Below the pieces are notes generated by a model, which was not told the DNA's origin, ran no database searches, and saw nothing but the letters and a program-made list of their open reading frames with translations. A DNA stretch of 64,000 nucleotides from assembly GCA_013115145.1 (NCBI GenBank), contig JAAPAO010000012.1:79563-143562 (forward strand), written 5' to 3'. How positions within the stretch are numbered: the stretch's first letter is position 1; every line of letters begins with the position of its first letter. This document shows, piece after piece, positions 1-64,000 of the stretch. This stretch comes from Perkinsus chesapeaki (Eukaryota > Perkinsozoa > Perkinsida > Perkinsidae). The translations under genes were made by a program, and so were the position numbers.

Positions 1-2545
1 CAGGTGTTGGAACCGTCGACGGGCTTTTACCAGTTGCCGATAGCCACCCTTGATTTTGCCTCGCTGTACCCGAGTATCATGCAAGCTCACAACCTCTGCT
101 ACTCGACATTAGTGCAGCCATCAGTGGCACAGAGGGAGGGCCTCACTGAAGGGGAGGGAGGAGATGTAAGCTTTTAAAGTTTCATTGAACGAGCGTGCTC
201 TGATAGGTCACCCGTACGCCGTGTGGGCATTTATTTGTGAAGCAGAGCGTCCGAAAGGGTCTCCTACCTATGGTGCTGGAGGAGCTCCTCCAAGCTAGAA
301 AGAGAGCAAAGAAAGAGATGGCACAGGCAACAGACCCTTTGAAGAAAATGGTAGGAATACTAGTAACCAGTAAAGACTTCTTGTGCGTCATTCTTCAAGA
401 CTGACACATAGTAACACCTTTCTCAACACATTCGTCATGCGTAGTGCATCACAACGACATGCTGCCGCTCGGCAGTGCCGAGTCGGCACAGCGAGGAATG
501 CCAACCGGCAATAGTTAATAACCAGTCCATCTCAGAAGAGCGTTTCTCTTTCAGAGTTTATAGGGATTCTCGCCTCGAATATCTCGCGCAGGTCCTCAAT
601 GGCCGTCAGCTCGCATTGAAGGTGTCTGCCAACTCGGTCTACGGTTTCACTGGTGCCACAGTCGGTATGATGCCCTGCCTTGAGATAAGTAGCAGCGTTA
701 CTGCTTTTGGCCGCCAAATGATTGAACACACCAAAACACTGGTGGAACAGAAGCAAGTCGATTTCTGTCTCCCCCTATCGGCGACACTTCTCCTAAGGTA
801 CCGTGTGGAGAACGGCTACGCCCATGATGCTACGGTCATCTATGGTGATACCGATTCTGTTTTTGTTAAGTTCGGTTGTGATACTGTGGAGGAGGCAATG
901 AAGCTTGGACAGGAAGCTGCGGCATACGTTTCGACCACATTCATTGATCCCATTAAACTGGAATTCGAGAAGGTGGCTCGAGATTGGCATACTGAAAATG
1001 AGACTGTAGTTCTCTTTTGCGGCAGGTATACTTCCCGTACTTATTGATGAATAAGAAACGCTACGCTGGACTGTACTGGACGAACCCTGTGAAGGCCGAT
1101 AAGCTGGATGCTAAAGGTGGGCCACGCCTTCCGTTTTTACTAGCGGTCAATATATGCTTGATTCCACCGGTCTACAATTTTGTACGGAAGCACGAGGAGT
1201 TAAAGTGCTATTTTCGGCAGGTATTGAGACAGTACGGAGAGATAACTGTGAGCTCGTCAAAGTGGTGGTAGAGAACACTCTGAATATCATTCTTAAGGAG
1301 AACTCCCTTGACAGAGCCATTGCGTAAGACTGCGCTATTTTCATAATATCGAAGGGTCACTATACTCCGCGGAGCGAGGGACAATTCAATAGTAATGCTG
1401 CAGCATCACAATTGGTCATTTTCGTCAGTGCTTACCTTAGAATACTATCATTTATTATAGGCCAACATTTACCTAATCCTAAAAGCTATCTATGTACCCA
1501 TTCTCCCTTTCACTGTGTTCTCTTTTCCAGGTTCATTCGTAACACTCTCTCTGAGTTGCTGCAGAATAAAGTGGACATGTCCATGTTGGTTATCTCCAAA
1601 TCCTTAGCGAAGGGGATGGATGATGTACCTCGAGCTGCCCCACTTGGCTGGATTCTCGTCTCTCTGTAGGGGGCATACGCTGCAAAGCAAGCCCACGTTG
1701 AACTAGCAAAGCGAATGGCTCAGCGTGATCCCGGTAATGCCCCGGCCATTGGTGATCGAATACAGTAAGCCGCAGGGTCCCTGATGCCATCTGGGAGGTG
1801 CCCGCCAGGTACGTCATCATCAAAGCGCCAAAGGGAGTGGCTCAGTATGAGAAAGCCGAGGATCCTCTCTATGTGCGTGGCAGAACGAAGAGCGGTAGAA
1901 CGTGTGCTTTCATCAGGCTGTTGAAAATAATATTCCCGTGGACGGTCAGCACTACATCGATCACCAATTGAAGCAACCTTTAATGAGAATCTTTGAGAAC
2001 ATCTTACCGAATGCAGAGTCCGTACTCTTTTCTGGAGAGCATATGCGAAAAGTACGCAAATCAGCCAGGGGATCTCTGCAGTACGTTTGCAGGTGTTCCA
2101 ATCGGCGCCATCGGCTACTGGTGGCCTGTCCATGTTTCTCAAGAAAACGCATAAATGTCTGTCGTGTAAGGCAGTATTGAAGGACGGCCATGGCGGCGCG
2201 CTCTGTCAGCATTGCAAGAATGTAAAGGAAGGACAGGTGAGTTTGTTCGAGTTTGTCTTCCTTTTCGTGAAACGCTCGGACGGCTCCAGGTGGTTGTCGA
2301 GAAGACGAACGAGTTGCGCGCGCTGGAGGTTCAATTCGCGCGGTTATGGAGCGAATGCCAGAGGTGTCAAGGAAGCGTCGAACAGGATGTCATCTGCACA
2401 TCCCGAGACTGTCCAGTATTCTATCGGCGAGCTAAAGTAACATAATGATGCCATCGGCATGAAGCATATGCTACTGCAGGTGCGGAAAGACGCCGCCAGG
2501 GCCGCAGATGCTGTGAGCCGGCTAAGAGAGGCTGTTGACTGGTAG
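1..2545 (+). CDS. POLD1: DNA polymerase delta catalytic subunit, 5'-truncated by window edge, multi-exon
   Basis: B-family replicative polymerase, C-terminal half. Exon 1 (1-165) carries motif [11 protein letters not shown]. Exon 2 (207-350) has the SVRKGLLP and TDPLKKM region. Exon 3 (592-972) has [14 protein letters not shown] and motif C, YGDTDSV, near 841-861. Later exons give [39 protein letters not shown] and the two C-terminal Cys clusters ([12 protein letters not shown] and CQRCQGS..CTSRDC). The last exon ends REAVDW-stop at 2543-2545. About ten GT-AG introns, most 41-53 nt and two of 200-240 nt, keep the reading frame, so it looks functional rather than decayed. One oddity: a 14-15 residue in-frame insertion just before the YRVENGY segment. 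The N-terminal exonuclease half lies outside the window. Identity is very secure; exact splice sites are read by eye. Confidence 0.93.
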
Positions 2546-2658
2546 AGGACGAGGCTTGGCGAATTTCCACCTAATTTCGTGCACTGCAAATGGAATAGTT
2601 TTGTTATCAATTCAATTCAGCCATAAGAGAGTTAGAGTTCAAGTAGCGACGGACTAAA

Positions 2659-3420
2659 ATGTCATCCAAAAGGGAAGCTCAGGAGTGTCGAAAAGCTCAC
2701 ACCAGGCTACGCACCGGAGCCTTTCAGTCGCTGTAGTTCTTGGCGAGTGCATCACTACCGAGCCAGTCCCAGTGAGTTACACGCTGCAGCGGACCTTTAT
2801 AACTCGTAAACCGAGCCATGACGTCCTGATTCGGCAGTCAAGATTGTTGACTCAAGAATTACACAGGCTCCCAGTAACATCGCATCTAACTATGGCTCTA
2901 TGTTCATTTTATCACATGAGGTTGCACAACTTGTTCTGGCCTTGGCTAGACTACTCGTATACCGTTAGCTCCTAGAGATTCCCGAAGACGGAGCTTCATC
3001 GCCTATCCTTCCTCGAGATTCGATGCGAGCAGAGAAAGAGCAACATCATACAAAGTGCTCGCTAGCGAAGCTGAGGCACAACCTTCAGGCTGAACACTTC
3101 TGGGTGAACTATGCAGTAACACAGGAGGATGAGCAAACAAGCGCACTATGTGCCGCAATAGCCAGGTAAATATCAATCTTCCCGGTTGCACGGCCAGCAG
3201 AGGTGTCATAGAGCAAGCGCCGCGTTGCTCGGATGTCTTTCGCTCGGGCCACTGCCCGGCGCTCGACCTCTGGCGATTTATCCCTATTAACGCAAAACTA
3301 CATATACCTATGATCGAAAAGCTTATGCGGAAAAGGCTATCCACTTGGCAACTTCATGACAACGAAGGCCGTTATGCAGCGAGCGAGATCATAAGGCTCA
3401 ACAAAAGCCAAGATTGAGGT
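2659..3420 (+). CDS. Possible multi-exon gene of unknown function, boundaries uncertain
   Basis: An ATG at 2659 opens a basic helical segment (MSSKREAQECRKAHTRL). With introns at GT-AG sites of the local size class it could continue as ELHAAADLYNS, LLTQELHRLP and VAQLVLALARLLVY. Farther on, open segments include KLRHNLQAEHFWVNYAVTQE (about 3065-3130) and AKIEVFSAVRDALHERRY (from about 3408). The pieces look coding, helical and charged, but I cannot join them into one convincing frame and recognise no domain. It lies 114 bp after the POLD1 stop on the same strand. It may be an intact intron-rich gene or a decaying one. Confidence 0.25.
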
Positions 3421-4679
3421 ATTCTCAGCTGTTCGCGACGCTCTACACGAACGTCGCTACAGAACGAACGTGCTGGTGAACCTCGCAATCTTGTTGTATT
3501 AGCAAGGGTTTGTGAACAGATCTCTTCCTTCGCAGCAAACGATATGACCAAGCACATCATGGTCACAGTGATTGCGACTTTGACCATGGTATCTAATACA
3601 CGTGCCATAATTCCGCCCGAAGGAGACACAATCCTTGGTGCAGCAATCATCGGCGCCCCATAGTGCGACGAAAGCGATGTTGCAGAGAATACGAAATATC
3701 ATGTTGGGATGTAGACAGCGAAAGGAGAGCTGAAAGGGCGAGACAACGCCTAAAGCAATATGGATATCTCTCAGTGGGACTCGGCTACGGATTTTCTATC
3801 CCTTGGGTGATGTCTTGTTCCGATATTCGAAAACAACACATGGGGTGAACGAGCCAAAAACGTTGTACTAGGCGTAAATTATTTCCGTTGCTAACATCGA
3901 CTTTAGATGAGTAGTTCTTGTATGGGATGCGAACTAAATTCTTTGGGCTGCGATCACTTCGGCCCGCGTACCTTTTACCTATGCGTGCGTACGCAAACTG
4001 CGGCCAAAGTGAGATTCAAACGACCGACGCTGTTCTTTATATTAGTGAAGTCTAGCTTCTGCTTAAGCTAGACTTCCTATACCCCGTAGACTGCCGGAAA
4101 CAGAAGATCTGCTGAGTACTATGAGTAGTGTGGGCCCCCGCATACTATGCATGCGACGCATAGCGAGTGCCTATGCGCGTCATGTCACCCAACTTCCGAG
4201 TCGAAAATTTCGACGCCTCACCTTGCCCGACATTCGAAACCGACCACAGTGATCAACAGCTCCAGGTCAACGAGGAACTTGTTGGTGGTCTCAGAGTAGC
4301 ATCGAGTGTTGTCAGACGGACAGTGCGAGTTGCTCCCAGCATGTAGCAAGGAACCCTTTGTTGCATGAAGCGTGAAGCCCACAGCACGCCATTGGCACAC
4401 TGCCAATGGGCCAAATATATGTCGATTCGATGCTTTGGAAGCGTTTACCCACCCAATTATATGCTACGAAGCAGAATGTCCTATTATAAGATCTTGCTAC
4501 TTGTACTCGTAGTTTCTTGCTTTTAATGCTCTCGCTGGATAGTTTAGTTAACTCTTCCGCTGTCTCAGATCAATGTTTTCAACTCAATTTTACTAGTAAT
4601 AAATTACCATTCAAGTGGACATACAATACGACATCAATAACTCATACTCTACGCTAATCGTTAAAGTTGCTTTTTTGGT
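3421..4679. other. Stretch without a recognisable gene
   Basis: Only short open segments occur (for example near 3663-3848 on +), with no recognisable domain or consistent exon chain. The stretch becomes AT-rich toward 4480-4680. It contains one clear hairpin, listed separately. It may include the 3' part of the preceding uncertain locus and the promoter of the next. Confidence 0.5.
4047..4076. repeat. Perfect 12-bp inverted repeat (hairpin)
   Basis: Arms gaagtctagctt (4047-4058) and aagctagacttc (4065-4076) are exact reverse complements around the 6-nt loop ctgctt. It stands in non-coding DNA and has no T-run, so nothing marks it as a terminator. It belongs with the other palindromes scattered through the first 20 kb. 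Confidence 0.9.
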
Positions 4680-4688
4680 TTGAAAAAC

Positions 4689-7127
4689 ATGCCAGACCTT
4701 AGCAAAGATGACAACACAGCTATCCAGGACGTCTTGGGATCGGAAACCATCAGCTACTATGACTTGCTTGATCGTAGCTCTGGGTCACATCCAGAGAAGA
4801 GCGAGTGCAAGACAATCATTGGATTACTGCGCTCCAAGGCTCCGGAAAAGGTCGTCAGGTAGGAATATGCCGCTGACGCTATGGTCACTAACTTTGTCAT
4901 ATTCGTTAGGTTCCGAGGATTCCAGTGTTATCGATAAAGATGGAGCTAAATGCACCGTTGCAGGAACTCCTAAGCCCTACGAGCGTGCCACGCTCAGCGT
5001 GGTCCATTTTTGGTATTTGCAAAATTGAAAGCACACCAGCACTGAATATTTAGGAGACCGGTACGACTGACGATATCGCAAGCGCGGACGTTCACAAACA
5101 GCAGCCGTGACACCGAGCACCGTTGCGCCTCCGTATTAAACAAGAAACCTGAGAAGAATCTACACCATATGTTAATCGCCGTCTCTGCTGCGGTAGGCGG
5201 GCGGCTGGTCCAAAAGTTTTGGACCAAAACCAAGTTCGACGCCAAGCGCCGACTCTTAGCAGTGGCTGAGTCGAGGGGGGCTCGCTTAGTTCCTTTTGAG
5301 CTGAATATCTTAGCGGCCCTACTTTCTACGAAGTGGCCACCAGGGGGACTAATTCGATACTCAAGCACAACATTCTCACTGGGCCTTATGGCCCGCGCCT
5401 GAGATCGGAGGATCTCTCGGACGCAAGGAAGATAGCTTCTAGACTTTCAAAAAACCATGAGCGTTGGTTCTTGGCGAACGGAAAAACTTGTTCAGCGATC
5501 GACGCCGACAGAGAGGTAAGGTGCGGTGCTTGACGTAACATAGCTTGACTTGCCTTAGGCTGAATGTGGAGAAACATCTCCAGCGATTGACGCAGACAGA
5601 GAGGTAAAAAAAGAAACGTTCACTTCCCGACTCAACATAGCTCGATCTGCTCTAGGCTGAATGTGGGGAAACATCTACAGCGATTGCGAATGGAGTTGTA
5701 CGACCCCACCGTGAAGGTGAACCGGAAGCTCCTACATCCTACCCTAGCGTAAGCTCTCTCTCAAAAGTAGTCCATCTTCCCGTGATTCAAAACATCTTTA
5801 CAATGAAGAATGCCGAACAGCGCTCCGTCGAGAACGACCGTATCTCGCTGAACCTTCCGAAACTCCCTGCTCAACTGGCATTCCGAGTAACTCCGGCAAG
5901 CCCGCATCGAGTAGTCCTAGTACTGCATGCTGGCGGATCTGTAACTAACCACTTCGGTTCGTCACGGGGAACATGGTGGCCCAACTCGAGTCGGTGCATG
6001 TCGGTAAAAGCGACAATAGGGCCTGGTGAAAGTGCTCAAATTCATGGGAAGATCTCTGTGGCGCTGTTATTCTCGATCTACAGTAGCAAGACTGACGGCT
6101 GCGAGGGCTACTCAACCTCTTGCCGATGAAGAACACCAGGGACCATTCACCGATGAGAAGGTTCTGCCGTTTCACATCGCCTCACTGTCTCTAAATACTC
6201 GATCCAGACAGGTTGTAATGAGTCTAACACCAGAAACGTTGGAGGCCGATATGCTTCAAGGTAGCAACCAGAACAAGAGGTTCATGGCTGAGCAATCTTA
6301 TCTTAGATGGTTGCTCTGCTATGATGTTCTTACTGGTGAGCCGGTAATAATGTTATGCAATTAGCATTGGCAAGTAAAACTGTGATCTTTTCAGGTGGCG
6401 GTTATCACCTACACTTAGCAGGCGAGTCACCAACTTCTAAAGCTTACTGGTTATCTCTAGGCTGGCGCAACAGCCGCTGTGGACGAACCAGCAACAGTTG
6501 GCCGTTTAGGCAGCGGCTCAAAGTTGCTGTCTTCTCCCGACAGATTGGTCCCAATTGGGACCGACGATGTCTAACAACGGTAACAGAGGTACCGTACTAC
6601 GCAGAATTGAACGCTCTACTCATTATCGAGCAAATTCCGCGTACCCACTGTTGTTTTAGTGACGGCAACTGTCGCGGTGGACTGCCGCTTTGGCCCCTTG
6701 TGCGATGTACAAGGTTTGACCAACAAGCGCTTTGGCTGCGTCCCAACCGATGCGACCAAAAGTAGATGGCCGCTTCAGTTTGTCTTCAAGACACCAACTC
6801 TGAACCATTCCATAACTTTGCATCGGTTGACGGCTTTCATCGTTGAGTGGCATGTATGTATTATATACAGTTGGCCTTATATACTATATAAGGCCGCGTG
6901 TCAGAGCCATTGCAGACTACATCAATGGCAATGAAGGATGCTTGGCTACTGTTTGGGTCAAGCCCGGGAGGGCTGTCGCGATAGCGGACGAGCCGGGTGC
7001 CATCACAGAGTCAGAACTACATGTTTACTCTTCGCGGCCTTTCCATTCCAATCCTGATTTCCTTAATAAAGTCGTGGCTATGGGGTGGGAAATTTGCTTT
7101 CTTTGCGTAGCATATTCTTGTGTGTAG
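4689..7127 (+). CDS. Unrecognised multi-exon gene with a repeated micro-exon
   Basis: The first exon starts MPDLSKDDNTAIQDVLGSET and ends at a GTAGG donor near 4860. Further likely exons contain RFRGFQELLSPTS (about 4911-5010), VGGRLVQKFWTKTKFDAKRR (about 5180-5250), SILKHNILTGPYGPRLRSED (about 5355-5415), then micro-exons AECGETSPAIDADRE, and near 6900-7080 YINGNEGCLATVWVKPGR. Donors and acceptors of the local type occur between them, but several junctions do not keep phase by eye, so the model is incomplete and the region may hold more than one gene or be partly decayed. No domain is recognised and there is no signal peptide or membrane segment. An upstream in-frame ATG exists at 4680. Confidence 0.35.
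5493..5690 (+). repeat. Tandemly repeated exon-intron unit (88 and 97 nt plus a partial third)
   Basis: Three copies begin with cagcgat(c/t)g at 5493, 5581 and 5678. Each full unit contains the end of one exon (..DADRE), a GTAA donor, an intron of 43 or 52 nt and the start of the next exon (GCTGAATGTGG). The two introns share an aacatagct block, so intron and exon were duplicated together. The middle micro-exon is 45 nt (15 residues, AECGETSPAIDADRE) and phase 0 on both sides, so duplication keeps the frame. Confidence 0.75.
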
Positions 7128-7655
7128 ATTGAAACGTGAAGTTAGAGACCCTAGCCTACTCAATATCAGACTCTGATAATCAGAGCCATCCAAGGACCTC
7201 AGAGGCATAATATCAACCAACCGAGTACGTGAAACGGCCGCTCATCGAATGTATTATTATTTTTTAGATGCCACAGCACAGCAAGCTGTTAACCAAGGGA
7301 ATCAGGCCGCTTTTCCAGCACAACCAGTAGTATATCGTTATCGTTGAATACGTTCATACGTTCAATAGCTTGACTTGAAACTGCGCTCGTATTACTCTCG
7401 TCGCTATTGCCTCTTTTTAGGTCAATATCGCACCATTTGAGATCGAGACGAGACCGACAATCTCGAACTCCCGAGTCTCGATGCCGCTCTCTGTAGAAGC
7501 CACTTCAGCAAGCAACGTTAAATTTTCACTAAGAATAGCTGAGCTGGTTGAGTTTCGGGGCTCGAGAGTCTTGAGTCATGACCTGTACTACAGGTCCTGT
7601 AGGTCATGAGCTCGAACCCGGCAGTGAGATCACTCATTGAGAGGATTTTGTATGC

Positions 7656-7724
7656 ATCCCTGGCACCGTGCCAGTGGCACGCAAACTATATCCGTTTGTG
7701 TCACACAAATTGTGTGCCAGGGAT
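7656..7724. repeat. Nested cruciform: 11-bp outer arms enclosing two smaller palindromes
   Basis: Outer arms atccctggcac (7656-7666) and gtgccagggat (7714-7724) are exact reverse complements. Inside lie cgtgcca-g-tggcacg (7667-7681, one-base centre) and tttgtg-tca-cacaaa (7695-7709). The result is a three-stem, cloverleaf-like fold. I do not call it a tRNA: there is no T-loop consensus. Confidence 0.8.
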
Positions 7725-7952
7725 AACTGGGATAACTCTTCTCGTCGGTCTAACTGACGAAAAGCGTTTCGCAGAGCACGCGGAACTTCACTACGGAGGC
7801 GTGTACCGGCCAGCTCATAAGATACAGTAGTTATGGTGCAAAATTTGCACTGCACATTCCCCGGTATTCGTGTCCATGGACTCACTGTCCGTGGCATGGT
7901 GAGGAAATTATAATTTCATGGATGTAGTACAAATTTCACTCTAAATTTTAGT

Positions 7953-7977
7953 AAATTACAGTTTTAAACTGTAATTT
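7953..7977. repeat. Perfect 12-bp palindrome with a one-base centre
   Basis: Arms aaattacagttt (7953-7964) and aaactgtaattt (7966-7977) are exact reverse complements around a single t at 7965. It lies in AT-rich non-coding DNA. Confidence 0.9.
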
Positions 7978-8096
7978 GAAATACTGTTTGTTATTCTCAA
8001 TGTCCAAGTAGCTACTTTTGTTAGTTTTGTGTCCGAATTATTTTACTAGTTGGTGTCCTTATGCCGCATAAGCACACGCATAAGATATACGCTATT

Positions 8097-8111
8097 GGAC
8101 CGCGGCGGTCC
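8097..8111. repeat. 7-bp GC-rich palindrome with a one-base centre
   Basis: Arms ggaccgc and gcggtcc flank a single g. It is short, but matches the one-base-centre format of its larger neighbours. Confidence 0.75.
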
Positions 8112-8502
8112 TATAGCTCCCTTGAGGGTCAAGCTCTGCTTTAACTTATTTCTAACTTGAGTTACAACCGTGCGTCTCGGAGTCGCCCGAAGTCGGAATG
8201 GGGGGTGAAGCGGAGTCGCTCACTACTAGTCCCATAACCGGTTATCAAACCTTACAGCTTTCGATCGACACCAACAAATCTTAAATATCCATAATCATGT
8301 AAACTATGACGACTCGTCATTGACGAGCACAGTATTTACCATTGACCGACACAAGAGAAGTCGAGGTCAGCCAAGTTTGGTATTGACAGCATTGATGAGT
8401 GTTATCGAAACATCGGTCTTGGAGCCTCCTAAGCTACAGGCTAATGAAACTATAGCTCGGGATTCTCGAGCCGGGAGATTAAGTGATACTAGGTTACCTA
8501 GT

Positions 8503-8535
8503 CTTAACTTCTACCTAGTCTAGGTAGAAGTTAAG
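8503..8535. repeat. Perfect 16-bp palindrome with a one-base centre
   Basis: Arms cttaacttctacctag (8503-8518) and ctaggtagaagttaag (8520-8535) are exact reverse complements around t at 8519. The + strand continues into a short t-run (tttt, from 8536). It sits about 130 bp beyond the stop of the minus-strand protease gene, so a role at the 3' end of that transcript is possible but unproven. Confidence 0.92.
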
Positions 8536-8660
8536 TTTTCAACCCTGAGTCAAACGAGAACACGGTACCTAAGAATAGGTCTGTTCTTCAGCTGAGAATA
8601 AGAATTGAAGTGGGAATAATATTGTATTATAAGCTAGGGCTGAGGACCATCAAACTATCA

Positions 8661-10377
8661 TCATGCACGGCACTGAGCTCCGGGGTGAGCTCTTGAGAGG
8701 TTCGGCCTTGTGGGTGGCATTACGAACATGTTACACGGGCCTAGAGGAGATGGTCACCAGATAGTACCATAAGAGCGAGTAGGTTTACCATCAGGCCTTT
8801 CATCTTGTTTCTTGACAATCCTCATATATCCTCCTTCACCCCACTCTTCTCCCCTCGAGTTCTTGAGAATCCAATAGCTACCATTAATAACCAATCACGT
8901 GAATTTTATCGCATCTCGCACTCACTCTTTTCCCACATTTGTGTCCGTTCCAAACCCGACTAATAACATAGCATGGTCTGGCTTGCCATTGCACTCCTGG
9001 CCTGCAAACGGATGTGATAGACATCCGTGACACGGGTAACACCGTGTTACCAACACGGATTCCGTGTAACCCCGCGTGGTAGCACGGGAGTACTCCGGGG
9101 TTGCCAATACGGCTTGTTTATCAGAATATATCTCCTTACTATCAAACACTCCTCCTTTGTACTGTTGGAATTCGTGGGAGTTCGCAGAGATGCCCACAGC
9201 CACTGGGCCTAGGCGAAGGTGTGTAGCTACGAGTTGGGAATCTCGAGGTGGGATTATCCGAATATCGAAGCTTCTCAGGTCTCCAACCTACGAAAAGCTC
9301 TGTACGACCAAACAGCATACCTCTTGCCTGTAAACATTGATCTCCCTTGTTCGAGACGATGGCGTTGTTGCATGTCCCATTTTGTTCGGTGTAGAGGTAG
9401 CTGCTTGCTGAGACGATCCCTTTGTCACTCACATATCTCATTGCGTACACGGGCTTGCCATCAATACAGCCGCTGAGATGCAAATATAACTATATATGTA
9501 TAAGTTGTACAGAGACTCAATCATTGAGACTCTCAATCAGAAGCGAAATGGTCTCATATCATCTTGTCACATGGTGGGGCTCACCGGTTTCCAAAATCGC
9601 CTGAGCAGTCTACAATTTGCTGCACTGAAAATTCGACAAGGCTTTTGGTTTTGATCTGGAAAGCTGATTCAAGCGCACCTGACAACTGTTGTCAGACAAC
9701 ATAAGTTCATCCATTCGAGTACCGCCCTCCTCAACATACCTACTGCCGCGAACGCATAGCAGCTACCGCAGTCGCCTTGATCCTTGGGTGGAGTTACGGC
9801 GCCATTATTTACCCAATTGATTGCTTCGCCTGCAAATGTGTGACCCCCGGCCCGGCTACTTATTGTCGGAGATTTCTGCGAGAGGCGGGTTGCCGAAGGC
9901 TCATTGCCTGAAACAATTATGCGTGGATACAAAGTATTTATTTCCAGCCGTACCTGGATCACCTAAACAGCTACGTATTTTGGCCATCTCTTGTGACTCA
10001 AGGAATGTCACCCTATTTGCTTCCATCTTGAATGAAGCTAAAACCGACCAGCTTTCCAATTATTGGAATCCAATACGCCGTTTATTCTATGATCGCATAC
10101 AATTGCCAGCATTGTGCTTTTCAATGAGCTTGTAGTTCTCGGTGAAGATTTTGAATCGATAATCGTTCTCCTTATAACCGTATCTTAGACCATACCTGAT
10201 ATTAATGCGGCACAAGTATTTATTAGAAAAGCGTGGCATCGTGATGAGGTAGCTTCACCAACGCGCCTACTTTTTCTTAAGGCGACCATAAACATCTCCT
10301 ATTTCCTTCAGAGAGGCTCCAGTTGACAGGGTAATCAGCAACACCAAATGGAAGAAGATAGCTTGACAGCGTAGCAT
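8661..10377 (-). CDS. Papain-family (C1A, cathepsin L-like) cysteine protease, secreted, multi-exon
   Basis: Starts at 10377 with a signal peptide (MLRCQAIFFHLVLLITLSTG), then a prodomain with an ERFNIN-like pattern (YRFKIFTENYKLIEKHN). The mature enzyme has the catalytic Cys in QGDCGSCYAF (about 9760-9790), VDCSGDFGN, GCIDGKPVYAMRYV, the catalytic His in PDHAMLLVGFG (about 8950-8985), and the Asn in YWILKNSRGEEWGEGGYMRI (about 8840-8880). The C-terminal exon carries GPCNMFVMPP and stops at 8661-8663. GT-AG introns join these pieces in phase, so it looks intact. Oddities: NSRG replaces the near-invariant NSWG, and one intron is packed with hairpins (9008-9102). Expected role is endo-proteolysis in lysosome-like vacuoles or outside the cell. 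It is adjacent to two secreted carboxypeptidase genes on the same strand. Confidence 0.88.
9008..9102. repeat. Tandem hairpins inside an intron of the cysteine protease gene
   Basis: Three consecutive stems: acggatgt/acatccgt (9008-9015 and 9021-9028), ggtaacac-c-gtgttacc (9035-9051) and acacgga-t-tccgtgt (9053-9067). A fourth structure pairs aacccc (9068-9073) with ggggtt (9097-9102) around the palindrome ggagtactcc (9087-9096). All lie between the donor after GGVFD and the acceptor before QECNGKPDH, so they are removed by splicing. Confidence 0.8.
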
Positions 10378-10831
10378 GATTCACTAGAGAACAATGCCAG
10401 CACTTATACATTCTATATCACTTAAATGCCAAAACAGGATGGCCGGCTCGGCCCCCACGAGAGCTCTAAGGTGTACCGCTAAGAGTTCAGGAAAGATGGT
10501 CTTCAACTCGCAGCATCTGGCGCGACATGACATCCATCAATGATAGACCATCATGTCACGAAATATATTATTTGTCATGTCACGTGTAACTCAAACGGTG
10601 TGAACCACAACGCATTACCGCTTTTTCCTCGTAGCACCAGTACCGGGCGAGTAGGTTCTTATTCTAAACTCGAGCAATGCTCGGCCTTAGAGCCGGATAC
10701 TTAGATAACTTGCCAGCCTAAGGCGGGTGTAATGGCCCAAAGCAGAGCTTGTAAGATATGATTTAGAGTTGCTGTTCAGAGTTGCTGCAGTCCGCGGTGC
10801 TTGTAGCGGCTACAACGTGAGCTACAATGTA

Positions 10832-10967
10832 GCTCAGTATGAGAAAGTCAAGGATTCTCTCTATGTGCGTAGAAGAGTAAAGGTCGGTAGAACGCGTGCT
10901 TCCATCAGGCCGTTGAAAATAATATTCCCGTGGACGGCCAGCACTACATCGATCACCAATTGAAACG
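10832..10967 (+). pseudogene. Duplicated fragment of POLD1 (exon-intron-exon)
   Basis: By eye about 120 of 136 positions match POLD1 positions 1840-1975. The fragment contains the end of one exon (AQYEKVKDSLY), the whole 44-nt intron and the start of the next exon (ENNIPVDGQ equivalent). Since the intron is present, it arose by DNA duplication, not through mRNA. Nothing else of the polymerase is nearby, so it cannot be functional as a polymerase. Confidence 0.88.
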
Positions 10968-11093
10968 CTTTTCCCTATTGGGAGCAGCAGTCCCTCGGAA
11001 GAACTCCGCGCTATGTAGAATGCGGGGTCGTTCCTATTTAGATAAGCAACTTGTCACAATCCATTCGCCTGAGCTAAGGGCGGGTATGCTGAG

Positions 11094-11119
11094 GCTCAGC
11101 TGCTCATGAGCAGCTGAGC
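11094..11119. repeat. Perfect 26-bp palindrome
   Basis: gctcagctgctca (11094-11106) is followed immediately by its exact reverse complement tgagcagctgagc (11107-11119), with no spacer. It lies in intergenic DNA between the POLD1 fragment and the first carboxypeptidase gene. Confidence 0.92.
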
Positions 11120-12339
11120 TGACAGCACTTCGATCTGGTCAGCGGCGGCCGCTGAGAGAGGGCCGTCACAGAGCGACGCAGTCGATGAAACGGTGAATCG
11201 ACTCGGGTTTCTCGGTGAAGTCTGCTGCTGCTGATGAAACACAACGCGCTCCAGCGATTGTGGTGTTCCCCGCGTCTCCTGCGTCGATTAGTATCTGTAA
11301 CAAAGATACCACGGCCAGCAAGGACCCGATTAACGAGAATTGTAGCGAAATTGTTGTTCTTCTCAGAACCAGCTCGCTGCAGTCTGATTTTCTCGCACTT
11401 GAACTTCCGCGGTGTTGCGAGTGGACCACTTCATTCTGCGGGACGATTTCAATTCAGGCTTCCTACGCAGTCGATCGAGGAGACCTGTCCCACACAGACT
11501 AGTGATTAGTTACTAATCTGGCCCTATGGTGTGCAGATGTCCGACCACGTCGATCACTTCTTCAATGAAGAATCCTCATCACCTAATTATGAGGGGTAGA
11601 TGTGATATAGAGCCAAATTGACTCAGCCAATGTAAATTAAGAGGACGCGGAAATGTTATTGTATAGCATCTCGGCTTAAACCCTCTGCAACTACGTGATT
11701 ATTAGTTTGAGTAACGATATGTATCCCCCAGCATTGTATGGTGGCTTATGGCTACCGATAAGTTATATGTTGTCATAACACGACGCATTTCAGTCGTGAA
11801 AGATTTGCCAGCGTTGATGGACCTCCAGCGACGAGTTATAAACATACCCTTCTAAGCAATTCGTAAGCTGACAACTGGAGGGTTCGACTTTACGTCATCA
11901 GTACTCACGTCGTTATGTTTTCTGTATTTGATGAGCCAGGCTTGGTTGTTCACGATTAATGACTAGTGCGGTGACGCTAATCCACAGTACGACTAAGCGC
12001 ACTCAGTGACAAACTAAAAACTGGGGTACCGAATGTTAATAGAGAGTATATTCCTGTTGAGGCCCGTGCCGATAAAATGAAAACGTTCGATCATCAACAA
12101 CATCTTATCAGTCTGACTTCCATCAGTTGAAAGCGCAATCGGGGAGCTTGCGACTCTTCCGCTCTCATAGTTCGGGTGATGTCGCAAGGATGGACTTGGA
12201 GCCAGTATCTGTGGAGGTGCAAACTCCAGTGGAAGTATTCCACTTATGCCATTGGGAACTCGAGCATTCATATGGGACTGCAAGCTTCTCCTATGTGGTT
12301 GCAGTGGAGAATTCCCGTAAGAAACCAATAAGCAATTCA

Positions 12340-14397
12340 CTAGTGGAGAGGTTGCTCTCCGAAATGGCATCGTGAGTTTAATAGTACAGACTTAAGCCTA
12401 CACTGGTCTTTCCTTCTTATAGACATAGCACTGTTGACAAAACGCTTGATCAAATCCATAGCCGCATCAGGCTGATTCATGGGAACCATATGGCCAGCAT
12501 TTCTACATGCAAAGTAACATGCGAGTGAGGCTATACGTAGAAGTCTGGTTACCGAACAGAGTAATGACTCAATGGGCCAAAGTGGCATTCGTATCCATAG
12601 ACAGCTTCCTCTGGACTGGTTGGCTGAGAATATACAAACCGTGGGGCATCGATATGAGACGACAGACAAGAAGGCTGAGCTGTGTTTTGCATGACTCTTC
12701 TAGCCCGAAAGTGTTATGACTCGGTGTTTGACCAACAATAGAGGATAGAACCACGCGCTAAACTTACGTCGGGTCCCCTCCATATATTCCGCTTGCTGGC
12801 AAGGAAACCGGCCATGCCATCCCACACCATTTCCGGAATCCAGGCGTTTGTCCTGGAATTCAAGCGATGTGACTTATGATGTGAGAAACGCTCACGCTAG
12901 CAAGCCGTCCCTCGCATCTTTGTCTCCTTGGTAAAGCATGACCGGCACTTTAGCGTTGAGCAGAGGGGGTAAGCAGTGCATCATGGGCTTCATTATGTCT
13001 TCAAGCAAATGCTTGTGAACGGCATCATCAGTTCTGATAAACGTACCATCTGAAGCCTAGCGCGAAGTAAGAGCTACCCGAAATGTCTGTCCGCAGGGAC
13101 ATGGAAGGTTTCTTTAACCTCAGGGAGATTTAAAAAATGCTGTAGCCTCTCGTCGAGAAAACTGTAAGTACCAGTGACTCTGAGGAGGACAGCTAGTAAT
13201 ACAGTATTCCCTAGCAGCGCCAGGGATCACCGAACGTCGTAGATGTTAACTCCACCGCTCTCTTCCAGCATCATTTTCTCAAGGCTCTCGCGAAGCGTCA
13301 AGGCTTCCAACCATCTGAGGAAGCGAATGGCCATTGCAGATGACTCACAAAAATAACTTTTCTTCTAGGGCAAGCTTCTTCGCCTTCTGTCCCAGTTCAC
13401 GGGCTTCATCAATCTTATCGGGGCCGATAAGGCCGAAATAGTACGCAACATCGGCTTTGGCGGCAACTTGGAAAGCTAAAACAATACAGAGGTCGTTTGT
13501 CACCCGATATCGCGATGGGATATCGTTCAGTATTCCACACCGAGGACCATGTGAAATGGACTGACCTGGAAAGGTGAGTCCATTTCCTATGGCAACTCCA
13601 CTGAGGGGTGTCTTATCGATAGGGTTCTCTATTAGGTACTTCCCTAAGGCCGGGATATAGTGGCCTGCGTATGATTCACCAACGATGAACCTATTGGAAG
13701 ATAATCGGAAGAAAGTGCCAATGGGCGGCTTACAATGGATGCTCTTTTAGCTCAGGTTTGACTTCCCTATAGAATGTCGTTAGGAACGTATACAACTGCT
13801 CTGTCACATCATGTTCGGTACTATTGGCATAACCTTCCGGATAGTCAGTGTAACTGTAACCAGTCCCCACTGGGCTATCAACAAACACCATGTGGTAAGA
13901 ATTAGCCCAGGTTACATTTCTACGAACCTATGTTGATCAAACGAACGATGCTGTTGGCAAGATCACAGACTTACGAGGGTTGTGTTGTTGATCAAGTTGA
14001 GAGGGCCCATCTCAAAGAAATTGCCGAAGAACCCAGGGGCACCGGGCCCGCCTTGGAGCCACAGAATCAAGGGTGTATTTTTGTCGTCTTTAAGCAAATC
14101 ATCAAGCGGGGGAAAGTACCTTGTTAAAAAATACGACCAGTACTTCTACCTACAATGTTAATGATTGGCACTACCAATAGAACATGGAAGAATTGAAATT
14201 GGTATCAACTGCTACCATTCCAGCATCACTTTGTATTTCTGTAACCTTAAAAGGTTGAGGTGGTCGAATAGCGCGTTCACAAGAGGCGCCATTCTTACCC
14301 GAGTATCTTTTGATATTTTATTCAGGTCTACCGGTAGGCTAAAGACGCCAAGAGTATAAAGGATAGCCAGCCACGTAGTGCAGAGCCTTGCTGGCAT
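12340..14397 (-). CDS. Serine carboxypeptidase, S10 family, copy A, secreted, multi-exon
   Basis: Starts at 14397 with a signal peptide (MPARLCTTWLAILYTLGVFS). The family blocks follow in order: LILWLQGGPGAPGFFGNFFE (oxyanion region), NVTWANSYHMVFVDSPVGTG, GESYAGHYIPA (catalytic Ser), VMLYQGDKDARDG (catalytic Asp), GYECHFGPLSHYSVR and NAGHMVPMNQPDAAMD (catalytic His). Introns at matching positions and phases to copy B join them; the first falls after NKISKDTR. One donor (gttatt after ELGQKAKKLALEEK) is weak, so slight decay is possible. Compared with copy B it lacks a few residues before DERLQHFLNLP. Expected role: removal of C-terminal residues from proteins in vacuolar or secreted compartments. 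Stop at 12340-12342. Confidence 0.82.
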
Positions 14398-17165
14398 TGC
14401 AAGTCTTCTACACTGACAAAGGCGCTCCCACCATTGTGGATCATTGTCTGCGGTGCTCAATGTCAGTGCAAGGTGTTTTCTTATGCACGTTCCGATTGTA
14501 GAAAAGTAGATGAGGGTTCGCCGTGCTCGTGGGGCAAATGTTAACAGAGCCTATGCCTCCTGGTATGCACGTGCTAGGTCGACGGGGCCCTCATCCCCTG
14601 CCACTGAATCCAAGTAAGCTTGTCACTGTAGGATGGTCTATACGGCTAATCGATTTTATAACTCCACCAAACTCAAGTTGAAGATACAACACATATAAGA
14701 AGAGAGCGCAGTTACGACGCTAGTAGCGGCCTCCTCTCTGGCAATCCTCGGGATTAAGCCATGCAACTGTTGCGGTATATTGTAGTGCAACATGTGGAAT
14801 CCCGCCATGCAAGGTGGTAGACGCAGTGCGTCTGACGCACGCATGCGCAGAGACTAAGACGGCGCGGACTCTGCACCTAGGAGGAAGGCTCCCAAGAGCC
14901 GCAAGCTATGCACGGTTCCATGGGTTCGGCAAAACTCGCGACTTATGGGCAGAGGCAACCATTCCATTGGACTTACGTCTGCCTCTTTGAAACGAATTAG
15001 TGCTTGAAGCAAATGGAATGGAGCAGCGCACAGAGCAACACAAGATCTGTCTTACATGTCGATATGATCAAGTCTGCCCGTATGTCAGCAAGCGAACCGC
15101 ATACATCCGCAGTTCCTCAGTTGGATGCTTAGTCCAGTGTTCTATTATGCCACCCTCGCGGACACTGTATTGGCTTACACGGTATGACTGTTACAATCGC
15201 GTGATACTTTTGCGAGCTTGCAAAAACTTGTCCCAGGGATCCGTGACGCGCAGCACGATTATAATGAGTGACGAATGCAGGTCATATACAGACTCAGCTC
15301 AAAATGTGAACCAAACGAATCTGTGAGTCGAAGAGAGCAACCGACAATGAGTCTCCGCTGATGGGCATTGAATCCTGTCCCGAATTATCTCAAGCGCCGA
15401 GAGGCGTCAATGTGGATGGTAAATGTTACAAAAGCCAAACGGATGAGCGGCGCTGATTGAGACTTGACGGTTGGGCTTCCGATGGATTCGGTGGGGTCAC
15501 TACCAAACCAACGAGTAGTAGTAGAAGCAAATTTGCCTTAGCAACTTCTGCCTGAACTCCTTGCTCAACCAACACAACGAAAACTCACGGAGCGAAAAGT
15601 GAACTACAAAATAGATTGTCCTCCCGGATTACAAGCGCAGACATCTGGAGTAGATATCCGACAGGAGATCAACCTCGTGGCCGACTCGCCACTGGCCACA
15701 AAGGCCATAACATGAGAACTGATAGCAGCAGGTAGGCAACGGATACTTAGTAGGCTTCGTCTATCTTCAGGGGGAGCCCCGCTGGAGATAATTAGGTAGA
15801 GAATGTCTACTAGACACCCAAGACATCAAAGCAAGGGTCTCTGCGCAAATCTTTACCCTCACAGCAGGAGAAGAATTGATCAGGCAAGCAGCGATTCCCA
15901 AGCCCGGTGACTTCACCACAAACTCCGGGTCCGGTCATGCCCAGCCAACAGTCATTGAAACAGCAATCGTCTACTGCCCATGAAACAATGAAGAGAATGT
16001 TGCAGAGTGCCAGACGTAGTATTTAGTGCGCGGGAGCTGATGAGTGAAAGGTCTACAAAAATACGAATGATGCCAGAGAGGCACTCTATAAAGGTGCACT
16101 ATAACTCGATGCAGTGTGACACAATAAGACAAGGCTTAATTGTGAGTACGCTTAGTGCCCTGAGAGTCGATCAGCCCTGCGCGATGAGTCGATCACGCAA
16201 TCGATAGCTGATTGTAGGTATTTGATACGCAAGTGCAAGCACTAACGCACAGAGGTCGGCAACAGTAATAGACAAGACCATACAGTAGGAATAGCGCACA
16301 GCCTGTGCGGCACAGGTTGCGCGTCGAACAAGTAGGAAGACGCTTCTCCTCCTCACGAGCAGTGAAGCGGCACTTTCTGAAATGAATCTGTGCGATCTTT
16401 TGAGACGTGACGCCCCTGTTGCCACGTATCGCGGGATACGCGTACGTGTTCGGTGTTCCCTCTCGGCTCTATCCTTTCGAAAGCGGGGAGGAGTGGACTC
16501 AAGTCCTCCTTTAGCAGGCCTCCGTCGCCAAACCTCCGGAAAGGATCCCATGAGAACCAGAAGCACGCATGACAAATATGAGGTTTGGTCGGTGTTTTAA
16601 GTAGCATGCTTATTCGAAGCCTCTTTGACAGGTATCAGATAATACAAGTAAACTACGCATCTCTTCGAGTACTTTGTAGATCTTGCCTTCCTCAACTGAT
16701 GTTTTCTACCGATGTAACACTGCCAATCCTTGAAAATGGCTTAGCGAAAAAACAGTTTCCCATATAACAGCGACTGGCGAATTTCGTACCACCAGGGTGT
16801 GAGTGTAACATCAGTCCACCTCCGGCAGCAAGATTTACTGGGAGCTGTTCGCACTATTAACTACTATGGCAGCCTTTGGAGGACGGAATCAGTTTCGTGA
16901 GTCTTACTGAACTCCACCGAACTTTCCGAGCACTTTGAAATGAATGACTAAAACACCACAAAGATAAGAAGAAACTAACGTGTGGTGAGGGCACGAGTCC
17001 ATAAAATAAAAATTGTTTTATAGCCATAACATTTAATATAACGAAACCTCGGCCAGTCGAAGCCCACCACTTGGTCGGAGAGTATCACTCAATCTCTGGT
17101 GACGCAGCGAGAAAAGACTTAGATTTAGTATCTGAAGGAAACGGTGTCCACCATAGAGAGTTAGG
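14398..17165. other. Spacer between the two carboxypeptidase copies
   Basis: About 2.8 kb with only short, unsupported open segments on both strands (largest near 15000-15326 + and 16171-16575 -). None shows a domain, signal peptide or clear exon chain. It may contain degenerate gene remains, but I cannot identify any. Confidence 0.5.
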
Positions 17166-19398
17166 CTACACTAGCCAAACAAGAAGCCCGTGTCCAATGC
17201 CACTAGACACGGGCTTCTTGACCATGAAACTGAGATAAATCATGTTCCTTGAGGATGATGTACGGTACGCGAAGTTGTACAAGGTGAGGACGGTATGCTT
17301 ACCGTTTATTGAGATAGCATTTATAATGAAACGTTTGATCAAATCCATAGCCGCATCAGGCTGATCCATGGGAACCATATGGCCGGCATTTCTACATGCA
17401 AAATAACATGCGAGTGAGGCTATAGAAGTGTGGTTACCGAACAGAGTAATGACTTAATGGGCCATAGTGGCGTTCGTATCCATAGACAGCTTCCTGTGGA
17501 CTGGTAGGCTGAGGAAGAGATCACAATACGGCTATGCAGTGCATAGTATGCACTAAAGGCAAACAAACCAGATATCTAGCTATGAGCTGTATAACTCGAT
17601 CGGCATTCTATAGCGCATCATAGTGGTCATTGTGTAGTGAATTGCCAGATGTTGGTACTACTGCCGGCAACAGCAACACCTGGCGAGCCCCCGCCTGTGA
17701 GTTCTGTAAAAACGACTATGCAACCGACTTACGTCTCGTCCTCTCCATATATTGCGTTCACTGGAAAGGTAGTCGGATATACCGTCCCATGGCAGCTCGG
17801 GGATCCACGCTTCAACTCTAAAATATGGTAGGCACTTAATACGGGACGAACCGAGCTGAGCTGCGTTACGATATTAATCCGTCCTTCGCATCCTTGTCGC
17901 CCTCAAAGAGCATCACAGGCACTTCAGCGTTCAGCAATGGCGGTAAGCAATGTACCATTGGCATCATTATATCCTCCAGCAAATGTGCCTCGACGGCCTC
18001 ATCGGTTCTAAAAGACGAAAACCTTGAGATACGAAATATGCAGTAAGCGCTACTTGAAGGACCGATCAACGGGAACATGCAGGGTGGCCTTAACCTCCGG
18101 AAGATTCAGGAAGTGCTCAAGCCTTTCGTCTTGCCAGCCATAATCGTCTGTGGTACTGAAGAGAGCGGCAGTTTCCGTCGCAGCTACTAAAGCGTGCCGC
18201 AGCTGACCGAATATCGTAAAGATTAATTCCACCACTCTCCTCCTGCATCAACTTCTCGAGGCTCTTACGTGCCTCCAGAGCTTCCAGCCATCTGGCAAAA
18301 CAGGGTCAGCACTGGCTTACAGGAGGAACTCACCTTCCCTCTAGTGCGAGTTTCTTCCCTTTTTGTCCTAGTTCACGGGCTTCATCAATTCTATCGGGAC
18401 CGATAAGGCCGAAATAGTACGCAACATCGGCTTTGGCGGCAACTTGGAAAGCTGAAAACAAAACAGAAATTCTGTATTCTGTAACAGAATTCAGCCTCGT
18501 CGTGAGAAGGAAGTAGCCGACGACAAAATGGCAGGGAAATACGGCATTTAAGTGAAGTGAACTAACCTGGAAAGGTGAGCCCATCTCCTATAGCAACTCC
18601 ACTGAGTGGTATCTTATCGATAGGGTTCTCTATTAGGTACTTCCCCAAGGCCGGGATATAGTGGCCTGCGTATGATTCACCAACGATGAACCTATCGAAG
18701 GTAATCGGAAAAGGAATGCCAATGGGCGGCTTACAATGGATGCTCTTTTAGCTCAGGTTTGACTTCCCTATAGAATGTCGTTAGGAACGTATACAACTGC
18801 TCTGTGACATCATGTTCGGTATTATTGGCATAACCTTCCGGATAGTCAGTGTAACTGTAACCAGTCCCCACTGGGCTATCAACAAACACCATGTGGTAAG
18901 AATTAGCCCAGGTTACATTTCTACGAACCTATGTTGATCAGCTCATGAACGATGCTATCGACATCAGAAGCTCACCAAAGTAGTTCGGTTAATCAAGTTG
19001 AGCGGGCCAAGCTCGAAGAAGTTGCCGATGAATCCTGACGAACCAGGTCCTCCCTGGATCCACAGAATCAAGGGTGTGTTCACATCATTTTGAAGTGAAT
19101 CGTCTAGAGGGGGGAAATACCTTGAAAAGGAATGGACGAATTAAACACTCGGAGGTTAATGCAAGTTCTACCAGTAGAACATAGAAGAGTTCAAGTTGGA
19201 ATTGATGCTCACCATCCCGGCATCGCTTCGGATTTCTGTGACCTGAGGACTAAGGGTATTCCGATGGAAGAATATACGAGCCAGTCTCGGAATAGCTACC
19301 TTGGGGTCTGTCGAGATCTTAGAGAGGTCCACAGGTAAACCGGAGACACTCCATAGATATATCAGCGCCACGAGAGTGGTAGGGAGAGCCGCGGGCAT
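17166..19398 (-). CDS. Serine carboxypeptidase, S10 family, copy B, secreted, multi-exon
   Basis: Starts at 19398 with a signal peptide (MPAALPTTLVALIYLWSVSG) and PVDLSKISTDPK before the first intron. It has LILWIQGGPGSSGFIGNFFE, DSPVGTGYSYTDYPEGYAN, GESYAGHYIPA (catalytic Ser), FPAFQVAAKADVAYYFGLIG, VMLFEGDKDAKDG (catalytic Asp), EAWIPELPWDGISDYL and NAGHMVPMDQPDAAMD (catalytic His). The exon chain keeps phase through every junction I could test, so it looks intact. The listed stop at 17166 is reached by reading past a possible GTAAGC donor after ISIN. In that reading the C-terminus is encoded by a 15-bp hairpin (17180-17220); a further intron is the alternative. It is a tandem paralogue of copy A, with blocks of near identity. 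Confidence 0.82.
17180..17220. repeat. 15-bp inverted repeat at the 3' end of carboxypeptidase copy B
   Basis: Arms caagaagcccgtgtc (17180-17194) and gacacgggcttcttg (17206-17220) are exact reverse complements around an 11-nt loop. The equivalent position of copy A has no such element. Confidence 0.92.
18476..18490. repeat. 7-bp one-base-centre palindrome in an intron of carboxypeptidase B
   Basis: attctgt-a-acagaat lies in the intron upstream of the AFQVAAKADVAYYFG exon. The same intron of copy A instead holds cgatatc..gatatcg at 13505-13525, an unrelated hairpin. Confidence 0.7.
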
Positions 19399-19955
19399 AT
19401 GGAAATTATTTTGCACTAGGTGACGTATAATCATGATACAACGGTTGGTCTTGTTTCGCTAGGGGAAGCTAGTACAACGGAATTGGCGAGACCCGTCAAG
19501 TAGCATGTGTAGGCGTATTACAGTTGATACGTACAATACTCATAACGTGAGATATAACTTATGTATATGAATATGAAAGAATTCACAGATTCTGAAACCG
19601 TAAGGTAGACAGTACATCGCTGAGCGGTCGTGAAAAAGGGACATCTTCGCGACACAACTGTGAGTAACTTCTAGCAGACTAACTCCTTGACAGGCTTTGA
19701 TGGAGATTCTCGAAGAGTGTACATTTGAGCCTGCACGAGTCGAACGACGGGTTCGCTTGGTGCTTCAGCTTTATAAGCGAAGCATGCACAGTTACTCTCT
19801 GTACATGAACGTTGCCCGGGTTTTCGTCGTACCATCGCCGACCTCGTTATGCTTTCACAATGTGCTCTGACTGTTCTAACACAACCACTGGTAATACCGG
19901 CGATGAAACATATACGACAAAGTGAAGTATATCGCCTAACATACAGTTATCATCC
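19399..19955. other. Intergenic, nothing recognised
   Basis: About 560 bp between the start of carboxypeptidase B and the stop of SEC23, both on the minus strand. It should contain the carboxypeptidase promoter. I see no gene, repeat or consensus promoter element in it. Confidence 0.5.
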
Positions 19956-23135
<3,180 letters not shown>

Positions 23136-23497
23136 AATGAAAATGACTCAAACTGATCAGAGCCGCCTTGGCGCTGCTAATACACAACAGCAGCTAGCAG
23201 TGTCAGCCACACCATACCACACTTCCCTCAAATCAAGGTTACAGGACACGTTCCTCTGTCAAGTTTCAGCAATACCAACATCGTCAAATCCAGTACAAGT
23301 GGCTGCTACTTTCGCCTTATACAAAGGCACCTATATACCTATGCTCCACACTGTACAGTGAAGGTGGTCAGTATGACCGAAATGTAAGTAGCGCGCGCCC
23401 AGCTGATCGATATACAACGCAACACCGAAAGTGATGTCTGCTACACAACATCTTACATAAAACGTGTAATGCATGCGTGAATACCTCAGCGAAATGC
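23136..23497. other. Intergenic, nothing recognised
   Basis: About 360 bp between the SEC23 start and the stop of the next minus-strand gene. No open frame with support and no clear regulatory motif. Confidence 0.4.
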
Positions 23498-24748
23498 TCA
23501 GCCGGAATGCCGCCATTTTCGGCTGTCCGAAGCGCATCGCTCCGCCGCCTCGCACATCCTAGTGTAGTCGATCCAGCCATCTCCCCTACCAAAGGCTTGA
23601 GCTAGGGCTTGAACCTCGGACTGCTTCGCGTGGATATTGGCACGCGCCAGGATATTAGAGAGGTCCCAAACTCTGACGCAGCCAGACCGATTGTGATCGA
23701 AGGCCTTGCAGTGGGGCATGAGCTGCACATCAGAGGCCTTGGTGAGCACTGATGTCGGGTCAAGGGCATCCAGCTCTACTTGGGGGACAGGGGTAGGGAT
23801 ACCAGCCGCCGCGGCGCACAGACGCCTATACGAGGGGGCAAAGTGCGCGGTAAGGCAGTCGACGTCGACCTGTGTGAGGGGGGTGTCTTGAGTGAGTGCG
23901 CTCAAGAGCTGGGACAGGCTCCTGTGGAACAGGTCTGTTGTTGCGGTCTCACCGCGCATACGGTCTATAGCCGAGGTCACGTTGGTCTCGAAGTAGTCAC
24001 CAAGCGCCGCTGGTGATATGACATAGGCGGTCATATGGTGCTTCAGTCTTGTCAAGGCCTCCTCTACTCCTTCGGTGCTTTTAGCCAGCACGTTAATAGA
24101 CTGCGGCGTCCACTCTTGGACGACCGGCTCTGTCGCCTTTGTGATCCTGAAGTCATTGTGTGAGAAGTTCCAAACGAACCTTTTATAGGCCTCGTGGAGG
24201 CGATACGGGTCTATGCAGAAGCCTTGGCCAGCAGTAGGCAGCCCGAAAGTGTCCATCATTGTCTGGGCGTCTTCTTCGGACAGGTGAACGTTCAGTCGGT
24301 GAGCTATCCTCCACGGACTGCCTTCAGCCTCGGCGCAGAGCTCACGTAGATCAACTCGTTGGTCAAAGGCAGCACGAAATAATATACGGACAGCCTCGGG
24401 TATGTCCGAGGATCTGCAAGCCCAAACCTGCTTTGGTCTTTCTCCCTTCAGAGTGTCGACATCCCGCTGGAAGTTCCGGTAGTTGACCTTTTCTGGATAG
24501 GTAACGGACTTGTATCGTTCAGCCAAGGCCTGCACTTGGACGGGCGTCAACACAGGGAACTCATCGGTGATTTTTCTGATGAACACTTCTCTGAAGCACT
24601 TAGTATGCTGCTTGCAAGATCTCAAGGTATGTTGAAAGATATCGCGCAAGTCCTTGGCGCCGGTGCCATCGCACCTGCTGGCGATCAAACGTAAAGCGCT
24701 GTCGGCCTCATCACCCGGCTCAGGGCTTCCGTGATAAGCGGTGACCAT
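23498..24748 (-). CDS. EF-hand-like protein, long single open frame
   Basis: A 416-residue uninterrupted frame, largely helical. The clearest calcium-binding-like loop is near residue 365, DHNRSGCVRVWD. It has D, N, S and a central G in suitable places, but Asp instead of the usual Glu at position 12. Other pairs (for example around RCDGTGAKDLRDIFQHTL near residue 25) resemble degenerate EF-hands. There is no signal peptide or membrane segment. The start ATG at 24748 has an in-frame stop immediately upstream and overlaps the end of the next frame (to 24720) by about 28 bp. It could therefore be a separate overlapping gene, or the last exon of the coiled-coil gene through a splice I could not identify. 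Function unknown; calcium sensing is only suggested. Confidence 0.65.
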   Translation of the reverse strand: MVTAYHGSPEPGDEADSALRLIASRCDGTGAKDLRDIFQHTLRSCKQHTKCFREVFIRKITDEFPVLTPVQVQALAERYKSVTYPEKVNYRNFQRDVDTLKGERPKQVWACRSSDIPEAVRILFRAAFDQRVDLRELCAEAEGSPWRIAHRLNVHLSEEDAQTMMDTFGLPTAGQGFCIDPYRLHEAYKRFVWNFSHNDFRITKATEPVVQEWTPQSINVLAKSTEGVEEALTRLKHHMTAYVISPAALGDYFETNVTSAIDRMRGETATTDLFHRSLSQLLSALTQDTPLTQVDVDCLTAHFAPSYRRLCAAAAGIPTPVPQVELDALDPTSVLTKASDVQLMPHCKAFDHNRSGCVRVWDLSNILARANIHAKQSEVQALAQAFGRGDGWIDYTRMCEAAERCASDSRKWRHSG

Positions 24749-27700
24749 TCAACAAGTACTGAATAAAAACAGGTACACCGGTAGCGGAGCACGCAACATA
24801 GTAGCTATAAGACACCGTGGGCAACTTGACATAGAGAGGCCTAACAGGCCTCGTACGAAAACTGGTAGAATAGGATCTGCCACTAGAAAAAGCATGAGTC
24901 CTGGCCATGCGATCGAACATCTGTTGATGCCTGGTCGAGGCGGGTGCTTGAAGGGTCCTGCCTTTAGACTTCAAACCGAGGGCCGTGGCGGAGCGCTGAG
25001 TAACAATGAGCTGCATAGCTGGCGAGGAAGGACCGTACCACGCGCCCCGAAGCCGAATCTTCACTGTAAAACGGCTCACGAGCGCTGAAGGGGTGCCTGA
25101 GCTCGTCGGCAGTGAAGCGCCAGGGGTGATGAAGCGCCATGGCCTCCGCTTCTTTGCTCAAAATCTTCATCGCGAACTCGTTCGGTCCCCGGTCATCCGA
25201 GAAAGGGTCGATGAACCCCCGTATCTGCTCCGGAAATTAAGGTACGACGAGCGGCAAGGAACCTACCCCAGCGAATTTGGCGGCCTCCGAATTTCTCAGA
25301 TCGCCTGTGGCCTCCGCACGCCACTCTCCACGAGCCCACCGGCTAACGGCGTCGGCGTATCTGCACGCGCCAACGTTCCGATGTGTGATGTACTGCAAGG
25401 GCTCACAGTCTGAGGAACACTTTCTCTCTTGCGCTGTATTCTCGCCATCGCCGCGATGGCCCAATGGACTTCAGGAGACTCGCTGGAAACTTGATACCCC
25501 GCTGCTGCGGGCTGGCATTGGAGCCTCGTGAGGTTAGCTCGAGCAACAAATCCTTAAGTTGCTCATTCTCTAGCTTCAGAGCTTCAACCTCCTTTTCGGA
25601 GGTGCTCGAATGCCAGGGCGGCATCAGAAACAGTTTCGGTGAACCTGCGGACAAATTCACAAACACCAGCCGTTTGGATGTTGGTTACTAGTGCTAGCTG
25701 GAGCACCGTCAGCCGAAGCCGATTGCTGATCGTCGACTCTTGGACCAGCGTTACGCTCAGCTGATGGCTGATATGTGGCACCAGCTTCCGCGCTTCCCAT
25801 CGCCGACGCATACTCCAGGCAGATGGCGGCCAGCCGCTGCAATTCTTCGATGGAGCCATCGGATTCTAAAGGGGCAAAGATGGGCATACTCAGACTCCCA
25901 ACATTCTCACCGTCTAGGTCACTCGCCACGAAATTCCCAGCCACGGTGGCCAGTTGTATCGTAGCGTCAGACATCATTCGCAATGCCTTTGCAGTTTCCG
26001 GCTCCCGCTCATCAGCCACAGCATCCGGTGCTGTGAAGCCGTCAGAGAGCCTCCGGCGGATACTCCGTTGACTAGGCTTGCTCGCTACTCGAGCGATGAT
26101 ATCCCTCGTGACGATCGTCGATAAGACACAGTCTCCGACCCCGGTGATTCCCTCTGAATCGGCCTTAACAATGTCGCTATGCTCCGCAGCGGCCGATCCC
26201 TGCGAACACATATTTGAGCGCGGCTCCCATGCTACACGACTGGACTGCCGCCTGATGTCAGGTTGATGCGGGGTGTCCGGCGCGTCTGTGAATGTAGGGA
26301 TTAACCCATCGGTGGCTTCTATTAGTCGTCTTCGCACACTCCTCCGCGGTGTGGCTTCCGACTTGACAGAGTGCCGCTTCATGTCAGTATGTGAGTTATC
26401 GCTGCTCTCGTCGGCTCTGCAAGGTGAAGTGGAGTCTTGAAGATCTTTCGAAGCTCCCGAGTCTTCCTGGGAGTACTCAGATATTGAAGGACTAGCTTCG
26501 CAGGAAGCAGACCGAGGACAGTTAGGCTGCGATGCGTGTGATTCCTCCGCTTCGGCGTGTGCCAGAACCGGGCTGTTCTCTGCCTTCACGACTTGATCGA
26601 TTTCGCCACTCGCTGGGTTCCTCGTTTGCTTGCCTACTGTAGACTCCTCTGCGTTATGAAGGCGGATATGAAGGCCTTCTGGGGAATCGTCTGGCCCCAC
26701 TGCGACACGATTCGTGCTCATTAGTTGCACCGTGGCAGTTGGTGTTAAACGCTCCGATGCGCTTTCTGTTTGGCTTGCCGCATCTGTGGCAGCCTTGCCA
26801 GTTTCGACGTCATCAGTTTGCACGAGAGCAGACGAAGAGGCAGTCTCATCCGTCTGTATCTCAACTCCTTCCAACGAAGGCGTATCCGTTTTTCTCGGAG
26901 ACTTTGGCTCTGGAGGTATTTCTACTCGCCCTGGAACAACTCGAGCTGACCGCGAGGCCTGAAAAACTTGACAGTGACATAGTCCATGTTCTGAGGGAAC
27001 GTACAGAAGACGGAAGGCCAGTTTTCGCCAAAGAGTTATCATTTGTCCGTTGTCGGCGCCATCTGGGGGAGTTGGCTAAAAGACCCATCACATTCGGGTG
27101 AGCCTGCCCTTCTCCCACCAAGTACTCAACCTTCGCCTCGACCTAGCACTGTCATTCACGGTAAGAGTACATTGCCGACAGCACTCACACATTGCTGCAG
27201 CACTTGACGTGTCTTATCATCGAAGTGAGTGAGTGGGTCGTAGAACTCGGGTTCCAGGGCTTCTGGGGCAAACTGGTCGAGCGAGTTGTCGTTGAGATTT
27301 CTGTGGCGGCGAAGCAACAGTATCTTTCAGAGGGGCGGCGGCTTGAACTCAAATCAGAGCGTATATGTTACCTCCTTGGCAGCATCAGATTGGCATCGCA
27401 AGAGAGTCTCCTCACTCTGACGAAGCCTTTTACTCAGGAAGGAGCAACCGATGCACTAAAGACAGTACGGCACTAACTCGACTGGATCGCAAGCCTACGC
27501 TTTCTTGGGCGCCAGCCTGGGGCGAGAAAGCCAGTTCTTGAGCCAGCTTCCACACTATATCGTGGACAACTTCTGGATGATCGAGAGCACCACCTAGCTC
27601 GCTTGTGGTTTTGGAGACGAGCCCTAGTGGTAACATCGCTCCCCCGGCTGCGAACTGGAACCGATTTCCTACTGCTGATGTCAACATCGTTTGGTAACTT

Positions 27701-28239
27701 CAGTAGAGCATTCGAACTGAGATTCGAGCTTTCACCAAGAGTGCTACCGTTCGGGCTATCAGCATGCTCTTGTTGCCTCGGGTTACTGAAAGGCACAAAA
27801 TTTGGAATCCTATACGGTGCACGCCGAAGTCTCGAGTCCAAATACGAGTATGGCGAAAACAAGAGTTGAGGTCGCGTTCCTCACCAGCCTAACTGTGCGG
27901 CTTTTAGTTTCGCTAGATGCTCCTGCAGTTTGGCGATGATGGAGTCTTTGCCCTGAACACCGGAAAGGGTCGTCACGAAAACAAAGAAGGTTGATAACGC
28001 TCCTCCGATACCTGAAGCTCCGCAGCGGACTCCGCTTCGTGGCCACGTTTAACATTCGGACCATGGACTTTAGCTCTGAGTTCTAAACGGTTAGGTTTTC
28101 TTGTCCCGGAATCCCCCATCGGAACAGTAGGTCTGGTGTATTTACGCCTCCGCGGACCACTGGGCCCGTGACCTCCCTTTTTGAGGCCCATGAAGAAACC
28201 ATTGGCGCTATAGAGGAGCGGAGTTGGAGACTGCTTCAT
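24720..28239 (-). CDS. Large disordered and coiled-coil protein, multi-exon, unrecognised
   Basis: Starts at 28239 (MKQSPTPLLYSANGFFMGLK) and continues through basic exons, a coiled coil (KDSIIAKLQEHLAKLKAAQ), EFYDPLTHFDDKTRQVLQQ and VEAKVEYLVGEGQAHPNVMG. A long Ser/Glu-rich disordered exon follows (about 25692-26960), containing two RRRL segments after SV or SI. Then comes a second coiled coil (SEKEVEALKLENEQLKDLLL), YADAVSRWARGEWRAEATGD and RGFIDPFSDDRGPNEFAMKI, ending with FDRMARTHAFSSGRSYSTSF. Several 44-48 nt introns keep phase exactly, which supports one gene. One junction near 27440 did not resolve, and the 3' end is uncertain: stop at 24720, or splicing into the EF-hand frame. No enzyme motif is seen. 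A scaffold or cytoskeletal role is only a guess. Confidence 0.55.
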
Positions 28240-28391
28240 GAGAAACGTGGCATTTGACTTCACCTTGCGAGTGGCACGCGTTCGGTGGCAGGTGACTTTA
28301 ATTGACAACACTATGCTGATAGAGCAGAAACTATTGTTATTGAAATCGAGAACTATAATTTATGCGTTCAGTAGCAGAGAATCGAATTCAC

Positions 28392-29722
28392 TCAATCTCG
28401 TTTGGTCTTCGGGCTTTCAACCGGCTGAGGGGCCCAAACATACCCAAGGGAGCCAACTAGCAGCGCCAATGCGCCAAGAGCCATGGTCGGGGGCGGGTAC
28501 GGAGGTGCGTGGAAGGCGTAGGCAGAAAGCAGCAGACAAGCAAAGCGTTGGACGGTAGCCATGAGCTCGCAAGTCACGTGCTGAGTGGTACTCGAGAGCT
28601 TCAGCTGATAGCGCCGACACAATTGAGCGAGTACCATGTTACCTGGAAGAAAAATGAGTTAGGATATCTGAACCGCTGGTCTCACCAGTGAGGCACGCTA
28701 AAGTTAAGACAGCAGCGTGGCGCGATGAGTGGGAGAGGAGCACCCGTCTGACGGACTCAGCGCCCTTTGGTGAGGCCAGCAGCAACGGCAAGCCAATGAG
28801 ATGCTGCATGAGCAACTGCTCTTCCACTTGAGGACCGTAGATAATGAAACAACGGTTAACTAGGAAAGTCTGGAACGTGCCGCACAAAACTGCTATGAAC
28901 ATCAAAAACAAGCCGAGCGCCATCGCACTGTCATCGGAGGCCGAAGAGGAGCCGGAGGATGAAAGCGCCGCACACGATATGATGCCAGCTGTTGTGAGCA
29001 GCACGGAGCAAATCTGCATGCGAGAATATCTGAGATTAAGAAATATTTCACATTGGTGCTGCATTGTACCGTTTATCGAGCAATATCGCCCCGACTATCA
29101 TACCGGTAGCAAGCTGCAAGTTGGACACAACCACCTGAAACAACGAGCACTCATTAAGGAAATTCCACGATACTATTCGCCATTGGTGGATTCAGCAACG
29201 TAAAATTTGTGCAAGGGAATGAAACGGAAAACCCCAACCTACAACTGCTGTCATCGGCAGCATCGTGATGCCGAGCGCCTTGAGGTAGGCATAGCCAAAG
29301 GAGCATCCACTAAAGACCAGATGCCACTTCCAAGGGATCTTATGATGAGCAATTATTGATGGTATAGAAGTGGCCCGCTTTAGAACAATAAATACGTGAA
29401 CCTGAGCAGATTATGCGGTAGGACAGCAGGTGGCTCCAAAAATGGGGTTTAATTCTGCCTACAAGGATTGCGCACAGGAAAGCAGCAGACTTGTCCTCGC
29501 TGACTAGTAGCTCCATCGGAATGTGGGACCCGACACCACAGAGGAAATACAACGACGCGAACGTGGTCGCCTGCATAGTAGCGATAACGATCTGATGGCA
29601 CCACTGCTTACCATCTTAACCCGGCGTCTTCTCGTAGCTGTCAGTTCGCGCTGCCATCTTGCCACAGCTTTGACCTTCGCCCAGTTCTGGGAAGTTCGGG
29701 CCGCAATCTCGTCAGGAGCCAT
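28392..29722 (-). CDS. Nucleotide-sugar transporter, UAA/SLC35B-like, multi-exon
   Basis: Polytopic membrane protein expected to exchange a nucleotide sugar (or PAPS) for nucleotide monophosphate across the Golgi or ER membrane. It starts at 29722 with a basic cytosolic tail (MAPDEIAARTSQNWAKVKAV). A 41-nt intron in phase leads to TTFASLYFLCGVGSHIPMEL. Later exons give HHKIPWKWHLVFSGCSFGYA, LKALGITMLPMTAVVVVSNL, LQLATGMIVGAILLDKRYSR and ICSVLLTTAGIISCAAL. The last helices are ALGLFLMFIAVLCGTFQTFL and ALGALALLVGSLGYVW, ending PKTKRD-stop at 28392. The KRYSR..Q block after a helix with SNLQLATGM is typical of the UAA family. Which substrate it carries cannot be told from sequence. Confidence 0.8.
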
Positions 29723-29810
29723 ACTGCCAGATTCTAGAGAAGATACGAACCTCTCAGACGATCTTGCCGGGAATATTCCCCGCAGGCCGTCACTAATGAC
29801 CTCACGAAGG

Positions 29811-30237
29811 CTATTTTAACGCTATATTAGAGAACACCGCTGCCAGATTTTGTCCTGTGGAACCACCCCATGCCACACAGATACTCGATCGGAAATGGTC
29901 ACCCTGAGATGATGGTTCTTCCCCACCGTCCGAAGACGTCGGGGTTTCTCCTATCAAATCGGCTTCGACATCCTCAGGGATAGCATCGTAGTCGCAGGAG
30001 TCGAAAATGAAGCTGGGCTCGAAGCACGATACCGACGACATAGACCGAGGGACGCTCGAGGCAAACGGCGCCCCTGGCGGCGTGGGGATCCTAAAATCGA
30101 CGGCTGGGCTTTGACGTGCTCTGAAGGCCCTACCATCCGGAAGAGGATAGTCTTCTCAATCTGTGTCTTGGATGTGCGAGACCGTCAATAGCGTGACCGA
30201 TTGCCGGCAGCTGGGTGTCGGTCTCATATTTGCTCAT
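29811..30237 (-). CDS. Small unrecognised protein, two or three exons
   Basis: Begins MSKYETDTQLPAIGHAIDGL at 30237. A 43-nt GT-AG intron after LRRLSSSG rejoins in phase to IPTPPGAPFASSVPRSMSSV, then SCDYDAIPEDVEADLIGETP, ending FSNIALK-stop at 29811-29813. A further 50-nt segment in the last part could be an intron without changing the frame. It is acidic and Ser-rich, with no domain, signal or membrane segment. It sits just upstream of the transporter gene on the same strand. Confidence 0.45.
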
Positions 30238-30352
30238 GGCTGAAAATACAATCAACTGTCGAATCACTCAGGAAGCAAGGAAGACGTCACGGCGAGCGGG
30301 ATACTCAGCCCCAAGGCTGCCGACAAACGCAAGCCAGTGGAGAGCTGAAATT

Positions 30353-31546
30353 CTACATCGGGTCCATGATTCGGCCTCCACCCCAATCCATGTCGCTGTC
30401 TTCTTCCCATGGCATCGGCATGGGCCGGCTTGGCACGACCGGGCCGAGCTCCGCATCCAACCACGACTCCCGGGTGTGAGTATCCAAGTACTTCAACCTC
30501 AGGCCCATTGGGAGATCAGTCGAGTCGCTAATTATAGGGTACTCTGGCGAGGAACCGAAGATGACGTGCCAAACTCGATCTAAGGACGCGCAGGCGCACG
30601 CGGGTATTCCGGCCGCAACAGCGCGGAGCAAAGCGTCTTTTCGGACAATAAAGAGCCCGGAGTCGTAGCCAGCAAGTTGGCCTCGAGCCGTGTGTAAACC
30701 ACAAACGTTGGAGCCTGGGGGCCTCAGGTGACGACTGCCGCCAAGATAAGCGAACCTCGTGTGGAAGGTGCCAGCTGAGATAGCCCGCAGAACTAGCTCC
30801 GCATATTCTACAGAGAACGCACCGTTCAGGAACATAACGTAATCAGCGCCTACGGTAGCAGTGCGAAGAAAGTGGCTGTAGACATCACAGTGGGACTTGC
30901 CGGTCCACAGCCCAGTGCATGTGTTATAGGTAATGACACGAGTACCATTGAAGAGACTGTCAATCGCCTGGCAACCAGCATAGACGATTTCAGCGATGGC
31001 ACCATCGGATTGCAGTACTCCGTTTAAATTAGCAACGACGCTTGTAAGCGGCCAACCAGAGAATAAGTGTTCTCGCCGCGCCTCGGGGATGTTTTCGTAC
31101 ACCGCTTGAAAAACGGCCAGCCATCGCAGGCCAGCGGCGTCTTCGGGATCGATGGAGAGACGAGATTCGGCTAGAAGGCCGTAGGCAATGACCATAGCAC
31201 TTGGGCATTCGTCGATCATACGCATCACGAAGTCCCTCGGGGACCGTGCAAGCACGTAGGCCTCCTTTAAAGGCGGGCGCTTGCCGGTATCGTAGAAATT
31301 GACAGCCTTGAGTTGGAAGTGGGAGGCGCTGAAGGTGTAGTTGAACTCTTCACCACGTGCTCCCCACCAGGACACTTCATACTCGGAAAAGCAATTGAAG
31401 GCAATAGAGGGAAAGAGACGATGGCAAAACAACACAAGGAGGGGACAAAGCAACAGCATGAAACAAAATGCACAACTCTGGCAAAGCCAACAGGGGATCT
31501 GTAGGCACGCTTTGACTGAAACCCACTGGGTAGTGCCCGCACCCAA
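30353..31546 (-). CDS. Putative type II membrane protein, 397 aa, unrecognised luminal domain
   Basis: Single open frame without introns. Residues about 20-50 (CWLCQSCAFCFMLLLCPLLV and following) form one hydrophobic anchor close to the N-terminus. The C-terminal part then carries a soluble domain with NYTF and NGT sequons. Segments such as TVGADYVMFLNGAFSVEYAE and GQLAGYDSGLFIVRKDALLR, with scattered cysteines, recall Golgi glycosyltransferase architecture. I see no convincing DXD motif and cannot assign a family. The C-terminus is acidic and Gly-rich, stop at 30353-30355. Glycan-related function is inference from topology and from the neighbouring nucleotide-sugar transporter. Confidence 0.7.
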   Translation of the reverse strand: MGAGTTQWVSVKACLQIPCWLCQSCAFCFMLLLCPLLVLFCHRLFPSIAFNCFSEYEVSWWGARGEEFNYTFSASHFQLKAVNFYDTGKRPPLKEAYVLARSPRDFVMRMIDECPSAMVIAYGLLAESRLSIDPEDAAGLRWLAVFQAVYENIPEARREHLFSGWPLTSVVANLNGVLQSDGAIAEIVYAGCQAIDSLFNGTRVITYNTCTGLWTGKSHCDVYSHFLRTATVGADYVMFLNGAFSVEYAELVLRAISAGTFHTRFAYLGGSRHLRPPGSNVCGLHTARGQLAGYDSGLFIVRKDALLRAVAAGIPACACASLDRVWHVIFGSSPEYPIISDSTDLPMGLRLKYLDTHTRESWLDAELGPVVPSRPMPMPWEEDSDMDWGGGRIMDPM

Positions 31547-31696
31547 CCGAGACTCGACGACTGGCTCGCGTTACGAGTTATCCAATGATCGCATCTTGTT
31601 CCGCGGAACCAAACTCCATGGAGAACGTCGATCCGATCGCTACCGCAGCATTCACACAACACAACAAAGATGAACGTCTGGTAATAATACATCTCC

Positions 31697-33838
31697 TCAT
31701 CTGCCTGATCTCGGCCTGGCCCTTTGGGCTGCCTGGGACCGTTGTAGTGTACCAGCTCGAGAGAGCAACTTAATCCGCTGGGTCAGATTGGTGTACTCAG
31801 AATGGAGGTCCTCCACTTGCAGCCGTCCTGAGATATCCGGACTCCACGGAGACAGTAAGTAGACTTACTCTGTGCATGGATTTCCCGCAACATGGCCAGT
31901 ATCTCGATCTTCTTGCAAAGGACCGCGAATCTGCACAAGCCGTACAGCGTTAGCAACACAGACTGTGGAGCTTACAGTCGGCAGGTCCTTGGTGTTCGAC
32001 ACTGTGGTTGTAACTGGCGGAAACCCATACCAGACAGAACTGCGTTGATCTCGCTCTGAATGCACTTCGCCGCACTGTCCTGTTGCTTGTTCTGCCCCGA
32101 GCGCGGATTCTGGAAGACAGGATTGCCCGGAGAGAAAAGCCATGTCCCGCGGCGCTCACTCCGTTGACGAGAGATCCTCCTTGTCCCATTAGCACGTGAT
32201 AGTGGAGTGGATGTCGGATATTCGCAGCTGAAAAATATCGATAGCATTTAGTGGCACTATGGCATGCCGATGCCCAGGACGCTCCAGGTAAGGTACGTAC
32301 TGGAAAGGCTGGCACCGATAACCGGCGGAGGAAACAGGGAGCAACTTCTAGCTGCTCGAACTTCCGAAGGATCCGCCTGAGTAAAAGGAGATGCTGTCGA
32401 AAATGCCAAGTGACAATCATCGACAGCCATGTGATACTCCGGCCGCAGCCAAGGATCGCCGTCGCCCACCTTCATCTCCCTCTTTCGCTTCTTCCGTGAT
32501 TTGGTAACGTGCTCACCCTTCACAGTGTCGACAAATTCACCGTACTTGCTAGTCTGAAAAGTTGATATCTCAAAATAGATCGCCCGGCTACCTTACCACA
32601 GGTATCTGACATGCTCGCAGTAGATTCCGAAAGTTGAGCCGGAAATGCAAACGTGAGCCCTCGTCGAGACTTAGTTGCTTCTCCAGTATTATCCGCCGAT
32701 TATCATCGTACTCCTTATGGTACCTATCACAACTATAGTTCGAAGAGTATGGAGCGGAATTGCTCACTTTGTGGCCAGAATAGAGCACGACTTCTGCTGG
32801 GCATCGTTGACCGCGTGGATGCCGTCTTTTCTCTCAACGGAGAGTAAGTGGACGAGCATGAGGTACATCAAACTCTTTAGAAAACGTTCTCGGCATGGAC
32901 CTGCCAAAGCAAAATACTGCAAGTGTCGAGAGCGCCCTCCACTGACAGTGACTTGTCTTCAAATCCGAGTCGCAACGGGTGATCCAACGGTCCACTATGA
33001 CCGGCCATCGTTCATAACCACCGTAGGTCTTTGCCGCCTCGAGGAGATACTGACACTCCTCCTGGGTATACACTGGCTTCGAGGTGGTAGCGCTGCTCGA
33101 ACATGTACCTGACGCGGGGCGGCAGACTGGCAGTTCGCAGGGCATAATGCACCGATTGCGCGAAACACTCGTTTGTGATTTCCCGAGCTACAGAACTGGC
33201 TCGCTTTTTAGCCAATCCGAAAGGAAAGCGGAGCTGGTAGCTTTCCGTACATTTGAAACGCCTATCGGTCTCCTCCTTAATCTTCACCCATGTCCTCTGA
33301 TCCAGAGTAGCAGGCACGAGGCCCTCTTCGCCCTGGAACGTCCTGGCATACTTCGGAGGCAGATCTGTCGTGAGGGAGGTGCTCGGCCGAGCCTCGACGC
33401 CGTCAGCTTGCTGCTGCTGGTTCTCCTCCTCATCGGGAACCTTCTCCCAGTGATAAAGTGTGAGCCCACTGGGCTGGAGCTGAAACAATTCCTCGGGCAG
33501 CCCAGAGCGGCCGGGCTATCTCACCACTGGTCTCCGGCGCCATCGGGGTCTGCTCTTGCACGCCAGCCCAGCCTTCACCGGTTCATCGACTGTGATGCCT
33601 AGATTGCAACTATGGATTCCCGACGGGCACTGGGCTGCTCACCAATGGGGAATAGTCGAGCCGGTCGAAACCTGTCCGACTCGAACAGGCTCTGGTCCGT
33701 GTCCACCGTGGAGGGCGGCGGCGACGGAGTTGTGGTTCTATCGCTGAAAACAACAGTCACGGTTTGGAGGACGGGAAGTAGAGGACCCACTCTTCATCTC
33801 GCACCTCCGACTTTGCCTCGGTGGACATTTGGCACAAC
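31697..33838 (-). CDS. DMAP1/SWC4-like chromatin-complex subunit, multi-exon
   Basis: DMAP1/SWC4 proteins are shared subunits of NuA4 acetyltransferase and SWR1-type remodellers. Visible blocks, in order: LTLYHWEKVPDEEENQQQQ (matching the family's LYHW block), PKYARTFQG, then VYTQEECQYLLEAAKTYGGY followed by ERWPVIVDRW, the SANT-like segment. Next are RYHKEYDDNRRIILEKQLSL, a basic KSRKKRKREMK stretch, and a C-terminal region with KCIQSEINAVLSGMGFPPV, KKIEILAMLREIHAQ and LHSEYTNLTQRIKLLSRAG, resembling the helical C-terminal domain. Stop at 31697-31699. The 5' end is uncertain: an ATG at 33838 opens MSTEAKSEVRDEEWVLYF, but the joins to the LYHW exon are not certain. Confidence 0.6.
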
Positions 33839-34064
33839 CCTAGTGACTTCCCATAGTTACCAAACCGATGTCATTCGAACGAGACGCGCACGGTGATCAA
33901 GAAAAGTGTGAATGCAATAGTGATTACTGACAGTACTATTAAAGGGAGAATATCCGCAAGCCGCGACTCCAAAAGGGCTCTTGGCTCGGCAGGGCCCGAG
34001 TCGGCTTGACACTAGAAGAAAAAATCTGAGCATATAAAAGATTACATAAAGCGAGTAGCGACGC

Positions 34065-37000
34065 TCAGAAATCAAGCAGAGTATCTCTGCCGCTGGCGAC
34101 GAGTAGAACTCTCTGGAGACCTTGCGTGAGGCAATCGCAATACCTGAGAGAAGGGGTAGTCTTACGACAGTCACGCGCCCCAGATAGATCGATGAGCAGC
34201 TTACGCAGTGAATGCTTCGCAATCATCATCTGTTTCGACCGACCAAATGCTGGGCATGTTCATCAGCACCAGGGAGCTATCGGAGGACCTGAGGCGACAA
34301 CTCAGTATAGGGTACTGGTGGCGGAGGAAGCTCACCTTGACAGGATTATCTGATTGAGAGTGTAGAAGTAATGCTCGCAGTCGTCATGACTCGTCGGCGA
34401 CTCTCGCGGGCTCTCTTCTTGGCTGCCGGCCGTCGGGGACTCTCCAGAGCTCTCCTCTACTGGAACCTGTCCAAATCGAGAGTGAGGTGCCACCAGTAGG
34501 AAAAGGTGGCAACGAAACATTCTCGTGATAAAGGACAAAAAGGGAGATAGTAGGAAACGGCCAACTGCCTTACCATAGGAGGACTCTCGAGCTCCGCAGT
34601 AGGGCTGTGCACCGTTGAGGCATTCTTGCTGTCGATCGGATGTGGCACGAAGTTGCTGGACGGAGGCAGATCGTAGTGCGGGGCTCCAGCACTGGCCTGG
34701 GGCGGCTGCAGGTACATCTGGCTCTGGAGCCTGTTGAAGCTGGGCTGGCCAGTCTTATGAGCCATCAGCCTGCTAGGGGCATGAGAGGTACCGTCGAAGG
34801 CAGACGAGGGAACTGGCGTAGGGCCAACCATACCTGTAAGGGGGGCAGAGGCGGCAAGGCGTGGAAGAGGTAATTATTACTCGGCAATCTAGATCCAGGT
34901 AGTAGCGGATCAAGCAACGGTCCTGCAGAATGGGTTCGATATACTCTCCCTCAGAAGGCTCACCTGATGCGCGTCGATCGTCGCTCGAGCAAGTGTTTTC
35001 GAACATAGCAGGGTTTGCCATCATAGAGGACGGTCCGACCATTGAGGGGCTGTTGTGGTCGTAGGCTGAAAGGAAGCAAATAACGTAGCAAACGACCATG
35101 GCGATAAGCCCCTCACCTCCGGCGTTCTCCATAACTGCCCTCTTGTTGAGCACACGACTGCCAACGCTCCTAAGGAGCTGCTTCTCGCGGTCAGGGCTGA
35201 TCGATACTAGGAGACACACGTGATAGGAGATAGCAACAACAACAACGCTGCCATACCTCCCTGGGCTCTTAACGACTCTGCAATTTTACGGCGCAGCTCC
35301 GCCTCATCGATAGAGCCAATACTATTATAGACTTGGCTGCGACGCCGACCGTCCTCGGTGTACACCGCTGGGCCCTCACTGAAAAAATGATAATGAAGTA
35401 GGATAGTAAGACGGGGCTGTGGTTACGCATAGCTGGCAGACTCGAGACTGGACGCCGATGATCTTCTGTGGGGCGGCTGAGCTACATCAGGCTGATGGCT
35501 GTCCTCGCTTGGCTTGGTCGGGGGTAGCCTCTGCGCATCTTGGATGTTGATGACAGGCAGGTCATGCCGGTCGTTGCCAGCTGGTTGTGTTACATCAATC
35601 TAAGCAAATATACACTACCCCCGTAAACGGGAGAGCAGCAGTAACCTACGAGCATCGGCTCAGTGTTCTCTCCATTGGCCGATCTCGGCTCTGGTTTTTC
35701 TGCCAGCTCATCGAGCGAGTTCTTGCTGTCTTTCGACGCCTCTAGTTGAGGGTCTTGCTCCTCGTAGGCATCGTTGCCACTAATGTCGGGGAAGAGGTCA
35801 TCAAGCTGGCTTGGCAGGACGTTCTTCTTAGTGTGCGCCTTGTGGAGCTGACAGCAGCTCCGATCTACTGGTCACCTTCCCCACAACAGCCCACCGTTGG
35901 CTGGAACTGCGCCCTTTCCTCGTAACGAAGAGTCCAATCGTAGGTGTACGGCTCGATCATTTTGTCATCGAGAACGACAACCTCCACCTCGACCGTCTGG
36001 AATAGCCTCTTCCGCCTCAGAGTGTTCTCTAATTTCTGTCCCGCGGCAGCTGCCTGCTCTGCCGTTATCTCCTCCATTATAACAAATATGCGAACCTAAG
36101 CCGCGCATGATGACAATGTAGAGAGCATCCATTACAGCAGCTTACTCGACTCGTTTTCCAGACCCAATCCTCATGAGTGGTGAAGAGCCACGCTAGAAGG
36201 GCCAACAGGCCGCCATCGTGAATGATCCACCAGACATCCACAACCTAACAGGCTGGTGAAGATATCTCGATGCCCTTCAGCTCACCTTAGAGTGCTCCTT
36301 GTAGGAGGGGTTCTCGAAGTAATCGAGGAAGCACTGAGAGAGGGAGTGAGTCGAGTCACCCTTCACGCAGATGACAGCCTTCTGTTCTATACGGCACACT
36401 TCCAACGTCTTCACCTGCACGAGAACGCGTCACAGCCAAACGCATGCGGGAACCGCTCACAAATTCGACAGCGGCGTTGGCACCGAGATCTCCGCCATCC
36501 GCCTTTTCCGGCCAGGCCAGGATGACCTACGAAGGGACGGCGTGAACAGAATGCTTCTCGGAGGCAATTACGGTATTCGGTCGAAGGCCTCCTAGACCGG
36601 TGATGGTTACCGCGCTGGATGCGCCCTCGTACATGGAAGGGCTCGGTATGACGGAAGCGAAACCCGCCAGCTTGCCTAGGAAACAGATAGGAAAATGCTA
36701 TACGCGCCTGTCGTACGTTGAGTGAGCTTGTGCTCTAAAAGAGCAGCTTCGGCCGACCTGGCCTCTTGCAGATGCTGGAAGGGGCATGAGACACACCGGC
36801 TGGCTCTGGGCTTACCCTGTCAGTCCTGTCACCGACTTCGATGGCTGCCACGACGCACATACCGTTGCTAACGCCTCGGATCTGGCTGCAGATGCCCAAG
36901 AGCACGTCACCCTGCCTGAGATGGACGGAATCCACATTGGCATGGGGCAAGCCTTGAGGCTTACCCCTCCCTGCCAGCCTGGTAGATGACCAGCGGCTGC

Positions 37001-39368
37001 GGACGCCAATTGACTCTACGGCTCTGTTCGTTGCCTTTAGCAAGCAAGGTCTGCAAGGCGAGGTTGTATCTGAAGGAGATGTACAGCTGTCATGAAGGGA
37101 AGATCAGCCGCTCACCTGATACCATCGATACCGGAGCCCCAAGCCGCCTGCTCGTTAACGTAGTCGGTGTAAAGGTAGACGGCAATACAAATGGCAAAGA
37201 CAACCAAAGCGAATACAACATGGACGGTCAGCATCATGCCACAGCAGGCGATGAACCCTAGGAGGCTTGAGGTAATATACCATGCTCTGCCGTAGGTGGT
37301 ATGGATACCCTCCGGCCGCCAGCTGACCGACCTCAGCACGGTCTGAAGGAAGAGTATCGGAGAGGACAGGAGAAGTGGCGTGTCTTACCTGGACCAGACA
37401 ACTGAGGTTGATGCAGGCGTAACAGAGCAGGAAGCACATAGTCAGCAGCGGAGCGATGCTGTCCAAGGAGGAGCCAAGGATGCCCAAAGCCAGACATGCA
37501 GGAATCATTGTAACAAGCAGCGCTCGGTGGGGCTCCTGGGAGGAATTTACCACCAGAGATGGACGGTGAGAGGCTACCTGGGATTTCCCGCTGAGGACAG
37601 CGATGGGCCTGAGCGGTGGCAGAAGGTTATCGGATGCTATCGAGTAGAGGAGCCTTGGAGCGACAACCTGACGACAACTACCAAGTGAAGGGCAGCTGAA
37701 TTTAAAAACAGTGTAACCGCGTTCACTTAAGAGTCAAGCACCAGTGGAGATACACCGCTAGGAATGGCGGTTAGATTCTCGCGGCCGAAGCTGGAAAGGA
37801 ACCCTTTCTTACAAGGCACTGAAGACTCTGCGATAGGGAAGATATCATGACCCCAACAAATACAACAGGGGCGTTGGGAAGTAAAATGCGGTACAATAAA
37901 CCATTCTCCATGGCACCTGACAGAAAGCCATATCCGCGTCACGGCGTCACAGCGGCCATACCCCTCAGTGTGCCGGCGTCCGCCACAGCAGCCCAAAGCA
38001 CCATAAAGAGAGCGTACATCACCAAAGAGAAAGTGATGGCTCCGAAGGTTCCCCGCTTCAGGTTCACCGGAGGATTTTTCAACACGTCGGTGCGATTGGC
38101 GCCAGACAGGATCCCTGTGAAGCACGGGAAGAAGAGCGACAGCATCGAATTGAAACTGGTGCCGTCAGTGTACTGTGGCCAGAGATTTCCGTGTACGTAG
38201 TTCGAACCGGTGGTGAACACTGGGACAGCTAATGAGACAAAGAAGGCCACCACGGTGGCCAGCACGGTGACGATGAAGATGACCGCCAGCTTGGAGACAG
38301 CATCGATACCGCCGATAAAAACCGTGAGGAATTGCACGAACAGGAGGGCAAACGACAGAGGTAGAGGTGTCAGAAACGGTGATAGCCAAGATAGGGATTG
38401 CGGCAGTAGGACAGCCCCTGCCGACGTCTTGGGCAATAGCATTAGGAGGGTGTCGATGGCACCAACAGACTCCATGACAGCGAGAAGGAGGCCACCCAAC
38501 CAGTAGGCAATGCCAATCGAGACGCCTGGGTAAGCGCCGATGGTACCTATAAAAGCAAGGGTTACTCACACAAGAAGATGAGTTAAAGTCCCATGCGGAG
38601 ATAGTAGGTGCAGGAGGACGTGACAGAAAGTATGTAATATATATCTAATCAATATATAATATATATAGGACTCCTTGACGAAGACCAGATAGTATTATTC
38701 CCGACAAAGATTCCTCTAGGTTTCTTTGATGCCCTGGGCAACTTACGTGATATCATATAGTACGGTCCACCCTCGGAGGCAATACCACCGCTGCTGGCCA
38801 TAGCTGACATACACGCGGTTGTACCTGATTAAGCTGGGTTGATCTCGAGAAGGCCGACTGTTCCTTACAGAAGGCAACAACGAAACTGCACAGGACAATC
38901 AAGAGGGAATGAAAGAGACCAGCGTTGCCGACGATAATGAAGAAACGCAGAAAGATAAGAACCTAAAGGGGACCAGGTCGATGAGACTGAGACGCACCAC
39001 AGTGGAGATGAACTCACCCCCCACATGTTCTCGCAAGTGGGGACGAACACACCAGAGAAGGATCCTAAGAGTGGCGATGGCAGGCGGAGCGAAGCGATGC
39101 GGCTTACCTCTTTTCTTCTTGGCAGGCCTGGTCTGGTTGGTGGAGCTGCTCCCTCCCAAATGGTTCCCACCGTCGTCGTCGGACTCCAGCAGCTTATACG
39201 CCTGACAAACTAAACGTCGACAACGGCTCGGCCTCTCGCCGCTACTCTCGATGCGTTGGAGCGCATGGTGAAGTTGTTGGCTGCGCCGGGTCCGCCCGAT
39301 AAGAGGCGCTCACGGAGACCGGGGTGCGCGCCGTCTACTGTTCCGGAGCCTACAGACTCGTAGGGCAT
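34065..39368 (-). CDS. SLC12 family cation-chloride cotransporter, intron-rich
   Basis: Electroneutral K/Na-coupled chloride cotransporter of the plasma or vacuolar membrane. The start at 39368 gives MPYESVGSGTVDGAHPGLRE. Then SFSGVFVPTCENMWG and VLIFLRFFIIVGNAGLFHSL (TM1), AMASSGGIASEGGPYYMIS (TM3), and SLFFPCFTGILSGANRTDVL (the SLC12 signature after TM5-6). Next EPHRALLVTMIPACLALGIL and LLTMCFLLCYACINLSCLV, SWRPEGIHTTYGRAWY, and cytosolic NWRPQPLVIYQ, VVAAIEVGDR, DVWWIIHDGGLLALLAWL, VEVVVLDDKMIEPYTYDWTL. A disordered insertion with Ser/Pro-rich exons precedes SSDSSLVLMNMPSIW and YCDCLTQGLQRVLLVASGRD, stop at 34065-34067. The order matches the family completely. Subfamily (KCC or NKCC) is not determined. 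Confidence 0.9.
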
Positions 39369-39467
39369 GACAAGAGATAAACAAGCCAGTCACTGAGAGA
39401 CGCTCTCGCAAAGAACCAAACGCAAGGCAGACTTCTTAAGCACACCAAGTTGACAGCATAAGGAAGG

Positions 39468-42400
39468 CTAGTCCCATGACAGTATGTTCCTAACTGATGA
39501 CCTATTCCGATGCTGCCTCATCGCATCGTTGTAAGCTCGACCTCTGGTGACCTCGGGAGACCCAGCAGGGGCGATCTTACCGACCCCAAGAGGATCTTCG
39601 GGATCGACATTGGTCTCGGCATCAAGCCAGGCGCATCTAGCCACGCCGGTAGGCTGGCCGCCGCGTGTCCTCGGCACCACCTTCCATTGAATCACACAAT
39701 GGTCGCCCCCTCCAATAGAGACCAAAGTGTTCATCGGACTGAACCGCACCTGAGCAGGAAGCCATGCCATCTCGGGCGGCATCCGGCGCCCTACATTAGT
39801 GACGTGGCTAGCATGGCCGCTGTAGGCTGCTGCACGAGCGTTCAAATAGGGGGAAGGAAATCTCAGAAGCTTAACTTTGCCGTTGTCATCACCCAGGGCC
39901 AGGAGGGTGGGGTTCTTGCCGGACGACTGGTGCACCGCATTAACGTCGGTCTGGTCGTACTCCGGATCTGCCCAGACGCCTATGACCGGCCAGCCCAGCA
40001 CACAGGACCAGTTATCTTGCCATTTGGCGTCTCTGAACCTGAGCGGCGATGGGCCTCGGTCGGCATACCGGGGATGACTACATGCTGCTGGAGGTCATAC
40101 GGGCGCCGTCTCTGGTTCGCCAGTAGAGGATCTGTGTGTCCTTGCTGTTGCTCATAACCACGGAGCCGTCCTTGGTGAACATGACATTCAGTGGTGAGGA
40201 GGAATTGCCTCTCAGTGTGGCATGCAATGATACGTTGATGCCCTTCACAGCCTGAGAGTAAGCGAAACGAATGTCGGAGCGGCGTGTACAGAAAGCAGCA
40301 GTCGTTGATAATCATTCGCAGTGGCGTCCAGCAATGCGTTGCACTCTGGACAGTATGGCCAGCCACATGCTGCAAATCGACCAAGCGGCGCTCTCTGCGC
40401 TACACACTGCGATTAACGCAGCGCCAGTTTGGCACTTGAGTGAGCGTATAGTGCGAGTGGTCGCTAGTACCACGGTGGGAGAGTGTGGTTCCACCGACCG
40501 CGGTCGGCGGGTCGGTGCTGCGTGTGGTCCCAGCGATTGTCGGTAATGATCCCCTTACTACTTTATCATTAACATCGACCCTCACTGTGACACCGTAGTC
40601 AATTCGGAGAAGATAGACCTTCTGATCCCAGCAAGCCGCTGCCAACCACTGGCCGTTGTCGGCGAAACGAATGTCGCATATCCTCTCCCGAGTGGCAGAC
40701 AGCCTGTGGGCATAGACCTGATCGCGAAAGTGTAGCAGATGAGCCCGCAAGCTCCGAGCTACCTGCGTGAGGCTCGGAAAGTGCAGGACAGTGAGAAGGC
40801 CTTCACCTTGGCCGATGGCGAGCAGGTCACCTTGGGCGTTGAAAGCGAGCGAGTACACTGCTTCGGCGCATGAAACAACCTATGAAGGATCCACGGCTGT
40901 CAGCAGGCAATTCGTCTTCATTAAGCAATGACGTAAGATACGCGGCAGGTATCCACCAGATAGTAGTCGCGATCACTTAACGAGTGGCGGTAATACGAGA
41001 TAAGCGAAGATTCGGAGTACCGTCTCCGAGTACTGGACAGACTTCCTCCACCAATAGAGTAGGTGCATACCGCACACTGAATTGGATACCCTCACTCAGC
41101 TACAGTTATCACTTTCATAAGAAAGCGGGAGGGTGAACGATATGAAAGTAACGAGCAAGGCTTACCTTGCCAACCAGTGGGGCCCTCTCGGAGGTATTCC
41201 AGAACCTAACGTCACGATTGGTGCCACCAGTAGCACACAGTGCATGTGTCGGATGGTGGGCCAGGCCCCACATCTCTCCACCGTGCCCAACCTGAACCAT
41301 CATTGACAAAACGCTAAAACATACATCGGCAGCACCTGCACGACCGATAGGATCGCTCGCTGGGTGACGTCGAAGTGGAGCAAGCTGTGTCCGGCAGTGC
41401 CCAGCACGGCAGTTGTCCGCTGACCGCCACAAGCAACTGAGATGCTGTTGAATCTAGCCCCACCGCTAGTATCTGAATCAGAGGACTCCATGGGGATGAG
41501 GGAGCTGCTTACCACCGATTGCCATAAGCCTCTTGACCTCTCCAGTCCGACCAGCAAGCTCCTGGATCCCGTGCTTCCATAGAACCTTCAACCGCCCGCC
41601 CTCGAGGGCAAGCAGCGCTATCTCACCGCCGTATGTTGCGGCCAGGATGGTCCCATCGGGTAGGCCAGCAGCGCAGCCGACCTTCTTCGTGCCAAGCGAC
41701 ACTGCCTGGGTGGCGACGCCGTTTTGAAGGAGGTAGAGGTAACCGTTACAGGCGCACAGAAACGATATCTCCCCAGCGAAACCGCAGCACTGGGGTTGCT
41801 TGCTGGCCGGTGTCTTGCCAAAGGTGCCTCGCTTGCAGGCAATCTCCCCCGTCTCGCCGTCAACCTTCCAGAACTTGTAGTGACCCTCGCCCACCGATAG
41901 CAGTAAAGAGCTATCACAGGCGGAGAGAGCATAGGTGGGGCTGCGGCCGCTGCTCATGGTGAACAGCGGCGCCGTTAAGCGAACTGGCTTCGATGGTTGG
42001 CCGTCTGCTCCGCGGCCGGCCGAGCGACGCGGCAATCGGCCCCACACAGCCACCATGTTAGCCTCGTCTGTGCCAACGCTGACGAGCATGCTGCCACCGT
42101 GGACGAACGATAACGCACTGACGCTCCTCTGGTGGTAGTGTAGCTGAGCCAGAGTCACTGAAGGCTTGCTCGGGGACCAAAGACATATAAAGGGCCCCTC
42201 GATGCCCTTGGGATCCTGCTGCCCGCTAGCAGCCATATCAGCTTCGCTGGAGTAGTCCAAGCACAGCACGTCCGCTGAGTGCCCCTCGAAGTAGCGTTGG
42301 GAAGCGTCCTCCAAGGAATGCATGACGACCATAGCACCGAGTGGGTACATGGCAGTTCGCCCGTCATCGATAAGCCGAAGCGAGCCTCGAAGGTCACCGT

Positions 42401-42707
42401 TGTAGCCGTAGACCGCCTCCTTCACCAGCTCCCAGTCAGGCAGCTGGGCCAGCTTCGGCTCGGGATGCCACTCGGTGGGCGGGAATACCAGACCGTAGCT
42501 GCGACCAAACACTACGCGCATAGAACCGTCAGGGCCTTGCTGAGCGAGCTCGGGAATCAATGGCGGATCAGCCGTCGTCGGCGCCGGCGCCGGCTTCGGA
42601 GGAAACTTAGGGACTGCTACGGACCTCCGACCACCTGTTTCCCGCTGCCTTGTGGAAGGTCTGTCGAAAAGCAAACTCATTCTACGAAGGGGAGCTGGAG
42701 GCCCCAT
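39468..42707 (-). CDS. EML-type microtubule-associated WD40 protein, multi-exon
   Basis: Starts at 42707 (MGPPAPLRRMSLLFDRPSTR). A HELP-like segment occurs in the first exon (YGYNGDLRGSLRLIDDGRTA, then GAMVVMHSLEDASQRYFEGH), followed by WD repeats typical of a tandem atypical propeller: SADVLCLDYS, SVSALSFVHGGSMLVSVGTD and KFWKVDGETGEIACKRGTFG. Later exons give GEMWGLAHHPTHALCATGGT, VYSLAFNAQGDLLAIGQGEG, ICDIRFADNGQWLAAACWDQ, TDVNAVHQSSGKNPTLLALG and GHASHVTNV..QVRFSPMNTLVSIGG, the second propeller of EML1-4 proteins. It ends NILSWD-stop at 39468. Expected to bind tubulin and stabilise microtubules. It has no obvious N-terminal trimerisation coil. Confidence 0.86.
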
Positions 42708-42885
42708 TGAAAACCCAATGCACTGGAGCGACTAGACAAATGCTTCAAGAAATCCGAGAGGCTCCCATGACAGGAGGAAGCATGCTCCACTGTGTTACAC
42801 ATCAACTTGAAAGGATAATAATCGAGGTATCTACTCTGCCGTAGTAGTAGCAGGGTTCATCATAACACTTTTAAATGATATAATC

Positions 42886-44226
42886 TCACTCTTCCTTGTC
42901 ACCGCGCTGCTCTCTGATGGCTTCACGGGCATGGCCGGCATTGGAGGCACCAAAGGTGTTAGCAAGCAGCGTCTCCTTATCAAACTCGGACACCTTCATA
43001 AAACGCTTCATGTCGACCTTCCTCGAATCCTCCTTCGCCTGCCTTTCCCTCTCAACCTCTTCAGCACGCATCTTCAACGCATTAGGTCCACCGCCACCGA
43101 GCACTGCAATATCGCAAATGTCGGAGTCCCTCATGCTGTCCGTATCCTCCTCGTCATCTCCAACAGCGCTCAGTATCTGTCCCGCGTCGTAGGTAGCATC
43201 ATAGTCCATCACACTAGCCTTATTAAGGTCCTCGTTGATCCACACACGGCAGTCACCTTCGCCGCCGCTCCTCCCACCGAAGCCGAGGCCCTTCGCTCTG
43301 ACCTTGTTCCTGGCGTTCAGATAAACGTAGTTATCAGCGCTCGAGCGTGTGCGGCCTCGAATGACTCTGATCTCTGGCTCTAGCTGGAACAGCGTCGTCG
43401 TTACAGCGATCTTGTTGAAGAGGTCGTAGCCGTTGGTCGCTGCGTTATCAGGCACAATGGTGTCTTTGGACCAGTCCAAGGCGCTCCCAGTGGCTGCCCC
43501 CCAAACACGTCCCTTGGTGTCCTTTATAATAAGCGCAGTCGGGCCGGGATAGTGACCAGAGTTGCTCATGAGCCTCTGTAGTGAACGGCCGTGAGTGGAG
43601 CTCCAGTAAAGCGTGCTCAGTGGGGGAACGAGATCAGGATATATGATCCTCAGCAGCAAGACGTGGTACTCTTTGACGAAGGACGGCGGGTTGGCCTCAC
43701 TGCCGCCTGAAATGCTCATTCGGCGCTTGTTCATGCGAAGAGCGCATCTGAGCGACTCGTTGAAGACCGAACCAATGCCAGGCAGCATGGTCTGGAACTC
43801 GTGACCGAACACTGCCGAGTTCTCGGCAATCTTGATGTCTCGAGGAGGCTCGTTGGGATCGATCGATGCGACAACGAACTGGAGAACAGCGTGGGGTGTC
43901 CCAAACGCTTGGATTAGCGAGGCCCAGTCCGAACGATTGGCCAAGAGCTCCGCAGCGTCCTGGACCATCTCCTCGACCTTTGCTGACTTCTTACCACCGC
44001 CTGTGATGAAGTCGAAGAGTGCGGGCGCGAATGGCTTGTAGGCGATGAACAACTGGTTGCTGAAGGACTCCGGCGTGACATGACCGTTGCTCTCAGCAGA
44101 CTTGAAGAAGCTCTGTAGGAGGCTCATATCCGTATCAGGCAGGGCGTGACTACTGTTTCGACGCGTGCTTGCAGCCGCTGCTGCTGCATGAGCGGCAGAC
44201 GACTCAGTTGATGCTTTATTTCCCAT
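42886..44226 (-). CDS. N-myristoylated TLDc-domain protein (MEAK7-like)
   Basis: Single exon, 446 residues. The N-terminus MGNKASTESS fits an N-myristoylation signal (Gly2, Ser6). A helical region (residues about 30-200) precedes the TLDc domain: LYWSSTHGRSLQRLMSNSGH, PGPTALIIKDTKGRVWGAAT, then FQLEPEIRVIRGRTRSSADN and GLGFGGRSGGEGDCRVWINE. The C-terminal tail is charged and helical. Myristoylation plus TLDc resembles MEAK7/TLDC1, a membrane-associated protein linked to mTOR signalling and V-ATPase; TLDc proteins in general contact V-ATPase. That function is transferred from the family. Being intronless is unusual among its multi-exon neighbours. Confidence 0.85.
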   Translation of the reverse strand: MGNKASTESSAAHAAAAAASTRRNSSHALPDTDMSLLQSFFKSAESNGHVTPESFSNQLFIAYKPFAPALFDFITGGGKKSAKVEEMVQDAAELLANRSDWASLIQAFGTPHAVLQFVVASIDPNEPPRDIKIAENSAVFGHEFQTMLPGIGSVFNESLRCALRMNKRRMSISGGSEANPPSFVKEYHVLLLRIIYPDLVPPLSTLYWSSTHGRSLQRLMSNSGHYPGPTALIIKDTKGRVWGAATGSALDWSKDTIVPDNAATNGYDLFNKIAVTTTLFQLEPEIRVIRGRTRSSADNYVYLNARNKVRAKGLGFGGRSGGEGDCRVWINEDLNKASVMDYDATYDAGQILSAVGDDEEDTDSMRDSDICDIAVLGGGGPNALKMRAEEVERERQAKEDSRKVDMKRFMKVSEFDKETLLANTFGASNAGHAREAIREQRGDKEE

Positions 44227-44670
44227 AGTGACAAATGGCTTAACCTAGAGGGAAATAATGTCACGCGCACAGAGCTAAGCTCAGCGACGAACGCGATCGC
44301 CTAGGAACACGAGAATTCGAGGAAGTCTTTCAGAGCGCCCAGGAACTTGAAGAGAGAAGAAGACATCCACTGGGAACGAAAGTAACATCTACTCGGTTAA
44401 CCGTGCAGGAACGGAAACCCAAGTTACACTGTCTAGCAGACAACCAACACAATCGCTGTCCCCCTCGACCACAGCCTGCAAACTAACGAGAATCGCACGC
44501 CTCTTGCCGAACAGAATCCACCACGAACCGGTAATCCACCAGGGCCACGCAACACCACGAAGCTAACAGAGCAGCTGCCACTACTTATGTAGACGACAAC
44601 CGCCGAACTCGGGTATAATATAATGTTATAGTGCAAGTTATTCAACATCAAAGTCAGCAGCAGCCTCTTG

Positions 44671-45609
44671 CTAGCCTTCTGCGGCAGCGTCGTGCCCAAT
44701 CTCGGCACTCGAACCAGCGGGCTGAGAACAAGTGTCGCTGAATGCTTGTTGTATGGGCGTTACTTCGGCATCTGTTTTCGCCGGGCTCTGAATTGGCTTG
44801 TCGGTCTCATCGTCAACTTTACGCCTCTTATTCTCCCTCTCGCTCTCCTGCGCAGCGCCACCGTCGTTCTCCTTGGACTCTGCTTCTTGAGTATCATCAA
44901 CCGGCGCAGCAGCACTCGATGACGACGAAGCTGCTCCCTCCTACAGGCAGATCATATTTACCCAAGCACAGCGCGAGACCTTACCTCCTCCACATTTTGC
45001 TGTTGTTGCTCCTCCTCAACTCGGCGTCGCTCTCGTGCAGCCTCAGCCAGGGCCGCCAGCCATCGTTGATACTGTCGCAGTTGCTCATGGTATTGTAGCT
45101 CCACCAGTTGCCGAGCCTCTCGTGGCGTTAAATTCCGCTTTATATCCGACGGGCTCGGCTTGTCGACTGGCATGTCAGCCATCAAAGGCTGAGCCGACGG
45201 CGGCAGTACGGCGGCTGAGAGGACGTCCCTTTCAATCGCCGAGGAGCCGAACACGCCTACCTTGAGGCTGCGAGCCAGTGTATTCCCGAAGGCCGTCAGC
45301 TTGCGGTTGCAGCGTTCCCTGCTTTCTTGCCTCTGGATCGTTATCCACCGGGACATCGGGGATTGCGGGGCCTAAGAGGCATTTCCGAAAGGCCGTGCGC
45401 AATCTCGACTCACCATCCGCTTTGTCGTCGGCCATGGTTTGATCGCCTTTGCCGCTGTCACCCATCTCCATGTTGTCGGTTTTGGTGGGGTCGCCCGAGG
45501 CTGGCGCGGTTTGTGGTTCCTCTTTCTCAGCATCCCCGGGGTCCTCTTTTTTCAGAGCTGCCACCTTAGCACGAGTCATCATACCGGCCGTCGAGGAGAC
45601 CTCAGACAT
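44671..45609 (-). CDS. Acidic nuclear-type protein, four exons, unrecognised
   Basis: Exon 1 (from 45609) encodes MSEVSSTAGMMTRAKVAALK and an acidic stretch up to MADDKADG. A 42-nt intron joins in phase to PAIPDVPVDNDPEARKQG. A later exon contains LTPREARQLVELQYHEQLRQ and a helical Arg/Glu stretch ending QQQQNVEE. The last exon is Ser/Glu-rich with an NLS-like NKRRKVDDE and ends GHDAAAEG-stop at 44671-44673. The exon 2-3 junction (near 45240) did not resolve cleanly. No enzymatic domain. A chromatin or transcription role is only suggested by composition. Confidence 0.6.
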
Positions 45610-45779
45610 GCCGATTCAGCGGAGGAGGTTTCAAAGCTACACAGGGGGGGGCGTGGAACGCTGGTCGCGGGTGAACTCAACATACGGGGCAAGCTGAAAC
45701 CAGGACAGATAAAAAGACATCAAAAACTTTCATGTGTGAGGGTAAAAAATCGGCCACCACAGTGGCGTACCACAACTGC

Positions 45780-48700
45780 CTAAACTCGGCCATAGCCGCC
45801 CCCGCCGGGTGTCATCAGTCTCAGTCTGTCGCCCCTAGCCATTTGCACCGTCCTCTTGCCGCCGATGTTAACCTCTTGAGCAGCTTCGCGCTTCAACCAA
45901 AGATTCAGTCCTTTCATACCGCACCCGCCGCCAGCCATACCATACGGCGATCTTGCCCTGCGTTCCGTTAGAACCGAAACATGAAGTGCGCGAACAAATT
46001 CTAGCTCTCTGAGCACGCCACAACCTCCAGAATGAGCGCCCTCTCCACCGCTGCCCTCGCGGAGGCCGAAGCGACGAACGATGCAGGGATAGCGGCGCTC
46101 CATGATCTCGACGTCGGTGATCCTGGTATTGGTCATATGCGTGTGGACTCCGCTGACCCCGTTCCAGGTCGGGCCGGCTCCGGAGCCGCCTGCCACGGTC
46201 TCGTAGTAGCCGAAGGTTTCATCACCGAAGGTGACGTTGTTCATGCAGCCACAGCTGGCCGCGCAAAACTCGAATGCTCGGAAGATCACGTCGACCACTC
46301 TTTGACTGGTCACGACATTGCCGCCGACAACGGCAGCGGTGGGGGACGGGTTCAGCATGCACTGCCCTCGCTCTGGCAGGACCACCTGGACAGCTTCGAG
46401 GCACCCCTGATTGAGCGGGATGTCCGAGTCTACCATGCAGCGTAGGCAGTAGATGACTGCTGACATAGTGACAGCCGGTGGGGCATTGGTGTTGCCGACC
46501 ACCTCCGGCCCAGAATCGGTGAAATCGAAGATCGCGCTGGCCCGTTTGCCCCCTCCGCCATCTTTGAGCAAACGAACCTACAGTGAAATGTACAACCTCA
46601 ACAAGCGCACCGGTTACCTTCAGCTTGATGGCGCTGCCGTCGTCCATGAAGTCCTCAGCCTCCCCCTCCATACCGTGCTTCTCCGCCCAGGTGTAGAGCA
46701 TGCTAAGCACCGCCTGTCTGGCGTTTTCCCTAATGTGATGCAAGTACGCGTGCACAACCTTCAGGCCGTAAGTCTGGACCATCTCGTGAACCAAAGAGAT
46801 TCCTTGTTGATTAGCAGCCACCTGGGCTCGGAGGTCCGCCAGGTTGTCCTCGAGGTTCCTCGTCCCGGCAGTAGTGAGCAGCTTGGTGATCCCCACTTCG
46901 TCAAAGCCTTGCTCGGCACAGACCAGTTTATGGGTGACGATAGCGCAGCCCTCCTGAGCCAGGCTGGTAGAGTTGGGTGGCATGCTGCCAGGCTCGACGC
47001 CACCGACATCAGCGTGGTGGCCTCGTGACGCCACAACAAAAGCGACGTTATCTCCCTCGAAGACCGGTGTCATGACCGTGATGTCCGGTAAATGGGACCC
47101 TCCAGCCAGCTGGGGATGATTCGACACCAGCACATCGCCGTGGCGGAGCTTCCCTTCCCACAGGCCTAGTTGGATTTTAACAGCCTCCTGCATGGCTCCC
47201 AAGTGCACAGGTATGTGCGGAGCGTTCGCGATGAGACCGCCGTCGGGGCCGAAGACGGCACAGGAAAAGTCAAGTCTGTCCTTGACGTTGACGCTGGTGG
47301 CGGTGCGCTGCAGGCATCTGCCCATCTGCTCGGCGATGCTCATGAACTTGTGGCTGAAAATGGACAGCTGTATCGGGTCCGCCACTTCCACGTTTAGAAG
47401 GGTGTTGGTGTCACCAAGCTGCTTAACATCGACAACATAGTCGCCGTCACCGTTGACCCTAGCCGTGCAGTCTGGCTCTATAACAATAGTGCCGGTGGTC
47501 TGCACGATGATGGCTGGTCCCCGAACACACGCCCCTGGCTTCAAGTTGGCCTCCAGGAACACTGGAGTGTCCTTCACTCGACCATGCCCTTCGAAATAAG
47601 CACTTGTCAGCTCGTCGGGCATGGCCTGGTACTCCTCGGTAGACGGTGGGCGAGTGAACTCGAAGGCATCCTCTTTAACTGCGCGTGCTCTCACTCTGAT
47701 GTCGTCGATGAGGAGGTCCCTGCCGACCATCAGGAAGCCATATTCCCTCTGGTAGGCTCGCTCGAAGGCTCTCTGGTAGTCCCCGTTGTCGCCGTCCTCG
47801 ACTGCGGTCATGATGGCTGTGTCAGTGCCGGCGTAGCGCATGTTCAGGTAGTACTTAGTGTGGATGTTGCCGTGGTGCCCGGCCTTCTCCAGCGACCTCA
47901 CCGCCTCCCTCTCGAGCTCCGCAAGGGTCTCCGCCCATGGACCGTTCGCTTGCCATTTCTGCGCGGCCGGGACCTGCTTGTCAACAACCTCATCAGCAAG
48001 AGCCAGACCAAAGGCGGACAGTACCCCAGCGAACCGGTGAACGAAAACCGTTTCAATGCCAAGTGCTCTAGCCATCGCACAAGCGTGCTGCCCACCAGCG
48101 CCTCCGAAGCAGGCCAGGACGTGCGCTCTCACATCGTAGCCCCTCATCTGAGTCATATTGCGGATGGGTCTGCACATAGCCTCATTGGCAACCCTGATAA
48201 ACCCCGCAGCGCAGGCGTCGATGTCGTCACCGAGCCCCATCTGCGCGGCTAGCTCCCCGAGGGCTGCCCGCGACGCCTCGACATCCAGAGGTTGATCTTG
48301 GGTCTCGCCGAATATCCGAGGGAAGTGGCTCGGTATGAGCCTTCCCAAAACCAAGTTGGCGTCGGTCACAGCCAGCTTGCCTCCTCTCTTCCTGTAGCAC
48401 ACCGGGCCCGGGTGGGCTCCTGCCGACTCTGGACCGACGCACAGCAGACCGTGCTCGTAGGTTAAGAGACTGCCGCCTCCAGCAGCCACAGTGGTGATGT
48501 CCAGCTGCGGGGCCTGGACCGTCACGCCAGCTGTAACCGTCTCATATATGTGCTCGAATCCAACCTTTGGGTCGTAGCGACTGACATCGGTGGAGGTGCC
48601 GCCCATATCGAAGCCAACCACTGGAGTGTCATTCCCGAGGGCGCGAGCGGTGGTTTTTGCGAAGCCGACCACTCCTCCGGCCGGCCCAGACAGGATCGCC

Positions 48701-49621
48701 TTGTGGCCGGTGAAGTCTTGCATCCGAGCCAAGCCCCCATCAGACTGCATGAACAAAAGCCTGGTGTTGTCCGTCTCCACCAGTGCGCGTTCGAAGCCAT
48801 TGCAGAAGTTCCTGAGATAGGTTCTGATGGTCGGCGTCAAATACGCGTCGGCCACCACCGTGTGGCCCCTCGCAACGGCCTTGGCCATTGCCAGCACCTC
48901 ACTGGATGCCGAGACATGGGCGAAGCCCATAGACCGGCACAGGGCGGCCACCTCCTTCTCGTGGTCGCCATAGATATAGCTGTGCATGAGCAGGATAGCC
49001 ACACTCTGGATGCCCTCATCAAGCAAGATCTGCAGCCTCGCCCTCAAAGTTTCGACGTCCAGTGGGCGCTCAATTCGGACTTCCTCGCCTGTTCGACCTT
49101 TCACCACTCTCCCGGGGAGATAGTCGGTCTCCCGCGCCAAGACCACACGCTCCGGCACCTCAACCACCTTCGTGTACAGCGTGTCCGGGCGCCTTATTTT
49201 AACGTCGAAAATGGCGGGTCGAGTCTGGTTGCCGATTTCCAAGAGATCCGCGAAACCCTCCGTGACGAGCAGTGCGCAGGTCGTTCCCTTCCTCTCTAGC
49301 AAGGCGTTGGTGGCCACAGTGGTGCCCATCCGAATGGACTCTATCTCACCGCAGCGGACTGGCTCCCCGGCTGGATGCGGCTTGCCTGTGAACTCCTGCA
49401 GAATTCGACGGATGCCTTCTCTCGGAGCATCCCTGAAAAACGGAGTCTGGCAACGAGACAAGAATGACAGCATCAACCTACGGGTAGTTGTCGGGGTCCT
49501 CGGAGAGGAGCTTGCGGACGATCTTCCGATGGCCGCCGTGACCGTCGGGTACCTCTGCATAGACGTCGGTGAAGGTGCCACCACGATCGATGGCAAAACG
49601 GAATTTCCCACCGTCAGACAT
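45780..49621 (-). CDS. OPLAH: 5-oxoprolinase (ATP-hydrolysing), three exons
   Basis: Converts 5-oxo-L-proline plus ATP and water to L-glutamate in glutathione turnover. Exon 1 49482-49621, exon 2 46618-49432, exon 3 45780-46577. The introns (49433-49481 and 46578-46617) are GT-AG and in phase. The total is 3753 nt, 1250 residues, close to the family size. The N-terminal HyuA-like part has [19 protein letters not shown] and [20 protein letters not shown]. The middle has [35 protein letters not shown] and [20 protein letters not shown]. The HyuB-like C-terminal part has [20 protein letters not shown] and [20 protein letters not shown], ending [13 protein letters not shown]. Fused HyuA-HyuB order is that of eukaryotic 5-oxoprolinase rather than separate bacterial hydantoinase subunits. 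Confidence 0.95.
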
Positions 49622-49793
49622 TTTAAAACGGGAACGCTGGACTGCAGCGGCTGGAGAGACAAATGGACACGGAGAGAACTCAACAGAAAAAGAGATACGT
49701 AAGGCACTCGGTAAGGGATAGGGAGTCCACACTATGATAGGATGCAATGATATAACAGGGTTCGGAGATCAGTAAACAGGTCGATAAAGATGA

Positions 49794-51728
49794 TTAGGTA
49801 GGTTGGACAAACCTTTGAGAATACCGCCAGAGTAGGAGGACAGTGGCTCGCTCTTCCAGCGTGATCGATTTCCTTCTGTAAGCCTCACACATGGCTTTTC
49901 TGATCGGCGCCACTTCCCCATTTCTGTCAGCTCTCGGCAGCTCCTCCATTATAGGTTGATATGTCCGAGTGAGCAGGTGACCGAGGCACCTCTCTCTCAT
50001 CTTACCGATCCTCTCTATTCGGCAACTGCATATCAAACTCGCACACAGTCGAGCAAGCGTCCACTGCTGCGGTGGGAGGCCGGCACCACCTTCATCCAGA
50101 GCCTTCTCGATGTCTCTATGAAGGTGGTAGCTCACAGGAACTGAAGTCGTGGTGCCACGGGCCAATAAGACCCCCACCAGAGGCGTCGGGCAGAAGACCC
50201 CGGCGATCTTAGGCCTCTCCGTCGGCGGCCGGCTCTTCCTCTCCTCGAAGGCACGAGCCACCTCGTACTTCCTCCTGATCTCCGCCGCATGGTTGCTCCC
50301 CTGATGCTTCGCCAAGACATGGTTGTCCATCCCGGATGCCGACAGCATCTCATGGCACCCTCTCACCGGGCATTCCCGCTCTACCTCTGTTACCACACCG
50401 TTGCGCAAGTATGTTTCCTCGACGGCCTTCTGTTCCTTAGGCTTTTGCCACTCCCAGTCCGAATCGATCTCATCCCTCTTCCCCTCCTCAGCCTTCGCCT
50501 TTTTCCCCGACTTAGGCCTCTTGCGCTGCTTTTTCCTGCATCGCTCCCCTCCTCTGGACATGCCATCTGCTCCGTGAGCTTCCTTCCCCAAGCTCGCCGG
50601 GGTGCCACTGGAGGACGCAGAGCTCCGTCGAGTAGATGGCGATGACAGTTCAACTCCTACAGCCTCCCCTTGCCCTTTCATATTCAAGCCACTTGCGTTC
50701 CCCGCATCGGCAACGCCACCATCACTACTGGTCCTCGCAGGCCCGGCCTCATGCCTGTCACCTTCCCTAGGCACGTCTGGTAGCCCTTCGACCTTCGCTT
50801 TCTTATTCCACTCCCGTGACTTCTTGGTAAGCTTCTTCCTCTTCACCCCGCTCGCCCTCCCACCTCTTGGTGACGACGACGATGCATCTACATCATCCCA
50901 AGACTGTCTGCTGGTCCCCCATGCGTTCCCGGAAGTCGCAACCGTCGGAGCCGAGCTCTGACTCTCTCCCCAGTTAATCGCCACTGGGGCCTTCTTTTCC
51001 GGTGCTCTTATAAGTGACGTCTCCCGCCTTCTACGTCGCCGAGGTATTTCAGCCTCAGACCCAGCCGGCTGCGTCTGGCATATAGGACCCGGTCCGCCCC
51101 CTTCTTGCCCCCCAGAACAATAGTTTTGCCACGGTGCTCCATTGCGCTCCTCTTGAAGGTTCCCTTCGGAGCCCTGCCTCCTCGCATCCTTCCTCCGATA
51201 CCTCCTCCCTAGTACCTTATCCTCCCTCGATTCTGCACTCCACTCCCGCCTCCTTCCCCACTGACTAGGTCCTTCAGTACCAACACAATTAGCTGCAAAT
51301 CTATTATACGGTATTCTTTGAGCCGGTGGCGGTGGCGGCGGCGGCGGAGGAGGCTGGGAGTCGCTGCCATCTGTCCTCCTACGAACACTGCTTCCCCTAT
51401 CGTATGGCCTCTGCGGTGGTGGCGGCGGTGGAGGGGGTGGAGACGGGTGAGGCGACGAGTAACTCTGCGAGCCATGATTCGACCTCCTATCCCTTTGGAC
51501 ACTTCGGTCTCTATCACGCCGCTGCCACCAAGGCCGCCGCTCAACAGGACTGTTGTTCTCCTCCTCCTCCTTGGTAAGGTCCACCTTCTCTGTCTGATGC
51601 TTCCTCTGGCCCACTCTCAGACGCTTGGCTGCCAGAGTCATCTCATACAAGTCCTTTGAAAAGGTTGGGGATTCTTCCGATGAGGAGCTCTTGACCTCCT
51701 CCACGTGATGAGCCCCTCGTGGGGACAT
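49794..51728 (-). CDS. Finger-like plus conserved C-terminal domain protein, long member, unrecognised family
   Basis: Single open frame. I choose the ATG at 51728 (MSPRGAHHVEEVKSSSSEES); an upstream in-frame ATG at 51782 adds 18 residues. The first two thirds are disordered and very charged, with two poly-proline tracts (9 and 10 prolines) separated by RTDGSDSQ-type sequence, many Arg runs, and Lys-rich NLS-like clusters (VKRKKLTKKSREWNKKAK; KKQRKRPKSGKKAK). The last 200 residues hold a finger-like CPVRGC..H..H (C-x4-C-x11-H-x4-H), ARAFEERKSRPPTERPK, CPTPLVGVLLARG, QQWTLARLCASLICSCRIER and the terminal ATVLLLWRYSQRF. The adjacent gene shares this whole C-terminal module. RNA-related nuclear function is a guess from composition. 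Confidence 0.72.
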   Translation of the reverse strand: MSPRGAHHVEEVKSSSSEESPTFSKDLYEMTLAAKRLRVGQRKHQTEKVDLTKEEEENNSPVERRPWWQRRDRDRSVQRDRRSNHGSQSYSSPHPSPPPPPPPPPQRPYDRGSSVRRRTDGSDSQPPPPPPPPPPAQRIPYNRFAANCVGTEGPSQWGRRREWSAESREDKVLGRRYRRKDARRQGSEGNLQEERNGAPWQNYCSGGQEGGGPGPICQTQPAGSEAEIPRRRRRRETSLIRAPEKKAPVAINWGESQSSAPTVATSGNAWGTSRQSWDDVDASSSSPRGGRASGVKRKKLTKKSREWNKKAKVEGLPDVPREGDRHEAGPARTSSDGGVADAGNASGLNMKGQGEAVGVELSSPSTRRSSASSSGTPASLGKEAHGADGMSRGGERCRKKQRKRPKSGKKAKAEEGKRDEIDSDWEWQKPKEQKAVEETYLRNGVVTEVERECPVRGCHEMLSASGMDNHVLAKHQGSNHAAEIRRKYEVARAFEERKSRPPTERPKIAGVFCPTPLVGVLLARGTTTSVPVSYHLHRDIEKALDEGGAGLPPQQWTLARLCASLICSCRIERIGKMRERCLGHLLTRTYQPIMEELPRADRNGEVAPIRKAMCEAYRRKSITLEERATVLLLWRYSQRFVQPT

Positions 51729-51905
51729 GGTAATGGGACGCAAACTAAACAGGAAGTCACATCCAACACAACAGCAATCCAAGAGTCAGAAAACGACTTT
51801 CTGATGGGGGCCCTTGCAGCCTCCCCGGGCGTGGTCCTGATAGCCGCCAACTGCCGCTCTGGCCGTCTCCTACTCTATGTTAACTACACGTGCCCATCAA
51901 CACTT

Positions 51906-52808
51906 TCAACGCTCTAATCTCTTCGAGAACCTATACAACAGCAGGGCCATGGCGCGGCCTTCAACTTGGTCGACGTGCAGGAATAGTGGGCTTCTTCTAT
52001 ATAGCCCCTTCAGCGTGCGCCGCACCTTGTCCAGGCCCTCTGCCCTCGGACACCTCTGCGCTCCAGCCTTATACACCGCCTCAATGAGTATCTCCATCCC
52101 TCTCAAAGGGACTCCCTTTATCTTCTGTTCCACCCTCATGGCCGTGATGAAAGCTCCGCAGACTGTGGCCAGGTCCCAGCGCCCAGGACGGTTATGAGTA
52201 ATCTCGTCCGATATCGCTTGCTCCAAGGCCGGATGCAGCCGAGACCGAGGCACCTTCCCACCATTGGAGAAGCCAGGGCAGTGATACCGCAGCAGAGGTC
52301 GAGGGCACCTGACGCCCCCGACGGTCAAGGGGGTGCCGGCCTGGTCCACCTCCTTCGCGAACGCTCTCGACCGAAGCTCAAATGCTTCTTGGCTGTCTCT
52401 GTGGAAAAGCCCGACGTGCTCGTCCCTTTCCCGACTGGTATCGAATACCCGAATGCACGTACGGCGCACCGGACAGGGGAACCGCCGAAGGTCGTCGAAC
52501 TCACCGGGCTCAACAGGAGCAAGGTTGAGCTCTCCCCACTCCGAATCTATGTCGCTACTCGCCCGGGTTTCCTCAGAGCGGCTCCTGCTGCGCTCTCGTC
52601 TCTGACAATGGTTCCCTCGACGCTGGCCATCCTTCCCGCGAAGGTTCGATCCCCAGTGGCGGCCTATCCGCCAGTCGTGGATCTCCGGTAACTGCGGATT
52701 CCCCCCTTCCGCTTTCACTCCCTCATCCTCCCCCACTAGATCAATCACCACCGGGTCCTCCTGCTTGAAGACCGGCCCAGAGCCCTTACCGCCGAAGCTC
52801 GACGGCAT
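51906..52808 (-). CDS. Finger-like plus conserved C-terminal domain protein, short member, unrecognised family
   Basis: Single open frame. The ATG at 52808 (MPSSFGGKGSGPVFKQEDPV) is preferred to an upstream one at 52889, which would add a hydrophobic leader unlike the paralogue. A short disordered N-terminal part contains DPVVIDLVGEDEGVK, a SUMO-interaction-like hydrophobic/acidic patch. The C-terminal module matches the neighbour: CPVRRTC..H..H (C-x5-C-x12-H-x4-H), CPRPLLRYHCPG, RWDLATVCGAFITAMRVEQK, RGMEILIEAVYKAGAQRCPR and the end AMALLLYRFSKRLER. Overall similarity is weak but collinear, so it is a tandem duplicate that has diverged. No known domain recognised. Confidence 0.72.
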   Translation of the reverse strand: MPSSFGGKGSGPVFKQEDPVVIDLVGEDEGVKAEGGNPQLPEIHDWRIGRHWGSNLRGKDGQRRGNHCQRRERSRSRSEETRASSDIDSEWGELNLAPVEPGEFDDLRRFPCPVRRTCIRVFDTSRERDEHVGLFHRDSQEAFELRSRAFAKEVDQAGTPLTVGGVRCPRPLLRYHCPGFSNGGKVPRSRLHPALEQAISDEITHNRPGRWDLATVCGAFITAMRVEQKIKGVPLRGMEILIEAVYKAGAQRCPRAEGLDKVRRTLKGLYRRSPLFLHVDQVEGRAMALLLYRFSKRLER

Positions 52809-53054
52809 TGAGAAATATAACCAATCAACTGGCATCAAGACGTGCAGCACGATGGAACACAACAGCGTCGAGGAGGACACTAGAAACATCGCTCGTACAC
52901 GAAACTAAAAACACAGCTAAAGGCTGGCCACCAGACCAGCTGCCGAGCCGACCAAAGTCAGCATCGGAAGAAGTCACTCGTGGCCACCTTGGGGTAATTA
53001 CGTTTAGTAAGGAGAACCTTCCACGAGGATCAGTTCTACCTTAATAGGGAATCT

Positions 53055-53519
53055 TCATTTCTTCACAGTGCGCTTCTTCCGGCCACCAAGTCTCGTTGGC
53101 TTCTCAATAGGATTCCCTTCACTGTCAATTTTGACACACGCCTTCCTAACCCTCTCCTCAGCCTTCTCATCCTCCCTCAACTCCCTCAGATATCTTCGCT
53201 CGGCCCGCTCTGCCGCCAGTTTGCTGCTCTTCAACTGTCGCCGATCCCTCGCCCTATAGTACGGTTTGTACGACTTGTCTCTCGGCCTCCCTCGGCAGGG
53301 CGCTCTCTCCAGACTCTCACTAGCCTCGATCTCTCGGCGTTGCGACCCGGGAAGCCTCTGTGAGGCCTCCAGGGCTCGGTCCATCACATTGGTGGTCCTG
53401 CCGATAATAACATCATCATCGGACTCCACCTCAGCCGCCTCGGCACCTTCGTCGGTGTAATGGAGATATGGCATCGACCAAAAGGCGAACAGTACAACTC
53501 CAACCAAGAACTTCGCCAA
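53055..53519 (-). CDS. GRPRDKSYKPYY-motif protein, long member
   Basis: A 154-residue frame, or 139 from the second ATG at 53474 (MPYLHYTDEGAEAAEVESDD). The first 15 residues of the longer form are hydrophobic (FLVGVVLFAFWS), either a leader or an untranslated or intronic stretch. The acidic middle precedes the core RGRPRDKSYKPYYRARDRRQ, then a helical Glu/Arg segment (RYLRELREDEKAEERVRKAC) and a basic tail (GGRKKRTVKK-stop at 53055). The same core occurs in the next gene. Likely nuclear or nucleolar by its basic character; function unknown. Confidence 0.65.
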   Translation of the reverse strand: MAKFLVGVVLFAFWSMPYLHYTDEGAEAAEVESDDDVIIGRTTNVMDRALEASQRLPGSQRREIEASESLERAPCRGRPRDKSYKPYYRARDRRQLKSSKLAAERAERRYLRELREDEKAEERVRKACVKIDSEGNPIEKPTRLGGRKKRTVKK

Positions 53520-53712
53520 GAGACAACACGGAGCTAGGAGCGTGATATTGAAACGCTTTGTAGGAAGACAGAGCCGAACGGTCGCGGAATAGGAACACTG
53601 GAGCTAATGGCGTCGATGGATTCATTTAAGTAGATTTCCGGTCAGGCGCATATAAGGGGTGAATGAAGGAATAATGGTAGTACTATCAACCATGGACAGG
53701 CAGCTCTCCAAA

Positions 53713-53952
53713 CTACTCTTCTCCACCAGCTGCCTCCTTTTTGACTTCGTCCTCCCTCTCGCTCACCCTCCTCGGTAGCGCATCCAGATCCACTTGGCGC
53801 CATGTTGGGTCCTCTCTGCTCCTCCTATACTGTCGCCTGTCCTTCCCCACGTAGTAGGGCTTGTAAGACTTGTCACGAGGCCTCCCTCGCATCGGCACTC
53901 GCCGCCGGTCCATCGCGCTCACGTCGATTGTGCGCCTCTTCACCTTCCGCAC
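53713..53952 (-). CDS. GRPRDKSYKPYY-motif protein, short member
   Basis: A 79-residue frame: MRKVKRRTIDVSAMDRRRVP, then RGRPRDKSYKPYYVGKDRRQ, then YRRSREDPTWRQVDLDALPR and an acidic tail ending AAGGEE. The core is nearly identical to that of the neighbour (16 of 20 positions), while everything else differs. A 5' exon may exist upstream, but none is supported. Tandem duplicate of the preceding gene; function unknown. Confidence 0.6.
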   Translation of the reverse strand: MRKVKRRTIDVSAMDRRRVPMRGRPRDKSYKPYYVGKDRRQYRRSREDPTWRQVDLDALPRRVSEREDEVKKEAAGGEE

Positions 53953-54142
53953 ATGCTTCGCGGAATCACCCGTGCCGTGCTGGTAAGATGCTCAGGAGCT
54001 CTATTCGGATGCCCTCTATCTGGGCTGCAATCCACCATCCCAAAAATGGAAACAATCTGACACCTCTAGCCACCGAAGCCCTGAACTCAACAACCAATCA
54101 CTAAGTGTAACGAAACGACGTTGTGGCTGGTAAAGTGCCACT

Positions 54143-56711
54143 TTAAGTGAAGGCAGTGACCTTCCCTGGTGGAGCCGTCAGCAGCTTCGGCAGCCTCTCC
54201 CTCCCCACCAGCCTCTCCAACTCATACCCATCGCAACTGCTATAGAGGCAGGTCGAGTAGCACTGGCTCGGCACTCGGACATCTCGGAGGAGATCCTCGT
54301 AGATCTCAGGCCTCTCTGGGACGCCATAGAAGAGGTAGTGCTGGATTCCCTTAATGCGGAGCTTCCTGTACCACAGCAGCCTCCCGCTGATGAGGATCAC
54401 CTTCTTCTGCTGAGTCAGAAAGAACTGCCGCGCCCGTCCCATCGACTTGTTCGAAGAATACTCATCGATGGCCACGAAGGACGCGTCGTTCTTCTTGAGG
54501 AAGGCTCGAAGTCGGAGGTACTCAAAGTACGAACTCACGCAGATCGCCAGACGCCCCAGACCGGAACCGATGTCCCTCCAGTACCTTTCCTCGAAGAACT
54601 TTAGGAACTTATCGGAAGCCTCCGCAGGATCGTCAACAGCCACGTGCATGAACATCTGCTTGGCGATACCGAGATTGATCGAGCACTTGGCGACCGTGCC
54701 CCGCTTGGTCGACGGCAGCATCCGCACCCAACCGCGCCAGTTGCCCTCAGCTCCCTCGGACCAAGAGTCATGTACAACCGATTCCATAACAGGGTTGTAG
54801 ACGTCTGTCAACACCACAGTCTGACGGAACCTTCTAGCGAGACCATCCGCTATCCACGGCCTCAATCTCGAGATGTCGGCGCCATCTGGCAGAGTCGAGG
54901 GCTGTACGTTGGTGACCTTGAGAATCTCCAGGACGTGATCCCAGTTCTGCATGCTCAGAATGTCCGCGCGGTCCAGCACGACCATCTCTATCGACGAGAG
55001 GAAATCAAACTCTCGTTTGGTGTCGCCCTCCGCGCCTGTGATGAGCCTGAGGCCCAACGGCGAGGCTATTATGATGTCCGAGGCGCTAAAGGGGGCGTAC
55101 AACCGTACCATTCTCCGCCCCACTTGGATGCCAACTCTGAAGTCATCGTCGTTGAAATCATCCTCGGGGAAAATCCCTTCGCGCCAGCTAGTAGCCTCCG
55201 CTTGGCTGGAGAACTCCTCATTACCGAATTGTTCATCAAATCGTTTCCGGTTCATCGTCTGTTGGTTATTAGGCGCCAGTTTCAGCAGCCACTGGACGTA
55301 CTCCCGAGCGACGTTGCGGAAGGGGCACAAGATCAGCACCCTCGGCCTGGAGAAGCCCTGGTCCCTGTAGGGGTCGGTGTCGAACTCCTCGGTCTTCTCG
55401 CCCAGCAAGGCATGCCTCCTCAGCTTTTCATTATTCTTCCAAACCGTGTTCCTCGCCCGCACTACATGGGCCATCACATGGGCCATCGCCACTTTGCGTG
55501 TTTCCCTCTCGGTCTCGTAGTTCATGCCGCCGTAGACCACATCACTGTAGGATGACAGAGCCGAGGCCAGAGCGAGTCCTTCCGAGCTCAAAGATTCATT
55601 ATAGCACCCGTGCTCCTTGAATGACCGTTCAATCTTCGGCAGCAGGTCCGCGAACCCCTCACTGGCCTCCACTCGCTCCACCATCGCCCGACTACCATGC
55701 ACCTTACAGCGATCCAGCTGCTCAGTCAACCTGAGAGTGGCGTCCATGGAGTCATCCTCTACCCTGGGAATCTCCTGAAGGTTGTATGAAGCGTAACCGA
55801 TAGCATCACTTCCCCCCTCATCTGCGTCGCTGCCCGCCTCACTGCCGCCATCTTCCTCGTCGTCCGCTACTGCTATGGTTTCATCAGGCGCGTCACCATC
55901 TGCTATTTCCCCAGCTTCACCGGCAGGTTCCTCAGAGATCTCCTCGGATTCAACTTCCCCCTCATTCTCGAAAGTATCCTCTTCAACCTCCTGAGTATCT
56001 TCTTCAAGCAAAGATTCCTCCTCGTCACTTGAGAGCCTGTCAGCGTCCACCCCCAGGGACATCAGTAACTTATCGAAGTCGCCAGGCCCGTCCTCTGGCC
56101 CCTCCGACGGAGCCGTCAGCGCTTCCCTAACAGCCGCATGGGTCGCCCTTGATGCTGCTTCTGCCGCCGCCGCAGCCTGCATCCTAGCACTTCTTAAGGC
56201 ACCTGAGAGATGCATACATCATAGCGGAAGCTACGATATATCTAGCATGGTTCAAGCTCGGATACATACAGCCCTATGGGAAGATTCATGAGCAGACACC
56301 GGGAAACATGTGAAGCGCTCTATGCATAGTCGCCGGAGTAATCATTTTATAATAGCGATGTTACCTAGGAGAGCTCAATGGAAAAGCTTATCTTATACAG
56401 ATTCAATCCACAGGGTTACATTAACCATCGGCAATGATGATGAGTAAATTTTCTACGACGAATCCTCCACTCGGTCGTCGCTGGAAATATATTCGCTGTG
56501 GATCAATGACGGCATTTTCAGAGTAATAGATCACACCGTTGGCAGCAGTGCCTTTAGCCAATATCCTCTTTCTACCCTTGGCCTCCTGCCTGGCCTTCTT
56601 GTCCAGCTTCTTTTGTTTCTTCTCCATTACATCCTCCGCATCCATCTTCCGCTTTCTCTTCTTCCCCAAAGGGTTCTTTGCCTTATTCTTGTAGTTACGA
56701 AACTTTGGCAT
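54143..56711 (-). CDS. UTP25: UTP25-like U3 snoRNP / small-subunit processome protein, two exons
   Basis: UTP25 (digestive organ expansion factor) is a helicase-fold protein without ATPase motifs that acts in 18S rRNA maturation in the nucleolus. Exon 2 (54143-56202) holds an acidic N-terminal region and then the family core: RPRVLILCPFRNVAREYVQW, SDIIIASPLGLRL, FDFLSSIEMVVLDRADILSM and QNWDHVLEIL, FRQTVVLTDVYNPVMESV and LAICVSSYFEYLRLRAFLKK. It also has KKVILISGRLLWYRKLRIKG and IQHYLFYGVPERPEIYEDLL. Exon 1 (56537-56711), MPKFRNYKNKAKNPLGKKRK and a basic helix, joins through a 334-nt GT-AG intron in phase 1. The total is 744 residues, and this basic start suits a nucleolar protein. Alternatively exon 1 could be a separate small gene. 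Confidence 0.85.
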
Positions 56712-57419
56712 CAAAGCACAACCTTTTCGACAACTATCGAGCATCCCGACCCACCGACAACACAAACCTCTACTATTTGAAGATAAAAGGAAGCTCTCTA
56801 AAGATATTCCCGACAGCTCCTGGGTTCGGGAAACCTCGACGTGGTCGACGACCTGGCAAGTCTGTTCTCATCCAAATGACCGTCCAAACTGCCATCTGAC
56901 CCCGGGACGTTCGAGACGGTATTTCGCCCATGGTTCCCCTTTTTACACCACGCCTACTGCCTGTTAAGCCACGTTAATACTCCTGTTCGCTACATTCGGT
57001 CGTCTCATCGGTACACACAGGCCGCTACGTTGAGTGGTTAAATTCGCAGACTTGTACGATTGTATACATTATCCTTCTGTAAGTCTATCACTTCCAGTTC
57101 GTATTTTATTCCCAAGATCCTTCCCGTCCACGTTGCCCTCCGCGCTGGATGAGCTAGTTCTTGCATCATTTCCGTTCCTATTTGAAAGCCCGCTTCACTC
57201 AGATCTGCTAGCTGTGTGCCTTTCTGACACTGCTGTTTGCCTATACCAATACTTCCAGCATTTCACTTCGTGCGACATCGCCCCCGAAATTGCCGATAGC
57301 ACGCGCACGGTCGATCACAATGGCGGGCGCAACTAACGAAAAAACCGTTTCGCCCGCCGACTCGGCTCAGCTTTTCAGCGCAAGATATCGGTTCATTCTT
57401 CGGCCACTACTACTCGTCT
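56712..57419. promoter_or_regulatory. Divergent intergenic region (strand switch)
   Basis: About 700 bp between the start of the minus-strand UTP25 gene and the start of the first + strand DYFGH gene. It should contain both promoters. No TATA-like element is obvious. A pyrimidine-rich tract ending cttttcag (57371-57378) precedes the + strand start and could be a 5'UTR splice or trans-splice acceptor. Confidence 0.45.
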
Positions 57420-59011
57420 ATGTCCACTGAAGCAGCTCCTATCAACGTTGATCCTGCATCGATCCCCGCCGATGAGGTAAAGCCTCAGCCTGCCGTCGAG
57501 CTTGACGGTCTAAGTCCTATGCCCCAGTTTGGCGAAACGCCTATGGTAACGCTTATTTGACGTTTTAATGCCCGTCATGTTCTCTTAGTCGAGAGCGCAG
57601 TGTGTTTCCAATGAGCTAGGGGTTGTCCTCAGTTTACTGTGTCTTGCTCAGGCTCCTTGGGCTGCTCAGCCTATCGCTCCTCCTCTTCCGTCTGCAAGGA
57701 ACCTAGCTCCGACTGACTTTCAACAGCAGTTCTTGAATAGCTGCTTATATACTGGCAAGAATGTTCTGGATGAAGGGGCCACAGCGTAGGTCTTTCTTAA
57801 TCTTAGAGTTGCGCAGTTTTATTCAGGTTCTCTGCTCCTGGTATCCCTGATGGCACTGATCTAATGTTCAAGGCCAACGGTACTCAGGTCGGCGGCCCCT
57901 CCTTTGCCTCGCTTCTTCAACCTCCAGCTCAACCTGACTACTTTGGTCACTTGCTTGGGCACCCTATGAACCCTACCTTGTATGAGGATGACAGCGACAA
58001 CTCTGATGTCGATGACAGCAATGACGAATGCGACGATTCCAAGTCCGTGGAAGCTACTGAGAAGAAGCCTCTTGACTCACCTAACTCGAAGGAAGAGTCT
58101 CCTGTTGGCAAAGCCAAGTATAAGGCTACTCCCGACCTTGCTTCCGCTGAGGAGGACGACGACGACGCGAGTTCCGAGGATTCTGGAGATGATGACATCG
58201 ATTACTTTGGTCACATTATGGGCCACCCTATGAACATTGGCTCTGGCTCACAGAAGACCCCTAAATCGAAAAAGAAGTCTAAGAAGAAGAAGAGCAAGAC
58301 CGAGAAAGTGGATTCTGATGAACCGCAGGTGTCTGTTCTTAATCTATTCTTGGGTGGCGTGGAAGTATGTGATCGCGATGAGAACATATCGTAAGTTCTC
58401 GCCGATCTTGTGAATTTCAGTTTCTTTTCGCGCAGGCACTTTGCGAAGAACGAAGACGACTCAAGCATGGAGATGTCGAAGGAGGAGGAAGGCCCTGTAG
58501 AGTATGGCAACAAGGAGAATGTCGACGAGGAAGAGGAAGAAAAGATCGACCAATCTGCGTTCGAAAGCAGTCCTATCAAAGATGTCTCTGCCTTGGTGGA
58601 AGAGCCGTCCAAGATCGAGCCTCCTGTCGAGTCGCCGAAGGTTAAACCAGCTGAGGAGCCTGAGAAGACGGTGGAGCCTGAGAAGACCGTCGAGCCTGTG
58701 GCGCCTCCTGTGGTTAAACAGGCCCCCGCTCCTGTGCCAGTTCCTCGTCCTATAGAGGAGGTTAAAACTGCAAGTCAGAGTCCAAAGGAACTTGTCGCCG
58801 ATATGTCGTACAAGCGACCTCAGGCGTCTACTAATAAGTAACATGGCTTTTGTTGTTCTACTGCAATTTTGCTTGTCTCAGGATTTCAACGAAGGAGAAT
58901 ATTGATAAAGTTGTCGAAGATAATGCGATCTCTGGTAGAGTTCGAAGCGGACCAGCTGCTACCACGAAGAAGAAGTCATTCTTCGGCAGCCTGTGTGGTA
59001 GCAAGAATTGA
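57420..59011 (+). CDS. DYFGH-repeat acidic protein, paralogue 1, multi-exon
   Basis: Exon 1 MSTEAAPINVDPASIPADEV through LSPMPQFGETPM. Exon 2 APWAAQPIAPPLPSARNLAP and DFQQQFLNSCLYTG. Exon 3 has the first motif QPDYFGHLLGHPMN, an acidic linker, the second motif DYFGHIMGHPMN, a Lys-rich stretch and NLFLGGVEVCDRDENIS. Exon 4 is a Glu/Pro/Val-rich linker. The last exon, after a GTAACA donor near 58840, ends TKKKSFFGSLCGSKN-stop at 59009-59011. Introns are short GT-AG. No signal peptide, membrane segment or known domain. It shares all blocks and intron positions with the two following genes. Function unknown. Confidence 0.85.
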
Positions 59012-59438
59012 GTGCAAGCCATGCTCAGCTGCTTTTGCGGATGGGTTGACTGGTTAGTATTCTATTGTCTGCTGGTAAACTTCATTTCTATCAAGACCGT
59101 GATCTTGGTGGTTGCATGGTAACATGACTCACAGTACATTATTTGTTCTAATTAGACGTTCAGAAGGGAAGATGGTAAGGTGGTAGAGGTACTCGTTTCA
59201 CGCATAGCGTTGCATCCGAGTGCTTGAGCAATCTGTCGTCTGCTATGGAGGGATCCTCCTGTTGGAATCTGGCATCTGTCACTCCTTACCGTATCTCGCA
59301 TGTCTTATTATCATCGTTGGGACCGGAACTGCCAGTACTTACATGGGTATCTCCATTTTAAACTCTATTATTGCGTTATCTGTAAATTCATTATTAGCGC
59401 CTGTTCCTTTCAGCGGACTCTTCTATCGTCTATTTAAA
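59012..59438. other. Spacer between DYFGH paralogues 1 and 2
   Basis: About 430 bp with no supported gene. A pyrimidine tract ending in cctttcag just before 59414, close to the next start, resembles that before paralogue 1. Confidence 0.5.
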
Positions 59439-60843
59439 ATGGCCGTTAGCGTCCAAGCTCCTGAGCAAGTTTACGAGCAGCACATTGAGTCCTACGAGGG
59501 AGCCTATACCACGAGTCCCATGCCTCAGTACGGCGATGCGCCTATGGTGGGACTTCTGCTGTGTGGTCTAATTCGCTCATTTGTCTTTTTTTAGGGAATG
59601 TGGCACTCTGTACCAATTGCGCCCCCGCTGCCCTCTGCGAGAGACATTGCTCCTATGGACTTCCAGCAAGCTTTTGTCCACAAGTGCCTCTATCCCAGCC
59701 AGAGCTTTCTCGTGTCAGAGGGGTTCGCAGAGGAGGAGAGAGAAGATGAGGAGTAAGTATTGCATTTAATTAGTGCTTTGAGAGCTCACTTTGTTCAGAG
59801 TCGTCGTCGAGACTAAGGTTCGTACTCCTAGACGACCTCGTGAACCTCAACCGGACTATTTTGGTCATCTTCTTGGTCACCCTCTTTCTGCGGACGACGA
59901 TGAGGATGAGGATGAGAAGAGCGACGATGATATCGATGCCGACCACTCTCAGGCAGAGGCTGATGTTGTCGATAATATCCCTGAAAAGCCTTGTGAGGAG
60001 TCTCCTGAAGAGCCCGAGTGTGTTCAAGAGGCACCGGAAGGCGAACCTGAAGCTGGTGACCCTGCTGTGGAGACTCCATCTGAGTCGGGCAAGGACGATG
60101 TTGTTTCTGATGACTCCACTGAAGACGCCGATGCTGATTACTTTGGGCATATAATGGGACATCCCATGGTTCACAATGGCAGTCAGCGTAAGAGCAAGAC
60201 ACCAAAGTCCAAGAAGGATATCGAGTCCAAGAAGGAAATCGAGTCGAAGACTCAAGAATCTGACTCTCAAGAGACCCAAGAATCTGTGCTTGGCTTGTTC
60301 CTAGGCGGTGTTGAAGTTTGCGACCGCGAAGAGAACATTGGGTAAGCAGGCTTAGGTGGTCTTTGAAACTCTGGTATTCATCTTCAGGAAATTCACTGCT
60401 CGCCCCGGAGAAGAGACAGCTTCAGCCGAGCCTCCCGTGAAACCAATCGAGGAGCCTGCAGTGGAAGCTGAAAAGACTCCGGAATGTGACGTTCTCGAGG
60501 AGGCTCCGGAGGTTGTGAACGAGCCCGAGTCTAGTGTCCCGGCCAAGGCTACCGAACCTACTGCACCGTCGCGCACCGAAGCAGCTGTGCCTGCTAAGCG
60601 GAACACTTCACCTCTTCCTGTTGAACAACCTTCTAGGGATCCTGAGGTCGTACAGCCTCGCTCTGTCCAAATTGAGGCTAAGGAGTAAGTCCGGTTGTTA
60701 AACTATCGCTCTTACCGTTGGCTTTCAGGTATGAAAAGGTCGCCAGGCCTCCAACGGAGTTGACGTCCTCAGGGCCGGCTAGACCTGCCGCCAAAAAGAA
60801 GTCTTTCTTTGCTGGTCTCTGCGGTAGTCGCAATCAGGACTAG
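59439..60843 (+). CDS. DYFGH-repeat acidic protein, paralogue 2, multi-exon
   Basis: Exon 1 MAVSVQAPEQVYEQHIESYE through SPMPQYGDAPM. Exon 2 MWHSVPIAPPLPSARDIAP and KCLYPSQSFLVSEGFAEEE. Exon 3 VVVETKVRTPRRPREPQPDY opens the first motif (DYFGHLLGHPLS), an acidic linker, the second (DYFGHIMGHPMV), a Lys-rich stretch and GLFLGGVEVCDREENIG. Exon 4 KFTARPGEETASAEPPVKP and a Glu/Pro-rich linker ending QIEAKE. Exon 5 YEKVARPPTELTSSGPARPA, then KKKSFFAGLCGSRNQD-stop at 60841-60843. Four short introns keep phase at every junction tested. Lineage-specific in appearance; function unknown. Confidence 0.87.
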
Positions 60844-61622
60844 ATCCTCCTTCCAAGTTACAGGGACTGTGCTCTCAGTATCTCATCATGATGCATGCTA
60901 AACCGTGTACACTATACTGCGAATTAATACGAGTATCTAGGAGGCTGTCATACGCACTTGCTGTGGTGGTTTGCTTACGATGGTTCTTTCTGGAATCAGA
61001 TGTGTCATTAAACGTCAACTATTTTTCATCACTTGCCTTGTTTATCCGCTACTGATCATATTAGTATAACGGCTACCGAAAACGAGGTTTATCATGTAAC
61101 CTGGTAATGTTTGGTTTGTCAATTAGCAATTGGGATATTCCTCTTCTCTTTCCTTTTGCGTCAGGCGTACTTCACGTTTTCAGCCTTTCGGTAGACTTGG
61201 CTCTCTGGCTTCATTGTCTGTACCCGTTTTCTTCGTGCATCGCTCTCTTCCGGTTTCGGTCTTACTCTTTTGGAAGGAAATGTTGCGCTTCCTTGCATCA
61301 TTGCATTTCAATTAGATAATTATTGTCGGACGCTACATTTTTTCTGACTACGTCTATGCTTCGTTTGCTGCTTTTACCTTCCAACCTCGAAGCCTTTGTA
61401 AGTAGGTACACTGTATATCTCAGGTCAATGGGGTTCAGAAGAGCTAGTGATTAACTGCGCAACGCTGCACACTCTTGTGTCTCGACGGTTTCGTGACAGT
61501 TTCGCTGTAGTCCAGAATGGCGTAGCGAAATCATTCCTAGCTCGTTCTGTGACATGATCGCAACCATTATTCTCTATTTACTCATTTCTTCCAGTAGCTT
61601 TGCTTTCTAGCTCTCTGAAACA
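60844..61622. other. Spacer between DYFGH paralogues 2 and 3
   Basis: About 780 bp, pyrimidine-rich toward 61100-61320, with no supported gene. Candidate acceptors cttccag (61588-61594) and ctttctag (ending 61610) precede the next start. Confidence 0.5.
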
Positions 61623-63200
61623 ATGGCCGTCAGCGTTGAAGCACCCAAGCAAATCAACGTAGATCAGCAGGCTGAGTCCTACAATGAAGCTAACGCCTTG
61701 AGTCCGATGGCCCAATATGGCGAAACCCCCATGGTGAGTGGTGATTAAATTATCTCAAAGTACTCTGTTTTATTTTAGGCGTTGTGGCAGTCTGTCCCTA
61801 TTGCCCCGCCTCTTCCTTCTGGTGACAACATCGCTCCTCCCGATTTTACGGAGAATTTTGTCCAGAGGTGTCTGTACCCCAGCCAAACTTTTCTAGTTTC
61901 TGAGGGATTCGCACCTGAAGAATCAAAGTGGGTTACTGATCAGTGTAATTTTTCGGTGTATTTATTTATCTTGTTAACACTGTAGGCCCGAGGAGAAGTC
62001 GCCTGAGAAGTCCGAGTCACCCGAGAAGGAACCATCCCGTCCCCGCACCCCGAAGGCTCCTCGTGAACCTCAGCCTGACTACTTCGGTCACTTGCTTGGT
62101 CATCCGTTGAGCGTTGAGGAGGAAGAGGATAGCGAAGAGGGTAGCGTCAAGGATGAACCGAAGGACGAAGTTGAGGTCGTGGAGGACAACGAAGTCAAGG
62201 ACGAGGAAAAGCCTGCTTCCCCTGGAAATGCTGATGATGAGGTGGCGGAGAAGAATGTGGTTGAAGAAACTGAGAGAACCCAGAAGGACGTCTCGGCCGA
62301 GTCTGGTGGAAAAGCTACCGAGGAGTCGCCCGCTGAAGTTGCTCAGAAGCCGGTTAATGACGATTCCGAAGTAGCTAAGAAAGAACCCTCCGAGCCAGAG
62401 GCTTCGGAAGATGGTGATGACGATGTCGACTACTTCGGCTACATCATGGGCCACCCGATGAATCGGGGAACTGGAAGCCGCAAGGTGAAGAAGGCTCGTA
62501 CTCCGGTTCCAGAAGCTTCATCTCCGGCTAAGGAAGAACCAAAGAAGGAAGAAGAGTCCCAAGACTCTCAACCGTCCGTTCTCGGACTGTTTTTGGGTGG
62601 CGTCGAAGTGTGTGATCGAGAGGAGAATATTGGGTAGGTGGTTGGGTCTTTCTTCTGGTCGAGCTAATCGCTGTTTATTTCGTATTTTTAGTCAATTCAC
62701 CTCCCGCGGCGACGAGCCTGTAGATGAAGCTGCTGACGAGAAGGTCGAGGAAGATGTTCCAGCTCCCGCTAAGGGCGAGCAAGCGCCAGTTGAGAAGTCT
62801 TGTGAAGAGGAAGGTCGCGAACAACCCCCAGCATTCACCAACGAAGAGGTTGCTGAGGTCGCTGAGCCCACTGAGACCAGTCCGGCTGATGTTCGAGTAG
62901 AAGAGGTAGCTCCCACCAAAGCTGACGAGCCTACTGAGAAGAAAGCCGAGGGCGAAGTCGAGGCAGCGGTGGAAAGAAAGTCAGATGATAAGGATCTGGA
63001 GAAGCCCGCTGAGAAATCAGAGGCCGCTGTGGGCGATAAGCAGTGAGTGTTTAGGAATTACCGTAGCGCAGCGTATGATTCTCTTCAGACCTGAGAAGAG
63101 AAGTAACGAGGTGATCGGAGCCTCTAACACTAGCAAGAAGCCGGCCAAGAAGAGCCGATCTTTCCTCGGTGGCTTATGCGGCAGCAAGACAATGGACTAG
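61623..63200 (+). CDS. DYFGH-repeat acidic protein, paralogue 3, multi-exon
   Basis: Exon 1 MAVSVEAPKQINVDQQAESY through SPMAQYGETPM. Exon 2 ALWQSVPIAPPLPSGDNIAP and RCLYPSQTFLVSEGFAPEE. Exon 3 PEEKSPEKSESPEKEPSRP, then PREPQPDYFGHLLGHPLS, a long acidic linker, DYFGYIMGHPMN, a Lys-rich stretch and GLFLGGVEVCDREENIG. Exon 4 QFTSRGDEPVDEAADEKVE, a Glu/Ala/Pro-rich linker ending AAVGDKQ. Exon 5 PEKRSNEVIGASNTSKKPAK, then SRSFLGGLCGSKTMD-stop at 63198-63200. It is the closest relative of paralogue 2. Conserved cysteines in CLYPSQ, EVCDRE and GLCGS. Function unknown. Confidence 0.87.
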
Positions 63201-64000
63201 CTCCTTGTTCTTTTTTGTTCACCCGCTTCAGCGCTTCAGGAGGCTGTGACCTCGGACCGCTGCACGTATTTCGCAGTACAGTATCAATTAACTAGTGTGT
63301 GATGAGTATTCGTGAGTAGAGTAAAATGCTGAGTCAATTGGTTTGTGTTGAGTTGATTAGTGTCGAATGGCAGTTAGAGCTTTTTGAGTGATGTGTCGAG
63401 TGATCTATCATTGATAGACTACCAAGTGTGTACTAAGGCTAGACGATATTACGAAAAACTTGGCGGCGGAAGGTTGCTGCCAGTGTTGTAATATCTGCCG
63501 GCCATGAGCCCACTCAACTGCTGTTGAGTAGTCAATGCAGTTATTAAACTTGTAAGCAGTTGCAAACCTGCTGGAGTTCAGTGCAGATCTCATAAATTCA
63601 TTTCTTCGCCAACATACGTAGGGAAACTCATGCATATAATGCAAGTTACGTATGTATTGTTGTACCCCTGACAACTGGTCTCTGCATCGGAATGAGCAGA
63701 GAACAACTTGCTGTCCATCACTGTAGGACACAACACTGATGAACTGGAAAATCGATAGCTTTGACAGAAAATACGCCCTATGAGGGCAAAATAATAAGGA
63801 TGGACTCTGGCTCGAAATGTACCTCCAAGCACTTCGTGCTTTTCGAAACAAAAATATGCGCGACTACGAAGGCAACAAAACTAAAATTTTATTCGCTTTA
63901 CGGTACTGTTCGATCCAGACCTCCCCATCCAAGTTGGACTAGGAAGGTTGGAGTCTTAGGTTGAACTATCCAACCTAACAAACCCACAGTGGCGTGTGAC
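63201..64000. other. 3' flank, no gene recognised
   Basis: Open segments on the minus strand (63408-63851) lack recognisable features. Small palindromes occur: ctatca-t-tgatag near 63402-63414, aagcac-ttc-gtgctt near 63828-63842, and ttaggttg..caacctaa near 63957-63978. Confidence 0.5.

What the first reader, a model, noticed from the sequence alone, without database searches (positions are those of the whole stretch)
57420..63200. Tandem three-gene family with paired DYFGH..GHP motifs
Three adjacent + strand genes encode acidic, apparently disordered proteins that share only short blocks: PIAPPLPS, CLYPSQ (CLYTGK in copy 1), DYFGHLLGHP, DYFG(H/Y)IMGHPM, FLGGVEVCDR.ENI and a basic SFF.GLCGS-type end. 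The linkers between blocks have diverged freely while the blocks are nearly frozen. That is the pattern of short linear motifs binding a partner, or of a small metal- or ligand-binding core built from the two His-containing motifs. I recognise no known domain.
Basis: partly seen in the sequence, partly recalled or inferred. Interest (0 to 1): 0.88.

Follow-up and report, generated by a model that had tools for sequence, protein, structure and literature searches.

The report
Perkinsus-only disordered motif protein trio
Three neighbouring genes of a clam parasite make floppy, acidic proteins that keep only a few short docking-like motifs and a greasy basic tail; the family is real and old, was found only in Perkinsus and in two unnamed environmental sequences, and its binding partner is unknown.

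Summary
The window is from Perkinsus chesapeaki. Three + strand genes (57420-59011, 59439-60843, 61623-63200) each have five exons with intron phases 0,2,2,2 and encode acidic proteins of 451, 406 and 456 aa. They share blocks A (PIAPPLPS...CLY), B (DYFGHLLGHP), C (DYFG[H/Y]IMGHPM), D (LFLGGVEVCDR.EN) and E (basic SF[FL]..LCGS tail). Synonymous sites in the blocks are saturated while the protein is held: purifying selection, not recent gene conversion. Two models are mostly unstructured (mean pLDDT 47.5 and 49.9), with local order mainly over A, B and C. Relatives were found only in Perkinsus, plus two unnamed environmental sequences. The tree gives three orthologue groups, so the triplication predates the P. 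chesapeaki/P. olseni split. No Pfam, NCBIfam or PDB match passes threshold.

Best reading: a lineage-specific disordered scaffold, with paired DYFGH motifs as docking sites and a probable membrane-binding tail. Partner and location are inferred. A metal-binding core is not supported. It is a genuine orphan family of a fairly ordinary kind, less surprising than first scored.

The parts
57420..59011 (+). gene 1 (g1), 451 aa, exons 57420-57545, 57652-57785, 57827-58390, 58436-58837, 58882-59011 (stop included)
   Evidence: open spliced frame, GT-AG introns, phases 0,2,2,2; orthologue P0004 of P. olseni
59439..60843 (+). gene 2 (g2), 406 aa, exons 59439-59546, 59595-59752, 59799-60341, 60388-60684, 60729-60843; protein identical to the annotated FOL47_000944 of P. 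chesapeaki
   Evidence: (script used 60844, one base past the stop); orthologues P0002 (P. olseni) and P0005 (P. marinus)
61623..63200 (+). gene 3 (g3), 456 aa, exons 61623-61733, 61779-61927, 61986-62633, 62692-63042, 63089-63200
   Evidence: grouped with P0003 of P. olseni and the unnamed environmental sequences P0006, P0007
57652..57785 (+). g1 exon 2, most of block A (PIAPPLPS ... CLYTGK)
59595..59752 (+). g2 exon 2, most of block A (PIAPPLPS ... CLYPSQSFLVSEGFA)
61779..61927 (+). g3 exon 2, most of block A
57936..57965 (+). g1 block B, DYFGHLLGHP
58200..58229 (+). g1 block C, DYFGHIMGHP, followed by a basic stretch
59854..59883 (+). g2 block B, DYFGHLLGHP
60136..60165 (+). g2 block C, DYFGHIMGHP
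62077..62106 (+). g3 block B, DYFGHLLGHP
62428..62457 (+). g3 block C, DYFGYIMGHP (Tyr where the others have His)
58329..58390 (+). g1 block D, VSVLNLFLGGVEVCDRDENI, ends at an exon boundary
60283..60341 (+). g2 block D, SVLGLFLGGVEVCDREENI, ends at an exon boundary
62575..62633 (+). g3 block D, SVLGLFLGGVEVCDREENI, ends at an exon boundary
58967..59008 (+). g1 block E, basic C-terminal tail KKKSFFGSLCGSKN
60793..60840 (+). g2 block E, basic C-terminal tail KKKSFFAGLCGSRNQD
63150..63197 (+). g3 block E, basic C-terminal tail KSRSFLGGLCGSKTMD

Best explanation
The genes encode a Perkinsus-specific family of intrinsically disordered tether or scaffold proteins. Two related docking motifs (B and C), a proline-rich N-terminal block with a short helix (A) and a hydrophobic block (D) each engage a folded partner, probably the same partner twice for B and C. 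The acidic linkers act as flexible, charge-constrained spacers. The C-terminal basic, Phe- and Cys-containing tail (E) is proposed to hold the protein on an acidic membrane face, by Phe insertion and possibly S-acylation. Shown by sequence and computation: the gene models, the family, block conservation, predicted disorder, three old paralogue groups. Inferred: binding of partners, bivalency, membrane attachment. The partner is unknown.
For: Same gene structure three times. pN 0.05-0.19 in blocks B and C and 0.08-0.21 in D, against 0.49-0.59 in linkers, with synonymous sites saturated in the blocks (pS 0.65-1.33), so recent conversion does not explain the identity. Models: mean pLDDT 47.5 and 49.9, no residue at 90 or more; ten-residue means rise mainly over A (64-69 and 71-78), B (71 and 72) and C (64 and 64). 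B has LL or LF and C has IM in 9 of 9 sequences, so the two copies were probably distinct before the triplication. The last 20 residues carry +4 or +5 in 7 of 7 full-length proteins whose whole net charge is -38 to -61. K, S, F, L, C, G and S of the tail are invariant in 7 of 7.
Against: No partner, localisation or transcript was tested. Block A (pN 0.16-0.30) and tail E (pN 0.15-0.37; 8 of 15 identical between g2 and g3) are clearly less constrained than B, C and D. Blocks D and E rise little in the models (48-53), and AlphaFold had only 6 or 7 sequences. The tail is no recognised lipidation signal: its Cys is fifth or seventh from the end, not fourth as in CAAX. A nuclear role is also open, since a net-basic stretch follows block C. 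Blocks A and D are longer than typical 3-10 residue motifs (recalled range), which would also fit a domain that folds on binding.
Confidence: 0.5

Rival explanations
1. B and C are ATG8-interacting motifs (AIM/LIR): F-G-H-[L/I] after acidic residues docks into ATG8, used in tandem for avidity, so the proteins are selective-autophagy or plastid-membrane receptors.
For: Canonical AIM is [W/F/Y]xx[L/I/V] (PMC10183829, passages). DYFGH[L/I] or DYFGYI fits at both places in 9 of 9 sequences. ATG8-family matches lie on two contigs of this assembly; 0 of 14 named control genomes match.
Against: The motif is degenerate: shuffles of the 7 full-length sequences give 1.5-2.2 matches each and reach the observed number in 11-48% of 1000 shuffles. 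AIM does not explain the invariant Tyr, Gly and following GHP.
Confidence: 0.12
2. The His and Cys of the blocks form a small metal- or ligand-binding core.
For: Three His columns and three Cys columns are invariant in 7 of 7 full-length sequences; a fourth His column is His in 6 of 7.
Against: g3 has Tyr at that column; spacing between the His motifs varies from 86 to 143 residues; both models lack a packed core, pTM 0.18 and 0.21.
Confidence: 0.08
3. The proteins are nuclear or chromatin-associated disordered regulators: the basic stretch after block C is a nuclear localisation signal and the acidic linkers serve as activation or chaperone-like regions.
For: A net-basic stretch follows block C in 9 of 9 sequences (+1 to +10 over 25 residues), with TPK or SPK in several.
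Against: The stretch is weak in P0002 and P0005 (+1); no nuclear domain matched; the tail is left unexplained.
Confidence: 0.15
4. The blocks belong to a fast-evolving structural (pellicle or cytoskeletal) protein whose role is bulk rather than specific docking.
For: Acidic, low-complexity composition; codon adaptation to two tubulin frames of 0.60-0.62, above three neighbouring genes at 0.48-0.55.
Against: Conserved non-repetitive blocks in three old paralogue groups point to specific contacts; no cytoskeletal family matched. The codon signal is weak: overall codon bias is no stronger than in the neighbours (ENC 54-56 against 51-53) and GC3 differs.
Confidence: 0.12

Closest known systems
Disordered proteins with sparse docking motifs and divergent linkers, e.g. 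the HP1-retention region of KMT5C (PMC11723951, abstract and section list read)
   Same: Two motif modules joined by a disordered linker whose sequence diverges
   Different: No sequence relation known; KMT5C's partner is known, this one's is not; KMT5C's linker is held in functional length, whereas B-C spacing here ranges 86-143
MARCKS-type acidic disordered membrane proteins (recalled; one search found no paper for it)
   Same: Very acidic disordered body with a short basic Ser/Phe patch proposed to meet the membrane
   Different: None of 7 full-length proteins starts Met-Gly, no MARCKS match in Pfam, and the patch is at the C-terminus and carries a Cys
ATG8-interacting (AIM/LIR) receptors such as C53 (PMC10183829, passages read)
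   Same: More than one aromatic-xx-aliphatic motif in a disordered region
   Different: C53's shuffled motifs differ from the canonical order seen here; extra invariant residues surround the core here; binding untested

Membership tests
ATG8-interacting (AIM/LIR) proteins | [W/F/Y]xx[L/I/V] core with an acidic or Ser/Thr residue just before it | tested here: met
   Both DYFGH motifs fit in 9 of 9 sequences, but 11-48% of shuffles match as often, so the test says little
ATG8-interacting (AIM/LIR) proteins | ATG8 present in the organism | tested here: met
   PF02991 matches over cut-off on contigs C501 and C245
ATG8-interacting (AIM/LIR) proteins | Measured binding to ATG8 | not testable with these tools
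   no binding assay or complex prediction available
MARCKS family | N-terminal Met-Gly myristoylation site (recalled) | tested here: not met
   0 of 7 full-length proteins start Met-Gly
MARCKS family | Sequence match to the family profile | tested here: not met
   no MARCKS match in Pfam-A for the 3 window proteins at E up to 1
Alveolins and other named alveolate pellicle proteins | Match to a family profile | tested here: not met
   only PF23510, an Apicomplexa microprotein model, at E 0.11 in 1 of 3 proteins; that Pfam holds an alveolin model is recalled
Small metal-binding domain | Ligands in a folded core | tested here: not met
   no fold in either model, B-C spacing 86-143, one His is Tyr in g3; metal binding itself not testable
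CAAX-prenylated proteins | Cys fourth from the C-terminus | tested here: not met
   Cys is fifth from the end in g1 and P0004 and seventh in the other 5 of 7
Disordered motif-bearing scaffolds | Predicted disorder with conserved short islands | tested here: met
Disordered motif-bearing scaffolds | A folded partner that binds the motifs | not testable with these tools
   no partner known

The most novel reading that the evidence does not exclude
DYFG[H/Y][L/I]xGHP is a docking-motif class of its own, used in tandem by a membrane-tethered disordered receptor that evolved in perkinsids to recruit one conserved cellular machine (possibly ATG8 at a plastid or other membrane).
Probability: 0.12. Interest if true: 0.6.

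Novelty: new variant of a known kind. Interest (0 to 1): 0.36.

Why it matters
If right, it adds a genus-specific disordered protein family with an undescribed tandem docking motif, kept since before the split of P. chesapeaki and P. olseni. Finding the partner of DYFGH..GHP would say which cell process perkinsids have rewired. Until then it is one orphan family among many.

Tried and rejected
Known-domain explanations: Pfam on the three proteins gave one sub-threshold match (E 0.11, 1 of 3), NCBIfam two sub-threshold matches (E 0.054 and 0.11, 1 of 3 each); PDB sequence searches with two profiles and two block peptides gave none (E up to 1, up to 10). PHROGs and PADLOC were not searched, being phage and prokaryote libraries.

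Recent gene conversion as the cause of block identity: rejected, synonymous sites are saturated. A wider gene family in the genome: none found at the sensitivity used. These searches have known misses: with the tail alone found only g2, and the tail pattern found g1 and g2 but not g3. The extra GATTACTTTGGNCAC match on contig C68 lacks the rest of the motif (not among the six).

Literature: no paper in the held library names any of five locus tags. Searches for Perkinsus with genome assembly, intrinsic disorder, alveolins, draft genome, ATG8 or transcriptome (in only 10 of 11 and 10 of 22 papers were listed) were seen as listings and start of abstracts; no title or abstract seen was about this family. 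From these I opened only PMC10183829 (passages). on linear motifs led to PMC11723951 (abstract and section list). on MARCKS found nothing, so that comparison is recalled. Fold search was not used because both models are low-confidence.

Full report
Where it is. The window is bases 79563-143562 of contig C24 in a 35.4 Mb, 884-contig assembly. The second gene's protein is identical to FOL47_000944 of Perkinsus chesapeaki, a parasite of bivalves (recalled). The gene at 54143-56218 on the minus strand is UTP25.

The genes. Splicing by hand gives three intact genes: g1 57420-59011 (451 aa), g2 59439-60843 (406 aa), g3 61623-63200 (456 aa). Each has five exons; all 12 introns are GT-AG; phases are 0,2,2,2 in each; introns are 41-106 bases. 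Predicted pI is 4.36-4.48. No N-terminal signal peptide or membrane span was apparent by eye; no predictor was run.

The blocks. Five blocks are shared: A, about 56 columns; B, DYFGHLLGHP; C, DYFG[H/Y]IMGHPM; D, SVL.LFLGGVEVCDR.EN; E, the tail. Identity between paralogues in aligned positions: all blocks 85-101 of 131; linkers 62 of 247 (g1-g2), 53 of 266 (g1-g3) and 85 of 266 (g2-g3). pN over all blocks is 0.15-0.22 against 0.49-0.59 in linkers. By block it is B 0.11-0.19, C 0.05-0.08, D 0.08-0.21, A 0.16-0.30 and E 0.15-0.37, so A and E are less constrained. pS in the single blocks is 0.65-1.33, that is, saturated, so the shared residues are held by selection and not by recent conversion; values over 1 reflect short blocks. 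Seven full-length sequences share 75 invariant columns, clustered beyond 2000 shuffles.

Relatives. A profile of the three proteins found 6 proteins (E up to 0.01) among 8000 scored candidates; a profile with linkers masked found 7 (E up to 10) among 8000, the same six and P0007; a region search with one P. olseni protein found 3 of 135 candidates, each already known. Named sources are P. chesapeaki (1), P. olseni (3) and P. marinus (1); P0006 and P0007 come from an unnamed source. These searches see only relatives that share exact 5-residue words and lie within a length range, so distant or much longer relatives could be missed. The tree of 9 sequences gives g1+P0004, g2+P0002+P0005 and g3+P0003+P0006+P0007, each starred for support; its root is drawn at the midpoint only. 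The triplication therefore predates the split of P. chesapeaki and P. olseni. Only one P. marinus copy was found; whether the others are absent or unannotated is not known, and g1 and g3 of P. chesapeaki did not come up as database proteins either. Within the assembly I found only these three genes.

Structure. Two AlphaFold2 models, of g2 and of the P. olseni g1-type relative P0004, have mean pLDDT 47.5 and 49.9 and pTM 0.18 and 0.21. Confidence rises mainly over block A (short helices), B, and C (a five-residue helix in each model). D and E stay at 48-53. The same islands appear in both models, although the two alignments share members and are not independent.

Anatomy that bears on function. 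B and C look like an internal duplicate: B has LL (LF in P0003 and P0007) and C has IM in 9 of 9 sequences. C-D spacing is 45-53 residues, B-C 86-143, D-E 140-192 (in that script's output the B-C linker charge is labelled AB-link). The B-C linker is acidic in 9 of 9, a net-basic stretch follows C in 9 of 9, and the last 20 residues carry +4 or +5 in 7 of 7. Three Cys and three His columns are invariant in 7 of 7; a fourth His is Tyr in g3.

Mechanism. The best-supported reading is a disordered scaffold: folded partners bind the blocks, the linkers act as charged spacers, and the basic Phe/Cys tail rests on a membrane. The first part is supported by conservation and predicted disorder; bivalency and the membrane step are inference. 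The partner may be ATG8: both B and C fit the AIM definition (PMC10183829, passages) and ATG8 is encoded, but 11-48% of shuffles match as often, and the invariant Tyr, Gly and GHP are unexplained. A metal core is disfavoured. A nuclear role remains open.

Expression. Codon adaptation to two tubulin frames (L026, L027) is 0.60-0.62 for the three genes against 0.48-0.55 for three neighbouring genes. Against this: a third tubulin-family frame scores only 0.47, overall bias (ENC 54-56) is no stronger than in the neighbours (51-53), and GC3 is nearer the tubulins (0.51-0.55, 0.59-0.60) than the neighbours (0.66-0.70), which alone could raise the score. It is at most a hint; no transcript was examined.

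Verdict. It is, as far as found here, a genus-restricted orphan family of a familiar kind, with an unknown partner, and deserves moderate rather than high interest.

Noticed in passing
49794-52904, minus strand: Two adjacent open frames (49794-51785 and 51906-52904) share a C-terminal region of 197 aligned columns at 30% identity (E 8e-14), starting with a zinc-finger-like CPVR..C stretch with two His; Pfam gave only a sub-threshold DUF4729 match for one and none for the other. Another tandem orphan pair.
   Followed up: partly
45780-49731, minus strand: A 5-oxoprolinase/hydantoinase gene whose Hydantoinase_B match stops part-way and seems to continue in a second overlapping frame (45780-46577), so there may be an intron or a frameshift near 46.2-46.6 kb.
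   Followed up: no
42886-44244, minus strand: An open frame with a TLDc domain; if its first Met is the start, the protein begins MGNKAST and could be myristoylated (recalled rule).
   Followed up: no
56421-56867, minus strand: A small lysine-rich open frame between UTP25 and g1 with no Pfam match at E up to 0.01.
   Followed up: no
59011-61623: The gaps between the coding regions are short (427 and 779 bases) and g2 and g3 both start MAVSV; the arrangement would fit co-transcription with trans-splicing, which was not tested.
   Followed up: no
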